The translations under genes were made by a program, and so were the position numbers. Shown here in pieces: positions 1-64,000 of a DNA stretch of 64,000 nt. This stretch comes from Streptacidiphilus rugosus AM-16 (GTDB taxonomy: Bacteria > Actinomycetota > Actinomycetes > Streptomycetales > Streptomycetaceae): contig NZ_JQMJ01000003.1 in the NCBI RefSeq assembly GCF_000744655.1, forward strand, positions 310,001 to 374,000, read 5' to 3'. A model generated the notes under the pieces. It saw only the letters and a list, made by a program, of their open reading frames with translations, was not told the DNA's origin and did not search any database. Every line of letters begins with the position of its first letter. Within the stretch, counting starts at the first letter, position 1.

Positions 1-275
1 GACGGCATTCCTGCTCGTTTTTCCGGCGAATTCCAGGGGTACCCGCCCGCCTGTTCCGCCGTGCACGGACGAGGATTCCCCGGCGCTCAGCGGCCGGCCC
101 GCCGGAGACGCTCCCCCTGCGGACCCGGGGCGCGCCCGAGGCGTCGCAGGGACCCGCCCGGTTCCGGGCCGGACGGCGCCCGGGGGTGTACGTCGGAGAC
201 CATTGCCCCGCCGCACGGCGCACCACGGGCCGGTGTTTTCCGTCACGGTGAACTTCCGTCAAAAAAGGAGATTCA

Positions 276-311
276 GTGCGAGTGACGTCGCCTCAGGTTT
301 CGGGCGGGTAA
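276..311 (+). CDS. Possible 11-codon leader peptide
   Basis: A run AAGGAG at 265-270 lies 5 bases before GTG at 276, opening a frame that reads MRVTSPQVSGG and stops at TAA 309-311. The Shine-Dalgarno sequence is stronger than that of the first recognisable gene downstream. It may be a leader peptide controlling the glycan operon or the remnant of a truncated gene. There is no homology support; the evidence is only the ribosome binding site, spacing and short frame. Confidence 0.3.
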   Translation: MRVTSPQVSGG

Positions 312-367
312 CGATCCGTGGTCGATCCCGGGCCCCACCCCATGCCAGAGCGAACACCGGCTCGATC

Positions 368-395
368 GAGGAACATGGATCCCATAGGGTTCCTC
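368..395. promoter_or_regulatory. Dyad symmetry, possible operator
   Basis: GAGGAAC at 368-374 is mirrored by GTTCCTC at 389-395, with a further ATGG/CCAT symmetry inside the 14-base spacer. The element lies about 140 bases before the first glycan gene. It could be an operator or a weak RNA hairpin; no regulator is identifiable. Confidence 0.25.
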
Positions 396-535
396 TGGCC
401 TCTCGAGCGGTTCGGGGGTCGGCGCCGGTCCTCCGAACCGATGCCAGGTCGGGGGCGAGAACCGGCGGGGGCGATGACGGGGGCGGTCGCACGCGCATCC
501 GCGCACACCGACCTGCCATGTGGGGGGACGTCCCG

Positions 536-1324
536 TTGAACAGCCTTTCCATAGTCATCCCTGCGCTCAACGAGGCCGAGAACCTGCCCACGGTGATGGC
601 GACCATCCCGGTCCGCGAACTGCGCGCGGCCGGCTGGGAGACCGAGGTCGTGGTCGTCGACAACGCCTCCACCGACGGCACGGCCGAAGTCGCGGGCTCG
701 CTGGGGGCCAGGGTCGTCCCGCAGCCTCAACGCGGTTACGGCAACGCCTACCAGGCCGGATTCGACGCGGCCGACGGCGACGTCATCGCCACCGGCGACG
801 CCGACTGCACCTATCCGTTCGACGCGCTGCCGGGCCTGCTGCACACCCTGGTCGACCACGACGTCGAGTTCATGACGACGGATCGGCTCAGCAGGGAGAA
901 CCGCTCCGCGATGAAGACCTCGCACACCATCGCCAACCACGCGCTCAGCGCGCTGAGCCGGGCCCTGTTCCGCAACGGTCTGCGCGACTCCCAGTCCGGC
1001 ATGTGGGTCTTCCGGCGCTACGTGTGGACCGGGCTCGACATCCGGTCCACGGGCATGGCCTTCTCTCAGGAGATCAAGAACTCCGCCACCCGGGCCGGCT
1101 ACCGGTACCTGGAGGTTCCCATCGAGTACCGCAACCGGGGCGGCGAGGTGAAGCTCAACGCCCTCCCTGACGGCATGGCCAACCTGCGCCAGCTCTTCGA
1201 GCACCGGTTCCGCAGGCCGCAGGGGCGCGTGGAGACCACGTCCGCGGTCCGGCTGCCCGCACAGCGCACGACCGCGGCCGGCACGTCGGGCCATGTGACG
1301 CCCGACGGTTACGAGGCGGTGTGA
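536..1324 (+). CDS. GT2 family glycosyltransferase (DPM1-like)
   Basis: A 262-residue GT-A enzyme that would transfer a sugar from a nucleotide sugar, by resemblance to polyprenol-phosphate mannosyl/glucosyl synthases of the DPM1 type. The GT2 opening SIVIPALNEAENLP is at the N-terminus, the metal-binding DAD motif is near residues 88-90 (GDADCTYPFDA), and QSGMW follows near residue 155. No C-terminal membrane domain is present, so it is the short soluble form. The TTG start at 536 is preferred because GGGGGGA lies 8-9 bases upstream; an ATG at 518 in the same frame has no ribosome binding site. It overlaps the next gene by four bases (GTGA) and opens the glycan cluster. The acceptor lipid and the sugar cannot be told from sequence. 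Confidence 0.85.
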   Translation: MNSLSIVIPALNEAENLPTVMATIPVRELRAAGWETEVVVVDNASTDGTAEVAGSLGARVVPQPQRGYGNAYQAGFDAADGDVIATGDADCTYPFDALPGLLHTLVDHDVEFMTTDRLSRENRSAMKTSHTIANHALSALSRALFRNGLRDSQSGMWVFRRYVWTGLDIRSTGMAFSQEIKNSATRAGYRYLEVPIEYRNRGGEVKLNALPDGMANLRQLFEHRFRRPQGRVETTSAVRLPAQRTTAAGTSGHVTPDGYEAV

Positions 1325-1770
1325 ACGCCGCACGCCGTCGGCGTGTGCCGGGGCGCCGACCGCTCCGGGTGGCCCTGGTCCTCGCCCTCGCGGCCGCGGG
1401 TCTGACCGGCCTGTCGGCGGCGGGTTGGGCGATCCCGTCCGTGCGCACGATCCTGCTCCAGTCCTTCACGGAGCTGCCGGCGTCCTACACCGAGCTGTAC
1501 TTCACCACCAAGCCGCTCTTCGACGGGAACATCGCCGTGGTCCCGGTGACCGTGGAAGCCCACGGGGGGTCAGCCGGTCCGCAGCAGCTGCGGGTTCAGC
1601 TGGAGTCGTCGCGGGGCGCCGTCGTCGGCACCACGACCGTGAGCGTGGTGTCGCGGAACGGCGAGCCCACGCCCGTCATCGCGCACCTGCAGGTCCGCAC
1701 CGCCGCCGCGGCGGTGACGGTCACTCTGGTCGGGCACACCCAGCACCTGCACTACACCTTCGGGACGTGA
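1321..1770 (+). CDS. Small exported or membrane-anchored protein, unknown function
   Basis: A 149-residue protein with an arginine-rich N-terminus and one hydrophobic segment at about residues 17-38 (a signal peptide or anchor), followed by a predicted beta-rich extracytoplasmic part of about 110 residues. No enzyme motif is visible. The GTG start overlaps the stop of the GT2 gene, and the next glycosyltransferase starts 6 bases after its stop, so it is translationally tied to the glycan cluster. It may be an accessory protein for polymer assembly or export. I do not recognise the family. Confidence 0.7.
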   Translation: MNAARRRRVPGRRPLRVALVLALAAAGLTGLSAAGWAIPSVRTILLQSFTELPASYTELYFTTKPLFDGNIAVVPVTVEAHGGSAGPQQLRVQLESSRGAVVGTTTVSVVSRNGEPTPVIAHLQVRTAAAAVTVTLVGHTQHLHYTFGT

Positions 1771-1776
1771 TCCTCG

Positions 1777-2889
1777 ATGCGCACCATTGTCCAGATCACC
1801 CCGTACTACCCTCCCCACCTCGGCGGGCTGGAGCGGGTGGTGGAACACCTGGCGGCCCAGCTCGGCCGGCGCCACCCGGTCCGGGTCGTCACCACCACCC
1901 TCGGGGCGGCGGGCGCGCCCCGTCGCGGCGTCCAGGCGGGGGTTGCGGTCCGTCGGCACCGTGCGCGGGAGGTCGCCCACACCGCGATCGCCCCCGGGAT
2001 GGCGCTCGAACTGCTGCGGCTGCCGCGGGAGGCGGTGCTGCACCTGCACTGCGCCCACGCCCTGCTGCCCGAACTCGTCGCGCTCACCGCCGTGCTGCGC
2101 CGACAGCGGTACCTCGTCCACTTCCATCTCGACGTGGACGCCTCCGGACGGCTCGGCCGGCTGCTGCCCCTCTACAAGAAGCACGTCTTCGGACGGGTGC
2201 TGCGGGCCGCCGCCGGCGTGATCGTGCTGACCGAGTCCCAGGCGGCCTTCGTGCGGGACGCCTACCGGATCCCCCCGGAGCGGGTGCACGTCGTGCCGAA
2301 CGGGGTCGGGGCCGACTACTTCATGCCGATCCGTGACGGCGCGGGCCGCGACGGCGCGGCGACGCGCCCGCTGGAGCTGCTGTTCGTCGGCCGGCTCAGC
2401 CCGCAGAAGAACGTCGGCCTGCTGCTGGAGGCCCTCGGCCAGGTACGTGGCCCGGTCCGGCTGCGGGTGGTCGGCGACGGCGAGGAGCGCGAGGCGCTGA
2501 CGGCCCGTGCCGCCCGCCTGGGTATCGCGGACCGGGTCGAGTTCACCGGCGGACTGCTCGGCGGCGACCTGCTGGACGCCTACCGGCGGGCCGACGTCTT
2601 CGTGCTGCCCTCGCAGAAGGAGGGCATGGCCCTGGTCGCCCTGGAGGCGATGGCGGCCGCCCTGCCGATCGTCGCCACGGACGTGCCGGGCAACCACGAA
2701 CTGCTCGACGGGGTCGGGGTGCTCGTCACCCCCACGGCCCCGGCCCTGGCCGAGGCGCTCGACGCGGTGGCCGCCGATCCGGAGCGGCGCACGGAGCTGG
2801 CCAGGCGCAGCGCCGCGACCGCGGCCGGCCACTCCTGGGACGCCGTGGCCCGCCGGGTGGAGCAGGTCTACGCCGAGGTCTTCCCGTGA
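1777..2889 (+). CDS. GT4 family glycosyltransferase (first of three)
   Basis: A 370-residue GT-B retaining glycosyltransferase. The N-terminal domain begins with ITPYYPPHLGGLERVV, where the glycine loop contacts donor or acceptor. The C-terminal GT1/GT4 domain contains SPQKNVGLLLEAL and the EX7E catalytic signature in QKEGMALVALEAM near residue 285. It would act at the cytoplasmic face, adding a sugar to the growing lipid-linked glycan. Its TGA overlaps the GTG of the next gene by four bases. Two further GT4 genes at 5165 and 9630 share the YYPPxxGGxE opening, which points to three consecutive sugar additions. The donor specificity is not deducible. Confidence 0.9.
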   Translation: MRTIVQITPYYPPHLGGLERVVEHLAAQLGRRHPVRVVTTTLGAAGAPRRGVQAGVAVRRHRAREVAHTAIAPGMALELLRLPREAVLHLHCAHALLPELVALTAVLRRQRYLVHFHLDVDASGRLGRLLPLYKKHVFGRVLRAAAGVIVLTESQAAFVRDAYRIPPERVHVVPNGVGADYFMPIRDGAGRDGAATRPLELLFVGRLSPQKNVGLLLEALGQVRGPVRLRVVGDGEEREALTARAARLGIADRVEFTGGLLGGDLLDAYRRADVFVLPSQKEGMALVALEAMAAALPIVATDVPGNHELLDGVGVLVTPTAPALAEALDAVAADPERRTELARRSAATAAGHSWDAVARRVEQVYAEVFP

Positions 2890-5168
2890 CGGCGCCCGGC
2901 CGGCTGCGGCAGCGGGGCATGGTCCTGGTCGGCACGGCCCTCGCCGCGGTCGTCGAGATGCTCCCCGGAGTCCCGGGACCGGCACTCAGCCTCGCCGGCC
3001 TGTGGCTGCTGCTCGGGGCGCCGACCGCCGTCTGGTACGGCACCGCGGCCAAGGCCGCCTCGACCAGGGACGGCGCCGCGATGCTGGCCCTGGGCTTCGC
3101 CGTGGTGACGGACATCGTCGTCGCACTGCTGGTCAACACCCTGCTGCCGCTGTTCGGGGCGGACCGTCCGCTCACCCGGGTGGCGCTCGCCTCGGCGGCG
3201 GCGACCGCCGTCATCCTGATCGGCGCGTTCGCCCCGGAGAGGCCCCGGCCGGAGCCCGGCCGGCCCGGCGCCGGCGCCCGCGGCGCCGTGCCTGTGGGCC
3301 TCCTCTCCGTCGTGGCGCTGACGCTGTCGGTGGCCGGGCCGATCCGCCTCAACAACGGGTTCAGCAGTGCCGTGAGCACGGCCGCGCTGGTCGCCGTCGC
3401 CGCGTTGCTGGTGCTCCTGGTGGTCCGCCGGGCCCGCTACTCGGTCCCGGTCGTCGCGGGCGGCCTCTACGCCGCCTCGCTCGGCCTGCTGCTGCTCGTC
3501 TCGCTGCGCGGCTGGTCGATCACCGGCCACGACATCCAGCGCGAGTACGAGTACTTCCAGCTGACGCTGGGCGGATCGCGGTGGAACGTCTCCGCCTACT
3601 CCAACCCCTACAACGCCTGCCTGAGCATCACGCTGCTGCCGGTGTCGTTCGTTCGGCTGACCGCCGTCCCCGGCGTGTACGTGTTCAAGGTCCTGCTGCC
3701 CGCGCTCTTCGCGGTGACCCCGCTGCTGGTGCACCGGGCGGTGCGCAACGTCGCCCCGCAGCTGGTGGCGCTGCTGTCGGCGGTGTTCTTCGTCTCGTTC
3801 CCGACCTTCTTCACGGACATGCCCTACCTGGGCCGGCAGGAGATCGCGTTCCTGCTGCTCGGCTGCGCCATGGTGGTCGTCACCGACGGCGGCCGGTCGC
3901 TGCGCAGCCGCCGGACGGCCTTCGCCGCGCTGCTCGCGGGCGTCGCCCTGTCCCACTACTCGACCACCTACGTCCTGGTCGTGGTCCTGGCGACGGCTTT
4001 CGTCTGCGACCTGGCCTGGCGGCTGCCGGGTCGTCGGCGGCGCGACCGGAAGCGACGGCGCGACCGGGTCGGCGGCTCCACGAGCTTCGTCACCTGGTGG
4101 CTGGTGGTGCTGCCGGCGGCCCTGGCACTGCTGTGGGCGATCCCGATCACCCACACCAGCGGTCAGCTGCAGAGCAGCCTGGCCGACGCCTACCAGGCCG
4201 CCGTCCATCTGGGCCGGGGCACGGCGTCGCACGCGGGCGACCCGGCGCGGCAACTGCTCGACTACCGGGCGCAGACCCTGACCGAGTCGGCCGCCGGGCG
4301 GGCGCGCGGGGACTACCTGCCGCTGACCAAGGTGGACGCCTACCCCGTGACGCCGGTGTCGCCGCAGGACCTGCCGCTCACCTCGGCGGGGAAGGCCGTG
4401 CAGCGTGCGCTGCCCGTGGCCGGACTCAACGGCGCGGTCCGCGCCCTGGCGTCCGTGGCCTTCCTGGCCCTGCTGCTGCTCGGCGTCGTGGTCTCCCTGG
4501 GCGGACGACGCCGCCGCTTCCGCCCGGCCAGGGACCAGGTGACGCTGACCGTCGGCGCGCTGGCGGTCGTCGGCCTGTTCGTGGCGCTGCCGCAGCTCTC
4601 GGCGGACTACAGCGTCCAACGTGCCTACCAGCAGGGCCTCTTCTTCTTCGCGCCGTTCGTCGCGGCCGGCGCGCTGTCGGTGATCGGCCGGGCCGGACGC
4701 CGGACCGTGCCGGTCGCCTGCGCGCTGATGACCGCGCTGCTGCTCGACCTGACCGGGGTCGTTCCGAAGCTGCTGGGCGGCTATCCGGCGCAGCTGCAGC
4801 TGTCCAACGCCGGCCCCTACTACGACGTCTACTACCCGACACCGGCGGAACGGCAGGCCGCGTACTGGCTCAACCAGCTGGTCGCCGAGCAGGCACGGCA
4901 GTCGGGCGGCAAGGAGCCAGTGGTGCAGACCGACTCCTTCACCTTCAACCGGGAGCAGACCCTGCTGACCGGTCCGGTCGTCGGCGACGTCTTCCCCACC
5001 GTGCTGAACCGGCACGCGTACGTGCTGCTCGGCGCGACCACCACGCGCCAGGGCGAGGTGACGATCTTCTTCCAGGGCGAGCTGGTGACCTACCGGTACC
5101 CTATGGGTCTGCTCGGCGGTACGAAGAACGAGATCTACAGCAGCGAGGGAGCAGAGGTCTACCGATGA
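2886..5168 (+). CDS. DUF2206-type large polytopic membrane protein
   Basis: A 760-residue protein with many hydrophobic segments (roughly 12-14 membrane spans) separated by basic cytoplasmic loops, for example near residue 385. The central region has DIQREYEYFQ at about residue 216 and then WNVSAYSNPYNACLSITLLP, which resembles the DUF2206 family of predicted membrane proteins known mainly from archaea and some actinobacteria. Two short acidic/aromatic loops and the overall size suggest a GT-C-like glycosyltransferase or a Wzy-like polymerase, but this is inference. It is overlapped by four bases at each end by GT4 genes and is the only candidate in the cluster for polymerisation or late sugar transfer. 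The last 130 residues look extracytoplasmic. Confidence 0.75.
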   Translation: MTAPGRLRQRGMVLVGTALAAVVEMLPGVPGPALSLAGLWLLLGAPTAVWYGTAAKAASTRDGAAMLALGFAVVTDIVVALLVNTLLPLFGADRPLTRVALASAAATAVILIGAFAPERPRPEPGRPGAGARGAVPVGLLSVVALTLSVAGPIRLNNGFSSAVSTAALVAVAALLVLLVVRRARYSVPVVAGGLYAASLGLLLLVSLRGWSITGHDIQREYEYFQLTLGGSRWNVSAYSNPYNACLSITLLPVSFVRLTAVPGVYVFKVLLPALFAVTPLLVHRAVRNVAPQLVALLSAVFFVSFPTFFTDMPYLGRQEIAFLLLGCAMVVVTDGGRSLRSRRTAFAALLAGVALSHYSTTYVLVVVLATAFVCDLAWRLPGRRRRDRKRRRDRVGGSTSFVTWWLVVLPAALALLWAIPITHTSGQLQSSLADAYQAAVHLGRGTASHAGDPARQLLDYRAQTLTESAAGRARGDYLPLTKVDAYPVTPVSPQDLPLTSAGKAVQRALPVAGLNGAVRALASVAFLALLLLGVVVSLGGRRRRFRPARDQVTLTVGALAVVGLFVALPQLSADYSVQRAYQQGLFFFAPFVAAGALSVIGRAGRRTVPVACALMTALLLDLTGVVPKLLGGYPAQLQLSNAGPYYDVYYPTPAERQAAYWLNQLVAEQARQSGGKEPVVQTDSFTFNREQTLLTGPVVGDVFPTVLNRHAYVLLGATTTRQGEVTIFFQGELVTYRYPMGLLGGTKNEIYSSEGAEVYR

Positions 5169-6352
5169 CGACCCCCCACGGGCGGCCGTTGCGCGTGCTT
5201 CTGGTCTCCCATCACTATCCGCCGCACATGGGCGGCATCGAGAACGTGGTCCGTCACGAGGCGGCGCACCTGGCCGCCGACGGCGTCGACGTGACCGTGC
5301 TGACCAGTGATGAGAAGAGCTCCGTCACCCAGGAGCAGGGCGTGCGCGTCGTCCGCGTCGCGGCGTGGAACGGCGCGGAGAAGCGGGCCGGGGTACCGTT
5401 CCCGCTGCTGTCCCCCAGGCTGCTGGGCGAGGCGCTGCGGTGGACCCGCCGGGCCGACGTGGTCCACCTGCACGACTGCCAGTACCTGACCTCCTGGGCC
5501 GCCGGGGCCGCCGCGTGGCTGCTGCGCACCCCGCATGTGCTCACCCAGCACGTGGGCGTGGTCGACCACCCCTCCGCCCTGGTCCTGCGCGTCCAGCGGG
5601 CCGTGTACGCGGTGGCGGGCCGGGGACTGATACGCCGCGCCGAGGGCGTCTTCACGCTCAACGCGTCCGTGGCGGCCTTCGTCCGGCGCCACGGCGCCCG
5701 TGCCGCGGGCGCCCGTCATCTGGCCAACGGCGTGGACACGGACCTGTTCCGCCCTGCGGACTCGGCGGGGGAACGGCTGCGCATCCGGCAGCGTCTCGGA
5801 CTGCCGCCCGACCGGCCGCTCGTCCTCCTCGCGGGCCGCCTGGTGCCGAAGAAGGGCTTCGACCTGCTGCTCGACGCCCACGCCCTGACCGACCTGCCGG
5901 CCTACGACCTGGTGCTGGCCGGGGACGGCGACACCCGTGCGCTCGACGGCCGCGCGGGCGTGCACCACCTGGGCGCGCTGCCGCCGCGGACCCTGGCCGA
6001 GGTGTACCGGGCCTGCGACGTGTTCGCGCTGCCGTCGACCGCGGAGGGTTTCCCGCTGACGGTGCAGGAGGCGATGGCCTCCGGACTGCCCGTCGTCACC
6101 ACCGACGACCCCGGCTACGCGCCCTACGGGCTCGACCGCGGCAGGGTCGCGCTGGTCCCGCGCGACGCCCGGGTGCTGCACGAGACGCTCACTCGCCTGG
6201 CCGGCTCCCCCGACACCCGCGCGGACATGGCGGCCTACTCGCGCGACTACGCCGAGCGGCACTTCAGTTGGCCCCGGCACGTGGCCTGGCTGCGGCAGCG
6301 CTACGCGGAGGCCGCCTTCGGCCGAGGTCCCGTACCGGTCGGGGCGGGCTGA
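5165..6352 (+). CDS. GT4 family glycosyltransferase (second of three)
   Basis: A 395-residue GT-B glycosyltransferase starting at the ATG that overlaps the DUF2206 stop (ATGA). The opening VLLVSHHYPPHMGGIENVV is the GT4 N-terminal loop; VPKKGFDLLLDA starts the donor-binding domain, and the EX7E motif appears as EGFPLTVQE near residue 295. It would act in the cytoplasm on the lipid-linked glycan. The same frame is open far upstream to about 2507, but that extension is a shadow of other genes; homology begins only at 5165. The next gene begins 2 bases after its stop. Confidence 0.9.
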   Translation: MTTPHGRPLRVLLVSHHYPPHMGGIENVVRHEAAHLAADGVDVTVLTSDEKSSVTQEQGVRVVRVAAWNGAEKRAGVPFPLLSPRLLGEALRWTRRADVVHLHDCQYLTSWAAGAAAWLLRTPHVLTQHVGVVDHPSALVLRVQRAVYAVAGRGLIRRAEGVFTLNASVAAFVRRHGARAAGARHLANGVDTDLFRPADSAGERLRIRQRLGLPPDRPLVLLAGRLVPKKGFDLLLDAHALTDLPAYDLVLAGDGDTRALDGRAGVHHLGALPPRTLAEVYRACDVFALPSTAEGFPLTVQEAMASGLPVVTTDDPGYAPYGLDRGRVALVPRDARVLHETLTRLAGSPDTRADMAAYSRDYAERHFSWPRHVAWLRQRYAEAAFGRGPVPVGAG

Positions 6353-6354
6353 CC

Positions 6355-6837
6355 ATGCGGTCCGCGACGCCCTCGCCGAGTCGTCCGCTGCTGGAGGTCG
6401 GGTGGCTCCACGGCCTCCTCGGCTGGCTGTACGTCGCCGCGGTCGCCGCCGTCCGGCCGGACACCATGAGCCTGCCGATCACCGCCGTGGTTCCGCTGCG
6501 CCGGGACACCTTCGGCGCCTGCTGCTTCGTCGTGTCGGCGCTGGCGGCACTCGTGCTCCAGGCGCGCGGCCAGGCCCACCGGCCGGGCAGGCTCACTCCG
6601 GGAACGACGGCGGCGGTGCTGCGCACGATCGTCTGCTACGCGCTGCTGGTCTGGGTCTACGTGTGCGTCAACTCCCTCACCCACCCCGGCACGATCGGCA
6701 GGCGGCTCACGCACTTCAGCCCCACCCCGGCCGAGGGCACCACCGCGGTCCTCTGCTTCGCCGTGTCCGCCGTCGCGCTGCTGCTGCTCCGGCTGCTGAG
6801 AGCGCGGCAGGCGCCGCCGGAGCCCGCCCATGGCTGA
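6355..6837 (+). CDS. Small integral membrane protein, unknown function
   Basis: A 160-residue protein with about four hydrophobic segments (near residues 13-32, 50-67, 83-103 and 128-146) and basic loops. The ATG at 6355 follows the GT4 stop by 2 bases, and the end overlaps the flippase gene by eight bases, so it belongs to the operon. No motif was recognised. Given its position just before a Wzx-like flippase it may be an accessory subunit for export or polymerisation. Confidence 0.65.
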   Translation: MRSATPSPSRPLLEVGWLHGLLGWLYVAAVAAVRPDTMSLPITAVVPLRRDTFGACCFVVSALAALVLQARGQAHRPGRLTPGTTAAVLRTIVCYALLVWVYVCVNSLTHPGTIGRRLTHFSPTPAEGTTAVLCFAVSAVALLLLRLLRARQAPPEPAHG

Positions 6838-8392
6838 GCGACCGGAGAAGCGCCGCGGACGGCATGCCAGGCCGCCGGACCAGGTCTACCGCAGTTCGTT
6901 CTTCATGCTGACCTCCACCGTGGTCTCCGCCGGTCTGGCCTTCCTGTTCTGGGTGGTGGTGGCCCGCTACTACAGCGTCGACCAGGTCGGTCTGGCGACC
7001 CCGCTGGTGTCCGCCACCTCCCTGCTGTCCTATCTGAGCCTGTTCGGCCTCAACAGCACGCTCGTCCGGTTCCCCGCCCCGGAGCCCTCGCGGAACGCCC
7101 AGATCACCCAGTCGCTGGCGCTGGTCGCCGGCACCGCCTGCGCGGCGACCGCCCTCTACCTGATCGGCCTGCCCTGGTACGGCCACCGGTTGCTGTTCGT
7201 CCGCGACCACCTGCTGACGGCGGTCGCCTTCGTCGGGTTCTGCGCGCTCGCCGCGGTGAACCTGCTGACCGACTCGGTCTTCGTCAGCGCGCGCGTCCCG
7301 CAGTACAACGTGCTGGTCGACGGCGTCCTGCAAGGAGTGGCGAAGCTGGGGCTGCCGGTGGTGCTGGTCGGCTTCGGCGCGGCCGGGATCATCGGGGCCA
7401 CCGGCGGCGGCTACCTGGTGGCCGTCGCGGCCTCGCTGCTGCTGATGCGGCGCAAGCTCGGCTTCCGGGCCGACTTCCGCACCCGGGGCACCCGGCTGCG
7501 CGAACAGCTCGGCTTCTCCGTCGCCAGCTACACCTCCAGCCTGCTCAACCTGGCCCCGCAGATGGCCGTTCCGCTGGTCGTGCTGCAGCAGCTCGGCAGC
7601 AGCGCCGCCGCCTACTACTTCGTCGCCTTCCAGATGGCGAGCCTGCTCAACTCGGTGTCCTTCTCGGTCGCCGAGGCGACCTTCGCCGAGGTCTCCTCGG
7701 ACGAGTCGCGCTTCGGCGAGCTGCTGCGGCGGTCGGGCCGGATCATCGCCGCGGTCCAGATCCCGGCCGTCGTCGCCGTCGCGCTCGGCAGCGGGCTGCT
7801 GCTGCGGCTGTTCGGCGCCGACTACGCCCGCGGCGCCGGTTCCCTGCTGACCGTCCTCGCCTGCGGCGCCCTGGCGGTGGCCCTCAACACCTGGGCCAGC
7901 TTCGCCCTGAAGCTCACCCGGCAGATGAAGCACCTGATCCTCAGCAACGTCGTCTACGTGGTCGTCACCCTCGGCCTGGCGGTGTACTGGGCGCCACGCG
8001 GACTGGTCATGATCGGCTGGGCCTGGGGGATCGGGAACCTCGCGTCCGGGCTCTACGCCGCGTTCGCCCTGCTCGGCCGCCGCCCGCTGCCCGCCGTCGC
8101 CGGGCCCGGAGACGACCGGACCGGGCAGGCCGCTGCGGAGCGCCTTCCGGAGTCCGGGGCGGAGCCCGGAGCGGAGAAGGAGACGGAGCGGACGCTGCAG
8201 CTGCGCTACCGGCCGCAGGCCACCCCGGCCGACAGCTGGCCGTTCGTGCCGCCGGAGATCGGTCCCCAGGACTCCTGGTCCTCGTCCGCGCCCTGGACGG
8301 CCGCCCTCCCGTCGCCGCGGCACCACCACGACGCCCAGGACCCGCCGGGGCACCCGGCCCCCCTCACCCGCGCCGAGAGGTACCGCTCTTGA
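6830..8392 (+). CDS. Wzx-like polysaccharide flippase (MOP superfamily)
   Basis: A 520-residue membrane protein with about 12 spans across residues 20-420, of the polysaccharide biosynthesis (Wzx/MVF-related) type. It begins its first span with SSFFMLTSTVVSAGLAFLFW and would move a lipid-linked glycan to the outer face of the membrane. Residues from about 425 to 520 form a hydrophilic, Pro/Glu/Trp-containing tail that most Wzx proteins lack; it may be a cytoplasmic docking segment. The ATG at 6830 overlaps the previous gene, and the stop overlaps the TTG of the pyruvyl transferase. Confidence 0.85.
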   Translation: MAERPEKRRGRHARPPDQVYRSSFFMLTSTVVSAGLAFLFWVVVARYYSVDQVGLATPLVSATSLLSYLSLFGLNSTLVRFPAPEPSRNAQITQSLALVAGTACAATALYLIGLPWYGHRLLFVRDHLLTAVAFVGFCALAAVNLLTDSVFVSARVPQYNVLVDGVLQGVAKLGLPVVLVGFGAAGIIGATGGGYLVAVAASLLLMRRKLGFRADFRTRGTRLREQLGFSVASYTSSLLNLAPQMAVPLVVLQQLGSSAAAYYFVAFQMASLLNSVSFSVAEATFAEVSSDESRFGELLRRSGRIIAAVQIPAVVAVALGSGLLLRLFGADYARGAGSLLTVLACGALAVALNTWASFALKLTRQMKHLILSNVVYVVVTLGLAVYWAPRGLVMIGWAWGIGNLASGLYAAFALLGRRPLPAVAGPGDDRTGQAAAERLPESGAEPGAEKETERTLQLRYRPQATPADSWPFVPPEIGPQDSWSSSAPWTAALPSPRHHHDAQDPPGHPAPLTRAERYRS

Positions 8393-9633
8393 ACGTCGTC
8401 GTCATCAACGCCTACGTACGCGAGAACGCGGGCGACGCCGCCCTGCTCTCGGTCTGCCTGCGCCAGGTGCGCGAGGCGTTCCCCGACGCGCGGATCGACA
8501 TCGCCGGCATGGAGGACGCGGCGGTCCGGCCGGACTTCGAGGGCTTCGCCAACCTCGGCTCGATCCGGCGGTACGTCGCCGACGGCGGGGCCGCGCTGCC
8601 GGTGCGCCTGCTGCGCCGGGCCCTCGTCGCGCTCCTCGGCACGGCGGCGCTGTGCGCGCCGGGGCGCGTCCTGCCGGCGCTGCTGCGTCTGCTGCCGGCC
8701 GAGGCCCGACGGGAGGCGCGTGCGGTCCTCTCCGCGGACCTGGTGGTGTCCATGGGCGGCGGCTACCTGCTCGCGCGCCCGGGCCTGGACGGCTACCAGA
8801 ACGTCTTCTTCGTGCTGCTGCCGGCCCTGCTGGCGCAGAAGGCGGGGGTGCCGGTGGTGTTCGCGCCGCAGTCGTTCGGGCCGTTCCCCGCGCGGGCCCA
8901 ACGCCGGCTGGTGGGCCGGGTGCTGCGTCGCTCCCCGCTGGTGCTCGCCCGGGAGGACGTGAGCGTGGGGATCCTGCGTGACTGCGGCGTCCCCGACCAC
9001 GGCGTCGAACGGGCCGTGGACTCGGGCTTCGCCTTCGCACCCGAGGCGACGTCCGACTGGCGGGCCAGGCTCGGGGTCGGCCAGGAGCAGCGGCTGGTCG
9101 GGGTGACGGCACGCCGGTGGCTGCCGCCGCAGGCACAGGAGCGCTACGAGCGGGCGCTGGCGCGGACCGTCGACGCCGTCCAGGCCACGGGCGCGCGCGT
9201 GGTCCTCATCCCGCAGGTGAGCACCGACTACCTGGGCGACGACGACCGCGTCGTCGAGCGCCGCATCGCGGGCTACTGCGCCACGGATCCGCTGCGGATC
9301 GAGGAGCGGGTCGACTACCGCGATCTGAAGGGGGTCTACGGCGAGTGCTCGCTCCTCGTCGGAACCCGCTTCCACTCGGTGATCTTCTCGCTGACCAGCG
9401 GTGTCCCCTGCGTCGCCATCGAGTACGAGCACAAGACCCGGGGGATCATGGCCGATCTGGGGCTGGACGCCTGGGTCCTGCCGATCGCGGAGGTCACCCA
9501 TGCCCGGTTGTGGGCGCTGGTCGGCCCGCTGCTGGAGGACGCAGGGGACTACCGCGCACTCCTGCGGACCCGGCTGCCCGACTACGTCCGGCGGGCCGAG
9601 CTCCTGCCCGCGCAGCTGAAGGAGATCGCGTGA
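8389..9633 (+). CDS. Polysaccharide pyruvyl transferase family protein
   Basis: A 414-residue protein of the PS_pyruv_trans (CsaB/WcaK) family, which adds pyruvate ketals from phosphoenolpyruvate to sugars of surface polymers. Family features include NAGDAALLSVCLRQVREAFP at the N-terminus, MGGGYLLARPG near residue 122, APQSFGPFP near residue 162, and the C-terminal GTRFHSVIFSLTSGVP at about residue 325. The TTG start at 8389 overlaps the flippase stop and has GAGAGG about 9 bases upstream. Its presence predicts an acidic, pyruvylated polymer. The exact sugar acceptor is unknown. Confidence 0.88.
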   Translation: MNVVVINAYVRENAGDAALLSVCLRQVREAFPDARIDIAGMEDAAVRPDFEGFANLGSIRRYVADGGAALPVRLLRRALVALLGTAALCAPGRVLPALLRLLPAEARREARAVLSADLVVSMGGGYLLARPGLDGYQNVFFVLLPALLAQKAGVPVVFAPQSFGPFPARAQRRLVGRVLRRSPLVLAREDVSVGILRDCGVPDHGVERAVDSGFAFAPEATSDWRARLGVGQEQRLVGVTARRWLPPQAQERYERALARTVDAVQATGARVVLIPQVSTDYLGDDDRVVERRIAGYCATDPLRIEERVDYRDLKGVYGECSLLVGTRFHSVIFSLTSGVPCVAIEYEHKTRGIMADLGLDAWVLPIAEVTHARLWALVGPLLEDAGDYRALLRTRLPDYVRRAELLPAQLKEIA

Positions 9634-10766
9634 CCCCGCGCACGGTCGCCGTCGTCGCCCCCTACTACCCGCCCAAGATCGGTGGCGTGGAGCGCTACGC
9701 CGAGCAGGTGGCCCGTGCGGTGGCCGACGACCCGGCGCTGACCCCCGTGGTGATCACCACGCGTCCCACCGGGCTGCGCACCCTGGTCGGCACGCAGGAC
9801 GGCGTCACCGTGGTGCGGCTGGGAGCCTGGGCCCGGATCTCCAACACTCCGGTCAGCCCCCTGTGGCCGCTGCAGGTGCGCTACTGGCTGCGCCGGACCG
9901 GGGCCGAGGTCGTCAACGCCCACGCCCCCGTTCCCGGCCTCGCCGACATCGCCGTCCTGGTCGCGGGCCGCCGCGAGACGGTGCTGACCTACCACGCCGG
10001 ATCCATGGTCAAGGGCGGCCCGGCCGACCGACTGACGGACCGGGTTCTGACCTGGTACGAGCGCCACGTGCTGCCGCGGGTCTTCGCCCGGGCCGGAACA
10101 CTCGTCGCCGTCTCCCCGGTGTCGCTGGCGTCCGGCCACCCCCGTGCCGTCGAGATCAGTCCCGGCGTCGACGTCGAACGCTTCACGCCCGGCGACCCGC
10201 CTTCGACCAGAGCGCGCACCCTCGTGTACGTCGGACGGATGGACCGCAGCTCCGCCTGGAAGGGGGTGGAGGTGCTCGTCCGCGCCTTCGCCGAGGCGGA
10301 CCTGCCCGACGGCGCCCTGCTGCGTCTGGTCGGCGGCGGCGACGCCCTGCCCGACCACCTCGCCCTCGCCGAACGGCTGGGGGTGGCCGACCGGGTGGAG
10401 GCGACCGGTGAACTCGGCGGCGACGAGCTGGTGCGGGCGGTGCGGTCCGCCGCGGTGCTGGTGCTGCCCTCGCTGACCGAGGCGGAGTCCTTCGGCATGA
10501 GCCTGATCGAGGCGATGGCCTGCGGAACGCCCGTCGTCGGCTCCGCCATCGGCGGCATCCCCCATGTCGTGGAGGACGGCGTGCAGGGCCTGCTGGTCCC
10601 GCCCGGCGACGCGAAGGCCCTCGCCGCCGCCTGCCGCACCCTGCTGAGCGACCCGCGGCTCGCCGACCGGATGGGCGCGGCCGGCCGCGACCGGGCCGTC
10701 GACCGTTACGCCTGGCCGGCCCTGACCGCCCGTTACCGCCGGATCTTCCGGGGCGACGGAGGCTGA
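9630..10766 (+). CDS. GT4 family glycosyltransferase (third of three)
   Basis: A 378-residue GT-B enzyme with VAPYYPPKIGGVERYAEQV at the N-terminus, the donor-domain start YVGRMDRSSAWKGVEVL, and an EX7E motif in EAESFGMSLIEAM near residue 288. The GTG start overlaps the stop of the pyruvyl transferase gene, with AAGGAG eight bases before it. It is the last plus-strand gene of the glycan operon; a convergent secreted glycosidase gene ends 23 bases downstream. I saw no clear terminator hairpin in that gap. Confidence 0.9.
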   Translation: MTPRTVAVVAPYYPPKIGGVERYAEQVARAVADDPALTPVVITTRPTGLRTLVGTQDGVTVVRLGAWARISNTPVSPLWPLQVRYWLRRTGAEVVNAHAPVPGLADIAVLVAGRRETVLTYHAGSMVKGGPADRLTDRVLTWYERHVLPRVFARAGTLVAVSPVSLASGHPRAVEISPGVDVERFTPGDPPSTRARTLVYVGRMDRSSAWKGVEVLVRAFAEADLPDGALLRLVGGGDALPDHLALAERLGVADRVEATGELGGDELVRAVRSAAVLVLPSLTEAESFGMSLIEAMACGTPVVGSAIGGIPHVVEDGVQGLLVPPGDAKALAAACRTLLSDPRLADRMGAAGRDRAVDRYAWPALTARYRRIFRGDGG

Positions 10767-10789
10767 CGGCCGCGGTCGCGCGCGTCCGC

Positions 10790-12001
10790 TCAGCCGTGCC
10801 GGGTGCGCTCGTACTCGGCGATCGCGGACTGCAGGGCAGCGAAGGCCGGCTTGGCCGTCCCGTTGTTGTGCCGCAGCCCGTAGAACTTCGAGCGGAAGGC
10901 CCGGTCCGCGGCGGTGCCGGAGTCCCGGTCGGCGAACCAGAACATGGCCGCCACATGGGGGTTGTTGGCCGCTGCGGTGACCGAGGCGGTAGCGATCTGC
11001 GCCTGGAACGCCTCGGTCACGTCGGTGGCGTTCGGCGGGATCGTCTTCCCGTCGGCCGCGGCGCCCGGGCCGTTCGTCGGAGCCCCTGTCTCGGTGATCC
11101 ACACCGGTTCGCGCGGAGTGCCGTACTTCTCCAGGATCGCGACCAGGTTGTCACTGGTGTAGGTGCTGATGCGCTGGAAGGCGGTGCCGAAGGTGGTGTC
11201 GTCGGTGGGCAGGTAGGGATAGGTGTACGGGTGGTAGCTGATGGCGTCCACCATCTTGTTGGCGCCCAGTTCCGAGACCGCCGCCAGGAAGGCCGTCTGC
11301 GAGACGTAGCCGGTCGACTTGTCGGTCCCCACCGCGGCCAGACCGCCCATCAGCAGGTAGGCCCTGGGATTCACATGACGGATCGCCTTGGTCGTGACCG
11401 CCAGCAGCCGGGTGTAGGCCGCCGGGTCGGGCTTGGGCTCCCAGAACGGCTTGATGTTCGGCTCGTTCCAGATCTCCCAGGTGGTGATGCCCTTCGGGGA
11501 GTACCGCTCGACCGCCTGGGCGGCGAAGTCCGCGAAGGTCTCCGGGTTCGCGGGCGGGCAGGACTGCCCGGCCCTGCACCCGGACGACCGGGCCCAGCTG
11601 GGGGTGTAGGCGATGGTCGGCAGCAGGTTCAGACCGCGGGCCCGGGCCGCGTTCACCACGCGGTCGAAGCGGTTCCACTGGTAGCCGGTGGGGGTGTCCG
11701 GCTGGATGTCCTCCCAGGACAGGTCGAGGCGTATCCAGCGGACTCCCAGGGCGACGGCGTCGTCCAGCCCCTGGGCCAGGTTGTGGTCGTTGTCGAAGAG
11801 CAGGGTGTCCCCGTAGGAGACGCCGAAGGCCAGCCGGCCCGCGGTGGGCGGCGGCGCCTGTGGCGCCGCCCAGGTCGTGTGCGGGGTACCGGACTTCGGG
11901 GGCGAGGCGGCCCGCACTCCGGCCACCGTCGCCGTCGCGGTGACGAGCAGGGCCACCAGGGCGACGACCAGTCGTTGGCGGCGGGGCGACTGCTCAGACA
12001 T
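10790..12001 (-). CDS. Secreted glycoside hydrolase (GH39/GH5-like, clan A)
   Basis: A 403-residue exported hydrolase. Residues about 5-30 form a signal peptide or anchor (QRLVVALVALLVTATATV). A TIM-barrel glycosidase follows: the acid/base Glu is in IWNEPNIKPFW near residue 178 and the nucleophile Glu in WITETGAP near residue 303, the spacing expected of clan GH-A enzymes. A CRAGQSC loop may hold a disulfide. The start at 12001 is chosen to begin at the signal peptide; in-frame upstream starts at 12013 and 12040 exist. Its convergent position next to the glycan operon suggests it trims or releases the polymer made there, which is inference. Confidence 0.85.
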   Translation of the reverse strand: MSEQSPRRQRLVVALVALLVTATATVAGVRAASPPKSGTPHTTWAAPQAPPPTAGRLAFGVSYGDTLLFDNDHNLAQGLDDAVALGVRWIRLDLSWEDIQPDTPTGYQWNRFDRVVNAARARGLNLLPTIAYTPSWARSSGCRAGQSCPPANPETFADFAAQAVERYSPKGITTWEIWNEPNIKPFWEPKPDPAAYTRLLAVTTKAIRHVNPRAYLLMGGLAAVGTDKSTGYVSQTAFLAAVSELGANKMVDAISYHPYTYPYLPTDDTTFGTAFQRISTYTSDNLVAILEKYGTPREPVWITETGAPTNGPGAAADGKTIPPNATDVTEAFQAQIATASVTAAANNPHVAAMFWFADRDSGTAADRAFRSKFYGLRHNNGTAKPAFAALQSAIAEYERTRHG

Positions 12002-12091
12002 GCGCGTCAGCATAGACGGGCGCCCCCACGCGACGATCACCCCGGGTGCGGGCGGAGCCTCCGTCGCCGTGGCGCCGGGCCGCCCGCAGGC

Positions 12092-13339
12092 TCAGCCGAC
12101 CAGCCACGAGGCGTCGGGCCTTGCGGTCAGGCCGACCTGGTGGTTCTTCAGCTTGATGACGTCGTCGGGGGTCAGGGCGACGTTCCACACCTGCATGTGG
12201 CTGATGACCCCGGCGAAGGGGTCGGACCAGATCCCGTGGTGACGGTCCCGCCCGACCTCGAACGGCCCCGGCCCGCTCCACAGCGCCGGCACCTTGGTCT
12301 CCCCGAGGTCCCTGCCGTTGGCGTAGAGCGTGATCCGGTGCGTCGAGACGTCGTAGGTCGCGGTCAGCAGGACCCACTGGTTGACGGTGGGGACCCCCTT
12401 GGAGACGACCTGGTACGTGGTGCTGTCGGCACCGCCCGCGGCCGTCTGGACCTTGAAGAACCAGAACGGGGTCTTGCCGTTCACGCCGCGGCCGAGGTCG
12501 AAGGAGAAGGACACCCCGTCCCCCTGGCTGAAGACCGTGCGCGTGCCTCCGTCGGCCTCGTTGAAGACCCAGGCGGAGAGGCTGAAGCTCTTGGAGACGT
12601 CGACCAGGGGGTCGGCCGCCTCGGCGTAGGAGCCGGCGTTGCTGCTCAGCCGCAGCACGTACCCGTCGACCACGTGGTCCAGCTTCGCGCCCGGTGACAT
12701 CGCCAGGTTCGCGTGGCCGGAGCGGTCCGCGAGCAGGTTGGACTGGCCGGGGACGGTGGGGGCGACGGCGGAGGGCGTGCCCGACGGCGCCTGGGAGGTC
12801 TTTGCCGTGGCGGTGGCGGTGGCCGTGCCGTGGGCGACCGGCTTCCCCCCTGAGCCGCTCAGGGCGAGGGCGGTGACCCCGGCGCCCAGCAGGCAGACCG
12901 CCAGGACGACTCCGATCACCGTGAACCGCTTCTTGCGGCGCGCCTGCGCCTCGTGCGTGTCCGCCATCGCGGCCCAGTCCGGCTGGGCCGCGCTCGGGGC
13001 GGCGGCCGCGCCGAAGGGCGAGGACGGGTAGCCCGCCGGGGGCTGCTGGGGACGCTGGAAGGACTGGGTGGGCACCTGCGCCTCGGCCTCGGTCCGCTGC
13101 CCCGGAAGCCCCGGCAGCGGGTGGCCGGGACCGCCCTGCTGCGGGATCTGCGGGGTCGGGCCGGGGTAGCCGTAACCGGTCGGCTGGGCGGGCACGCCAG
13201 GCCGGCCGGGCGGCGTGTCCTGCGGGCTCTGTGCCGGCACACGTGGGTCCGGACGGCCGGGGGTCCGGCCCGCTCCCTGGTTCTGCCACGGGTCGGGCTG
13301 CCCTGCGCGGTCGTCGGGTATCGGTGTGCCGTCAGTCAT
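12092..13339 (-). CDS. Membrane-anchored LamG-domain surface protein
   Basis: A 415-residue protein with a proline/glutamine-rich cytoplasmic N-terminus (residues 1-135), a single membrane segment near residues 139-160 (TVIGVVLAVCLLGAGVTALA), a Thr/Ala-rich linker, and a C-terminal LamG-like/concanavalin A-fold domain from about residue 210. The motif DLGETKVPALWSGPG and the ending SHMQVWNVALTPDDV are typical of LamG-3 jellyroll domains, which often bind carbohydrates. It lies on the minus strand upstream of the glycosidase gene (91 bases away) and may be co-expressed with it. Ligand unknown. Confidence 0.8.
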   Translation of the reverse strand: MTDGTPIPDDRAGQPDPWQNQGAGRTPGRPDPRVPAQSPQDTPPGRPGVPAQPTGYGYPGPTPQIPQQGGPGHPLPGLPGQRTEAEAQVPTQSFQRPQQPPAGYPSSPFGAAAAPSAAQPDWAAMADTHEAQARRKKRFTVIGVVLAVCLLGAGVTALALSGSGGKPVAHGTATATATAKTSQAPSGTPSAVAPTVPGQSNLLADRSGHANLAMSPGAKLDHVVDGYVLRLSSNAGSYAEAADPLVDVSKSFSLSAWVFNEADGGTRTVFSQGDGVSFSFDLGRGVNGKTPFWFFKVQTAAGGADSTTYQVVSKGVPTVNQWVLLTATYDVSTHRITLYANGRDLGETKVPALWSGPGPFEVGRDRHHGIWSDPFAGVISHMQVWNVALTPDDVIKLKNHQVGLTARPDASWLVG

Positions 13340-13372
13340 GCGTCAGATGGTATGAGGAGACGACTTCTGACA

Positions 13373-13418
13373 CCACGACGGCCCCGCACCGGAACGCTCC
13401 GGTGCGGGGCCGTCGTGG
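13373..13418 (-). terminator. Strong hairpin terminator after the Fe-S oxidoreductase gene
   Basis: A perfect 21-bp inverted repeat (13373-13393 with 13398-13418) has a 4-base loop and sits 16 bases beyond the stop of the minus-strand Fe-S gene. There is no marked U-run, as is usual for Streptomyces terminators. Confidence 0.85.
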
Positions 13419-13434
13419 TCGCGGCTGCGCGGGA

Positions 13435-15633
13435 TCAGGACGAGACGGGCTCCGGCGCCTCGGCCTCGGCCTCCGGCGCGGCCGGGTCGGCCTTGACCGA
13501 CTCCAGCAGCAGCTGGGCCACGTCCACGACGCGCAGCGCTTCCTTGGCCGCGCCCTCGTTCTTCTTGCCGTTGACCGAGTCGGAGAGCATCACCAGGCAG
13601 AACGGGCAGGCGGTGGAGACGATGTCGGGGTTGAGCGACAGCGCCTCGTCCACGCGCTCGGTGTTGATGCGCTTGCCGATCCGCTCCTCCATCCACATCC
13701 GCGCGCCACCGGCGCCGCAGCAGAAGCCGCGCTCCTTGTGACGGTGCATCTCCTCGTTGCGGAGCCCGGGGACCTTCTCGATGATCTCGCGCGGCGGCGT
13801 GTAGACCTTGTTGTGACGGCCCAGGTAGCACGGGTCGTGGTAGGTGATCAGACCCTCGACCGGGTTGACCGGGAGCAGCTTGCCCTCGTCGATCAGGTGC
13901 TGCAGCAGCTGCGTGTGGTGGATGACCTCGAAGTGGCCGCCCAGCTGCGGGTACTCGTTCGCCAGGGTGTTGAAGCAGTGCGGGCAGGTGGCGACGATCC
14001 GCTTGACCGGGGCGTCCTCCAGCGCCGCGTTCAGCGTCTCGACGTTCTGCGCGCCGAGCATCTGGAAGAGGAACTCGTTGCCCAGGCGGCGCGGGGAGTC
14101 ACCGGTGCAGGTCTCCTCCTTGCCGAGGATCGCGAACTTCACGCCCGCGGTGTGCAGCAGCTCGGCGAAGGCCTTGGTGGTCTTCTTGGCCCGGTCCTCC
14201 AGCGCGCCGGCGCAGCCGACCCAGTACAGGTACTCGACCTCGGCCGGGTCGATGTCCTCGCCGATGACGGGGACCTCGATGCCGGTCTCCTTCTTCAGCT
14301 CCTTGACCCAGTCCAGGCGGGCCTTGGTGGCCAGACCCCACGGGTTGCCCTTGTTCTCCAGGTTCTTCAGCATCGTCCCGGCCTCGGTCGGGAAGTTGCT
14401 CTCGATCATCACCTGGTAGCGGCGCATGTCGACGATGTGGTCGATGTGCTCGATGTCCACCGGGCACTGCTCGACGCAGGCGCCGCACGTGGTGCAGGAC
14501 CACAGCACGTCCGGGTCGATGACCCCGTTCTCCTCCGCGGTGCCGATCAGCGGGCGCTCGGCCTCGGCCGCGGCCTCGGCGGGGACGCCGGACTTGTCCT
14601 CACCCGCGAGCAGGTAGGGCGCCTTGTTGTAGGCGTGGTCGCGCAGCGACATGATCAGCAGCTTGGGCGAGAGCGGCTTGCCGGTGTTCCACGCGGGGCA
14701 CTGCGACTGGCAACGGCCGCACTCGGTGCAGGTGGAGAAGTCGAGGATGCCCTTCCAGGAGAACTCCTCGATCTGGGAGACGCCGAAGACCGCGTCGTCG
14801 GCCGGGTCCTCGAAGTCGATCGCCTCGCCGTTCGACGACATCGGCAGCAGCGCGCCGAGCGAGACCTCGCCGGTGGCGTTGCGCTTGAACCAGATGTTGG
14901 GGAAGGCCAGGAAGCGGTGCCAGGCGACGCCCATGTCGGTGTTGAGCGCGACGGTGATCATCCAGATGAACGACGTCGCGATCTTGATCCCGGCGGTCAG
15001 GTAGATCATGTTCGACAGGGTCGCGACCGAGGCGCCGGAGAAGGCCTGCACCAGCGGGTAGGACACCAGGTAGGACGCCTGGTAGTGGTCCACCCCCGCG
15101 AGGGCGCCCTCGAGGCCGCGCAGCGTCATGATGCAGAGGCCGACGATCAGGACGACGGCCTCGACGAAGTACGCCTGGCCGAAGTTGGAGCCGGCGAAGC
15201 GGGACTTGCGGCCGGCCTTGTTCGGCTTGCTCAGCTGGCGCACCACGATCAGCACCAGGATGCCGATGGTGGTCAGCGTGCCGACCGCCTCGACGAAGAG
15301 GTTCCAGATCGTCCAGTGACCGATGACCGGCAGCACGAAGTCGGCGTCGAAGAGCTGGCCGAAGGCGTTCACCAGGGTCAGCACCAGGCTGAAGAAGCCC
15401 ACCGCGACGAACCAGTGCGCGACGCCGATGACGCCCCACTTGTTCATCCGGGTGTGGCCGAGGAACTCCCGCAGGACGGTGACCGTCCTGGCCTTCGGGG
15501 CGTTGTTGCGCGCGCCGGCCGGCAGTTTCTGGCCGAGCCTGACGAAGCCGTAGATCTGCAGGATCGCGCGCACGAAGAGCGCCACGCCGACCACGGCGAG
15601 GACGAGCGACACGATGATCGCGGCGATTTGCAT
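13435..15633 (-). CDS. EtfD-like membrane Fe-S oxidoreductase (HdrD/CCG family)
   Basis: A 732-residue membrane oxidoreductase. The N-terminal part (to about residue 230) has about five membrane spans of NarI-like type. A ferredoxin-like pair of 4Fe-4S sites follows (CTECGRCQSQCP near 300, CTTCGACVEQCP near 380), then two CCG cysteine-rich domains (VGCAGALEDRAKK near 472, CPHCFNTL near 549, CCGAGG near 638). This order matches the mycobacterial EtfD type, which passes electrons from the electron-transfer flavoprotein of fatty-acid beta-oxidation to menaquinone. The ATG has GGTGGAG upstream. It is divergent from dnaK, and the last 20 residues are acidic and low-complexity. The function is inferred from family architecture. 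Confidence 0.82.
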   Translation of the reverse strand: MQIAAIIVSLVLAVVGVALFVRAILQIYGFVRLGQKLPAGARNNAPKARTVTVLREFLGHTRMNKWGVIGVAHWFVAVGFFSLVLTLVNAFGQLFDADFVLPVIGHWTIWNLFVEAVGTLTTIGILVLIVVRQLSKPNKAGRKSRFAGSNFGQAYFVEAVVLIVGLCIMTLRGLEGALAGVDHYQASYLVSYPLVQAFSGASVATLSNMIYLTAGIKIATSFIWMITVALNTDMGVAWHRFLAFPNIWFKRNATGEVSLGALLPMSSNGEAIDFEDPADDAVFGVSQIEEFSWKGILDFSTCTECGRCQSQCPAWNTGKPLSPKLLIMSLRDHAYNKAPYLLAGEDKSGVPAEAAAEAERPLIGTAEENGVIDPDVLWSCTTCGACVEQCPVDIEHIDHIVDMRRYQVMIESNFPTEAGTMLKNLENKGNPWGLATKARLDWVKELKKETGIEVPVIGEDIDPAEVEYLYWVGCAGALEDRAKKTTKAFAELLHTAGVKFAILGKEETCTGDSPRRLGNEFLFQMLGAQNVETLNAALEDAPVKRIVATCPHCFNTLANEYPQLGGHFEVIHHTQLLQHLIDEGKLLPVNPVEGLITYHDPCYLGRHNKVYTPPREIIEKVPGLRNEEMHRHKERGFCCGAGGARMWMEERIGKRINTERVDEALSLNPDIVSTACPFCLVMLSDSVNGKKNEGAAKEALRVVDVAQLLLESVKADPAAPEAEAEAPEPVSS

Positions 15634-15667
15634 GGGGGCTCCACCTCATGACCTACGGAGCAGACAA

Positions 15668-15681
15668 TTACTCAGTAGTAA
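15668..15681. promoter_or_regulatory. 14-bp palindrome before the EtfD-like gene
   Basis: TTACT at 15668-15672 and AGTAA at 15677-15681 flank CAGT, giving a perfect short palindrome 35 bases before the start codon. This resembles TetR-type operators in shape. The regulator is unknown. Confidence 0.4.
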
Positions 15682-15786
15682 CTTATCGCAGTTCATGCCG
15701 AGAGTATCGAGTCCATGACCCAAACCACAGCCGAAGCACGGGTGACCTACGTCATCAGCCCCCTTGCGGGCTAAGGACGACATAAA

Positions 15787-15807
15787 GTTGAGCGGCCCAC
15801 ACTCACC
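15787..15807. promoter_or_regulatory. HAIR-like HspR operator (distal)
   Basis: GTTGAGC-N7-ACTCACC matches the HspR-associated inverted repeat consensus CTTGAGT-N7-ACTCAAG at 10 of 14 positions, with exact 7-base spacing. It lies just upstream of a TTGACG -35-like hexamer before dnaK. The consensus is established knowledge; the match is seen in the sequence. Confidence 0.7.
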
Positions 15808-15811
15808 TCTG

Positions 15812-18408
<2,597 letters not shown>

Positions 18409-18415
18409 CCGGCCA

Positions 18416-18460
18416 GGGGTCGGCCGCCGACTGGCTGAGGCCAGTACGGCGGCCGGCCCC
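18416..18460 (+). terminator. Hairpin between grpE and dnaJ (attenuator or terminator)
   Basis: The core stem pairs 18422-18435 with 18440-18454 around a TGAG loop with one bulged base, and extends outwards to 18416/18460, giving about 20 base pairs of mostly G-C. No U-run follows and dnaJ starts 37 bases later, so it more likely reduces or processes the transcript than ends it fully. Confidence 0.6.
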
Positions 18461-18496
18461 GGCCACTGTCTGACAACGCGGTGAGGAGGAGAGCTT

Positions 18497-19675
<1,179 letters not shown>

Positions 19676-19676
19676 G

Positions 19677-20150
19677 ATGCCCGGCGTGAACGACGGAAAC
19701 GCTGCGGGCGCGGCCGGCGGCGGCGCGCCACGCGGTGTGCGGGTGACCTACCAGCTGACGGAGTACAGCCCCGTCTACGTCATCTCGGTCGCGGCGGAGC
19801 TGAGCGGGCTGCACCCGCAGACGCTGCGTCAGTACGACCGGCTGGGGCTCGTCTCCCCCGACCGCACCGCGGGCCGGGGCCGGCGTTACTCGGCTCGGGA
19901 CATCGAGCAGCTGCGCGAGGTCCAGCGGCTCTCCCAGGAGGAGGGCATCAACCTCGCCGGGATCAAGCGCATCATCGAGCTGGAGAACCAGGTGGCCGCG
20001 CTCCAGGCGCGCGTCGCCGAGCTCCAGGGCGCGGCGGAGGCCGCGGCCGCGGCGGTGCACGCCTCCTACCGACGCGATCTGGTGCCGTACCAGCAGAGCT
20101 CGGCGCTGGTCGTCTGGCGCCCCAAGGGCCGCCCGGACGGCGGCCGCTGA
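19677..20150 (+). CDS. hspR: Heat-shock repressor HspR (MerR family)
   Basis: A 157-residue MerR-type transcription regulator that represses dnaK-operon and related genes by binding HAIR sequences, with DnaK as corepressor in Streptomyces. The winged helix contains YVISVAAELSGLHPQTLRQY and the wing GRGRRYSARDIEQL. The dimerisation helix is near residues 95-125 (IIELENQVAALQARVAEL). The N-terminal 25 residues are a Gly/Ala-rich extension. The ATG lies one base after the dnaJ stop. A terminator follows at 20190-20225. Confidence 0.95.
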   Translation: MPGVNDGNAAGAAGGGAPRGVRVTYQLTEYSPVYVISVAAELSGLHPQTLRQYDRLGLVSPDRTAGRGRRYSARDIEQLREVQRLSQEEGINLAGIKRIIELENQVAALQARVAELQGAAEAAAAAVHASYRRDLVPYQQSSALVVWRPKGRPDGGR

Positions 20151-20189
20151 GGCGCTGCCGTCCGTCGCACGCCCGGCCGGAAGCTCCCA

Positions 20190-20225
20190 CCGAGGGGCCG
20201 TACCCGCAGGGGTACGGCCCCTCGG
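20190..20225. terminator. Bidirectional terminator between hspR and the TDT transporter
   Basis: A perfect 16-bp stem (20190-20205 with 20210-20225) with loop GCAG lies between the convergent hspR and transporter genes, 40 bases after hspR and 7 bases after the transporter stop. It can serve both strands. Confidence 0.85.
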
Positions 20226-20231
20226 GCTTGC

Positions 20232-21323
20232 TCAGGCCGTGCGGACCGCGGTGAACCGCGGCAGGTGCCGCAGGGTGCCGGCCGTCACGGCGAGCCAGGC
20301 GGTGGCCAGCAGCGCGTAGAGGACGACCGCGAGAACCGCGAAGGCGACCAGGCCGGTGCGGGCGTAGAGGCCGGCCGCGCCGGTCACGCAGGTGCCGACG
20401 GGGAAGGTCCAGGCCCACCAGGTCATCGCGAACGGCATGCCGCCCCGCAGTCCGCGCAGCGTCGCCGTGCCGGCCAGGGCCAGCCAGAGCAGGGCGAAGC
20501 CGATCACGGGGACGCCGTAGAGCAGTGCGAAGGACTGGAACGCGACCGGACCGTGGGCGGCGAACTGGGTCACCGCGGTCACCGACTGCCCGAGCGGGCC
20601 CAGCACCAGGAAGAGAGTCGGCACCAGGGCCGGGGGCAGCGGACCCTCGTGGGCCAGGCGGCCGAAGAGGGTGGGCAGCAGCACCAGGACCGCGATCAGG
20701 CTCATGCCGAACATGGCCAGGCAGGCGTAGAGCAGGGTCAGCTGCGCCTGACCGGCGGGCAGGTGCGGGATCAACGCCGGGCCGAGCGCGGCCGAGACCA
20801 TCGGCGCGACCACGGGCAGCAGCCAGGTCGGCGCGGCGTCGGCGCGGGCGGTCCCGTAGCGGGTCGCCAGCCGGTACATCACCGCTCCGGCCGCCCAGAG
20901 CGCGTAGCCGGTGCCGACCGTCCACAGCACCACGTCCAGTGCCAGGGCGAGCTGGTGGCCGAGCAGCGGCTCGCCCGCGCCCAGCGCGCCGAAGCCGACG
21001 GCGAGCAGCGCCATCGGCGGGCAGCCGAGGAAGACCGCCACGGAGGCGTCGTCCAGCGGCCGGACCCGCTCGTGGTGCAGCCGTCCGGCCAGCCGGACGA
21101 GGGTCAGCGTCAGCAGGCCGGCGAAGCCCAGCACCCAGAAGAGCGCGGCCCAGGCGCCGAGCGCCCGGCCGACCGCGCCGGGCAGCGCGTGGGCGCCGTT
21201 GGCCATGATCGCCGTGCCCATCACCGCGGCGTACCAGTTCGGTCCGAACCGGCCCGCGGCCTCGACGAAGCGGTGGCCGGTGAGCCGCCGGGTGAGCGGC
21301 GCGCTGGGCGTGGTGGTTGCCAT
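20232..21323 (-). CDS. TDT/TehA-SLAC1 family transporter
   Basis: A 363-residue membrane protein with about ten hydrophobic segments, of the tellurite-resistance/dicarboxylate transporter family that includes TehA, Mae1 and SLAC1 anion channels. The N-terminal motif FGPNWYAAVMGTAIMANGA is the family signature around the first span. The ATG at 21323 has TGGAGAT just upstream; longer readings of this frame extend into the divergent LysR gene and are false. The substrate may be an anion, a C4-dicarboxylate or sulfite. The divergent LysR gene 70 bases away is the likely regulator. Confidence 0.85.
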   Translation of the reverse strand: MATTTPSAPLTRRLTGHRFVEAAGRFGPNWYAAVMGTAIMANGAHALPGAVGRALGAWAALFWVLGFAGLLTLTLVRLAGRLHHERVRPLDDASVAVFLGCPPMALLAVGFGALGAGEPLLGHQLALALDVVLWTVGTGYALWAAGAVMYRLATRYGTARADAAPTWLLPVVAPMVSAALGPALIPHLPAGQAQLTLLYACLAMFGMSLIAVLVLLPTLFGRLAHEGPLPPALVPTLFLVLGPLGQSVTAVTQFAAHGPVAFQSFALLYGVPVIGFALLWLALAGTATLRGLRGGMPFAMTWWAWTFPVGTCVTGAAGLYARTGLVAFAVLAVVLYALLATAWLAVTAGTLRHLPRFTAVRTA

Positions 21324-21393
21324 ATCTCCACCATCGCCGCAGGTCGGAGCGGTCGGTAGGGAGTCCGTGGCGATGAGGGCATAAGCTGCGTCT

Positions 21394-22329
21394 ATGAGTA
21401 CGAGCCCGGCTCCCCTCTCCCCGCGCGTCCCGGACCTGGGCGCGCTCGAGCTGCTGCTCGAAGTGGTCAGGCTGGGCAGCCTGGGCCGGGCGGCCGCCGC
21501 TCTCGGCATCACCCAGCCCGCGGCCTCCGCCAGGATCGCGTCCATGGAACGGCAGATCGGCGTCACCCTGCTGGACCGCTCCCCGCGCGGCTCGCGTCCC
21601 ACCGAGGCGGGGGCGCTGGTCGCGGAGTGGGCCGGGCAGGTGGTCGCCGCGGCACGCGGCCTGGACGCGGGCATCGCCGCCCTGCGCGAGCAGCGCGACG
21701 CCAGGCTCCGGGTCTCGGCGAGCCTGACGGTGGCCGAGTACCTGATGCCGGGCTGGCTGCTCGCGCTGCACGCCGCCCTCCCCGGCACCGCGGTGACACT
21801 GCGGGCGGCGAACTCCGCGGAGGTCGCCGCGCAGGTGCTCGCGGACGAGGCCGACCTGGGCTTCGTCGAAGGGGTCCGGCTGCCCGCCGGCGTCGACGGC
21901 GTCGTCATCGCCCACGACCGCCTGGTGCTGGTCGTCTCCCCGACGCACCGCTGGGCTCGCAGGCGCGCACCGCTGACCGCGGACGAGGTCGCCGCCACCC
22001 CGCTGATCCTGCGCGAACAGGGGAGCGGCACCCGCGAGGTGCTGGACGCCGCGCTGGCCGCGTCGGGCGGCCTGGCCGCCCCGCTGCTCACCCTCGCCTC
22101 GACCACGGCGCTGAAGTCCGCGGCCACCAGCGGCGCGGGACCGGCCGCGGTCAGCGAGCTCGCCGTCGCCGACGAGCTCGCCTCGGGCCGGCTGGTGGCC
22201 GTGCCGGTCGAGGAACTCCCCCTCCAGCGGCCGCTGCGGGCGATCTGGCCCAAGGGCAGCAAGCCCAAGGGTCCGGCACGGGAGCTCCTCTCCCTGATCA
22301 GGAGCGTGCGGCCGAACCGTCAGGGCTGA
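21394..22329 (+). CDS. LysR family transcriptional regulator
   Basis: A 311-residue regulator. The N-terminal winged HTH has GSLGRAAAALGITQPAASAR and ASMERQIGVTLLDRSPRG (residues 28-68), followed by a periplasmic-binding-like effector domain from about residue 100. It is divergent from the TDT transporter gene, the classical arrangement for LysR control of a transporter. The ATG at 21394 has no clear ribosome binding site. An ATA-N9-TAT element overlaps the start and could be an autoregulatory T-N11-A site. The effector is unknown. Confidence 0.9.
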   Translation: MSTSPAPLSPRVPDLGALELLLEVVRLGSLGRAAAALGITQPAASARIASMERQIGVTLLDRSPRGSRPTEAGALVAEWAGQVVAAARGLDAGIAALREQRDARLRVSASLTVAEYLMPGWLLALHAALPGTAVTLRAANSAEVAAQVLADEADLGFVEGVRLPAGVDGVVIAHDRLVLVVSPTHRWARRRAPLTADEVAATPLILREQGSGTREVLDAALAASGGLAAPLLTLASTTALKSAATSGAGPAAVSELAVADELASGRLVAVPVEELPLQRPLRAIWPKGSKPKGPARELLSLIRSVRPNRQG

Positions 22330-22345
22330 CCGCCAGCGCCGCCCC

Positions 22346-23122
22346 TCACCACTTCTGACGGTCCCGCAGCACCGGGAACTCCTCGCGGGTCCTGGCCACG
22401 ACCGCCGGGTCGAACTCCACCGTGAGCACCTGCTCCCCGGTCCCCGCCTCCCCCAGCACCTCGCCCCACGGATCGACGACCACGCTAAGACCGGCCTGCT
22501 CCACACCGCCGTGCGTCCCCGCGTTGTTGCAGGCGAAGACCAGCGCCTGCTCCTCCACGGCCCGCGCCCGGGCCAGCAGCGACCAGTGCGCCGTCCGCCG
22601 GGCCGGCCACGCCGCGGGAACGACGAAGAGCTCGGCGCCGCGGTCCAGCATCGCCCGGAACAGCTCGGGGAACCGCAGGTCGTAGCAGGTGGCCAGGCCC
22701 ATCCGCCCGAACGGCGTGTCCACGACGGCCAGTTCCTCGCCCGCGGCCATCAACGCGGCCTCGCCGCTGTCGAAACCGAAGCGGTGGATCTTCCGGTAGA
22801 GGGCGTGCAGTTCGCCGTCGGGGGCGAAGAGCAGCGAGGTGTTGTAGAGCGGCCCCTCCGGGTCCCGCTCGACGATCGAACCGGCGTGCAGCCAGACGCC
22901 CGCGTCACGGGCGGCAGCCGACATGGCGTCAGCGGTCGGTCCGTCCAGGGTCTCCGCCCCCGCCTGCCAGCCCTCGTAGGCGAAGCCGCCGAGCGGCCAC
23001 AACTCGGGCAGGACCACCAGATCCGAGCCGCGCAGCGAGCGCACGAGCTCCGCGATCCGCACCCGGCGTTCGGCGGCGGACTCCCGCTCGTTCACATCGA
23101 TCTGGACAAGAGAGGCGCGCAC
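22346..23122 (-). CDS. Carbon-nitrogen hydrolase (nitrilase superfamily)
   Basis: A 258-residue cytoplasmic amidase-type enzyme with the full Glu-Lys-Cys triad: Glu in VVLPELWPLGGF near residue 38, Lys in LYRKIHRFGF near 108, and Cys in ATCYDLRFPELF near 142. It resembles the Nit2/omega-amidase branch, but the substrate is not certain. The GTG start at 23122 begins at the first conserved strand (RASLVQIDVN). The frame remains open to 23440, but that part is the shadow of the divergent gene. It converges on the LysR gene, whose stop is 16 bases away. Confidence 0.88.
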   Translation of the reverse strand: MRASLVQIDVNERESAAERRVRIAELVRSLRGSDLVVLPELWPLGGFAYEGWQAGAETLDGPTADAMSAAARDAGVWLHAGSIVERDPEGPLYNTSLLFAPDGELHALYRKIHRFGFDSGEAALMAAGEELAVVDTPFGRMGLATCYDLRFPELFRAMLDRGAELFVVPAAWPARRTAHWSLLARARAVEEQALVFACNNAGTHGGVEQAGLSVVVDPWGEVLGEAGTGEQVLTVEFDPAVVARTREEFPVLRDRQKW

Positions 23123-23234
23123 GGTACCACCCGCTTCGTCAAGGGCCCTACGATCAACACGGGAAAGCGCCGACCTGGGAACACCAGGCAGCGTAACGTG
23201 CCCATAGCGCAATTGGCTGCTCCGCCGAGGGGTC

Positions 23235-24071
23235 GTGAACGTGACCGACAAGCAGACCGTCCAGGCATACGCCGATGCCTGGACCCAGTCCATCGAGGCC
23301 ATATCCGAGCTGGTCGCCCCGCTGAGCGAGGGCGCGTGGAACCGTCCGACCGAGTGCCCCGGCTGGTCAGTCAGGGACGTCGTCTCGCACGTCATCGCCA
23401 TGGAGCTGGAGCTGCTCGGCGACCCGCGCCCGATCCACACGCTCCCGCGCGACCTGCGCCACGTGGTGGACGAGTTCAGCCGCTACTGCGAGGTGCCGGT
23501 CGACAAGCGGCGCTGCCACACCGCGCCCGAGATGACGGCGGAGCTGGAGTACACCATCATCCGCCGCGGCCGGGCGCTGCGCACCAACACGCGCTACGAG
23601 CCGATGGACGACATCCGCTGGCCGATGGGCCCGTACAGCCGTGACGTCCCCTACCACCAGCTGCTGCGCACCCGCGTCTTCGACGTCTGGACCCACGAGC
23701 AGGACGTCCGCCGGGCGCTGCACGCCCCCGGCGGCCTGGACACCCCGGCCGCGGCGATCACCCGCGACTACCTGATCGAGCTCCTCCCCAAGGCCGTCGC
23801 GAAGCTCGCGGGCGCGCCGGCGGGCTCGGCGGTGGTCTTCGACGTCCACGGCGCACAGGAGTTCATGCGCACGGTCCACGTGGACGAGGCCGGCCGCGGC
23901 AGCGTCGACGCCCAGGTCCCGCTGGCCCCGGTGGTCCGCGTCACCACGGACTGGGAGACCTACGCCCGCCTCGCCTGCGGCCGCGTCACGGCGTCCGCGG
24001 CGGACGTGAAGACCGAGGGCGACGAGGCGCTGGCGCGCCGCATCCTGGACAACTTCGCGGTCACGCCGTAG
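23235..24071 (+). CDS. Maleylpyruvate isomerase family mycothiol-dependent enzyme
   Basis: A 278-residue protein with an N-terminal MDMPI/DinB-like four-helix domain (PTECPGWSVRDVVSHVIAME near residues 36-56) and a C-terminal MDMPI_C-like domain (VRVTTDWETYARLACGRV near 235). Family members bind a metal through histidines and use mycothiol, the actinobacterial low-molecular-weight thiol, in isomerase or transferase reactions. The actual substrate is unknown. The GTG at 23235 is preceded by GAGGGG. It is divergent from the nitrilase-family gene; the 112 bases between them hold both promoters. Confidence 0.85.
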   Translation: MNVTDKQTVQAYADAWTQSIEAISELVAPLSEGAWNRPTECPGWSVRDVVSHVIAMELELLGDPRPIHTLPRDLRHVVDEFSRYCEVPVDKRRCHTAPEMTAELEYTIIRRGRALRTNTRYEPMDDIRWPMGPYSRDVPYHQLLRTRVFDVWTHEQDVRRALHAPGGLDTPAAAITRDYLIELLPKAVAKLAGAPAGSAVVFDVHGAQEFMRTVHVDEAGRGSVDAQVPLAPVVRVTTDWETYARLACGRVTASAADVKTEGDEALARRILDNFAVTP

Positions 24072-24116
24072 CAGGACGGCGCGGCAGCTCTTGGCCAAGG
24101 GGCAGTTGCACTGCCT

Positions 24117-24250
24117 CAGGGGCGCGGGGCTCTGCTTGATCAACTGCGTGCGCGGCAAGCCCCCAGCCTTCGGCCGGGAGGTACCCCCTCCCGCGTGCGG
24201 ATGGTCCTCGACGCGGAGGGCCATCCGCACCGGGTGGTTGCTATCGCCCC
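24117..24250. repeat. Interspersed palindromic repeat, copy A
   Basis: This 134-bp element between two convergent genes starts with CAGGGGCGCGGGGC and ends with ATCGCCCC. It contains an inner inverted repeat, GTGCGGATGG at 24195-24204 with CCATCCGCAC at 24221-24230. It shares edge and inner sequences with copies at 28171 and 62967. It probably also acts as a terminator for both neighbours. Confidence 0.7.
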
Positions 24251-24251
24251 T

Positions 24252-25658
24252 TTATGCGCCCGCGGCGCGGGGCTGGGGGATCAGCTGGCTCTCGCGGCGG
24301 AGCGCGGCGCGGCGGAGGCGGAGGATCTGGAAGAGGCCCAGGGCCATCGGGGCGTACAGCGTGGTGAACGCGGCACGGAACGCCGACGGGGTGTACGTCG
24401 CGGCGGAGCCCGACGTCGTCGCGTCGAGGACGAGGCCGATCAGGAAGAGGGCCAGAACCGCGGCGATGAATCCGCCCATGTTGACGATGCCCGACGCCGT
24501 GCCGATCCGCTCCGGCGGGTTGACCGGGCGGGCGTAGTCGAGGCCGATCAGTGAGGCCGGGCCGTTGCTGCCCATCACCACGACCAGGGCGACCAGCAGC
24601 CAGACCGGCACGTGCCCGCCCGGCCAGGCCAGGACCAGGCCCCAGACGCCGCCGGTCACCAGCACCACCAGGAAGACCGTCGGCGTCCGCAGGCCCGGGC
24701 GGCGGGACATCAGCTGGCCGAACAGCACCGAGAAGCCCATGCCCGCGACGATCACCAGGCTCAGCATCCCGCTGGCGGCCGCACGGGACATGCCCTGCCC
24801 CTCCATCAGGAAGGGCATGCCCCAGAGCAGCAGAAAGCTGGACGCGGGGAACGCCGTCGTGAAGTGCACCCACATGCCCAGCCGGGTCCCCGGCTCGCTC
24901 CAGGCGGCACGGATCTGCTCGCGCAGCGAGAAGCCCCTGGCCCGGTCAGGAGCGTCGACCGCGCGCCGCCGCGCGAACAGCGGTTCGCGCGCCGCGCTCT
25001 CCGGCGTCTCGCGCAGCGCCAGCAGGACCAGGGCCAGCACGCCGACGCCCAGCAGCGCCGTCGTGGCGAAGGTCGGCGTCCAGCCGGCGCTGTGCAGGAC
25101 CTGGGAGAGCACCATCGTGCTGACCAGATTGCCCATGGTGCCGACCAACCCGGTCAGCTGCGCGATGAACGGGTTGCGGAAGACCGGGAACCAGCGTGCG
25201 CCGATCCGCAGCACGCTGACGAAGGTCATCGCGTCGCCGCAGCCCAGCACGCCGCGGGCGAGCAGCGCCGGGGTGAAGGACGTGGCCAGCGCGAAGCCGA
25301 GCTGCCCGGCCGTGAGCAGCACGAGGCCCGCGCTGAGGATCCGGCGCGGGCCGTGGCGGTCGACGAGCAGGCCGACCGGTATCTGCATGCTCGCGTAGAC
25401 CAGGACCTGGAGGATGGAGAAGGTCGAGAGCGCGGAGGCGTTGATCCCGAACCGTGCGGCCGCGTCCAGCCCGGCCACGCCGAGGCTGGTGCGGTGGACC
25501 ACGGCCAGCACGTAGACCGTGACCCCGATGCCCCACGCGGTCCACGCCGCCCGGCCGCCCGGCGGCTCGCGGCGCACCGTGACGGCCGTCGCCACGCCCT
25601 CGGCGGCTGCGACGGTGGGCACGGCGGCGCCCGGGGCGGCGGCAGGGTCGGCTGTCAT
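24252..25658 (-). CDS. MFS transporter
   Basis: A 468-residue 12-span major facilitator. The first conserved loop appears as LLVDRHGPRRILSAG near residue 93, with a second copy of the half-repeat after about residue 250. Residues 1-30 are an Ala/Thr-rich cytoplasmic tail. The ATG at 25658 has AGGATGGG upstream. The overall pattern resembles the ACS/NNP-type metabolite and anion carriers, but the substrate cannot be assigned. A short palindrome at 25669-25682 lies just before the gene. Confidence 0.85.
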   Translation of the reverse strand: MTADPAAAPGAAVPTVAAAEGVATAVTVRREPPGGRAAWTAWGIGVTVYVLAVVHRTSLGVAGLDAAARFGINASALSTFSILQVLVYASMQIPVGLLVDRHGPRRILSAGLVLLTAGQLGFALATSFTPALLARGVLGCGDAMTFVSVLRIGARWFPVFRNPFIAQLTGLVGTMGNLVSTMVLSQVLHSAGWTPTFATTALLGVGVLALVLLALRETPESAAREPLFARRRAVDAPDRARGFSLREQIRAAWSEPGTRLGMWVHFTTAFPASSFLLLWGMPFLMEGQGMSRAAASGMLSLVIVAGMGFSVLFGQLMSRRPGLRTPTVFLVVLVTGGVWGLVLAWPGGHVPVWLLVALVVVMGSNGPASLIGLDYARPVNPPERIGTASGIVNMGGFIAAVLALFLIGLVLDATTSGSAATYTPSAFRAAFTTLYAPMALGLFQILRLRRAALRRESQLIPQPRAAGA

Positions 25659-25668
25659 GATGCGCCCA

Positions 25669-25682
25669 TCCTATTGGTAGGA
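25669..25682. promoter_or_regulatory. Short palindrome upstream of the MFS gene
   Basis: TCCTA and TAGGA flank TTGG, 11 bases upstream of the MFS start codon on its transcribed side. The position would suit an operator or may be chance. Confidence 0.25.
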
Positions 25683-25740
25683 CGAATCCGTCCCGGCGGC
25701 GCGGTCCGCCCGACCCCGGGGCGTACGGTTCAGCCGCAGG

Positions 25741-26826
25741 TCAGTGGGCCTGCGCGTAGGAGAAGAGGCTGAAGATGCGGTCGTCGAAGATCGGGCTGTA
25801 GCTGGTCCAGCTGTTCGGGCCGCCGGCGTCCTCGCCGCCGGTGAGGCCGACGATCCAGCCGCTCTTGCCGTTGAAGTAAGTGATCCACGGACCGCCGGAG
25901 GTGCCGCCGTAGAAGCCGGTGCAGTAGGTCACCATCTGCCGGTAGCCGGCCAGCTTGCTGGTGCGTACCTTCGGCGTGCAGCGGATGGCCGAGTCGGCGC
26001 TGTCCGCGGTGATCTTCGGGTAGCCGAGCACCGTCACGTAGAGGTAGTAGCTCGACGTGCGGGTGAGCCAGTTTCCGCCGGTGACACTCTGCACGGTCTT
26101 GCCCTGGGCGTTGTTGGCGACCTGGGCGAAGGCGTAGTCGTAGTCGCTGGGCGCGCCGTAGGAGCTGGTGAAGTGGGCGTCCTTGAAGACCTTGGTCACC
26201 GGCCAGATGCCGTAGGGCTGCTTGGCCGCCGACAGGCCGTGCTTGTAGTCCGGCACATAGGCCATCCACGAGCCCGGGTTGCAGTGCGCGGCCATGACGA
26301 TCATGTTGCCGTGGGCGCTGTTGACCACGCTGGCGGTGCAGTAGTGCGTCGTCAGGTCCCCGGTCGAGCGGTAGAAGATGACGCCCGTCGTCGGGGTGCC
26401 GGCGAAGTGGTACGAGTAGGCCATGTTCGCCGTGACCGCCTGCGGCGCCTTGCCGGCCACCGCGGCCCGGCCGCTCCTGACCGCCGCGGACGAGCCGCCG
26501 ACGGGGGTGGCCGAGTCGAGCCGCGCGGTGGTCCAGAACTTCGTGGCGGCCGCCACGTTCCAGTCGGCGGAGGAGGTGGCGGCGATCCGCGGCGCGACCG
26601 CCATCGAGCCGGTACCCGGCACCGCGACACCGGACGCGCCCGCGGCCCCGCCCGCGCCCACGACTCCCACTGCGGCCTTGGACTGCGAGGCGACGACCGG
26701 CTCCGACGCCCCGGAACTGGCGCCGAGCGCGGACGGTGCGAAGACCGCTCCCAGCACGCCCAGCGCCACGAGTCCGCCGACGGCCGCCTTCAGTCCCAGA
26801 GCACGACCGCGACTACGCTCGCCCAC
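25741..26826 (-). CDS. Secreted trypsin-like serine peptidase
   Basis: A 361-residue exported chymotrypsin-fold protease. The signal peptide covers about residues 1-36 (VGGLVALGVLGAVFAPSALG), and a pro-region runs to about residue 120. The catalytic triad is visible as His in MAAHCNPG, Asp in SDYDYAFAQV and Ser in GGTSGGPWITY. The GTG start has AGGGGGA upstream. It resembles the actinobacterial V8/glutamyl-endopeptidase-like secreted proteases of unknown target. A second exported peptidase gene lies directly upstream on the same strand. Confidence 0.88.
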   Translation of the reverse strand: MGERSRGRALGLKAAVGGLVALGVLGAVFAPSALGASSGASEPVVASQSKAAVGVVGAGGAAGASGVAVPGTGSMAVAPRIAATSSADWNVAAATKFWTTARLDSATPVGGSSAAVRSGRAAVAGKAPQAVTANMAYSYHFAGTPTTGVIFYRSTGDLTTHYCTASVVNSAHGNMIVMAAHCNPGSWMAYVPDYKHGLSAAKQPYGIWPVTKVFKDAHFTSSYGAPSDYDYAFAQVANNAQGKTVQSVTGGNWLTRTSSYYLYVTVLGYPKITADSADSAIRCTPKVRTSKLAGYRQMVTYCTGFYGGTSGGPWITYFNGKSGWIVGLTGGEDAGGPNSWTSYSPIFDDRIFSLFSYAQAH

Positions 26827-26952
26827 CGACAGTCCCCCTACCTTCGCCTACTTGTCTGCACACACTCTCATATGACTGCCTGTCGCCCTCGATCGTCACA
26901 CCGCCCGTTAGCAGAACTTGACCTTGTGTGATCCCTCTGGAGCAGCAAGCGG

Positions 26953-28077
26953 TCAGAAGGAACCGACCAGCCAGACGGCGCTCGCACGCATGCGCGCCTG
27001 ACGGAACCTCTCGTCCCTGACCCAGTCGGTCCGGTCGACGACCGTGGCCCGGACGAAGGCACGGCAGTGCGGCCCGAGACCGAGCGCGCCGGTGTCCAGC
27101 CCGAGCCCGTCGTCGCGCAGGGCCGCGCTGGGCGCGGGACGGCCGCCGACCGTCCATCTGACGGTCAGTCGGCGACCGCCGGCCAGCGGCAGCGGGGTCA
27201 CGGTCAGCGTCCGGCCGGGAGCGACAGGTCCCGCCCGGGGCGCGGGGGCGGCGGCGTCGATGGAGTTCAGCCTGCGGTACAGCGCCTCGATGACGGCCTC
27301 GCGGCAGGGCAGGTTGTAGACGCCGCCGAGCCGCCGCATGATCGAGTTCTGGGTGGGCCGGTAGAGCCCGTTCGCGCTCCGGTAGGCGCCGACCACCCCG
27401 CCGCTGGGGTCCGCCGCGCCGAGCCAGCGCCACCACTTCGCGTGCGCGGAGGTCATCGCGGAGGCGTCCTGGGTGGAGAGGTTGGGGAAGTCGGACTGCC
27501 CGCCCGGCGCGGCGTCGTACTCGTCGCCGAGGCCGCCGACGGTGTGGCCCATCTCGTGCTGGATGATCGAGCCCGCGTCCTTCGCCCCGGCGGACAGCGT
27601 GGTCACCCCGCTGCCGCCGGCCCCGCCGTAGGCGGTGGAGTCGGCCAGCGCGATCACGTACTCCGGCCCCACGGCCGGCCCGACGTAGTGCGAGACGGCG
27701 GCCTCGTCCGCGCAGAGCAGCCGCGGCGTTCCGCCGCAGCCGAAGTGCATGCCGAGCGGTGAGTCCGGGCCCAGCCCGGACTCCGGCGAGACCAGGTCGA
27801 CGCGCCGGACGTCGAAGAACGGCGCGTAGGTCCGAAACGGCTCGACCGAGCTCAACGCCCGCCAGGTCGCGGCGGCTTGCGCGCGGAAGCGCGGGAGGTC
27901 GCCGGCGGTGTAGCCGTCACCGATGAGCACCAGGGTGATCCGGTTGGCGGCCGGCCCGTTGTCGACGAGCGTCACCGTCCCGACGACGGCGGCGCGCGCG
28001 GGAGCGGCGGAGGCGGGCGTGCAGCCCGCGAGCAGCACGGCGAGTACGGACAGAACGGTGGCAAGGCGTCGCGACAC
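26953..28077 (-). CDS. M64 family zinc metallopeptidase, lipoprotein
   Basis: A 374-residue peptidase_M64 (IgA-peptidase-like) protein. The N-terminus has a lipoprotein signal with LLAGC near residues 16-20, so the enzyme is likely anchored outside the membrane. The zinc site is HEMGHTVGGLGDEY near residue 177, where the two His are ligands and Glu is catalytic. The GTG start has no strong ribosome binding site. In Streptomyces these proteins are common but their substrates are not known. It is 126 bases upstream of the serine peptidase gene on the same strand. Confidence 0.88.
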   Translation of the reverse strand: MSRRLATVLSVLAVLLAGCTPASAAPARAAVVGTVTLVDNGPAANRITLVLIGDGYTAGDLPRFRAQAAATWRALSSVEPFRTYAPFFDVRRVDLVSPESGLGPDSPLGMHFGCGGTPRLLCADEAAVSHYVGPAVGPEYVIALADSTAYGGAGGSGVTTLSAGAKDAGSIIQHEMGHTVGGLGDEYDAAPGGQSDFPNLSTQDASAMTSAHAKWWRWLGAADPSGGVVGAYRSANGLYRPTQNSIMRRLGGVYNLPCREAVIEALYRRLNSIDAAAPAPRAGPVAPGRTLTVTPLPLAGGRRLTVRWTVGGRPAPSAALRDDGLGLDTGALGLGPHCRAFVRATVVDRTDWVRDERFRQARMRASAVWLVGSF

Positions 28078-28170
28078 GGCGGATCGCTACCGCGGGTCGC
28101 TCGGCGCCATACCCCCCGCCCGCCCCCTTCACCCCCAGGAGCGCGCCACTTACTGCACCCGGGCAACCAT

Positions 28171-28276
28171 CAGGGGCGCGAGGAACTGCGCGAGCGACCA
28201 CCCTGTCCGGATGGCCCTGCCCACTCGGCGACTCCCCACCCGGGGTGGGGAGTCGCCGCAGTTCCTCGCGCCCCTC
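28171..28276. repeat. Interspersed palindromic repeat, copy B (nested hairpins)
   Basis: Perfect 19-bp outer arms (28172-28190 and 28257-28275) enclose a second, perfect 14-bp hairpin (28227-28240 with 28244-28257, loop CGG). The outer arm sequence AGGGGCGCGAGGAACTGCG is also found in copy C. It lies downstream of the E2 gene and could fold as a large terminator-like structure on either strand. Confidence 0.8.
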
Positions 28277-28291
28277 TGGTGTCGCCGCTGG

Positions 28292-28312
28292 CCCGCCGAC
28301 GCGAAGCGCACC
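28292..28312. repeat. 21-bp direct repeat, first copy
   Basis: The 21-base block beginning CCCGCCGACGCGAAG is identical at 28292-28312 and 28383-28403, 91 bases apart, between the palindromic repeat and the E2 gene end. Function unknown; it may be part of a larger duplicated intergenic unit. Confidence 0.7.
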
Positions 28313-28382
28313 AACCTGGTCGCGCCCACGCGCCGGAGGCGCACATCAGCAGAGCCTCGCGCCCCTTTGGTCGTGCAACAGC

Positions 28383-28403
28383 CCCGCCGACGCGAAGCGC
28401 ACC
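28383..28403. repeat. 21-bp direct repeat, second copy
   Basis: Identical to the block at 28292-28312. This copy ends 15 bases before the stop codon side of the E2 gene. Confidence 0.7.
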
Positions 28404-28418
28404 TTGCAGCGCGGAGCG

Positions 28419-29816
28419 TCAGCCCCAGCTGATGAGGCGCTTGGGCTGTTCCAGGATCGCCGCGGTGTCCGCGAGGACCTTGGAGCCGAGCTCGCCGTCG
28501 ACCATGCGGTGGTCGAAGGAGAGCGCCAGCGTCGTCACCAGGCGCGGGACCACGCGGCCCTTGTGGACCCAGGGGAGTTCGCGGACCTGGCCGAAGGCCA
28601 GGATCGCGGCTTCGCCGGGGTTCAGGATCGGGGTGCCGCTGTCGACGCCGAAGACGCCGACGTTGGTGATGGTCACCGTGCCGCCCTGCATCGCCGCCGG
28701 AGGCGTCTTGCCCTCGCGGGCGACCTCGATCAGCGCCGTCAGGGACTGGGCCAGCTCGGAGAGCGACTGGCTGCCCGCGTCCTTGATGTTCGGGACGATC
28801 AGGCCGCGCGGCGTCGCCGCCGCGATCCCCAGGTTGATCGCGCGCTTGTGCACGATCTCCTGGTTGGCCTCGTCCCAGCTGGCGTTGATCTCCGGGTGTC
28901 GGCGGATCGCCGTCAGCAGCGCCTTGGCGACCAGCAGCAGCGGGCTGACGCGGACGCCCGCGCCCAGCTCGCCGGACTCCTTGAGCTTCCTGACCAGGTT
29001 CATCGTGCGGGTGACGTCCACCTGGACCCACTCCGTCACGTGCGGCGCGGTGAACGCCGAGGCGACCATCGCCGCCGCCGTCGCCTTGCGCACGCCCTTG
29101 ATCGGGACCCGGGTGTCGCCCACCGCGGAGACCACGGGGGCTGCCGCGACCGGCTCGGCCGCCACCGAAGCCGCCACGGCCGGAGCCGGGACGGTGACGT
29201 GCGCGTGCACGTCCTCGCGGGTGACCGTGCCGTTCGGGCCCGTCGGCCGGACGGCCGCCAGGTCCACGCCGAGGTCCTTGGCCAGCTTCCGCACCGGCGG
29301 CTTCGCCAGCGGACGCTCGCCCACGACGACCGGTGCCGAGACGACCGGCTCGGCCGCCTTGGGGGCGTAGTACGTCGCCTCGGGCCCCGAGGCGACGACG
29401 ATCGGCTTGTCCGCGGCCGGCGCCTTGCGGGCGCGACGGCGCGACGAACCCGAGCGCGGGCCGTAGCCGACCAGCACCTCGCGCCGTTCCGGCTCGGGCT
29501 CCTCCGCGACGGCGGCGGCCGGGGCGGCCTCCGCCTCGGGCTCGGCCGCGGCCGAGCCCCCGCTCACCGCGACGCTGATGATCGCCGTGCCGACGTCGAC
29601 CGTGACGCCCTCGGCGAAGAACAGCTCCTGGACCACCCCGTCGAAGGGGATCGGCAGCTCGACGGCCGCCTTCGCCGTCTCCACCTCGCAGACGACCTGG
29701 CCGTCGGCGACCGTGTCGCCCGGCTGGACGTACCACTTGAGGATCTCGGCCTCAGTCAGTCCCTCGCCCACGTCGGGCATCTTGAACTGACGGACATTCC
29801 CTACCGCAGTGCTCAT
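28419..29816 (-). CDS. 2-oxoacid dehydrogenase E2 (dihydrolipoamide acyltransferase)
   Basis: A 465-residue E2 core enzyme of the branched-chain 2-oxoacid or pyruvate dehydrogenase complex. The N-terminal lipoyl domain has the lipoylated Lys in CEVETAKAAVELP near residue 46. Ala/Glu/Pro-rich linkers surround a peripheral subunit-binding domain (VRKLAKDLGVDLAAVRPTG near 182), and the catalytic domain ends with SFDHRMVDG, holding the active His and Asp. The ATG at 29816 has GGAGAG upstream. It is the last gene of E1alpha-E1beta-E2, the order of the Streptomyces bkdABC operons that supply branched starter acyl-CoA units. Bkd type is favoured but Pdh is not excluded. Confidence 0.93.
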   Translation of the reverse strand: MSTAVGNVRQFKMPDVGEGLTEAEILKWYVQPGDTVADGQVVCEVETAKAAVELPIPFDGVVQELFFAEGVTVDVGTAIISVAVSGGSAAAEPEAEAAPAAAVAEEPEPERREVLVGYGPRSGSSRRRARKAPAADKPIVVASGPEATYYAPKAAEPVVSAPVVVGERPLAKPPVRKLAKDLGVDLAAVRPTGPNGTVTREDVHAHVTVPAPAVAASVAAEPVAAAPVVSAVGDTRVPIKGVRKATAAAMVASAFTAPHVTEWVQVDVTRTMNLVRKLKESGELGAGVRVSPLLLVAKALLTAIRRHPEINASWDEANQEIVHKRAINLGIAAATPRGLIVPNIKDAGSQSLSELAQSLTALIEVAREGKTPPAAMQGGTVTITNVGVFGVDSGTPILNPGEAAILAFGQVRELPWVHKGRVVPRLVTTLALSFDHRMVDGELGSKVLADTAAILEQPKRLISWG

Positions 29817-29834
29817 CGTGCTCTCCATCCCCCG

Positions 29835-30818
29835 TCAGAAGGCGAGGGCGCGGTCGACAGCGTCGAGCACCCGGTCCAGGTCCGGCAGGAAGGTCTCCTC
29901 GACGCGCGACGGCGGGTACGGCGCGAAGTAGCCGCCCACTCGCAGCACGGGAGCCTCCAGCGAGTAGAAGCAACGCTCGGTGATCCGCGCCGCGAGCTCC
30001 GCGCCCATGCCCATGAAGACGGGCGCCTCGTGCACGACGACCGCGCGGCCGGTCCGCTTGACGGAGGCCTCCAGCGCGTCGAAGTCCACCGGGGAGAGCG
30101 AGCGCAGGTCGACGACCTCCAGCTGGGTGCCGTCCTCGGCGGCGGCCTCGGCCGCCTCCAGGCAGACCTTCACCATCGGGCCGTAGGCGATCAGGGTGAG
30201 GTCTCGACCCGGACGCGCCACGCGGGCGGCGTGCAGCGGGGCCGGGGCCTCGCCCAGCGGGTCCACGGATCCCTTGTCCCAGTAGCGGCGCTTCGGCTCC
30301 AGGAAGATGACCGGGTCGTCCGAGGCGATCGCCTGGCGCAGCATCCAGTGCGCGTCCAGCGGGTTCGACGGCGCGACGACCTTGAGGCCGGCCGTGTGCG
30401 CGAAGTACGCCTCGTGCGACTCGCTGTGATGCTCGACCGCGCCGATGCCGCCCGCGAACGGGATGCGCACGGTGATCGGCAGCTTGATGTGGCCCAGCGC
30501 ACGGGCGTGCATCTTGGCCAGCTGGGTGACGATCTGGTCGAACGCCGGGTAGACGAAGCCGTCGAACTGGATCTCCACCACCGGGCGGTAGCCGCGCAGC
30601 GCCAGGCCGATCGCGGTGCCCATGATGCCGGACTCGGCCAGCGGGGTGTCGATGACCCGGGCGTCGCCGAAGTCCTTGTGCAGTCCGTCGGTGACCCGGA
30701 AGACGCCGCCGAGACGGCCCACGTCCTCGCCCATGACCAGGGTCTTCGGGTCGGCCTCCATCGAGCGCCGGAGCGCCTCGTTGAGGGCCTTCACCATCGT
30801 GTAGTTCTCGGAAGCCAT
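29835..30818 (-). CDS. 2-oxoacid dehydrogenase E1 beta subunit
   Basis: A 327-residue transketolase-like subunit that with E1alpha decarboxylates the 2-oxoacid on thiamine diphosphate. The conserved start NYTMVKALNEALRRSMEAD, the LGEDVG-type loop (VMGEDVGRLGGVFRVTDGL near 33), and the C-terminal transketolase domain with VVHEAPVFMGMGAELAA identify it. The ATG at 30818 is preceded by GGGGAGGG and starts one base before the E1alpha stop ends, so the two are translationally coupled. The gap to the E2 start is 18 bases. Confidence 0.94.
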   Translation of the reverse strand: MASENYTMVKALNEALRRSMEADPKTLVMGEDVGRLGGVFRVTDGLHKDFGDARVIDTPLAESGIMGTAIGLALRGYRPVVEIQFDGFVYPAFDQIVTQLAKMHARALGHIKLPITVRIPFAGGIGAVEHHSESHEAYFAHTAGLKVVAPSNPLDAHWMLRQAIASDDPVIFLEPKRRYWDKGSVDPLGEAPAPLHAARVARPGRDLTLIAYGPMVKVCLEAAEAAAEDGTQLEVVDLRSLSPVDFDALEASVKRTGRAVVVHEAPVFMGMGAELAARITERCFYSLEAPVLRVGGYFAPYPPSRVEETFLPDLDRVLDAVDRALAF

Positions 30819-30819
30819 C

Positions 30820-31938
30820 TCAGCGGCCCTCCCCAACCTCTTCGGAGCCGTCGAAGGACGCGGCGTACGCCAGGTACTGCGCGCGCTCCTCGTCCACGAG
30901 CGCGTGGCCCTCGGCGTAGACGTTCTCGAAGATCGAGGACGGGTCCGGGTCCGGCATGGTGCGGACGCCCTCGCGCACGCGGCGGGCGAGCTGCTCGCTC
31001 TCGGCCTCGAGCGCGTCGAAGAACTCCTGGTCCGCCCAGCCCTCGCGGACCAGGTAGGCCTTGACCCGCTCGATCGGGTCCTTGAGCTTCCACTCCTCCA
31101 GCTCGTCCGCGATCCGGTAGCGGGTCGGGTCGTCGGAGGTGGTGTGCGCGCCCATGCGGTAGGTGAAGGCCTCGATCAGCGTCGGGCCCTCGCCGGCGCG
31201 GGCGCGGTCCAGCGCCCAGCGGGTCACCGCGAGACAGGCCAGCACGTCGTTGCCGTCCACCCGGACGCCCGGGAAGCCGAAGCCGGCGGCGCGCTGGTAG
31301 AGCGGGACGCGGGTCTGGCGCTCGGTGGGCTCGGAGATGGCCCACTGGTTGTTCTGGCAGAAGAAGACCACCGGGGCGTTGTAGACGGAGGCGAAGGTGA
31401 AGGCCTCGTTGACGTCGCCCTGGCTGGACGCGCCGTCGCCGAAGTAGGCGACCACGGCGTCGTCGGAGCCGTCCTTGGTGATGCCCATCGCGTAGCCGGT
31501 CGCGTGCAGTGTCTGCGAGCCGATGACGATGGTGTAGAGGTGGAAGTTCTTCTCGTTCGGGTCCCAGCCGCCGTGGTTCACGCCGCGGAACATGCCGAGC
31601 AGGTTCAGCGGGTCGACGCCCTTGCACCAGGCGACGCCGTGCTCGCGGTACGTGGGGAAGGCGTAGTCGCCGGGACGCTGTGCGCGGCCCGAGCCGACCT
31701 GGGCGGCCTCCTGTCCCAGCAGGGAGGCCCAGAGGCCGAGCTCGCCCTGGCGCTGCAGCGAGGTGGCCTCGCTGTCGAAGCGGCGGACCAGGACCAGGTC
31801 TCGATAGATGGAGCGCAGCTCTTCCGGAGATGTCTCCAGGGAGAAGCGCGGGTGCTCGACTCGCTCCCCTTCGGGGGTGAGCAGCTGCACCAGCTCCGGG
31901 GCAGCGGTCGCCGCCCCCGCCGTGCTCTCGACGGTCAC
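30820..31938 (-). CDS. 2-oxoacid dehydrogenase E1 alpha subunit
   Basis: A 372-residue thiamine-diphosphate-binding subunit. The ThDP motif begins GDGASSQGDVNEAF near residue 167 and ends with CQNNQWAIS, and a phosphorylation-loop-like segment YRMGAHTTSDDP is near residue 265. The GTG at 31938 (MTVES) is preferred because GAGGAG lies 5 bases upstream; the GTG at 31944 overlaps that site. Lengths of the three subunits fit the Streptomyces branched-chain (Bkd) complexes. The operon is divergent from a response regulator gene 256 bases away, which may control it. Confidence 0.93.
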   Translation of the reverse strand: MTVESTAGAATAAPELVQLLTPEGERVEHPRFSLETSPEELRSIYRDLVLVRRFDSEATSLQRQGELGLWASLLGQEAAQVGSGRAQRPGDYAFPTYREHGVAWCKGVDPLNLLGMFRGVNHGGWDPNEKNFHLYTIVIGSQTLHATGYAMGITKDGSDDAVVAYFGDGASSQGDVNEAFTFASVYNAPVVFFCQNNQWAISEPTERQTRVPLYQRAAGFGFPGVRVDGNDVLACLAVTRWALDRARAGEGPTLIEAFTYRMGAHTTSDDPTRYRIADELEEWKLKDPIERVKAYLVREGWADQEFFDALEAESEQLARRVREGVRTMPDPDPSSIFENVYAEGHALVDEERAQYLAYAASFDGSEEVGEGR

Positions 31939-32194
31939 GTTCACTCCTCGGTCTGTCCGGCCTCCGGGGTTGCCGGCTTCCGGTCCGGTCGCCAAGCACC
32001 GTGCGCTCTCGCTGTGGGTGTGCGCGAGCTTCGGATCGGCGGTTAGGTGTGCCCTGATCCTCTTAGAGAACGTTACCTATGGGAAGCCCCTATCGCTTCT
32101 GTCGTAGGACGTCCAAGTACCACGCACTCTCCCAAAACCGGACGAACCACCCAGGCATCCGGCGGAGCCGATGGCCATATGCGAGTCTGGTTCC

Positions 32195-32851
32195 ATGAGC
32201 GAAACAGGACAAATCCGTGTTTTCCTCCTCGATGACCACGAAGTGGTACGTCGCGGCGTCCACGAGCTGCTCTCACTGGAGTCCGACGTCGAGGTCGTCG
32301 GCGAGGCCGGCACCGCCGCCGAGGCGCTGAACCGCATCCCGGCCACCCGCCCCGACGTCGCCGTTCTGGACGTACGGCTGCCCGACGGCAGCGGCGTGGA
32401 GGTCTGCCGGGAGATCCGCTCCCAGCAGCCGGAGATCAAGTGCCTGATGCTCACCTCGTTCTCCGACGACGAGGCGCTCTTCGACGCGATCATGGCCGGC
32501 GCCAGCGGCTACGTCCTGAAGGCGATCCGCGGCACGGACCTGCTGTCCGCGGTGCGCGACGTGGCGGCGGGCAAGTCGCTGCTCGACCCGGTCGCGACCT
32601 CCCGGGTGCTGGAGCGGCTGCGTGACGGCGGCCAGAAGGAGGACGAGCGGCTGTCCGGGCTGACCAAGCAGGAGCGCAGGATCCTCGACCTGATAGGAGA
32701 GGGCATGACCAACCGGCAGATCGGTGGCGAGCTGCACCTGGCCGAGAAGACGGTCAAGAACTACGTCTCCAGCCTGCTGGCCAAACTGGGCATGGAAAGG
32801 CGCACCCAGGCCGCCGCCTACGTCGCCAAGATGCACGCGACCGAAGGCTGA
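32195..32851 (+). CDS. LuxR-type response regulator (NarL family)
   Basis: A 218-residue two-component response regulator. The receiver domain has the acidic pair in FLLDDHEVV, the phospho-acceptor Asp in [11 protein letters not shown] near residue 58, and Lys in [10 protein letters not shown] near 108. The C-terminal LuxR HTH reads [20 protein letters not shown] followed by [19 protein letters not shown]. No histidine kinase gene is adjacent, so it is an orphan here. The ATG at 32195 begins at the conserved N-terminus; an ATG at 32171 with GGAG close by is an alternative. It is divergent from the 2-oxoacid dehydrogenase operon. Confidence 0.92.
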
Positions 32852-32918
32852 CGGTCAGAGAAGGTCAGCGAAGATCAGCTCGGCGGTCCCGACCCGCCCC
32901 GGCAGTAGCATCTGCCCC

Positions 32919-33974
32919 GTGACGCAGAGTCAAACTGTCGCGCCGAGCAGGGGATTATCGGTCGTTCCGGGCTGGCTCGACCTGGTTCTCGCCCGCTTCG
33001 ACGTGGGCCGCGCCGTGGCCGCCGAACGCACCGCGCACGGCCTGCTGAACCGGGTCTGGCTGGTCGGCACGGACGACGGCCGCACCTGGGTGCTCAAGCA
33101 GTACCTGGACGACGCCGGCCGCGCCTCCAGCGGCGCGATCGCCGACCAGCACCGCACCATCGCGGCCCTGGCCGACGCGGGCCTGCCGACGGTCCCCCCG
33201 GTGGCCGCCGCGGACGGTCGCACGCTGGTGCTGCAGCGCGGACGGCGCTACGCCCTCTTCCCCTTCGTCGAGGGCGCCCCGCCCAGGACCGGCAGCGGCC
33301 TGCCGACGAGCGCCTGCGCCGAGCTGGGCGCTCTGCTCGGCGGCATCCACACGCAGCTGCGACGCCTGCGGCCCCCCTGCCAGGACGCGACGCCCTGGCC
33401 CAGTGCGGACCCCGACGAGACCCGGCGCACCATCGACGAGCTGATGCGCGCGGCCCGCGCCCGCGCCCCCCGCGAACCCTTCGACGCGCTGGCGGAACAC
33501 CGGCTGCGGGAACGACGGGCCCTGGTCACCTCCCACGCGCACCGCCGCCCCGGGCCGCGCGGTGCGCCGCCGGCCGGCTGGGTGCACGGAGACTTCCACC
33601 CGCTCAACCTGCTCTACCGGGACGACCGGCCGGTCGCGGTGCTGGACTGGGACCGCCTGGGCGTCAAACCCGTCGCCGAGGAGGCGGTCAGGGCGGCGAC
33701 GCAGTTCTTCTGCGACGAGCACAGCGGCGTCCTGGACCTGGCCAGGGTCCGCGCCTACGCCCGCGCCTACCGGGTCGCCTCGGGCTGCACGTCGGAGCAG
33801 CTCGCCGCCGCCGTCCACCGCGTCTGGTGGGAGCGCCTCAACGACTTCTGGATGCTCCGCTGGCGCTACACCCGCCGCGACGACCGCGCCAGCGCGCTGT
33901 TCCCCGCGGCGGCGGCCCAGATCGTCTGGTGGTCCGAGGAGTACGAGCAGGTCCGCGACGCCTACGTGAACTGA
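32919..33974 (+). CDS. APH-like phosphotransferase family protein
   Basis: A 351-residue protein-kinase-fold phosphotransferase of the aminoglycoside phosphotransferase/homoserine kinase group. Seen are the ATP-binding Lys in WVLKQYLDD, the catalytic loop WVHGDFHPLNLLY near residue 222, and the metal-binding DWD in VAVLDWDRLG. The substrate is unknown; homologous genes act on small metabolites or on antibiotics. The GTG at 32919 was chosen from the start of similarity and has a weak ribosome binding site. The same frame is open across the response regulator gene but that part is a shadow. It ends 46 bases before a convergent Ser/Thr kinase gene. Confidence 0.82.
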   Translation: MTQSQTVAPSRGLSVVPGWLDLVLARFDVGRAVAAERTAHGLLNRVWLVGTDDGRTWVLKQYLDDAGRASSGAIADQHRTIAALADAGLPTVPPVAAADGRTLVLQRGRRYALFPFVEGAPPRTGSGLPTSACAELGALLGGIHTQLRRLRPPCQDATPWPSADPDETRRTIDELMRAARARAPREPFDALAEHRLRERRALVTSHAHRRPGPRGAPPAGWVHGDFHPLNLLYRDDRPVAVLDWDRLGVKPVAEEAVRAATQFFCDEHSGVLDLARVRAYARAYRVASGCTSEQLAAAVHRVWWERLNDFWMLRWRYTRRDDRASALFPAAAAQIVWWSEEYEQVRDAYVN

Positions 33975-34020
33975 TCTGTGCCGGGTGCGTCGCACTGCCC
34001 AGGGGCGCTGCCGCGCGTGG

Positions 34021-35541
<1,521 letters not shown>

Positions 35542-35667
35542 CGTTCTCCGCCATCGTTCCGCGTGGTCGTGCTGTGCCTCGTGGCCGTGCCGTCGTGCGT
35601 CATGCCGTCATGAGGGGTGTAGACCTCCTCGCACGCTACCGGTTTCCGCCCGGCGATGCGGAGCCCG

Positions 35668-37232
35668 TCAGGGCGCTGGGGCCGACCGAGTGACGGAAAT
35701 CGCCGCTGACCTGGACATTCCGTAGGACCCCGAACCCGAGGAGTTGGACCCCTGGGAGGCGAAGTATCCGATCAGCGCCAGGACGACGACGAGAAGGAAC
35801 AGGATTCCCATGATCAGCGCGATCCGCCCGCAGCCGCGCGCCGCGGAGGTCGGCTGGGCCCCCGGCCGGGGCGGGAGCACCGGAGAGCCCTGCGCCACGA
35901 AGGGAGGAGGAGTGGGACGCGGCGGCGGCGTGGGCCGCTGCTGCTGCGCGTACGGCGGCGGGGTCGGCGCTCCCATCGGCATCGGCGCAGGCGTCGGCCG
36001 CTGCGCGTACGGCGGCGGGGTCGGCGCCGGGGTGGGGCGCTGACCGTACGGCGGGGGCGTCGGCGGCGGGGTCTGCTGGGGAACGGCGGCGGGGTCATCG
36101 TGCCCGGACGCTGCGGGTAGGGCGGCGGCGTCTGCGGGTAGGGCATGCCCGGCACCGGGGTGCCCGGACGCTGCCCGTAGGGCGGCGGGGTCTGCGGGTA
36201 GCCCTGCTGCTGCTGCGGGTACGGGGTCTGCACCGGCGGCATCGGCGTGTTCAGCGGCCCCTGGGCCGGCGGGAACACCGCGTTCTGCCCGGAGCCGCCG
36301 ACATTGCCCACCCGCGGGCCGTCGACCAGCATCTGCGGCTGGTTCGCCGCGGTGTTCGCCGCCTGCGTGACGCGCTGACACTCCTCGCGCATCGCGTCGG
36401 CGGTGGGAAAGCGGTGCGCGGGGTCCTTGCGCAGGGCCCGCGCGACCAGGGCGTCCACGGCGGGCTGGACGGCGGCGTTCATGCTCGACGGCGCCGGCGG
36501 CGTCTCCTGGACGTGCTGGTAGGCCATGCCCAGTGCCGACTCGGACTCGAACGGCAGCCGCCCGGTCAGCAGCTCGAAGAGCAGGCAGCCGACGGAGTAG
36601 AGGTCGGAGCGGGCGTCGACGCTCTTGCCCAGCGCCTGCTCGGGGGAGAGGTACTGCGGTGTGCCGACGACCATGCCCGTCTGGGTCATCGAGGTGACCC
36701 CGGACTGCATGGCGCGGGCGATGCCGAAGTCCATCACCTTGACCACGCCGCGCTTGGTCAGCATGACGTTGGCGGGCTTGATGTCGCGGTGGACCAGGCC
36801 CTGCTCGTGCGAGGCGGCGAGCGCGGCCAGCACGTCGGCGGTGATCGTCAGCGCCTTCTCGGTGGGCATCGCGCCGTGGTCGGCTATGTCCTTGCGCAGC
36901 ACCGAGCTGAGCGAGGAGCCCTCGACGTACTCCATGACGATGAACGGCACCGGCGTGCCGTCGAAGTCGTCCTCGCCGCTGTCGTAGACGGCGACGATGT
37001 TCGTGTGGTTGAGCCGGGCCACCGCCTGGGCCTCACGGCGGAACCGCTCGCGGAAGGAGGGCTCGCGGCTCATCTCACCGAGCATGGTCTTCACGGCGAC
37101 CGGCCGGTCCAGCACCGAGTCGTCGGCCAGGTGGACCGTGGCCATGCCGCCCTGACCGAGCAAGTCCCGCAGCACGTAACGGCCGTGGCCGACCGTCCGC
37201 CCGGACCCGGCCGCGCCGCCCTGCTCACTCAT
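35668..37232 (-). CDS. Ser/Thr protein kinase, frameshifted in the proline-rich linker
   Basis: A PknB-type kinase with an intact catalytic domain at about residues 20-285: GQGGMATVHLADDS, VAVKTML, HRDIKPANVML and MDFGIARAMQS. A Pro/Gln/Tyr-rich linker follows. Uninterrupted reading from the ATG at 37232 runs out of the proline repeat into an arginine-rich, non-homologous tail and stops at 35814 (472 residues). In the -1 frame from about 36081 the TPPPYGQRP pattern continues, reaches a membrane span (GRIALIMGILFLLVVVLALI) and stops at 35668. The break is at a four-base C run (GGGG at 36078-36081 on the plus strand). It is either a one-base deletion, a sequencing error or a slippage site. The start is supported by GGGGGAG upstream. 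Confidence 0.85.
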
Positions 37233-37389
37233 GCGCTCTCGCTCCCCCAACCGGGCTACCGTTCTGGTGCGCCGTCAGGCCCAACGTTAGCGCTACCAGC
37301 AGGGCGCGAGACAGCAGGGTTCGCGCCCCGGCAGCGGGATCCGTGGGCGGTGGCGACGCCTCTCCGGCGCCTCTTTGGCACCGGATCCG

Positions 37390-37422
37390 CTTCGGCTCTG
37401 CTTCGGGTCTGCTTCGGCTCTG
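37390..37422. repeat. Three tandem 11-bp repeats
   Basis: CTTCGGCTCTG, CTTCGGGTCTG and CTTCGGCTCTG follow one another without gaps in the space between the bpa stop and the kinase start. No hairpin is obvious; the role is unknown. Confidence 0.8.
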
Positions 37423-37430
37423 CCGCGTGT

Positions 37431-37985
37431 CTAGAGGTACGGACCCGAACGGATGCCGCCGTGGCCCTCGTCGCCCTCGTCGTGGCCGGGAGCACCGGGA
37501 GGCAGCGCGCGCCGCATCTGCTCCAGCTGCGCCCGGGCGGCCATCTGCTGCGCGAACAGCGCGGTCTGGATGCCGTGGAAGAGCCCCTCGAGCCAGCCGA
37601 CCAGCTGGGCCTGCGCGATGCGCAGCTCCGCCTCGCTGGGGACGGCGTTCTCGGTGAAGGGGAGCGAGAGCCGCTCCAGCTCGTCCACCAGCTCGGGCGC
37701 GAGACCCTGCTCCAGCTCCTTGACCGAGCTGGCGTGGATCTCCCTGAGCCGGACCCGGCTGGCCTCGTCGAGGGGAGCGGCGCGCACCTCCTCCAGCAGC
37801 TGCTTGATCATGCTGCCGATCCGCATGACCTTCGCGGGCTGCTCCACCATCTCCGTTATCGGCAGCTCCCTCGGCTCGCCGCCCTCGGCGGACGCGCCGA
37901 CGCCGACGGGCATGCCGTCGGGACCGACGATCAGGACGTGGGAGTTGTCTTCGGGCCGGGCGCTCGGGCTGTTCATGGTCGTCAT
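37431..37985 (-). CDS. bpa: Bacterial proteasome activator Bpa/PafE family
   Basis: A 184-residue protein of the DUF2587 family, which forms a ring that docks on the 20S proteasome and promotes ATP-independent degradation. The N-terminus is flexible (SHVLIVGPDGMPVGVG), followed by a four-helix bundle core (PAKVMRIGSMIKQLLEEV; LVDELERLSLPF; AQAQLVGWLEGLFHGIQ). The C-terminal peptide ends RSGPYL, close to the GQYL docking motif known from mycobacterial Bpa, but with Pro replacing Gln. The ATG at 37985 (MTTMNSP) is chosen; 37976 is also possible. The ribosome binding site is weak. Confidence 0.9.
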   Translation of the reverse strand: MTTMNSPSARPEDNSHVLIVGPDGMPVGVGASAEGGEPRELPITEMVEQPAKVMRIGSMIKQLLEEVRAAPLDEASRVRLREIHASSVKELEQGLAPELVDELERLSLPFTENAVPSEAELRIAQAQLVGWLEGLFHGIQTALFAQQMAARAQLEQMRRALPPGAPGHDEGDEGHGGIRSGPYL

Positions 37986-38115
37986 TCTGTCGTACGGGGG
38001 TGTCAAGGGGACGTGATATTCCCCAGAACCAGTGTGCGCCGATCTTCCGATCCCGTGCGTGCCGATCCTGGCGGCGGCCGCCGGGCCGACCAGCTCGCGG
38101 GCCCCCGGGCGGGCG

Positions 38116-38871
38116 CTAGAGACGGCGGATGCGCCACCCGAAGAGCGCCGCGCCGCTGCCGATCAGGGCCAGGCCGACGCCGAGCAGACGACCGCGCGGT
38201 CCGAGCACCCCGGAACGCTGCGCGTCCGCGGCGACCTGTGCCTTCACCCCGTCCTCCGCCGGCAGTATCGCCTGCGGCCCCAGCGGCGGCGGCACGCTGG
38301 TCTGCGGCCGGTCCGGCTGGGTCGGGCCGGGCTGCACCGCGACCTGTCCGTCCTGCGCCGGTACCGCGTCGCCTCCGGCGGTCGGCAGGGCCGTGGCGGA
38401 GCGCCCGGCCGAGGCGGAGGCGTGGTGCGAGGCGCGCGGCCGCTCGGGGTCCTCGGACGCCGGGGAGCTCGGGTGACGACTGCCGCTCGCGGACGGGGAG
38501 GGGAACAGCGAGCTCACCACGGGCACCGGCAGGCCGCTGACCGGCGCGCCGGGCGACGCGGACGCGGATCCGGAGGGGGATCCTGACGGCGCGGTGGGGC
38601 TGGGACCGGCGTGGGTGGGACCGGAGTGCGGCGGCGCCGAGTGCGGGGGACGGGAGTGCGACGGCCACCCGGAGGCGGGGACGGGGACGAAGTGCAGCGA
38701 CCGTCCGTCCGGCAGTCTCAGCGTGATGCCGCTCGCCGAGACGTCAGGCTGCTTCGCCGACGCGGGCCCGGCGCACCAGGGAAGCCCGGCGAGAAGCCCC
38801 GCCGCGACGACGACCCCGCATGCCCTGGTACCTCGTGCAGCGCCTGCCTGGAATACCGACAAAGCGCTCAT
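38116..38871 (-). CDS. Secreted Ser/Pro-rich protein with C-terminal membrane anchor
   Basis: A 251-residue protein with an N-terminal signal peptide (VVVAAGLLAGLPWCAGPASA, ending near residue 40) and a short conserved-looking segment (ITLRLPDGRSLHFVPVP). A long Ser/Pro/Ala/His-rich stalk follows to about residue 215, and then a C-terminal hydrophobic segment ends in WRIRRL. This signal-stalk-anchor plan resembles actinobacterial surface proteins; no LPXTG sortase motif is seen. The ATG at 38871 is preferred to a TTG three codons upstream. It lies upstream of bpa on the same strand. Function not recognised. Confidence 0.75.
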   Translation of the reverse strand: MSALSVFQAGAARGTRACGVVVAAGLLAGLPWCAGPASAKQPDVSASGITLRLPDGRSLHFVPVPASGWPSHSRPPHSAPPHSGPTHAGPSPTAPSGSPSGSASASPGAPVSGLPVPVVSSLFPSPSASGSRHPSSPASEDPERPRASHHASASAGRSATALPTAGGDAVPAQDGQVAVQPGPTQPDRPQTSVPPPLGPQAILPAEDGVKAQVAADAQRSGVLGPRGRLLGVGLALIGSGAALFGWRIRRL

Positions 38872-39073
38872 ACAACGCAATTAGGACAGCAGTCGGCGGA
38901 CCGGGCAAGCGTGGTTACGCCGTTCAGGTCCGACCTCGGAGCGAGCGGGATTCGTACCCGAACGGGTCGGCCGAGGCGTGGGGAGATGACAGCTTCTCAG
39001 GATCCGGCCGCGGGCTCCCGACCGGCGGTCAGGCGGCCCCGTACGGCCGCCCGCGCCGGTGGCTCACCGCAGG

Positions 39074-39832
39074 TCAGGACTGGGTGTCCGCGCCGATCAT
39101 CGAGCTGACCGCGTCGGCGACGTCGCTCCGGTAGAGGCCCAGCTTCGGCCCGTGGACGACCGCTCCGGCGCCGAGCGGGAAGTTCTTGGTCTCGGCGTTC
39201 GGCATGTGGTCACCGTCGGCCAGCACGTTCAGCTCGTCGATGCCGGAGACGCCGCCGGTGCTCGAGCCGCCCGGGTTGAGGTCGATCACCGCGTAGGCGG
39301 TCTGCCCGGCGTGCACGGGATACGCCGGGGCGCCGCCGAGGCCGCTCGGGATCAGCGGCTTGACGATCCGGCCGCCGGAGGCCTGCGAGTCGTCCAGGTA
39401 GACCTGCGGGAAGTAGCTCAGCCCGCAGGCGTGGGTGCTGACGTTGCGCACGGCGATCACCCGCTGGCCGGGCGCGCCGTCGCGGCGGGTCACCTGCACC
39501 GAGACCTGCCGACCCGAGCAGGGGTGGGTGTACGCGTAGCTGTCGCTGTTCGCGTCGGAGCCGCCGGCGGCGCCTCCGGCGTTCCCCGCGGTGCTGCCGG
39601 CGCCGGTGCTCGTCCCGGTGCTCGCCCCGGTGGAACCCGTGGAGGAGGAACCCTTCGCGGTGGACGGCGCGGACACGGGCGCCGCACCGCCGGTGGCGCC
39701 GGAGGCGACGGAGCCCTGCTGCGACGGCGTGCTCGCACCCGACGCGCCGGTCGCGCCGGGCTGGCAGGCGGTGAGGGCGAGCGAGCCGAGGAGGACGACG
39801 GCGGCGGACGAGAGCGTGGTCCTGAGAGACAC
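39074..39832 (-). CDS. DUF4232 domain lipoprotein
   Basis: A 252-residue exported lipoprotein. The signal peptide ends with the lipobox LTAC at about residues 18-22. A Gly/Ser/Thr-rich linker runs to about residue 110, and the C-terminal DUF4232 domain contains a Cys pair (HPCSGRQVSVQVTRRDG and STHACGLSYFPQVYL) likely to form a disulfide. The GTG start has GAAGGA 8 bases upstream; in-frame codons further upstream belong to the divergent gene. DUF4232 proteins are common, poorly characterised Streptomyces surface lipoproteins. It is divergent from an HTH-membrane protein gene 169 bases away. Confidence 0.85.
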   Translation of the reverse strand: MSLRTTLSSAAVVLLGSLALTACQPGATGASGASTPSQQGSVASGATGGAAPVSAPSTAKGSSSTGSTGASTGTSTGAGSTAGNAGGAAGGSDANSDSYAYTHPCSGRQVSVQVTRRDGAPGQRVIAVRNVSTHACGLSYFPQVYLDDSQASGGRIVKPLIPSGLGGAPAYPVHAGQTAYAVIDLNPGGSSTGGVSGIDELNVLADGDHMPNAETKNFPLGAGAVVHGPKLGLYRSDVADAVSSMIGADTQS

Positions 39833-40001
39833 GATGGTGATCCTTCGTTGTGATCGACTGGGATGCCGCAACCCTGCGTCCTGATCCGTCCCGTCTGCCA
39901 CAGTCCTGCCACAAAGGGGGACACTGGAACGTTTCCACCCCCCTTGAGCTGCGATGATGGTCCCTCCTGGAACGCGGGTCCGGGACGAGGGGGAGGGTGA
40001 C

Positions 40002-41282
40002 ATGCCGACGGGCATCGAGGATTTCGCAGCCCAGCTGCGCGAGCTCAAGGAGCGTTCGGGGCGGAGCTACGGCACGCTCGCCGCCCGGCTGCACGTCAGC
40101 ACCTCGACGCTGCACCGCTACTGCAACGGCGCGGCGGTCCCCGGCGAGTACGCGCCGGTGGAGCGCTTCGCCCGGGTCTGCGGGGCGACGCCCGAGGAAC
40201 TGGTGACGCTCCACCGCCGCTGGCTCCTCGCCGACGCCGAACGCCGCGCCCCCACGTCCACGCCCGCACCCGAACCCGCGTCCGCACCCGAACCCGAGGC
40301 CCAGCCCGGGCCCGGCCTCGCGCCTGTCGAAGCCGCGGAGCCCGACGGCCTCCCGACGCGGCCACCGCGCCCCGGCCGACGCCCGCGCCGGACCAGGGCC
40401 GTGCTCGCGGGCGTCGCCGCCGTGGCCGTCCTCGTGCCGCTCGTGCTGCGGACGGTGGGCGGCGCCTCCCACGACCAGCCCGTCTCGGCGTCCCTTCCGG
40501 GCCGCGGCGCGGCCACGTCGTCCGCCCCGGTCGCATCGACGAACGCCCCGGGCAGTCCGTCGGCGTCCGCGACGCCGTCCGCCGGGCTCTCGCCGTCACC
40601 CACCGGGTCGCTCGGCCCCTCGCCCTCCCCCTCGACCCGGCCGAGCCCCGACACCGGGCCGCCGCCCTTCCAGGTCAACGTGCTCTCGGACAACTGGGAC
40701 AGCCAGTGCGGGCAGTGGTTCCTGCTCGGCCAGCCGCCCGCGAAGGTGCCGCCGCCCCCTTCGCTGCAGCAGACCAACGCCTGGGCCGCCGCGCTGGGCG
40801 GAATCCCGGCCGAGGACCTGCGGCTGCAGGTGACGGTGCAGGGCACCTCCGCCCGACCGGTGGTGCTGCACGCCCTCTACGTGCGGATCGTCAGCAGCCG
40901 CCCGGCCCCGAAGCGGATCGGCTACACCCCCGCCTCCGGCTGCGGCGCCGGACTCGACCCGGCGAACTTCGCCGTCGACCTCGACTCCCCCGCACCGCGC
41001 GCGAAGCCGGTGGCCGGCCTGGTGGGCAGCGGTCTGACCGCGACCCTCTCGAACTTCCCCTACCAGGTCTCCGCCACCGACCCCCAGGTCATCGACGTCG
41101 ACGCGCACACCACCGACCAGGACGTGAGCTGGTACCTCGAACTCGTCTGGAGCCAGGGTTCCCGCCAGGACGTCGCCCGCATCGACGACAACGGCAAGCC
41201 CTTCCGCACCGTCGGCCTGAAGGGCCTGCCCGCCTACTTCTACGACGGCACCACCTGGGCCCGCGCGGAACCCCAGAGCTAG
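40002..41282 (+). CDS. XRE-type HTH protein with membrane span and exported domain
   Basis: A 426-residue transmembrane regulator-like protein. The N-terminal HTH_31/XRE domain (residues 1-75) has IEDFAAQLRELKERSGRSYG and VSTSTLHRYCNG. A Pro/Glu-rich cytoplasmic linker, a single membrane span near residues 127-150 (AVLAGVAAVAVLVPLVL), a Ser/Pro-rich stalk and a C-terminal extracytoplasmic domain of about 200 residues follow. The ATG at 40002 has GGGAGGGTGAC directly upstream. This layout could pass an outside signal to DNA without phosphorelay. The gene is divergent from the DUF4232 lipoprotein, which is a plausible target or partner. Confidence 0.85.
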   Translation: MPTGIEDFAAQLRELKERSGRSYGTLAARLHVSTSTLHRYCNGAAVPGEYAPVERFARVCGATPEELVTLHRRWLLADAERRAPTSTPAPEPASAPEPEAQPGPGLAPVEAAEPDGLPTRPPRPGRRPRRTRAVLAGVAAVAVLVPLVLRTVGGASHDQPVSASLPGRGAATSSAPVASTNAPGSPSASATPSAGLSPSPTGSLGPSPSPSTRPSPDTGPPPFQVNVLSDNWDSQCGQWFLLGQPPAKVPPPPSLQQTNAWAAALGGIPAEDLRLQVTVQGTSARPVVLHALYVRIVSSRPAPKRIGYTPASGCGAGLDPANFAVDLDSPAPRAKPVAGLVGSGLTATLSNFPYQVSATDPQVIDVDAHTTDQDVSWYLELVWSQGSRQDVARIDDNGKPFRTVGLKGLPAYFYDGTTWARAEPQS

Positions 41283-41319
41283 GGCCGGTCCGCCCGGGTC
41301 GGCGCCGCCGCGTGTCGGC

Positions 41320-42288
41320 TCAGACCACCAGCAGGATCTTGCCGATGTGGGTGCTGGACTCCATCAGGCGGTGCGCGTCCGCGGCCTCCGCCAGCGGGAA
41401 GGTGCGGTCCACGACCGGCCTGACCACGCCGGACTCGATCAGGGGCCAGACGTGCTCGCGCACCGAGGCGACGATCGCGGCCTTCTCCTCCAGGGGGCGG
41501 GCGCGCAGGGAGGTGGAGGCGACCGCGCCGCGCTTGGCCATCAGCTTGGCGATGTTCAGGTCCGCCGTGACGCCGCCCTGCATGCCGATGATGACGAGGC
41601 GTCCGTTGAAGGCCAGCGCGTCGATGTTGCGGTCCAGGTACTTCGCGCCCATCACGTCCAGGATCACGTCCGCGCCGCCGAGCTTCGCCAGTTCCTCGAC
41701 GAAGTCCTGCTCGCGGTAGTTGATCAGCACGTCCGCGCCCAGCTCCGCGCAGGCCGCGAGCTTCTCGGCGGAACCCGCCGTCACCGCGACCCGCGCACCG
41801 ATCGCCTTGCCGAGCTGGACCGCCATCGTGCCGATGCCGCTGGAACCGCCGTGGACCAGCAGGGTCTCGCCGGGCCGCAGGTGGCAGACCTGGAAGACGT
41901 TGGACCAGACCGTCGAGACGACCTCCGGCAGGGCGGCCGCGGTCACCAGGTCCAGGCCCTTGGGGGCGGGCAGGAGCTGGCCGGCGGGGACGGCGACCCT
42001 GGACGCGTAGCCGCCGCCGGCGAGCAGCGCGCAGACCTCGTCGCCGACGGACCAGCCGACCACGCCCTCGCCCACGGCGGAGATCCGGCCGGAGCACTCC
42101 AGGCCGGGGTGGAGGGAGGCGCCGGGCGGTGGGGCGTAGAAGCCCTGACGCTGCAGCACGTCGGCCCGGTTGACGGCCGAGGCGACGACGTCGACCAGGA
42201 CCTCGCCGTGTCCGGGGACCGGATCGGGGGCGTCGGCCAGGACCAGCGCTTCGGGGCCGCCCGGCTCTGTGATGGTGATCGCTCGCAT
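41320..42288 (-). CDS. NAD(P)H:quinone oxidoreductase (zinc-type MDR family)
   Basis: A 322-residue medium-chain dehydrogenase/reductase of the quinone oxidoreductase/PIG3-like group. The GroES-like N-terminal domain starts MRAITITEPGGPEAL. The Rossmann fold has LLVHGGSSGIGTMAVQLGKA near residue 145, and zinc-binding Cys residues of alcohol dehydrogenases are missing. This fits an NADPH-dependent quinone or enone reductase. The ATG at 42288 begins at the conserved start. The convergent XRE-type gene ends 37 bases away. Confidence 0.88.
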   Translation of the reverse strand: MRAITITEPGGPEALVLADAPDPVPGHGEVLVDVVASAVNRADVLQRQGFYAPPPGASLHPGLECSGRISAVGEGVVGWSVGDEVCALLAGGGYASRVAVPAGQLLPAPKGLDLVTAAALPEVVSTVWSNVFQVCHLRPGETLLVHGGSSGIGTMAVQLGKAIGARVAVTAGSAEKLAACAELGADVLINYREQDFVEELAKLGGADVILDVMGAKYLDRNIDALAFNGRLVIIGMQGGVTADLNIAKLMAKRGAVASTSLRARPLEEKAAIVASVREHVWPLIESGVVRPVVDRTFPLAEAADAHRLMESSTHIGKILLVV

Positions 42289-42596
42289 GCTGCTGACGCT
42301 ACTACCGGGGAACGCCGGTCCCCGACCGCCCCAGGCCTGCCGCGGCCCGCTCTCGAGCGTCTGGACCGGGACGGCGGACGTGCGCCCGGAGCCGGCCGAG
42401 GGGCCGGACAGCAGATCACCGTACGTGCATTGCTCGTTACATTGCGCCATTCGAGAGGCCTTACGGCAGCAAACGGGCGTACGCTTGCAGGATTGCGCAA
42501 ACATGCAACCGCTCCAGCGCTTTCCGGCGTCCACTTCGGTGACATCGCACCCGCCATCACGTGCGGCAGACTGAGGGAACGACGAGGGATCAGGGC
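42289..42596. other. Gene-free divergent regulatory region before the LCP gene
   Basis: This 308-base stretch between the quinone reductase start and the LCP gene start has no gene. It holds a striking 24-bp dyad (42485-42508), two direct CATTGC repeats (42428 and 42440) and presumably promoters for both genes. Confidence 0.6.
42485..42508. promoter_or_regulatory. 24-bp perfect dyad, probable operator
   Basis: TTGCA-N3-TTGCGCAA-N3-TGCAA is symmetrical about its centre and lies 88 bases before the LCP start codon. A related ATTGCGC half-site is at 42441-42447. The arrangement suggests a dimeric or tetrameric repressor site; the protein is unknown. Confidence 0.55.
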
Positions 42597-44249
42597 ATGA
42601 CGGACGACATGGGCGGCAACGCGGCCGGGCAACCGGCGGGCGGGCCGCGCAAACCGAGGTCACGCGGCCGACGCATCGCCAAGGTCGTCGCGCTCGTGCT
42701 GTCGGTCCTCGTCCTGATCACGGCCGGTGTGGGCACCTGGCTGTACAACCACTTCAGCGCCAACCTGCACACGGTTCACGTGAACGACAAGAACCTGGGC
42801 CAGGAGAAGCCGGACGCCTTCGGCCGGACCCCGATCGACATCCTGGTCATCGGCACCGACGCCAGGAACACCGCCGAGGACTGCCGGCTCGGCGGCGACT
42901 GCGGCACCGGCGGCTACGGCAACGCGGACGTGGAGATGCTGGTCCACATCTCCGCCGACCGCTCCAACGCCACGGTGATGAGCATCCCCCGCGACACCAT
43001 GGTCGACGTCCCCGCCTGCACCGACCCGAACGACAGGAACAACTCGACCAGCGGCTACCACGGCATGGTCAACAGCGCCCTGGCCTACGGCCCGCAGTGC
43101 CAGATGGAGACCGTCCACCAGCTGACCGGCATCCCGATCAGCCACTTCATGCTGACCAGCTTCTCCGGCGTGGTCAGCATGTCCGACGCGGTCGGCGGGG
43201 TCGACGTGTGCGTCGACAACAACGTCTACGACACCTACTCGCACCTCAAGCTGGCCAAGGGCACGCACAACCTCAAGGGCGTCGCGGCGCTCGAGTTCGT
43301 CCGGTCGCGGCACGGGTTCGGCGACGGCGGCGACCTGGGCCGCACCTATGCCCAGCACCTCTACCTCAGCTCGATGATGCGGTCGATCAAGAGCGCGGGC
43401 ACCCTCACCGACCCGGCCCGGCTGTACGGCCTGGCCGACGCCGCGACCAAGGCGCTGACGGTCGACAGCGGCCTGGGCAGCGCGGGCAGCCTGCTCGGCC
43501 TGGCCAACGACGTGAACAAGGTGCCGACCAACAGGATCACCTTCACCACGATGCAGACGGACACCGACCCGAACGACCAGAACCGGCTGGTGCCCGCGGC
43601 CGGCTCGAAGGCGCTCTTCGCCGCGATCGCCAACGACCAGTCGCTGAGCTCCCCGGGCGGGGGAGCCGCCACACCGTCGACCTCGGCCTCCGCCTCCCCG
43701 TCGGCCGGCGCCGGCGCAACCGCGAGCGCCACGGCGAGCGCGAGCGGCGCGCCGACCGCCTCAGCCGTGCCCGCCGGACAGATCGACGTGCGGGTGGAGA
43801 ACGCCAGCGGCACCAAAGGCCGGGCCACGGAGCTCGCGAACGCGCTGACCGCCAAGGGCTTCGGCTCCGGCACCACGGCGGTGACCTCGCCCGACACCAC
43901 TCCCACCACCGTGCTGCGCTACGCCGCCGGACAGCAGGCCCAGGCGCAGACGGTCGCCGCCGCCCTCGGGCTCCCCGCCTCCCACCTGAGCGCATCCACG
44001 GGCAGCAGCGGCGTGACCCTGGTCATCGGCGCCGACTGGTCCTCGGGCACCGCGTTCCCCGGCGGCAGCAGCAAGCCCGCCCCGGTCGACACCCAGCAGG
44101 CGCTCGCCGACGCGCACTCCCAGATCGCCGGCGACAGCAGCGGCTGCGCGCCGGTCAGCCAATACCGGACCGTGGAGCTCAACGGCGTGGTGATGACCCC
44201 CACCGAGGCCTACGCCCAGGCGACCGACGTCCCGAACTCCGCGCCGTGA
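42597..44249 (+). CDS. LytR-CpsA-Psr (LCP) family cell-wall ligase
   Basis: A 550-residue membrane protein. Residues 1-25 are cytoplasmic, with a single span near residues 27-50 (VVALVLSVLVLITAGVGTWL). The LCP domain includes IDILVIGTDARN near residue 82, SIPRDTMVDVP near 130 and FVRSRHGFGDGGDLGR near 235, with the Arg and Asp residues that bind the polyprenyl pyrophosphate. A LytR_C domain follows (VRVENASGTKGRATELANAL near 400). LCP enzymes attach teichoic acids or other glycopolymers to peptidoglycan. The ATG at 42597 has CGAGGGA upstream. It could attach the glycan made by the 0.5-10.8 kb cluster, but this is not shown. Confidence 0.92.
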   Translation: MTDDMGGNAAGQPAGGPRKPRSRGRRIAKVVALVLSVLVLITAGVGTWLYNHFSANLHTVHVNDKNLGQEKPDAFGRTPIDILVIGTDARNTAEDCRLGGDCGTGGYGNADVEMLVHISADRSNATVMSIPRDTMVDVPACTDPNDRNNSTSGYHGMVNSALAYGPQCQMETVHQLTGIPISHFMLTSFSGVVSMSDAVGGVDVCVDNNVYDTYSHLKLAKGTHNLKGVAALEFVRSRHGFGDGGDLGRTYAQHLYLSSMMRSIKSAGTLTDPARLYGLADAATKALTVDSGLGSAGSLLGLANDVNKVPTNRITFTTMQTDTDPNDQNRLVPAAGSKALFAAIANDQSLSSPGGGAATPSTSASASPSAGAGATASATASASGAPTASAVPAGQIDVRVENASGTKGRATELANALTAKGFGSGTTAVTSPDTTPTTVLRYAAGQQAQAQTVAAALGLPASHLSASTGSSGVTLVIGADWSSGTAFPGGSSKPAPVDTQQALADAHSQIAGDSSGCAPVSQYRTVELNGVVMTPTEAYAQATDVPNSAP

Positions 44250-44381
44250 CGAAGGACGCACCGCCCCCACGGCCTGCGGCGTTGCCGGACCGGCCGAGCC
44301 AGGACCCGGACCGGACCGGAAGGACCGGCGGGACGGGGCCTTAGGCTGTTGGGGCGAGAAAGGCAAGGCGAGGAGAGGCAG

Positions 44382-44789
44382 ATGGGCGCAGGCGCCGAGT
44401 TCGAGGCGGCCGCGGGCACGGCTGCCGAGGACGGCGCACCGGGGCAGGAGGTGCTGGAGCAGGCCGCGGCCGCGTTCGGGCTGCTCGCCTCACCGACCAG
44501 GGTGCAGATCGTCTGGATCCTGGCCGCCGGCGAGTGCGACGTCACCGGCCTCGCCGAGCAGGTCGGCGGCTCGCTGCCCGCGGTGAGCCAGCACCTGGCC
44601 AAGCTGCGGCTCGCCGGTCTGGTCCGGTCCCGGCGCGAGGGGAGACGTCAGGTCTACCTCGTCGACGACCCGTATCTCACGGCCGTCGTCCGGCTGATCG
44701 TCGGCCGCTTCGCGGAGGACGGCACGGGCGCACCGTCCGCCTCGACGCTGGCGGCCGTGGAGGGCTTGGCGCGTGGCCGGATCGTCTGA
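44382..44789 (+). CDS. ArsR family HTH regulator
   Basis: A 135-residue winged-helix repressor. The HTH contains LASPTRVQIVWILAAGECDV, LAEQVGGSLPAVSQHLAKLR and the wing LVRSRREGRRQVYLVDD. No CxC metal site is visible in the recognition helix, so it may sense something other than a heavy metal. The ATG at 44382 has GAGGAGAGGC upstream. Its end overlaps the mannosyltransferase gene by 17 bases, so the two are co-transcribed. Confidence 0.88.
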   Translation: MGAGAEFEAAAGTAAEDGAPGQEVLEQAAAAFGLLASPTRVQIVWILAAGECDVTGLAEQVGGSLPAVSQHLAKLRLAGLVRSRREGRRQVYLVDDPYLTAVVRLIVGRFAEDGTGAPSASTLAAVEGLARGRIV

Positions 44790-45975
44790 GACCGCCGCGC
44801 TGCGGCACCGACCCGCCCCCGAACGTCCCCGACCGAGCTCCCTCCCCGTGCGCGCCACCGGACTGCTGCGCCGGGCGCTGCCCGCGCTCGGCCTCTTCGT
44901 CGCCGTGCGGGCCCTGGGCCTGCTGGTGCTCGCGGTCTGGGCCGGCGCCGAGGGCCGCAGCCCGCACCAGCTGCTCTCCGCGCGCTGGGACTCGCTCTGG
45001 TACACGGACATCGCGGCCCACGGCTACCACTGGGCCGGGTACCAGGCGACCCCGCACACCCGCGGTGCGGGCGACCACTCACATCTGGCCTTCTTCCCGC
45101 TGCTCCCCTGGCTGGAGCGCGGCCTGCACACCGTCACCGGCCTCGGCTACGCCGACGCGGGCCTCCTGGTCAGCGCCGTCGCGTCGCTGGCGGCGGCCGT
45201 CGGGATCCACGCCGTGGGCGAACGCGTTTTCAGCGGGCGGCCCTGGGGCTCCCGCGCGGCGACGCTGCTGGTGCTGCTCTGGGCCGCGCTGCCCATCGGC
45301 GTGCTGCAGTCCATGGCCTACACCGAGTCGCTCTTCACCGCGCTCGCCGCCTGGACCCTCTACGCCGTGCTCCGCGGCCACTGGCCGGCCGCAGGCCTGC
45401 TCGCCGCTCTGGCGGGGCTGACCAGGCCGAGCGCCGCCGCGGTGATCGCGGCCGTCTGGGTCGGGGCCGCGCTCGCACTGCGACGGCACGAGGGCCCACG
45501 GTGGCGGGCCGTCGCCGGTGCGGTGCTCGCGCCGCTCGGGCTGCTCGGGTACGCGGCCTGGGTGGGCGGCGTCTCCGCCTATCTGGACGTACAGGGCCGC
45601 TGGGGCAACGGCTTCGACTTCGGCGCGGCATACGGGCGCTTCCTCTGGCGCCAGCTGACGCACACGCCCGCGGCCGGCGTAGGGCTGCTGCTCTTCGTCG
45701 GGCTGGTGCTCTGGGCGCTGTGGTCGGGCGTCCGGCAGCGGCAGCCGCTGCCGGTCCTGGCCTACTCGGCGGTCGTCGTGATCGTCGCGCTGGGCGCGCA
45801 GGCCTACTTCAACTCGAAGCCCCGGCTGCTGCTTCCGGCCTTCCCGCTGCTGATGCCGCTCGCCGCCTGGCTGGCCTGCGTGCGACCGCGCCGCGCGGCG
45901 GCCGGGCTGGCCGTGCTGGTCGGCGCCTCGGCCGCGTACGGCGCGGTCTGGCTGCTCGGCTCCGGGCCGCCCTAG
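44773..45975 (+). CDS. PIG-V/GT-C-type membrane mannosyltransferase
   Basis: A 400-residue integral membrane protein with about nine spans. The N-terminal loop RWDSLWYTDIAAHGY near residue 70 carries the acidic residue typical of GT-C enzymes of the PIG-V-like family, and HLAFFPLLPWLERG follows. These enzymes use polyprenyl-phosphate mannose to mannosylate lipids or proteins outside the cytoplasmic membrane. The GTG start lies within the end of the ArsR gene. It might use the product of a DPM1-like synthase such as the enzyme at 536, but no direct link is shown. Confidence 0.82.
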   Translation: MAGSSETAALRHRPAPERPRPSSLPVRATGLLRRALPALGLFVAVRALGLLVLAVWAGAEGRSPHQLLSARWDSLWYTDIAAHGYHWAGYQATPHTRGAGDHSHLAFFPLLPWLERGLHTVTGLGYADAGLLVSAVASLAAAVGIHAVGERVFSGRPWGSRAATLLVLLWAALPIGVLQSMAYTESLFTALAAWTLYAVLRGHWPAAGLLAALAGLTRPSAAAVIAAVWVGAALALRRHEGPRWRAVAGAVLAPLGLLGYAAWVGGVSAYLDVQGRWGNGFDFGAAYGRFLWRQLTHTPAAGVGLLLFVGLVLWALWSGVRQRQPLPVLAYSAVVVIVALGAQAYFNSKPRLLLPAFPLLMPLAAWLACVRPRRAAAGLAVLVGASAAYGAVWLLGSGPP

Positions 45976-46003
45976 ATTCTTCCGACCACGAGGGCCCGTC
46001 CGA

Positions 46004-47089
46004 TCAGGCCCCGGCGACCGCGTCGGTGCGGTGGATCGCGATGACCCGGTCCTCCGGCTGGAGCAGCGCGACCTCAGGGTCGCTGAAGGAGAGCCTGCGG
46101 TGGCCCCGGACCACCGCGACGACCAGGTCGCCGCAGTCCTGCGGCGAGCGGCCGACCTCGGACCTGGTGACCGGGCGGTCGACGACGTCGAGGCCGTTGC
46201 CCACGCTCAGCAGGTCGTCCAGGACCGCGCCGGCGTTCGGGCTCAGGGTCGAGACGCCCAGCAGCCGGCCGACCGAGCTGGCGCTGGTCACCACGACCGT
46301 CGCCCCGCTCTGCTGCAGCAGCGGCGCGTTCTCGTCCTCGCGCACCGCGGCGACCACCACCGCCCCCGCGTTCAGCTGCCGGACCGTCAGGGTGACCAGG
46401 ACAGCGGTGTCGTCCCGCTGCGGCGCGACGACCACCTGGGCCGCGCGCTCGACCCCGGCCCGCCGCAGCACGTCGCTGCGCGTCCCGTCGCCGACGACCC
46501 CGGCCACGCCGTCCGCGTTCGCGGCCTCGACCGCGCGACGCTGCGGGTCGACGACGACGATCGACTCCTTCGGGGTGCCCTTCAGCCGCAGGGTCTCCAC
46601 CGCGTGGCGGCCCTTGGTGCCGTAGCCCACGACGACGACATGGCCGTCCAAGTCCTGCCTCCAGCGGTTGATACGCCACAGCCGGCGGGTGCGGGTGGTG
46701 AGCACCTCGAGCGTGGTGCCGACCAGGATGATCAGGAAGAGCACGCGCAGCGGCGTGATCACGAAGATGTTGGTGAGCCGGGCGCCGTCGCTGACCGGGG
46801 TGATGTCGCCGTAGCCCGTGGTGGAGAGGCTCACCGTGGCGTAGTAGAGGGCGCCGAGCAGATCCAGGTGGTCATGGGCGTTGTCGTGGTAGCCGGCGCG
46901 ACCGAGCCAGACCAGCAGCGTGGTCACCGCCAGGACGAGCAGTGCCAGCACCAGCCGCCGCCGCACCTGCCGCAGCGGCGGCCCGCCGGCCTCGGGGGCG
47001 GGCAGCAGTACCTGCTGCAGCTCCGCGGCGTCCTTCCGCGACGCCTCGCCGCGCGCTCGGCTCCCGCCGCGACCCGGGCTCAGCCGCAC
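46004..47089 (-). CDS. Ion channel with TrkA-N/RCK domain (potassium channel)
   Basis: A 361-residue K+ channel of the two-span type. Spans lie near residues 40-60 (VLALLVLAVTTLLVWLGRAG) and 100-125, with the pore helix and selectivity filter STTGYGDITPVSDG between them. The cytoplasmic RCK part has a Rossmann motif HVVVVGYGTKGRHAVETL near residue 155. A C-terminal TrkA-C-like domain follows. The GTG at 47089 overlaps the moeA stop by about ten bases and is the first likely start; a longer reading passes through moeA and is false. It probably gates potassium flux in response to nucleotide or calcium ligands. Confidence 0.85.
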   Translation of the reverse strand: MRLSPGRGGSRARGEASRKDAAELQQVLLPAPEAGGPPLRQVRRRLVLALLVLAVTTLLVWLGRAGYHDNAHDHLDLLGALYYATVSLSTTGYGDITPVSDGARLTNIFVITPLRVLFLIILVGTTLEVLTTRTRRLWRINRWRQDLDGHVVVVGYGTKGRHAVETLRLKGTPKESIVVVDPQRRAVEAANADGVAGVVGDGTRSDVLRRAGVERAAQVVVAPQRDDTAVLVTLTVRQLNAGAVVVAAVREDENAPLLQQSGATVVVTSASSVGRLLGVSTLSPNAGAVLDDLLSVGNGLDVVDRPVTRSEVGRSPQDCGDLVVAVVRGHRRLSFSDPEVALLQPEDRVIAIHRTDAVAGA

Positions 47090-48645
47090 GGGACGTCCAG
47101 CACCTCGACCGGTGCGCCCGCCTCGACCCCGCCGGGCGGGACCACGGCCAGGCCTTCGGCGAGGGCGAGCCCGCGCAGCATCGCCGGGCCGTCGAAGCGG
47201 AGCGGCAGGGCACCGCGCTCGGGCAGCGCGACCGGCAGCAGCCGGGTGTGGTCGGGGTAGCCGCCCAGCTCCACGGCGGCAGGGACCCGGTACGGCTCCG
47301 CCTGCGGGCAGCCGGCCAGGCCGCGCAGCAGGGGCTCGGCGAGCGTCGCCGCGCCGACGGCTGCGGCGAGCGGGTTGCCGGGCAGCCCGACCAGGTGCCG
47401 CACGGGCCCGGCCCCGGCGGACGGCAGCTCGGCCAGCAGCATCGGGTGCCCGGGCCGTACCCGGACACCGTCCACCAGCAGCGTCGCGCCGATCTCGGCG
47501 AGCGCGGCGTGCAGGAAGTCGACCGGTCCGGCGGCCGTCGCGCCGGTGGTGACGACGACGTCGGCGCGAGAGCGGCGCAGCGCGGCGACGAGCGCGGCCA
47601 GGTCGTCCGCGACGCTCACGACGCCTGCCACCCGCGCGCCGTAGGCGGCGATCCAGGCCGGGAGCATCGGGCCGAGCGCGTCCCTGATCCGGCCGTCGCG
47701 GGGGGCGCCCTCGGTCAGCAGTTCGTCGCCCAGCACCAGCAGGTCGACGGTGGGCCGCCGGTGCACCGACAGCCGGTCCAGCCCGACGGCGGCGGCCAGG
47801 CCGAGGACGGCCGGGGTGACCAGGGTTCCCGCGGGGAGCAGCGGATCGCCGGCCCGGCACTCCTGCCCGCGCGGCCGGATGTCCCGGCCGGGCAGCGGCG
47901 ACCGGACGCCCGCACGGCAGCGGAGTTCGCGGGCGCTGCCGTGCTCGCGGACCCCGCCGTCCTCGCGGCGGAGCACGGCGGTGGCTCCCCCCGGCACCGG
48001 AGCGCCGGTGGCGATACGGACGGCGTCGCCGTCCTCCAGGGTGGTCGGGGCGGGTCGGCCGGCCAGCCCCTCGCCCTCGGCCGGGGTCCGCAGCCGCCAG
48101 GGGCCCGGACCGGCGACGGCCCAGCCGTCCATCGCGGCGGTGTCGAAGGCGGGCAGATGGGAGAGGGCGGCGAGCGGCTCGGCGAGGACCGCGCCCAGCG
48201 CCTCGGTCAGCGCGCAGGCCTCCGCGCCGAGCGGGCGCGCTCCCGCGCGGGCGGCACGGGCACGGGCCTGCGGCCAGCCGAGCTCGTGCTCACGCAGCGG
48301 GGGGCCGCCGGGAGTAGCGGCGCCGGGAGTTTCAAGATCGCCGAATGCTTCACGCGTGACATTTCGCGATCTTGGTCGGGCGGAGTGGGTCAGGTTGATC
48401 GCGTCGTCCAGCGCCTGGTCGAAGCCGGTCCCCGAACCGGCCGGACGCGCCTGCTCCGGCCCCCGCCGGGACGCCCCCGCAGCTTCCGCCGCCTCGGCCG
48501 CCTCGTAGTCGAAGGGCCGCTCGGGCTCCGGTGCGATCGCGGGCGCGGCCGTCCGCGGCCGCAGGTAGGGATAGGCGGCCAGCAGGTCCGCCTCGCCGCC
48601 GTCGCCGATCTCCGCGTCGGCCCCCGTCCCGGCGAGGCCACTCAC
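47080..48645 (-). CDS. moeA: Molybdopterin molybdotransferase MoeA with long N-terminal extension
   Basis: A 521-residue enzyme that inserts molybdate into adenylated molybdopterin. The MoeA_N domain begins near residue 115 (LREHELGWPQARARA; SHLPAFDTAAMDGWAV). The MoCF-binding domain has TTGATAAGPVDFLHAAL near residue 355 and GLPGNPLAAAVGAATLAEP near 418, and the C-terminal beta domain ends at the stop. The first 110 residues are Ala/Glu-rich and absent from E. coli MoeA. Part of this extension is coded by a near-palindrome at 48333-48374. The GTG start overlaps the DUF6457 stop. It forms a cluster with mobA. Confidence 0.92.
   Translation of the reverse strand: MSGLAGTGADAEIGDGGEADLLAAYPYLRPRTAAPAIAPEPERPFDYEAAEAAEAAGASRRGPEQARPAGSGTGFDQALDDAINLTHSARPRSRNVTREAFGDLETPGAATPGGPPLREHELGWPQARARAARAGARPLGAEACALTEALGAVLAEPLAALSHLPAFDTAAMDGWAVAGPGPWRLRTPAEGEGLAGRPAPTTLEDGDAVRIATGAPVPGGATAVLRREDGGVREHGSARELRCRAGVRSPLPGRDIRPRGQECRAGDPLLPAGTLVTPAVLGLAAAVGLDRLSVHRRPTVDLLVLGDELLTEGAPRDGRIRDALGPMLPAWIAAYGARVAGVVSVADDLAALVAALRRSRADVVVTTGATAAGPVDFLHAALAEIGATLLVDGVRVRPGHPMLLAELPSAGAGPVRHLVGLPGNPLAAAVGAATLAEPLLRGLAGCPQAEPYRVPAAVELGGYPDHTRLLPVALPERGALPLRFDGPAMLRGLALAEGLAVVPPGGVEAGAPVEVLDVPCG
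48333..48374. repeat. Imperfect 42-bp palindrome inside moeA
   Basis: CAAGATCGC at 48333-48341 and GCGATCTTG at 48366-48374 flank an inner TCACGCGTGA (48350-48359). Together they form about 20 base pairs with a 2-base bulge, one G-T pair and one mismatch. It falls in the non-conserved N-terminal extension of moeA and stays in frame. Confidence 0.7.
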
Positions 48646-48899
48646 TCGGAGAGCTCCTCTGAGCGTTCGGCCGCCCAGCGGAGCGCGAGCTGCGCGGCCT
48701 TCCGGTTCGCCTCGGCCACGGCCTCCGGCCCGCCACCGGCGGCGGCCGCCGCGTAACCGACCAGGAACGCGGTCAGCGGCGCGGCCGGCCGGGCCACGCC
48801 GTGGGCGACCTCGCGGGTCATGTCCAGCAGCCCGGGCACGTCGACGTCGAGGTCGATGCCCAGCTCGGTCTTGGCAGCGGCGATCCAGTCTTCCAGCAC
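48642..48899 (-). CDS. DUF6457 small protein (Moco-cluster associated)
   Basis: An 85-residue alpha-helical protein. The motifs LEDWIAAAKTELGIDLDVDV and LTAFLVGYAAAAAGG match the DUF6457 pattern, which is usually found next to or fused with molybdenum cofactor genes in actinobacteria. The GTG at 48899 is the best start (a GGA precedes it); longer readings go into mobA. Its stop overlaps the moeA GTG, so translation is coupled. It may assist MobA or MoeA; the biochemical role is unknown. Confidence 0.78.
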   Translation of the reverse strand: MLEDWIAAAKTELGIDLDVDVPGLLDMTREVAHGVARPAAPLTAFLVGYAAAAAGGGPEAVAEANRKAAQLALRWAAERSEELSE

Positions 48900-48967
48900 G
48901 GGTCCATCGTCGCCGATGCGCGCGTCAACGTCGTGCAACGGGCGATTTCGGGTGCGTGTCCGCCCGC

Positions 48968-49651
48968 TCACCGCCCCGCGGGCGGGTCGTGCGGGCCGTC
49001 GGCGCCGTGCGCGGGCTCCGCGGGATGCGCGTGGTGCGGGGGCAGCGGCCGGTCGGCGGCGCGGGCGCGGGCGAGACGGACGTCCTCCCAGGTGTCGCAG
49101 TCGACGGACACCCCGCGCGGGTCGGTCAGATGCCGCGTCGCCAGCCCCCCGGTCACGGCACGCAGTCTGGCGCCGTCCGGCGGGCCGACCCTGGCCAGCG
49201 CGGCCCGCAGCGGGGCGGTCCGGTACGCCGCGGTGAGCAGCTGGTCCCGGCCCTCGACGTCCACGAGGGTGGCCGCCTCGATGTTCGGCTCGTTCCGCAG
49301 GGTGTCGAGCAGGTGGTGCACCGCGGCCGGGTCGAGAAAGGGCAGGTCCGCGGCGAGCAGCAGGACGACCTCGGCGGTCACCAGACCCAGGCCGGCCGCG
49401 AGCGCGGCGGCCGGGCCGCCGCCGGGCGGCTCCTCGCGCGTCCACCGGACCGGCCGGACGGTGGGCCGCTCGGGGCCGACGACGACCGTGACCCGCGCGT
49501 CCCCGCACGCCGCGAGGACCCGGTCGAGCAGCGTCACCCCGCCCACGAGCAGCCCTGGCTTGTCCACCCCGTCCAACCGCCGGGCCGCGCCCCCGGCGAG
49601 GATCACGGCGTCGTAGGCGTAGTCCGCTGTGTCGTCGGCGATGTCATCCAT
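48968..49651 (-). CDS. mobA: Molybdenum cofactor guanylyltransferase-like protein MobA
   Basis: A 227-residue NTP-transferase-fold enzyme that would link GMP to molybdopterin. The nucleotide loop AVILAGGAARRLDGVDKPGL is near residues 17-35 and LLLAADLPFLDPAAVHHLL, with the metal-binding Asp, is near residue 105. The ATG at 49651 is used; an in-frame TTG at 49666 has GGAAGG close by and is an alternative. It is the first gene of the mobA-DUF6457-moeA group. Conserved sequence ends near residue 205 and a short His/Asp-rich tail follows. Confidence 0.85.
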   Translation of the reverse strand: MDDIADDTADYAYDAVILAGGAARRLDGVDKPGLLVGGVTLLDRVLAACGDARVTVVVGPERPTVRPVRWTREEPPGGGPAAALAAGLGLVTAEVVLLLAADLPFLDPAAVHHLLDTLRNEPNIEAATLVDVEGRDQLLTAAYRTAPLRAALARVGPPDGARLRAVTGGLATRHLTDPRGVSVDCDTWEDVRLARARAADRPLPPHHAHPAEPAHGADGPHDPPAGR

Positions 49652-49700
49652 AGGAGCACCATGCAACCACCTTCCGGTCCCACGGCGCGCAGGGCACGCG

Positions 49701-50849
49701 TCAGAGCTGGTGCTCCGCCAGCAGGTCGCCGAGCTCCTGCTCGTAGGCGGCGGCCGGGCCGAGCAGCAGTTCCAGGTGCTTCGCCCAGGCGTGGTACCGG
49801 TGCAGGGGGTAGTCGAGGTCCGCGCCGATGCCGCCGTGCAGGTGCTGGGCCGTGGAGGCGATGGTGCGGACGCCCTCCGCCGACCAGATCTTCGCCGTGG
49901 CCAGGTCCGCCTCCAGCGGCAGCCGGTCGGCGAGCTCGGCGCCCGCGACGATCCGCCAGGCGGCCTGCCAGAGCGTCACCTCCATCGAGCGCAGGTTGAT
50001 GTACTGGTCGGCGGACTGCATCGCGACCGCCTGGAAGGTGGCGATCGGGTGGCCGAACTGCTCGCGCTTGCTCGCGTACCCCGAGGTCAGCCGCAGTGCC
50101 GCCTCCCCGAGACCGAGGCAGAGGGCCGCCACGCCGACGATCATCCTGGCCCGCACCGCCCGCCAGTTGGAACCGTCCGCCGCAGGGTCGCCCAGCTGCC
50201 AGGAGGCCGCCACGACCGCTCCGTCGAAGACCAGCTCGCCCGCCAGCTCCCCGTTGGTCGACACCTGCCGGTTCAGCGTGACGCCCGCGCCGCGCGGGTC
50301 GACCAGGAGCAGCAGCGTGCCCCGGGAACTGCGCGCCGGGACGAGAACCAGATCCATGACCGGGGCCCACGAGACGCCGGTCTGCAGTCCCCGCAGCAGC
50401 CACCCGCCGGGGACCGGCTCCGCGGTCACCGCCTCGTCGGCGGGCTCGTGCCCGGTGCGGCCCTGGGCGGCCACGCCCACCAGCAGCCGGCCCGCCGCGA
50501 TCTCCGGCAGCAGCCGCTGACGCAGTTCCGCCGAGCCGAAGGCGGCGATCGCGAGGGCGGCGGCGCCGGTCTCCAGCAGCGGGACGCGCGCCAGCACCCT
50601 GGCCGACTCCCGCAGCACCAGGCACCAGGCGATCTCGTCCAGTCCGCCCCCGCCGTACTGCTCGTCGAGCGCGATACCGATCAGGTCGGACTTGGCCAGC
50701 CGGTCCCACAGCTCCCGGTCGACGTCGGTCGACACCGGGTCGATCCCGACGGCCGGGCTCGGCACGCCGCCCTCCGGCGGCACGTCGGCGAAGACGGCCC
50801 GTGCCGCCTCTGCCGCGGCCTGCTGCTCCTCGGTGAAGGTGAAATCCAC
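49701..50849 (-). CDS. Acyl-CoA dehydrogenase
   Basis: A 382-residue flavoenzyme that oxidises an acyl-CoA to the 2-enoyl-CoA, passing electrons to ETF. It has the N-terminal helical domain from DFTFTEEQQAAAEAARAVFA, the middle beta domain, and the C-terminal domain with ASKREQFGHPIATFQAV and HLHGGIGADLDYPLHRY. The GTG at 50849 is preferred because GGGG lies six bases upstream; an ATG at 50861 is also in frame. It is of the short, fused-mid-domain kind common in steroid or branched-chain pathways. The electrons could reach menaquinone through the EtfD-like protein at 13435. The substrate is unknown. Confidence 0.9.
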   Translation of the reverse strand: MDFTFTEEQQAAAEAARAVFADVPPEGGVPSPAVGIDPVSTDVDRELWDRLAKSDLIGIALDEQYGGGGLDEIAWCLVLRESARVLARVPLLETGAAALAIAAFGSAELRQRLLPEIAAGRLLVGVAAQGRTGHEPADEAVTAEPVPGGWLLRGLQTGVSWAPVMDLVLVPARSSRGTLLLLVDPRGAGVTLNRQVSTNGELAGELVFDGAVVAASWQLGDPAADGSNWRAVRARMIVGVAALCLGLGEAALRLTSGYASKREQFGHPIATFQAVAMQSADQYINLRSMEVTLWQAAWRIVAGAELADRLPLEADLATAKIWSAEGVRTIASTAQHLHGGIGADLDYPLHRYHAWAKHLELLLGPAAAYEQELGDLLAEHQL

Positions 50850-50990
50850 GGCGCACCCCATTTCCGGCCCCTGCCCAGTCCTGACGAGACGTCAGATTAG
50901 AACAAGTTCTAGATACACGGAAGGGTCGCGCACGGGCGCCGATCGTCAGTACCGTGCTCAGGAATCACCGGAGCGGCAGGGCGGGTACCA

Positions 50991-51737
50991 GTGGCAGACG
51001 AGCCGAACAGCGAGTCCATACCGTCCCTGCCCGCGCCCCGACCGCCGGACGAGCACGACCCGCCCGACCCGGAGGAGGGCCCGACAGCCGGACCCGACGA
51101 GGAGCGCCGCTGGTCGCTCCCCTCCCTGCTGGTCCTCGGCCTCGCCGTGGTCGTCCTGGTGTGCGCCGTCGCCTACCACCTGGGCACGGTCTTCCTCTCC
51201 GTCGCCCCGAGCAACCCGGTCTCGCAGCGCCACTCCGCCGCGATCAACGCGCACGTCCTCCCCGAGTTCGAGCAGAACTGGCAGCTCTTCGCACCCAACC
51301 CGCTGCAGGACGACATCGCGGTCGAGGCCAGGGTGCAGACCCTCGACGCACAGGGTCGCCGCGCCGACTCCCCCTGGATCGACCTCACCGCCCACGACTT
51401 CGCCGCGATCCGCGGCAATCCCGCGCCCAGCCACGTCGACCAGAACCTGCTGCGACGCGCCTGGGACTACTACACCGCCTGGCACAGCCAGCAGGACGAG
51501 TCGTCCACCGGCTTCGGCGGCCCGCTGTCGGTCGAGTACCTCAAGCGCATCGCACTCCAGCGGATCGGCCGCAGCTACGGCGGCCAACGGATCATCCAGA
51601 TCCAGTTCCGCACGATGACCACCCCGCTGACCGGCCCCTCGTGGACCGGCGCGCCCGCCACCGCGACGCCGACCTACCGGCAGCTCGCCTGGTGGCCCGC
51701 GAACGACGATGACTACCAGAAGCTGGGGGTGGCCTGA
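50991..51737 (+). CDS. DUF5819 family membrane protein
   Basis: A 248-residue protein with a Pro/Glu-rich N-terminus (residues 1-40), one membrane span near residues 44-65 (LPSLLVLGLAVVVLVCAVAYH) and an extracytoplasmic domain containing FEQNWQLFAPNPLQDD near residue 95. This resembles the DUF5819 family, which is regularly encoded next to HTTM proteins. The GTG at 50991 lies after GGCGGG. Its TGA overlaps the ATG of the HTTM gene (GATGA). The similarity of the W-x-FxxNP segment to SdpA proteins is suggestive but unproven. Confidence 0.82.
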   Translation: MADEPNSESIPSLPAPRPPDEHDPPDPEEGPTAGPDEERRWSLPSLLVLGLAVVVLVCAVAYHLGTVFLSVAPSNPVSQRHSAAINAHVLPEFEQNWQLFAPNPLQDDIAVEARVQTLDAQGRRADSPWIDLTAHDFAAIRGNPAPSHVDQNLLRRAWDYYTAWHSQQDESSTGFGGPLSVEYLKRIALQRIGRSYGGQRIIQIQFRTMTTPLTGPSWTGAPATATPTYRQLAWWPANDDDYQKLGVA

Positions 51738-52968
51738 TGACCTCGGCGACCCTGACCCGACGCCTCTCGGACGCGACCTTCACGGGCTGGACCACCGTCA
51801 CCGGCCAGACCCTCGGCGCCTACCAGGCGGCGATCGTCCGGATCGGCTTCGCGTTGACCTTCGGCGGCTTCCTGCTGCGCGAGTGGCCGCACCGGCGCGT
51901 CCTCTACGGAGATCTGGCGCCCTGGAGCCAGGACCTGGCCCGGCAGATGCTCGGCTCCAACCACGCCTTCACCGTGCTGATCTGGTCGGACGACCGGTGG
52001 TGGTTCGAGTGCGTCTACGCGGCGGCGATCGTGGTCAGCGGCCTGCTGCTGGTGGGCTGGCGGACCCGGACGACCTCGCTGCTGTTCATGGTGCTGGTGC
52101 TGTCGATCCAGAACCGCAGCATCCTGGTCGGCGACGGCGGCGACAACGTCGTCCACCTGATGGCGATCTACCTGGCCTTCACCCGCTGCGGCCAGGTCTG
52201 GTCCCTGGACGCGCGCGCCGCGCGGCGCGGCGCGCGGGAGGGGGCGACCCGGTCGGCCTCGGGCTCTGGCTGGGGCTCGGCGCGGTACTGGCGTACTGCC
52301 AGGTCTCCGGCTTCGCGAAGCTCGGGATGCTCGACCTCGGGCTCTACGACTGGGGCACGATCTTCTGGCTGTTCTGGCTGCTCACCGGCCTGCGCGGCTA
52401 CCTGGCCCGGCGTCGTCCCGGCAGCGAGGGCGAGCAGTTGCTCGACGCGCTCGGCAAGCTGCTGCACAACGCCGCGATGCTGGTGATCGCCGTCGAGGTC
52501 TGCTTCATCTACGCGACGGCCGGCTGGTACAAGATCCAGGGCTCGCTCTGGCAGGGCGGCACCGCGCTCTACTTCCCGCTGCACCTCTCGTACTTCGACC
52601 CGTGGCCGGGCCTCGCCTCGCTGCTGGGCGGCCACAGCACCATGGTCTTCCTGATCACCTACGGCACGGTCATGGTGCAGGTCTCGTTCCCGTTCCTGGT
52701 CTTCAACCGGCGGATCAAGAACGTGCTGCTGGTCCTGATGATGACCGAGCACGCCGCGATCGCGGTGACGCTGGGCCTGCCCTTCTTCTCGCTGGCGATG
52801 ATCGCCGCGGACTCGGTCTTCCTCCCCACCGGCTTCCTCGTCCGGGCCGGTCAGGGGGTGGCTAGGGGGGTGGCGCGGCTCTCCGCCACGCCAGTCGTGC
52901 GCCAGTCGATCAAGCGCCCCCCACGCACAACCGAGCGCGATCCGGAGCCCGTGTCACCGGTCGGATAA
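51737..52968 (+). pseudogene. HTTM (vitamin K carboxylase-like) membrane protein, frameshifted
   Basis: A multi-span membrane protein of the HTTM/VKGC-like family, which includes SdpB. The first frame reads from ATG 51737 (MTSATLTRRL) through FALTFGGFLLREW and IQNRSILVGDGGDNVVHL to about 52240. The second half, from VGLGLWLGLGAVLAYCQVSG through VCFIYATAGWYKIQGSLWQ to the stop at 52968, lies one frame back. The break coincides with a five-G run at 52240-52244 inside a very GC-rich stretch; one extra G would join the frames into about 410 residues. It is either a recent inactivation or a sequencing error. It is coupled to the DUF5819 gene. Confidence 0.8.
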
Positions 52969-53013
52969 ACGCGTTGTTCAGGGCGCCATGTCACCCACCC
53001 GAAAGGGCGCGTC

Positions 53014-53817
53014 ATGAACACGCGAATGATGAATGCGGAGTTCCCGGTCACGGGGCAGCCGATCCGCGTCGTCGTGATCGACGGCGAGCCGTGGTTCGCT
53101 ACGATGGACGTCTGCAAGATCCTTGGACACAACCGCAACACGACCGAGGCGACCAGGTCCCTCCACAAGAGCGAGACCCGGCGCGTGAACACCCGCGGGA
53201 TTAAGTTCAGCCCAACCGGAGTTAGTCACGTTTCCGCTGGTGGCAATGGCTACCAGCGTGGCAACCCGATGCTCAACGTCGTGAGCGAGAGCGGCCTCTA
53301 CCGGCTGATCATGCGCTCGGACAAGCCCGCCGCCCGGCCCTTCCAGGACTGGGTCAGCCGCGAGCTCCTGCCCTCCATCCGCCGGGGCGACGCCGACCTC
53401 GGCGCCCAGCGCGAGCGCATGGCGGAGACCTTCGCCGAGGCGCTCGACCTCGACCGCCCCGCCGCGTCACCCCTGATGGTCGACGACCAGGGGTTCGAGA
53501 TCCGCACGGACGGTTCGGTCCACTGCGAGCACGGGATGATGGCCCCGGTGCTGCCCGATCCGATCGAGGAGGCGGGGCCGCCCTTCGGCGTCTACTACGT
53601 CTGCCGGTCCGTCGAGCATGTCGGCATCCGCGGCAGCATCGCCTACCGCCCCTGCCGTCGTCTGCACTTCGTGGACATCGTGCGCCAGCTGCTGCGCCAG
53701 CGGACCGCGGAGCCCGCCGTCGCTCCGGCCGCCCCGCCGCACCTCGTGACCCTGGCCGGCCCGCCCGCCTATGTGGCGGAGGTGCTGCAGCTCATGGGCG
53801 TCCGTTCGGCGTCCTGA
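53014..53817 (+). CDS. BRO-N (phage antirepressor-type) domain protein
   Basis: A 267-residue protein. Residues 10-110 match the BRO-N/antirepressor domain: GEPWFATMDVCKILGHNRN, VSESGLYRLIMRSDKPAARP and FQDWVSRELLPSIRRG. The C-terminal half has a Cys/His-containing segment (VHCEHGMMAPVLPD; YYVCRSVEHVGIRG) that I do not recognise. Antirepressors normally sit in prophages, but no phage genes are nearby, so this is a stand-alone copy. Codons near residues 60-80 (ATT, GTT, AGT, GCT) are less GC-rich than neighbours and suggest transfer. The ATG has GAAAGGG upstream. Its 3' end overlaps the convergent trmH gene by 26 bases. Confidence 0.8.
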   Translation: MNTRMMNAEFPVTGQPIRVVVIDGEPWFATMDVCKILGHNRNTTEATRSLHKSETRRVNTRGIKFSPTGVSHVSAGGNGYQRGNPMLNVVSESGLYRLIMRSDKPAARPFQDWVSRELLPSIRRGDADLGAQRERMAETFAEALDLDRPAASPLMVDDQGFEIRTDGSVHCEHGMMAPVLPDPIEEAGPPFGVYYVCRSVEHVGIRGSIAYRPCRRLHFVDIVRQLLRQRTAEPAVAPAAPPHLVTLAGPPAYVAEVLQLMGVRSAS

Positions 53818-54550
53818 CGTCCACAGGCTGTGGACGACCGCGCCCCTGCCAGTGGAACAGCGCCATGCCGACGCTGGTGGCGAGGTTGAAGCTGGAGACC
53901 TGAGGACGCATGGGGATGGCCACAATGCGGGTGGCCATCCCCTTCAGATCATCCGACACCCCGTGCCGTTCTGTCCCGAAAGCCAGCACGGCGTCATCCG
54001 GAAAGGCGACGCCGTGGATGGACTCGCCCTCCGGATCCAACGCGAACAGCGGCCCAACGGGCAGCTCCGCCAAGGAAGTCCGGGCCACTGACGTGGCGAA
54101 GTGCAGGCCTGCCGCGCCGCGGACGACGGTGGGGTGCCAGGGGTCGACCTCGCCCGTGGTCAGCACGCCCGCCGCGCCGAAGCCGGCGGCCAGGCGGACG
54201 ACCGCGCCGATGTTGCCGAGGTTGCGCGGGTTCTCCAGCAGCACGAAGGGCGAGGTCCTGGCGTTGTCCACAGGCTGTGGACGAAGCGCCAGCGCCGCCA
54301 CGCCGGTCGGGTGCGGTCGCGGCACCAGCCGGCGCAGCAGCGCCGCCGGGACCTCCTCCGCGTCGATGACACCGAGGTCCGGCGCGAGCTCGGCCGCGAG
54401 TCCGCGCAGCTCCGCCCGGTCCGTGGTCACCACCAGCGGGACCGTCGCCCCGAAGCGCAGCGCGTGCTTGAGCGCGTGGAAACCGTCCAGCAGCACCACG
54501 TCGCCGGCGGCCTGCAAGGCGGCCCAGCGTTCCTCGACGTCGATCATCAC
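53792..54550 (-). CDS. TrmH/SpoU family RNA 2'-O-methyltransferase
   Basis: A 252-residue SPOUT methyltransferase that would methylate ribose in tRNA or rRNA using S-adenosylmethionine. The three family motifs are present: PFVLLENPRNLGNIGAVVRL near residue 100, FGTERHGVSDDL near 190, and IPMRPQVSSFNLATSVGMAL near 212. The N-terminal substrate-binding domain is short. Two identical 17-bp palindromes, both translated as RPQPVD, lie in the gene. Start codons 54550 and 54547 are adjacent ATGs. Target nucleotide unknown. Confidence 0.9.
   Translation of the reverse strand: MMIDVEERWAALQAAGDVVLLDGFHALKHALRFGATVPLVVTTDRAELRGLAAELAPDLGVIDAEEVPAALLRRLVPRPHPTGVAALALRPQPVDNARTSPFVLLENPRNLGNIGAVVRLAAGFGAAGVLTTGEVDPWHPTVVRGAAGLHFATSVARTSLAELPVGPLFALDPEGESIHGVAFPDDAVLAFGTERHGVSDDLKGMATRIVAIPMRPQVSSFNLATSVGMALFHWQGRGRPQPVDVRTPNGRP
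53818..53836. promoter_or_regulatory. Inverted DnaA-box-like pair, first site
   Basis: CGTCCACA-GGC-TGTGGACG at the end of trmH contains two facing sequences close to the Streptomyces DnaA box TTGTCCACA. The 17-bp core is identical to the one at 54266-54282. A role in DnaA binding is inferred only from sequence. Confidence 0.4.
54264..54284. promoter_or_regulatory. Inverted DnaA-box-like pair, second site
   Basis: TTGTCCACA (exact DnaA-box consensus) at 54264-54272 faces TGTGGACGA at 54276-54284 across a GGC spacer, within trmH. It shares a 17-bp core with the site at 53819-53835. Confidence 0.5.
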
Positions 54551-54554
54551 CGAC

Positions 54555-55451
54555 TCAGCCTAGAGGGGGCAGCGCGGGTGAGAACTCCGGCTCGCTCCAC
54601 CGCAGCGGCATGGCGCCGGGCAGCTGCACCACCGCCGTCAACTCGAAGCCGACCGACCTCTCCTGCCAGTCCGTCCGGGCCTCACCCGTCAGGAGGAGCA
54701 GGTCGCCCGTCTCCCAGTCGGGAAAGACGATTCCCGCACGGGAGTTCGTTTCGAGATTACCCAGCGTCATGAACGCCCCGTTGCCCGCGTACTCGCGCCA
54801 GCGCAGGGTCGTCGGCGAGAGCACCTCCACGAATCCCGGCCGTCCGCCCCGGTGGGAGGCGTCGGCACGGCCCTCGGCGTCGGCCGTGGCGAGGAAGAAG
54901 GTGTCGGCCGTCGCGACCGCCACCTGCTGCGCCGTCGTCAGCTCCGTGCCCCGGCGCGCCGGTCCGGGCGTCGTGGTCGGGGCGGTCCGGACCGGGCGCC
55001 GCTTCTGGATGTACTTCGGGCAGTTGGAGAAGACCTGCTCCGCGTGCACGACCAGCCCGGCGTCGCGCCTCTCGGCCAGGCCGTTGACGCGCATCCGCCG
55101 CCGGGTGGCCGGCTCCAGGGCGATCGTGCCGACCTGCGTCGCGGACGCCCCGCCGAGCACCGGGGCCAGCGGATCCCCCGGGCTCGGCCGGGCCGCCACC
55201 GAGACGGTCCCCTCGTCGGGGACGCCGATGAAGCCGGGCTCGCCCGTGAGCACCGTGGCCCAGATCCGCCCCGCCTCGTCGGCCGCGCCGACGACCAGCA
55301 GCTGCCGCTCCGCGAGGAACTTCGCCGCGACGGCGGGGACGACGGCGCGGATGCTGCGTTCCAGATGCTCGGCCTTGGCGGTCTCCCCGGCGAGCGCCTG
55401 AGCGGTGCGCTCGCCCTGGTGGTAGCCGGCCACAGCGGTCACGGTGCCCAC
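54555..55451 (-). CDS. Pyridoxamine 5'-phosphate oxidase (PNPOx-fold) family protein
   Basis: A 298-residue flavin-binding split-barrel protein. The N-terminal part (GYHQGERTAQALAGE) and the barrel strand FLAERQLLVVGAADEAGRIW near residue 60 are followed by a second half-repeat with VATADTFFLATADAEGRADA near 185 and FMTLGNLETNSRAGIVFPDW near 235. This layout matches the larger pyridoxamine-oxidase-like proteins of unknown substrate. The GTG at 55451 is used; GTG 55442 is also possible. It begins 4 bases after the VOC gene stop and is likely co-transcribed with it. Confidence 0.82.
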   Translation of the reverse strand: MGTVTAVAGYHQGERTAQALAGETAKAEHLERSIRAVVPAVAAKFLAERQLLVVGAADEAGRIWATVLTGEPGFIGVPDEGTVSVAARPSPGDPLAPVLGGASATQVGTIALEPATRRRMRVNGLAERRDAGLVVHAEQVFSNCPKYIQKRRPVRTAPTTTPGPARRGTELTTAQQVAVATADTFFLATADAEGRADASHRGGRPGFVEVLSPTTLRWREYAGNGAFMTLGNLETNSRAGIVFPDWETGDLLLLTGEARTDWQERSVGFELTAVVQLPGAMPLRWSEPEFSPALPPLG

Positions 55452-55455
55452 CGGC

Positions 55456-55920
55456 CTAGAAGAAGCCGCAGGTGGGGGCATCCGCGTGCGGCGCGTGGCC
55501 ACCCTCCGCGGCGACGCCGCTGCGGGTGAAGACCTCCAGCCGGGTGCCGTCCGGGTCCACGAAGAAGATGCCGCCGGAGTCCTGGCCCTCGCCGTGCGGG
55601 ACGACGCCGTCGTACTCGAAGGTCGCGCCGCGCTCCTTGAGCGCCCACTCGGCCTCGCGGACCTCCTCGACCGTGTCCACCTCGAAGGCGAGGTGGTGCA
55701 GGCCGGCCCGGTCGCGCTCGTGCGCGCCGGCCGCCTGCTGCCAGATGGTGACCAGCAGTTCGCCCTTCTTGCCGAGCCGGGCGGCCCGGCGCTCGGGGGC
55801 GGTGCCCGGCTTGCTGCCGCCGAGCTCCTCCAGCCCGAGGACGTCGCGGTAGAAGGCGACCGAGCGATCCAGATCGGTGACGTTGATGCCGACGTGGCCG
55901 GTGCGGAGCGAAGCAGTCAT
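55456..55920 (-). CDS. VOC family (glyoxalase/bleomycin-resistance type) protein
   Basis: A 154-residue metal-binding protein with two betaalphabetabetabeta modules: GHVGINVTDLDRSVAFYRDV at the N-terminus, LHHLAFEVDTVEEV near residue 72, and IFFVDPDGTRLEVFTRSG near 118. The His and Glu ligands fit a glyoxalase or dioxygenase-like active site. The C-terminus HADAPTCGFF is typical of a Streptomyces subfamily. The ATG has AGGAG 7 bases upstream. It shares a divergent promoter region, with repeated TTCTAACC-type boxes, with the CGNR regulator gene. Confidence 0.88.
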   Translation of the reverse strand: MTASLRTGHVGINVTDLDRSVAFYRDVLGLEELGGSKPGTAPERRAARLGKKGELLVTIWQQAAGAHERDRAGLHHLAFEVDTVEEVREAEWALKERGATFEYDGVVPHGEGQDSGGIFFVDPDGTRLEVFTRSGVAAEGGHAPHADAPTCGFF

Positions 55921-55954
55921 GGCAGGACTCCTGGGTAGGGGTGCACGTTGTTCG

Positions 55955-55988
55955 TTCTAACCACTACGCATGACAATAGAGGTTAGAA
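55955..55988. promoter_or_regulatory. Inverted TTCTAACC/GGTTAGAA boxes, probable operator
   Basis: TTCTAACC at 55955-55962 and GGTTAGAA at 55981-55988 form an 8-bp perfect inverted repeat with an 18-base spacer in the divergent VOC/CGNR region. A third GGTTAGAA is at 56022-56029. This suggests a shared operator, most simply for the CGNR protein. Confidence 0.55.
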
Positions 55989-56021
55989 ATCCGGCTCGCA
56001 ACCGTTCATGTGACCATGACC

Positions 56022-56030
56022 GGTTAGAAT
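56022..56030 (+). promoter_or_regulatory. Candidate -10 box of the CGNR gene
   Basis: The third GGTTAGAA box contains TAGAAT (56025-56030), 5 of 6 matches to the -10 consensus. Transcription from it would start near 56037-56038, exactly at a GTG codon, so a leaderless mRNA is likely. Confidence 0.45.
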
Positions 56031-56037
56031 GGAAAAC

Positions 56038-56571
56038 GTGGACACCCCAGACCCGCGGCCGCTCCGGGGCGAGCCGATCTCACTGGACCTGCTCAACTCC
56101 CGCTGGCACGGCGACGTGCTCTTCCGCGAGTACGACGGCCTGCCGATCTGGCTGGCGTCCAACGGACTCGCCGACCGCGTCACCCCGACCGACGCGGTCC
56201 TGGACGCCCTGCTCGAAGCACGTGCCGCCCTGCTCGCGCTGCGCGCCGACCCGACCGACACCGCACCGCTCAACGCCGTCCTCGCGCACGGCTCCGTCCG
56301 CCGCACGCTCGCGGCCGACGGCACCCCCCACGACGAACCGGACGTCCCCGAGGCCTGGCTCCCCGCCTGGCTCGCGGCCGACGACTACCTGCGCCTGCTC
56401 GCGCTCGGCCCGGCCAGGATCCGCGAGTGCGCCCACGAGAACTGCATCCTGACCTTCTTCGACACCTCGCAGAACGGCCGGCGCCGCTGGTGCTCCATGT
56501 CCGGTTGCGGCAACCGCGCCAAGGCGGCCCGCCACTACTCCCACCAGAAGCAGGACACCCTGCCCGGCTGA
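56038..56571 (+). CDS. CGNR zinc-finger regulator (ABATE domain)
   Basis: A 177-residue putative transcription regulator. The N-terminal ABATE-like domain opens DTPDPRPLRGEPISLDLLN, and the C-terminal CGNR zinc finger has CAHENCILTFFD and WCSMSGCGNRAKAARHY, with the four Cys as metal ligands. The GTG at 56038 is chosen since a -10-like TAGAAT ends 8 bases before it and no ribosome binding site is present; ATG 56029 is an alternative. It is divergent from the VOC gene, which it probably regulates. Confidence 0.88.
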   Translation: MDTPDPRPLRGEPISLDLLNSRWHGDVLFREYDGLPIWLASNGLADRVTPTDAVLDALLEARAALLALRADPTDTAPLNAVLAHGSVRRTLAADGTPHDEPDVPEAWLPAWLAADDYLRLLALGPARIRECAHENCILTFFDTSQNGRRRWCSMSGCGNRAKAARHYSHQKQDTLPG

Positions 56572-56608
56572 GCGCCGGACAGGGTGTCCCAGGTGAAGCG
56601 GAGCGGTG

Positions 56609-57463
56609 CTACTTCCGGGCGGAGCGCGCCCGGTTGAGGAGCTGCGAGACCACGATGACGAGCATCGTGCCGAGCAGCATCATGGAGCCGATGACGTCGA
56701 TCTGCGCCGGGTAGGCGCGCTGCACGGAACCGAAGATGTACATCGGGAAGGTCTCCGAGTTGCCCGCGGTGAAGACCGTGATGATGTAGTCGTCGATCGA
56801 GATCGCGAAGGCCAGCAGCGCGGCCGCGCCGATGCCGGGGGCGACCAGCGGCAGCGTGACCTTCATGAAGGTCTGCGTCGGAGTGGCGTAGAGGTCCTCC
56901 GCCGCCCGCTCCAGCGTCGGGTCCATGCCCGCGAGCCGGGACTTGACCGTCACCACCACGTAGGAGATGCAGAACATCACGTGGGCGATGGTGATCGTCC
57001 AGAAGCCCATGCCGCCGGGGCCGATGGTGTTGAAGAACAGCGCCGCCAGCGTCGCACCCATGACGACCTCGGGGGCGGCCATCGGCAGGAAGAGCAGGGC
57101 GTTGATGCCGCTGCGCGCCTTGAAGCGGTGGCGCACCATGGCGAAGGCGATCATCGTGCCGAGGATCGTGGCGATGATCGTGGCGACCGCGCCGATGCCG
57201 AGCGAGAGCCCGATGCTGTGGCACATCGTGCTGTTGGAGCAGGGGTTCTTCCAGGCGTCCAGGGAGAACTTGTTCCAGGTGTAGTTGAACTTGCCGTCGG
57301 GCTGGTTGAACGACATCCACAGGATGACGGCGTTCGGCAGCAGCATGAAGACGAACACCAGCACGGTGACGACCAGCAGGACGTGCTGCTTGGCCCAGTC
57401 CAGCGGGCTCCGCCGCCGGACCTTCAGCGCGCCCGCGGGGGCGTCCAGGGTCTGAGTAGCCAT
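56609..57463 (-). CDS. potC: ABC transporter permease, PotC type
   Basis: A 284-residue inner-membrane permease with six spans. The EAA loop for ATPase contact is LERAAEDLYATPTQTFMKVT near residue 185. The N-terminal 30 residues are cytoplasmic. Together with the PotB-like subunit it forms the channel of a spermidine/putrescine-type importer. The ATG at 57463 has GGAGG eight bases upstream and touches the PotB stop. It is the last gene of potD-A-B-C. Confidence 0.9.
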   Translation of the reverse strand: MATQTLDAPAGALKVRRRSPLDWAKQHVLLVVTVLVFVFMLLPNAVILWMSFNQPDGKFNYTWNKFSLDAWKNPCSNSTMCHSIGLSLGIGAVATIIATILGTMIAFAMVRHRFKARSGINALLFLPMAAPEVVMGATLAALFFNTIGPGGMGFWTITIAHVMFCISYVVVTVKSRLAGMDPTLERAAEDLYATPTQTFMKVTLPLVAPGIGAAALLAFAISIDDYIITVFTAGNSETFPMYIFGSVQRAYPAQIDVIGSMMLLGTMLVIVVSQLLNRARSARK

Positions 57464-58416
57464 CAGAGCAGGTCCTCCGTCCCGGCCTTGCGGATGTAGG
57501 TCATGACGATGATGAGCGTGCCGACCATCATCACGACCGACATCGCGGAGCCGACCGGGTAGCCGTTGGTCTGGCGCAGGAACAGGTCCTCGATGCGCTG
57601 ACCGACCACCGTGGTGTTCGGGTTGCCCAACAGTTGGGCGTTGATGTAGTCGCCGACCGCCGGGATGAAGGTCAGCAGGGTGCCGCCGATGACGCCGGGC
57701 ATCGACAGCGGCAGGGTGACCCGGCGCCAGGTCTTGAGCGGGCTGCAGTACAGGTCCGCACCGGCCTCGTGCAGGCGCGGGTCGATCTTCTCCAGCGAGG
57801 TGTAGAGCGGGAGGATCGTGAACGGCAGGAAGTTGTAGACCATGCCGCAGATCACCGCGGCCGGGCTGGCCAGCACGTGGTGGCCGACGGTCCAGCCGAG
57901 CGCCGTGGTCACCTTGAGGACGTGCAGGCTGTTCAGCACGTGCACGACGGTGCCGTTGTCCGCGAGGATCGTCTTCCAGGCGATGGTGCGGATCAGGAAG
58001 CTGGTGAAGGACGGCACGATGACCAGGGCCATCAGCAGCGTCTTCCACCTCCCGCCCTTGAAGGCGATGAAGTAGGCGACCGGGTAGGCCAGTGCCAGAC
58101 AGGCGATCGTCGTGATCAGCGAGTACAGCAGCGAGTGCCAGTACTGCGTCACGTAGGGGCCGCCGAACAGGCCCCAGAAGCCGGGGATCGGATCGGCCTG
58201 GGAGTAGTTGGCCCAGTGCCAGGTCAGCTTGAAGCCGTCGTCGTAGTTGCCCGTCTGCACCGAGGCCGAGACCGAGGTGAGGATCGGCAGCAGGAAGAAG
58301 ACGATCAGCCAGAGCAGGCCGGGCAGCAACAGCACCCATGGCGTCCAGTTGCGGCGCGGCTTCCGGTCGGGGGTCTTCTCCCCGGCCGGTGCCGGCGCGT
58401 CGAGGAGAGTCGTCAC
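57463..58416 (-). CDS. potB: ABC transporter permease, PotB type
   Basis: A 317-residue permease with six spans and a large loop after the first (about residues 60-100). The EAA motif is HEAGADLYCSPLKTWRRVT near residue 220. The GTG at 58416 has GAGGAG eight bases upstream and overlaps the potA stop by four bases. A much longer open frame runs through potA and potD but is a shadow. Substrate is inferred from the gene set. Confidence 0.9.
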   Translation of the reverse strand: MTTLLDAPAPAGEKTPDRKPRRNWTPWVLLLPGLLWLIVFFLLPILTSVSASVQTGNYDDGFKLTWHWANYSQADPIPGFWGLFGGPYVTQYWHSLLYSLITTIACLALAYPVAYFIAFKGGRWKTLLMALVIVPSFTSFLIRTIAWKTILADNGTVVHVLNSLHVLKVTTALGWTVGHHVLASPAAVICGMVYNFLPFTILPLYTSLEKIDPRLHEAGADLYCSPLKTWRRVTLPLSMPGVIGGTLLTFIPAVGDYINAQLLGNPNTTVVGQRIEDLFLRQTNGYPVGSAMSVVMMVGTLIIVMTYIRKAGTEDLL

Positions 58417-59567
58417 GCGGCGGCCTCCTCGTCCGCCTCGGCGCCGGCCTCGATGTCCTGCGAGCCCTCGAGGCCGAAGCCCTGGCTCGGATCCCAGTAG
58501 ACGACGACCTCGGTGCCCGGACGCTGGATCGCGCGGCCGGTGTTCTGCTCGAAGACCGCGATCTCCTCGCCCGAGGACATCTGCACCAGGTACTGCGTGG
58601 AGACGCCGATGAAGCTGGTGTCGACGACCTTGCCGCCGGTCAGCGCGTTGAAGCCCTCGGGGACCTCGCCGCGGCCGGTGGCGATCTGGACCTTCTCCGG
58701 ACGGACGCCCAGGATGATCTTTCCGCTGGTGGACCGGCAGCGCTTGGCGTCGACCTTGAGCGGCTGACCGTGCGCGGAGACGGTGACCACGCCGTCCTTC
58801 TCGCCCTCGACCGAGGCCGGGATCAGGTTGGACTGGCCCAGGAAGTTCGCCACGAAGGTGGTCGCCGGGTTCTCGTAGAGCTCGGCGGGGGAGCCGAGCT
58901 GCTCGATCCGGCCGTGGTTCATCACCGCGATGGTGTCGGCCATGGTCATGGCCTCCTCCTGGTCGTGGGTGACGTGCACGAAGGTGAGGCCGACCTCGGT
59001 CTGGATCCGCTTGAGCTCGATCTGCATCTGGCGCCGCAGCTTGAGGTCCAGCGCGCCGAGCGGCTCGTCCAGCAGCAGCACCTGCGGCTGGTTGATGAGC
59101 GCGCGGGCCAGCGCGATGCGCTGCTGCTGACCGCCGGAGAGCTGGGTCGGCTTCCGCTTGGCCAGGTGGCCAAGCTCGACCAGGTCGAGCATGTCGGTGA
59201 CGGACTTCTTGACGTCCTTGACGCCACGGCGACGCAGGCCGAAGGCGACGTTCTCGAAGATGTCCAGGTGCGGGAAGAGCGCGTAGTTCTGGAACACCGT
59301 GTTGACCGGGCGGCGGAACGGCTTGAGGTCGGTGACCTCCTCCTCGCCCAGGAAGATCTGACCGATCGTCGGGTCCTCCAGACCCGAGATCATGCGCAGC
59401 GTCGTGGTCTTGCCGCAGCCGGACGCGCCCAGCAGCGCGAAGAACGAACCCTGGGGGATGGTCAGGCTCAGATCGTCCACGGCGGTGAAGGAACCGTAGC
59501 GCTTGGTGAGGCCGGCCAGGCGGAGGTCTCCGCCCTGGGTACGACCGAGTACGTCGTGGGAACTCAT
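58413..59567 (-). CDS. potA: Polyamine-type ABC transporter ATPase PotA
   Basis: A 384-residue ATPase with Walker A GASGCGKTT near residue 48, signature LSGGQQQRIALARAL near 143, Walker B VLLLDEPLGALD near 162 and the switch HVTHDQEEA near 197. A C-terminal TOBE domain (residues 290-370) fits the PotA/MalK-type regulatory region. It powers import through PotB-PotC. The ATG has GGAGAGAAG upstream. The gap to potD is 27 bases. Confidence 0.93.
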   Translation of the reverse strand: MSSHDVLGRTQGGDLRLAGLTKRYGSFTAVDDLSLTIPQGSFFALLGASGCGKTTTLRMISGLEDPTIGQIFLGEEEVTDLKPFRRPVNTVFQNYALFPHLDIFENVAFGLRRRGVKDVKKSVTDMLDLVELGHLAKRKPTQLSGGQQQRIALARALINQPQVLLLDEPLGALDLKLRRQMQIELKRIQTEVGLTFVHVTHDQEEAMTMADTIAVMNHGRIEQLGSPAELYENPATTFVANFLGQSNLIPASVEGEKDGVVTVSAHGQPLKVDAKRCRSTSGKIILGVRPEKVQIATGRGEVPEGFNALTGGKVVDTSFIGVSTQYLVQMSSGEEIAVFEQNTGRAIQRPGTEVVVYWDPSQGFGLEGSQDIEAGAEADEEAAA

Positions 59568-59594
59568 CGGAACTCTTCTCTCCGTCGGGCGGTA

Positions 59595-60839
59595 CTACTG
59601 GCCGGTGACCTGCTGGAAGCGGGCGGTGTAGTCGTTCAACTGGGCGATCGTGAGCGCCATGAAGCCACGCGACTTCGCCAGCATTTCCTTGGTCGGCACG
59701 ATCAGCGGCACCGAGGCCGCGTCGGAGTCCAGCTGCTGCAGCGCCTCGACGGCCCCCTGCACGGAGGGGATGTAGTCGATGTAGTCGTCCAGAGCGGCGG
59801 CGACGTCGGGCTGCAGGTAGTAGTTGAGCAACCTCTCGGCGTTCTTCTTGTGCCGGGCGAAGTTGGGGATGACGCAGTTGTCGGACCAGGCGAGCATGCC
59901 CTCCTTGGGGAGGTCGACCGTCACCAGGTAGTCCTTGCCGAGCTGCGCCACGTCGCCGGAGTAGGCCATGGTCACGGCGGTGTTGCCCTGCTGGAAGTCG
60001 CTCAGGTAGTCGTTGCCGGTGAAGGAGCGGATCTGACCGCGGTCCTTGGCCTGACGGATGTAGTCCAGCGCCTGGTTGAACTGCGCGTCGGTGAAGTTCT
60101 CCGGGTCGAGACCCTGCGCCAGCATCGCCAGCGCGACGGTGTCCTCCATCTCCGCGAAGAGGGACACCTTGCCCCTGAGGTCGGGCCGGGTGAAGATCTC
60201 GGCGATCGAGCCGATCGGCGTCTTCACCAGCTTGTTGTTGTACGCGATGGTGGTGAAGCCGTAGGCCCACGGCACCGAGTGGAGCCGGCCCGGGTCGGTC
60301 GGGTCGTGCAGCACGTTCGGCAGCAGCTTGGAGTGGTTCGGCATGTTCGCCAGGTCGAAGGCCTGGATGTAGTCGTACGTCCGGTACTTGGCGACCATGT
60401 AGTCGGAGACGACCATGATGTCGTAGCCGGTGTCCAGCCCCTTCACCAGCGACGGGTCGACCTTGTTGTACCAGTCGTTGTTGTCGTTGATGATCTCCAG
60501 GTAGTCGACCTGGATGCCCGTCTGCTTCTCGAACGCGGCCAGCGTGGGGCGCAGGTTCTGGTTCTTGTCGTCGACGTCGATGTAGGCCGGCCAGTTGGCG
60601 AAGACGACCTTCTTCTCGGTGTCCGAGTAGTCGTGTCCGGCCTGGCCGTTGTCCTTCGACCCGGGCGGGACGACATGGCCCTGGACGCCGCACGCGGAGA
60701 GCGCGCCCGCGCCCGCCACGGCGAGCCCGCCGGCCATCGCGCCGCGCAGCAGCGAACGCCGACTCATCCGTCGAGCGGTCGAGGCGAACCGGGTGCGGTT
60801 CATATAGCGCGAGAGCTCGAAAGAGCTGGAACCCGTCAT
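59595..60839 (-). CDS. potD: Polyamine-type ABC transporter binding lipoprotein PotD
   Basis: A 414-residue substrate-binding protein. The N-terminal signal has a twin-arginine motif (RRMSRRSLLRGAMAGG) and a lipobox LSAC near residue 50, so it is probably a Tat-exported lipoprotein. The mature part has VVFANWPAYID near residue 75, GYDIMVVSDYMV near 139 and YSGDVAQLGKDYL near 300, as in PotD/PotF spermidine or putrescine receptors. The ATG at 60839 is the first start, but 60803 or 60767 would also leave a Tat signal. It is the first gene of the operon. Confidence 0.9.
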   Translation of the reverse strand: MTGSSSFELSRYMNRTRFASTARRMSRRSLLRGAMAGGLAVAGAGALSACGVQGHVVPPGSKDNGQAGHDYSDTEKKVVFANWPAYIDVDDKNQNLRPTLAAFEKQTGIQVDYLEIINDNNDWYNKVDPSLVKGLDTGYDIMVVSDYMVAKYRTYDYIQAFDLANMPNHSKLLPNVLHDPTDPGRLHSVPWAYGFTTIAYNNKLVKTPIGSIAEIFTRPDLRGKVSLFAEMEDTVALAMLAQGLDPENFTDAQFNQALDYIRQAKDRGQIRSFTGNDYLSDFQQGNTAVTMAYSGDVAQLGKDYLVTVDLPKEGMLAWSDNCVIPNFARHKKNAERLLNYYLQPDVAAALDDYIDYIPSVQGAVEALQQLDSDAASVPLIVPTKEMLAKSRGFMALTIAQLNDYTARFQQVTGQ

Positions 60840-61010
60840 GTTGGGGAGAGTGCCTTTCTCAAAGACGCGGGGGCTGGCCGAGGTCCTTTCCAGCAGCGGT
60901 CATTCGTGCGGGCGGGCGATGGGGACCGAGATTAGAGCGCTCATCTACGGTTTCCATCTCCCGGATGCGATCTGGCAGCGGAATCGTTATCAACGCTTCG
61001 CCATCGCAAC

Positions 61011-61024
61011 GTGATCCGCATCAC
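61011..61024. promoter_or_regulatory. Palindrome upstream of potD
   Basis: GTGAT-CCGC-ATCAC is a perfect 5-bp inverted repeat about 170 bases before potD. It is accompanied by a further palindrome at 60985-60995. The regulator is unknown. Confidence 0.3.
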
Positions 61025-61114
61025 CGCTTACCCTGCGTGATTTCTCCCCCCGACGGCTACCTACAGCCTGTAAAAGGCGCAACAAAAGCCCTACATCCGT
61101 GCCAGTGGAAGCGG

Positions 61115-61150
61115 CAGGGGCCGCCCGGCATGATGGCCGGGCGGCCCCTG
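61115..61150 (-). terminator. Terminator of paaN
   Basis: A perfect 15-bp G-C-rich stem (61115-61129 with 61136-61150) with loop ATGATG sits 18 bases beyond the paaN stop codon. Confidence 0.85.
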
Positions 61151-61167
61151 TGAGCTCGGTGAAGATC

Positions 61168-62856
61168 TCACCCGTTGTGGCGGCGGACCTCCATCACACG
61201 GAAGCGTCCGGCCACGAACGCGGCGTCGCAGTAGGCGGAGTTCGCCGCCGGGTTCGCACCCGTACCGTGCAAATCGGAAAATGCCGCGGTCTGGTTCACG
61301 TAGACCTGGCCGGTCAGATTCAGGGAAAGCGAAACACCCGCGTCGACCGCCGCGTCGACGACCGCCGACTCGACCTCCGGCGAGGTCGTGTACGCCGCCG
61401 CCGTCATCGCCCCGCGGGTGCGGACCGTCTCGGCCAGCAGCGCCACGCCGTGCGCGGCGGAGTCCACCGCGATGGCGAAGGCGACCGGCCCGAAGCACTC
61501 GCCCGGCAGCGCGTCGGAGGCGGAGTCCAGGGTCACCAGCGCGGGCGTCCGGATGACCGCCTCGGGGAACTCGGGGCTGACCACGGCCCGCGGCGCGAGC
61601 GCGAGGGCCCCGTACTCGCCCTTCTCGGCCCGCTCGACCCGCTGCAGCACGCCCGGGTTCACGACCGCGCCCAGCAGCTGCGCGGCACGCGCGTCGTCGC
61701 CCAGCAGCTTGCCCAGCGCGTCGGCGAGGTCGCCGACGACCTCGGTGAAGCTCCTGGCGCCCTGGTCGGTGGCGATGCCGCCGCGCGGGATCAGCAGGTT
61801 CTGCGGCGTGGTGCACATCTGGCCGCTGTAGAGCGAGAGGCTGAACGCCAGGTTGGCCAGGGCGTTGGCGTAGTCGTCGGTCGACTCGATCAGGACCGTG
61901 TTGACGCCGGCCTTCTCGGTGTAGACGAGCGCCTGGCGGGCGTTCTCCTCCAGCCAGTCGCCGAAGGCGGTGGACCCGGTGTAGTCGATGATCGCGACCT
62001 CGGGCCGGGTGGCCAGCATCTTGGCGAGGCCCTCGCCGGGCTGCTCGGGCGCGAGCTGCACCAGATCGGCGTCGAACCCGGCCTCGGTGAGCACGTCACG
62101 GGCGATCTCGACGGTCAGCGCGAGCGGCAGCACGGCGCGGGGGTGCGGCTTCACGACGACCGGGTTGCCGGTCGCGAGCGAGGCGAAGAAGCCGGGGAAG
62201 CCGTTCCAGGTCGGGAAGGTGTTGCAGCCGATCAGCAGGGCGACGCCGCGCGGACGGACCAGGAACTCCTTCTCCATCGTCAGCGGGTCGCGCTTGCCCT
62301 GCGGCTTGGTCCACTGCGCCTTGGCGGGCAGCCGGGTCTGCTCGGCGTACGCGCAGGCGACGGCCTCCAGACCGCGGTCCTGCGCGTGCGGGCCACCCGC
62401 CTGGAAGGCCATGCCGAAGGCCTGCCCGGTGGTGTGCTGGACGGCGAAACCGAACTCGACCGAACGGGCGTTGATCCGCGCCAGGATCTCCGCGCAGACG
62501 GCGGCGCGCAGCAGCGGGCTCGCGGCGGCCCACGCGGGCATGGCGCCCGTGGCTCCTGCGATCAGCGCGTCCGCGCCGCGGTAGCCGTACGCGATGTTCA
62601 GCGCCTCCCCGAACGGCGACACCTCGCCCCCGGCCTCGGCGTCCGGCCCCACGAGGGCGTCGCCCTCGGCGGCGAGCCGCGTCGTCCCCTTCAGCGCGGC
62701 GAACGCGGCCGCGCCGACGGCGAGGGCGTCCTCGCCGTAGGCCTTGGGGAACTCGGGGTAGGGCGACCAGTAGTCCCGCTCGGCGAGTGCGCTCACCGCG
62801 CGCTCCAAGGTCTCCTGATGACGGGCGATCAGCGGGTGGGCCGTGGCTGCGGTCAT
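61168..62856 (-). CDS. paaN: PaaN-type aldehyde dehydrogenase family protein (phenylacetate degradation)
   Basis: A 562-residue enzyme of the ALDH superfamily, of the PaaN branch linked with phenylacetate catabolism (oxidation of a ring-opened semialdehyde CoA). The ALDH fold shows GCNTFPTWNGFPGFFASLAT near residue 210, IDYTGSTAFGDWLEENAR near 290, and the nucleophile Cys in SGQMCTTPQN near 350. The fused hydratase domain of PaaZ is missing, so a separate hydrolase would be needed. No other paa genes are in the window. The ATG at 62856 has GAGGAG about 9 bases upstream. A terminator follows. Confidence 0.88.
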   Translation of the reverse strand: MTAATAHPLIARHQETLERAVSALAERDYWSPYPEFPKAYGEDALAVGAAAFAALKGTTRLAAEGDALVGPDAEAGGEVSPFGEALNIAYGYRGADALIAGATGAMPAWAAASPLLRAAVCAEILARINARSVEFGFAVQHTTGQAFGMAFQAGGPHAQDRGLEAVACAYAEQTRLPAKAQWTKPQGKRDPLTMEKEFLVRPRGVALLIGCNTFPTWNGFPGFFASLATGNPVVVKPHPRAVLPLALTVEIARDVLTEAGFDADLVQLAPEQPGEGLAKMLATRPEVAIIDYTGSTAFGDWLEENARQALVYTEKAGVNTVLIESTDDYANALANLAFSLSLYSGQMCTTPQNLLIPRGGIATDQGARSFTEVVGDLADALGKLLGDDARAAQLLGAVVNPGVLQRVERAEKGEYGALALAPRAVVSPEFPEAVIRTPALVTLDSASDALPGECFGPVAFAIAVDSAAHGVALLAETVRTRGAMTAAAYTTSPEVESAVVDAAVDAGVSLSLNLTGQVYVNQTAAFSDLHGTGANPAANSAYCDAAFVAGRFRVMEVRRHNG

Positions 62857-62966
62857 TTCGACGCACTCCTCATGGGTCCTGGCGGCGACTCTGCCAAGCA
62901 CCTACGGTAACCGAATGATCGGTCGGGTGAAACGGTCACTTTGCGGCATCGGCCAGGTTGCACCCC

Positions 62967-63073
62967 CAGGGGCGCGAGGAACTGCGCGAGGAACCACCCC
63001 CTGCGGACGGCCCTGCGCATTGAGGACCATCCGCACGCCAGTGGCTTGTCGCGCCGTTCCCCGCGCCCCTCAG
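62967..63073. repeat. Interspersed palindromic repeat, copy C
   Basis: It starts with CAGGGGCGCGAGGAACTGCG (identical to copy B) and ends with CCCGCGCCCCTCAG. The inner part has GCGGACGGCC...GGACCATCCGC like copy A. Its edge supplies the TGA stop of the marR gene. This shows repeat insertion at a gene 3' end. Confidence 0.75.
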
Positions 63074-63474
63074 GCCGTGCCCAGCTTCCCCAGGATGCGG
63101 TCGAGCTCCTCCAGATCCTCCGGCGACAGCCGGGTCAGCTCGGCCGGCGGTGCCGTGAGAATCTCGATCGCCGTCTCCGCGGCCTCACGGCCCGTCTCCG
63201 TCAGCGTCACCACCTTCGCGCGCCGGTCCGAGGGATCCGCCTCCCGGACGACCAGGCCGCGCCGCTCCAGGTCGTCCACCACCACCGTGGTGTACGGCTT
63301 GTCCATCAGCAGGCGGCCGGCCAACTCGCTCATCCGCACCGGCCCGTCCACCAACGCCCTCAGCGCGCGCCCGCGGCTGAAACTCATGCCCAGCGTGTCC
63401 GCGACACGCTGCTTGCGGTCGTCCGACTCCAGGACCAGCCGCCGCATCACCGCGTACACCCGCTCCGCGCTCAC
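63070..63474 (-). CDS. MarR family transcriptional regulator
   Basis: A 134-residue winged-helix regulator. The HTH includes PVRMSELAGRLLMDKPYTTV, and the wing RRGLVVREADPSDRRAKVV is the MarR signature. The C-terminal helices contain LSPEDLEELDRIL. The GTG start overlaps the MFS stop by a few bases, so the two form an operon, and the regulator probably represses the efflux gene. The end coincides with a palindromic repeat. No ligand is known. Confidence 0.88.
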   Translation of the reverse strand: MSAERVYAVMRRLVLESDDRKQRVADTLGMSFSRGRALRALVDGPVRMSELAGRLLMDKPYTTVVVDDLERRGLVVREADPSDRRAKVVTLTETGREAAETAIEILTAPPAELTRLSPEDLEELDRILGKLGTA

Positions 63475-64000
63475 GACGCGTTCACCGCCGTCCGCTCCTT
63501 GTCCTCGATCCGGTCGAAAACCCGCTGCGCGGTCTCCCGCGCCCGCACGCTCGTCGTCGCCACACCGAGCACCAGCACCGACATCGCGCAGCCCACCACT
63601 ATCCACCACCCGATGTGGCTCGCCTGGGCGAATCCGGTTCTGAAGGTCCCGACCACCGCGGAGGTCACCACCGAGCCGATCACCGCGACGCCCAGCGTCT
63701 GCCCGATCTGGCGGCTGGTGGAGGTGACCGCCGCCGCCACGCCCGCCTGCGCGCGCGGCATGCCGGAGACGGCCGTGTTGGTCACCGGGGCGTTCAGCAT
63801 CCCGAAGCCCACCCCGAACAACGCGTAGGACAGCAGCAGCAGCCACAGCGGGGTGTGGACGCTCAGTCCGACCAGCAGCAGCGCGCTCGTGCCCATCGCC
63901 AGGCCCGCCGCGACCAGCGGCAGCCGGGGTCCGCGGGCGCCGACCAGGCGGCCGCTGAGCGGTGAGAAGACCACCGTCGCCAGCGCCATCGGCAGCGTGC
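63471..64000 (-). CDS. MFS drug transporter, C-terminal part (cut by the window)
   Basis: Only the last 176 or so residues are in the window; the N-terminal part lies beyond base 64000. The visible part has about four spans with SPLSGRLVGARGPRLPLVA, VTSTSRQIGQTLGVAVIG (the DHA2 motif with SRQIG) and a C-terminal basic tail. It fits the 14-span EmrB/QacA drug-efflux group. It precedes marR on the same strand with an overlap, which suggests regulation by the MarR protein. Confidence 0.8.
   Translation of the reverse strand, partial: TLPMALATVVFSPLSGRLVGARGPRLPLVAAGLAMGTSALLLVGLSVHTPLWLLLLSYALFGVGFGMLNAPVTNTAVSGMPRAQAGVAAAVTSTSRQIGQTLGVAVIGSVVTSAVVGTFRTGFAQASHIGWWIVVGCAMSVLVLGVATTSVRARETAQRVFDRIEDKERTAVNAS

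Follow-up and report, generated by a model that had tools for sequence, protein, structure and literature searches.

A stand-alone Bro-N gene of Streptacidiphilus rugosus belongs to a family whose intragenic palindrome is coupled to putative recognition residues

The window analyzed here, a 64,000-nucleotide stretch of the Streptacidiphilus rugosus AM-16 genome, contains a stand-alone Bro-N gene in which an in-frame palindrome of 27 bp, worn in this copy, lies within the codons of the Bro-N domain itself. The arms of this palindrome covary among homologues, and its base pairs change together with residues of the putative recognition helix, at the same residue positions in a chromosomal gene family and in a separate set of mostly phage genes. 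Recognition of DNA by the Bro-N domain is strongly supported by these sequence comparisons. The explanation that we regard as fairly probable overall is that the gene encodes a host-domesticated regulator, and that a Bro-N dimer would recognize the ~27-bp palindrome in the gene encoding it, which would serve as an autogenous operator, with reader and site forming a single cassette.

The gene, its neighbors and its chromosomal family

Bro-N is a common regulator domain of phages, and to our knowledge its DNA targets are mostly unknown. The window protein scores 77.9 bits against the PF02498 profile, the curated Pfam cut-off being 25.6, and its gene is the sole Bro-N match in a genome of 9.0 Mb. 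The features of the gene and its leader are:

53014..53817, + strand: Bro-N gene, 267 aa, ATG start; an ORF with homologues over most of its length in 13 of the 14 genomes of the genus, that of the window included
53062..53373, + strand: Bro-N domain, aa 17-120; Pfam PF02498 at E 9.6e-22, with a model resembling DNA-binding domains
52970..52984, + strand: conserved leader element of CGTTGnnCnGG type, a candidate promoter or operator common to most leaders in both chromosomal settings
53001-53007, + strand: RBS-like GAAAGGG in the window leader
53461..53709, + strand: C-terminal module, aa 150-232, with C171, H173, C197 and C214 invariant in alignments and a putative metal site

The original prediction described a stand-alone antirepressor-type gene outside any prophage, a view that flanking prophage remnants would contradict, and this is borne out. 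Ten neighboring ORFs were scanned with Pfam and none is of phage type, so that the gene does not have the location of a phage antirepressor; nine could be named (MoeA, MobA, acyl-CoA dehydrogenase, ion channel, DUF5819, SpoU rRNA methylase, PNPOx, glyoxalase and a CGNR finger) and the tenth has no Pfam match. DUF5819 lies upstream of the Bro-N gene and the SpoU rRNA methylase downstream, and the window contains no tRNA according to ARAGORN. The window protein has no NCBIfam match, a PDB sequence search yielded no relative (the best hit, at E 1.7, was ignored), and single-protein scans of genome contigs and viral contigs gave no match.

A leader of ~45 nt (52970-53013 in the window) containing CGTTGnnCnGG precedes most copies at two unrelated chromosomal settings and is absent from second tandem copies. 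An upstream mini-ORF in the leader, seen by eye and in the window only, was rejected. The upstream membrane gene, which we take to be of HTTM type, appears to be split by a frameshift in the window into overlapping ORFs at 51737-52486 and 51709-52968, the latter without a Pfam match; in relatives that have the HTTM-type gene it is mostly a single ORF of about 420-530 aa.

A search of 100 genomes, among them that of the window, gave matches in 26; of the 13 other same-genus genomes 12 match, every one at E <1e-58. The Streptacidiphilus homologues extend over most of the length, and the copy in one genome (G007) is frame-broken. SpoU adjoins the Bro-N gene in 12 of 13 Streptacidiphilus loci, where DUF5819/HTTM or another gene lies upstream and SpoU downstream. 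The Kitasatospora setting differs from this, and two Kitasatospora strains have a second copy behind DUF5819; the neighbors of relatives were grouped, and not all were named. Tandem copies are present in five Streptacidiphilus genomes, and some copies are broken. The gene stands alone in its own genome, but it is not a lone case, since the family occurs in both Streptacidiphilus and Kitasatospora-type genomes; the distribution fits a host-domesticated family member.

A further lineage of the Streptomycetaceae possesses a stand-alone Bro-N gene of its own (L049 9640-10683 and L050 9428-10261) in a shared neighborhood, with a different C-terminus that looks HTH-like by eye. The L019 copy of that lineage has a repeat with 13-base arms inside the domain.

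The C-terminal half was noted at the outset as Cys/His-containing and without an assigned family, and this holds. Its four CxH-C-C residues are invariant in 18 aligned sequences; nothing scores above the Pfam cut-off, there is no NCBIfam name, and comparison with PDB folds gave no match below E 1 (Foldseek best E 1.5). The module aligns with two zinc fingers at Z 2.7, and AlphaFold, modeling it alone, predicts a small fold in which strands combine with two helices, at pLDDT 76. Within the bacterial family 47 of 297 genomes have the module (13 Streptacidiphilus including the window, 33 of a second, Kitasatospora-type genus, and one of a third), and phylum-wide, besides the window, one of 395 genomes has a weak match at E 0.005. 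From Pfam, NCBIfam, the PDB fold search and the alignments, the answer to whether this half is known or new is that it is a new conserved module, and it may hold a metal site.

An in-frame palindrome in family and phage Bro-N genes

Less GC-rich codons had been pointed out near residues 60-80, and third-position counts confirm them. In the window gene, GC3 is 0.60 over aa 61-85 as compared with 0.91-1.00 in the other five blocks, and the mean for aa 61-85 over 48 family genes (50 less the broken L077 and L080; L219 is partial) is 0.58 as compared with 0.87-0.96 elsewhere. In the codon alignment many third bases of this stretch are the same A or T across most genes. The original prediction did not foresee that these codons correspond to an intragenic palindrome common to the family and to phage Bro-N genes:

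53194..53268, + strand: low-GC3 stretch, aa 61-85
53200..53226, + strand: in-frame 27-bp inverted repeat, 12-3-12, codons 63-71; covarying among homologues and worn in the window copy

Structure was tested by RNAalifold on 42 of the 48 genes, leaving out six without a gap-free stretch (L052_8183, L054_8200, L055_8233, L056_8239, L066_9001 and L218). The 12-3-12 repeat is the only helix, with compensatory changes at 11 of 12 pairs, and 89.5% of palindrome cells pair. Over the structure as tested, doubly changed cells number 129 as against 46 when shuffled (0/500); pairs in which any double change occurs, 13 as against 12.1 shuffled, are not in excess. Two single-sequence helices, P1 (columns 10-16/58-64) and P3 (52-57/82-87), were rejected, with double changes at only one of seven and one of six pairs, respectively, and Rfam gave only chance-level matches. 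A dyad beyond chance is found in the family and in the phage set described below; the window copy taken alone forms seven of 12 Watson-Crick pairs, and just one of the 42 forms fewer. In an intact relative, Streptacidiphilus carbonis, the site is perfect. Directly after the worn palindrome, at 53235-53258, the window has a second inverted repeat with 10-nt arms and a 4-nt gap, which may be a shifted or new site, and a similar one can be seen in copy 2 of S. fuscans (L052_9001). S. fuscans copy 1 is without the palindrome stretch.

With a covariance model the element is detected at E <0.01 in 13 of the 14 genus genomes. Its matches at E <0.001 fall only at Bro-N family genes; apart from these there is one at E 0.006, in G007, and the others are at E 0.18 or worse, ruling out a dispersed repeat or mobile element. 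In one genome (G001) the 21-base palindrome core occurs at a single place in 8.5 Mb at ≤3 mismatches. The G007 match is a second, partial palindrome stretch between the Bro gene and SpoU (L047 10653-10709), apparently the remnant of a lost tandem copy.

Bro-N genes are abundant in phages, 926 of 50,697 phage records matching the window protein at E 1e-3. Many of 57 other Bro-N ORFs have a strong inverted repeat at a like place, and among 99 non-redundant Bro-N genes 31 reach p ≤0.05 against a synonymous-codon null, 12 of them at the floor of 0.01. An unselected scan of 28 centers in 98 non-family genes has a single strong peak, centered 15 codons before the E-x-G-L-Y motif (0.56 paired as against 0.42 in the synonymous null, z 13.2; next best z 2.4). 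The phage set was drawn from 361 Bro-N ORFs, of which 287 have both anchors and 118 remained after removal of redundancy; a minority come from bacterial contigs (L084-L100, L018-L027, L049 and L050). At least nine of 12 pairs form in 75 of the 118 genes, where 8.2 are expected from ten synonymous-codon randomizations, and at least ten form in 43, where 1.4 are expected; the other 43 have no dyad of 9/12. The successive non-family sets overlap, and independence holds only between the family and the phage set. Three named phages were examined: Donkeykong and Ldl1 have a 10-scoring repeat at the dyad position, and the best repeat of Gladiator is a weak one at another position. The family site lies 25 codons before E-x-G-L-Y owing to extra residues in between, and its in-frame 12-3-12 geometry is the same as in the phages.

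Coupling between protein residues and palindrome pairs

The protein positions concerned are:

53128..53148, + strand: putative recognition helix region, aa 39-45; residues 39, 42, 43, 44 and 45 couple to palindrome pairs in the family and in the phage set
53188..53190, + strand: residue 59 (N in the window), coupled in the family to outer palindrome pairs

The strongest family couplings are of residue 42 with pair 8 (z 13.9), 59 with pair 0 (13.8), 59 with pair 2 (13.1) and 44 with pair 6 (13.0), followed at z 6-9 by residues 39, 30, 103, 60, 43, 45, 50 and 23. All 12 cases of N59 have A.T at pair 0, and 26 of the 30 with D59 have a left-hand G. Among residues 46-58, which are closer to the site, only residue 50 couples, which argues against linkage. 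In the phage set the top positions coincide with those of the family: 42 (z 21.8), 45 (14.8), 44 (12.4), and 43 and 39 (about 10), these values being conditional on the preselection of 75 genes for the dyad. Residues 87, 40, 98, 110 and 29 follow at z 7-8. The weaker coupling outside the helix, at 23 and 30 in the family and at 29, 87, 98 and 110 in the phage set, counts against the explanation that we favor.

The phage-set associations are as follows: N42 with T.A at pair 7 (46/46), R44 with G.C at pair 6 (28/29), D45 with G.C at pair 9 (23/24) and K45 with A.T there (15/16). In both sets M45 and K45 go with A.T, and R44 and D45 with G.C. At pair 8 of the phage set there is a recurring A-G mismatch, in 16 of 46 genes with N42, which suggests that this pair is read unequally on the two half-sites. 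Rules learnt from the phages and applied to family pairs are correct in 35 of 40 cases for residue 44 and pair 6 (permuted mean 26.9) and in 12 of 15 for residue 45 and pair 9 (6.0), with p 5e-4 each; the rule for residue 42 and pair 7 is correct in 32 of 35 but is uninformative, as the family hardly varies there.

Disjoint contrasts between closest pairs of genes point the same way. In 37 phage-set pairs, p is 8.6e-6 for 42 with pair 7, 7e-5 for 45 with pair 9 and 0.003 for 44 with pair 6; in 21 family pairs it is 0.001 for 59 with pair 2, 0.009 for 44 with pair 6, and about 0.046 for both 42 with pair 8 and 59 with pair 0. Six control residues per set are not significant. The recognition residues of a gene predict its own base pairs, save for residue 45 in the family contrasts, which are not significant (p 0.31 at pair 9 and 0.25 at pair 10).

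A proposed autogenous site, its alternatives and known systems

In the mechanism that we propose, Bro-N would act as a symmetric dimer on the ~27-bp palindrome in its own coding sequence, placed between the codons of the recognition helix and those of the E-x-G-L-Y helix, with inner base pairs read by residues 39-45 and outer ones by residue 59. Bound protein would block transcription through its own gene and so set its own level. Recognition residues and site, contained in one 200-bp stretch, could move together, so that self-recognition would survive a change of specificity. The domesticated family would have retained the autogenous site of its phage ancestors and added a probably metal-binding half that may sense or recruit. 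Against this reading count the worn window copy, the 43 phage-set genes with fewer than nine pairs and the weak, displaced repeat of Gladiator.

The inverted repeat might instead act as an mRNA hairpin in translation, in stability or as an antisense target. RNAalifold does give a 12-bp stem with a short loop and strong compensatory change, and in the small group of genes centered at -18 G.U makes up 21 of 69 non-Watson-Crick cells. It is not clearly enriched elsewhere (13/66 in the family, 26/160 in the phage set and 21/144 in the group centered at -15), and a share close to one in six, which uniform cells would be expected to give, favors duplex DNA over RNA. Coupling to a recognition helix would also be unexpected unless the protein bound its own mRNA, and we consider the hairpin unlikely.

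A second alternative arises from the divergence of the region around the site:

53125..53325, + strand: stretch aa 38-104, with divergence uncoupled from neighboring genes (neighbor-gene control, synonymous profile)

This stretch contains the recognition helix, residue 59, the palindrome and residue 103. Over 153 pairs from 18 Kitasatospora loci, synonymous divergence of the gene flanks tracks that of the neighboring genes (rho 0.59), whereas aa 38-104 shows no such relation (rho 0.13, p 0.12), its divergence being higher than that of the flanks in 137 of the 153 pairs. Exchange between strains as a cassette is the likely cause, judging from these profiles. The palindrome could be the target of such exchange, with cutting or pairing there driving recombination or homing: the fast-turning stretch is centered near it, and its similarity does not follow the flanks. 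Pfam finds no recombinase or nuclease domain in the protein, however, and selection keeping helix and site together would produce the same boundaries, which leaves a recombination target improbable.

Just as improbable is an ordinary prophage leftover on its way out. The worn window palindrome would suit this, and so would the clean absence of the gene from G010, where 62 bases separate the end of SpoU from an ORF that shares 94% identity with the Bro-adjacent ORF of a sister genome. Broken copies in several relatives would suit it as well. Decayed or truncated copies, partly downstream tandem members, were noted at L041 9179-9994, L045 9406-9921, L047 9801-10592, L048 and L051, and suggest birth and death of gene copies. 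Against a leftover stand the recurring neighborhoods, the lack of phage-type genes among the ten window neighbors scanned, the near-ubiquity in the genus (G007 frame-broken), and dN/dS, which is below 1 in 12 of 12 ortholog pairs tested (0.12-0.63), a measure blurred by recombination or exchange. Of the suggestion that the gene could be a domesticated regulator, domestication fits its presence in 13 of 14 genus genomes, the SpoU neighbor, these ratios and the conserved C-terminal module, and regulator is a role to which the residue-to-base coupling points.

Bases of the palindrome also encode loop residues, and contacts of residues 39-45 with that loop would mimic coupling between residues and bases. 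Silent positions speak against this. In all 118 phage-set genes, which provide an unselected check free of the dyad preselection, the E-14 Ile/Thr codon has C as its last base in every one of the 23 genes with D45 as compared with six of 25 with K, M, Q or L45; a silent third base thus follows residue 45, which protein contacts alone do not explain. Wobble complementarity in the phage set also goes beyond the codon pool, most at pair 9 (74/75 as against 43.1) and pair 3 (72/75 as against 62.2); at family pair 0 it shows no excess (33/39 as against 33.0). The model moreover leaves part of the loop without structure (pLDDT <50 at aa 69-82), and intra-protein contacts are a quite improbable explanation. 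Hardly credible is an initiator-like element, with the palindrome as part of an intragenic replication origin like oriLambda in gene O: a precedent is described in PMC3985674, where an initiator binds sites within the gene that encodes it, but here there is one site per gene and not iterons, the host family is chromosomal, and no replication partner is among the ten neighbors scanned.

Returning to the autogenous site, we think it likely that Bro-N genes are generally self-addressed, in that phage antirepressors and their domesticated relatives would carry the site of their own product inside the coding sequence of the recognition domain, under a code (N42, R44, D/K/M45, N/D59) learnable from sequence, and would change specificity by swapping one cassette of reader and site. 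Were every gene to hold its own target, the specificity of many phage regulators for DNA could be read from sequence and tested with a single binding assay; one would also see how a DNA-binding protein changes specificity while keeping its own operator, reader and site traveling together.

Among the structural matches listed, the Bro-N model resembles the N-terminal fold of baculovirus Orf22 (4ye7, Z 10.3), DdrC (7.5) and the APSES proteins Mbp1 (7.1) and PCG2 with DNA (6.8); only 4ye7 is above Z 8, and for the others the likeness goes little beyond a shared arrangement. For corynephage ANT8, PMC4257102 cites a report that a Bro domain binds DNA. Among the matches listed in the open-licence literature none reports a palindrome inside a Bro-N or antirepressor gene, though an earlier report may exist elsewhere, and the excerpted text of PMC8263062 has nothing bearing on one. 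The nearest known arrangement is that of lambda O and oriLambda, likewise a DNA-binding protein with sites inside its own coding sequence, bound as dimers, the origin lying in the middle of gene O according to the sections of PMC3985674 available. Lambda O has four 19-bp iterons that serve replication, whereas here a single palindrome, unique in G001 as to its core, lies in the recognition-domain codons of a different protein family. The phage Bro-N antirepressors (PF02498; PHROG 130 and others) have the same Bro-N domain, the same 27-bp in-frame dyad and the same residue-base rules, and the window family differs from them in being chromosomal, without phage neighbors and joined to a new C-terminal module.
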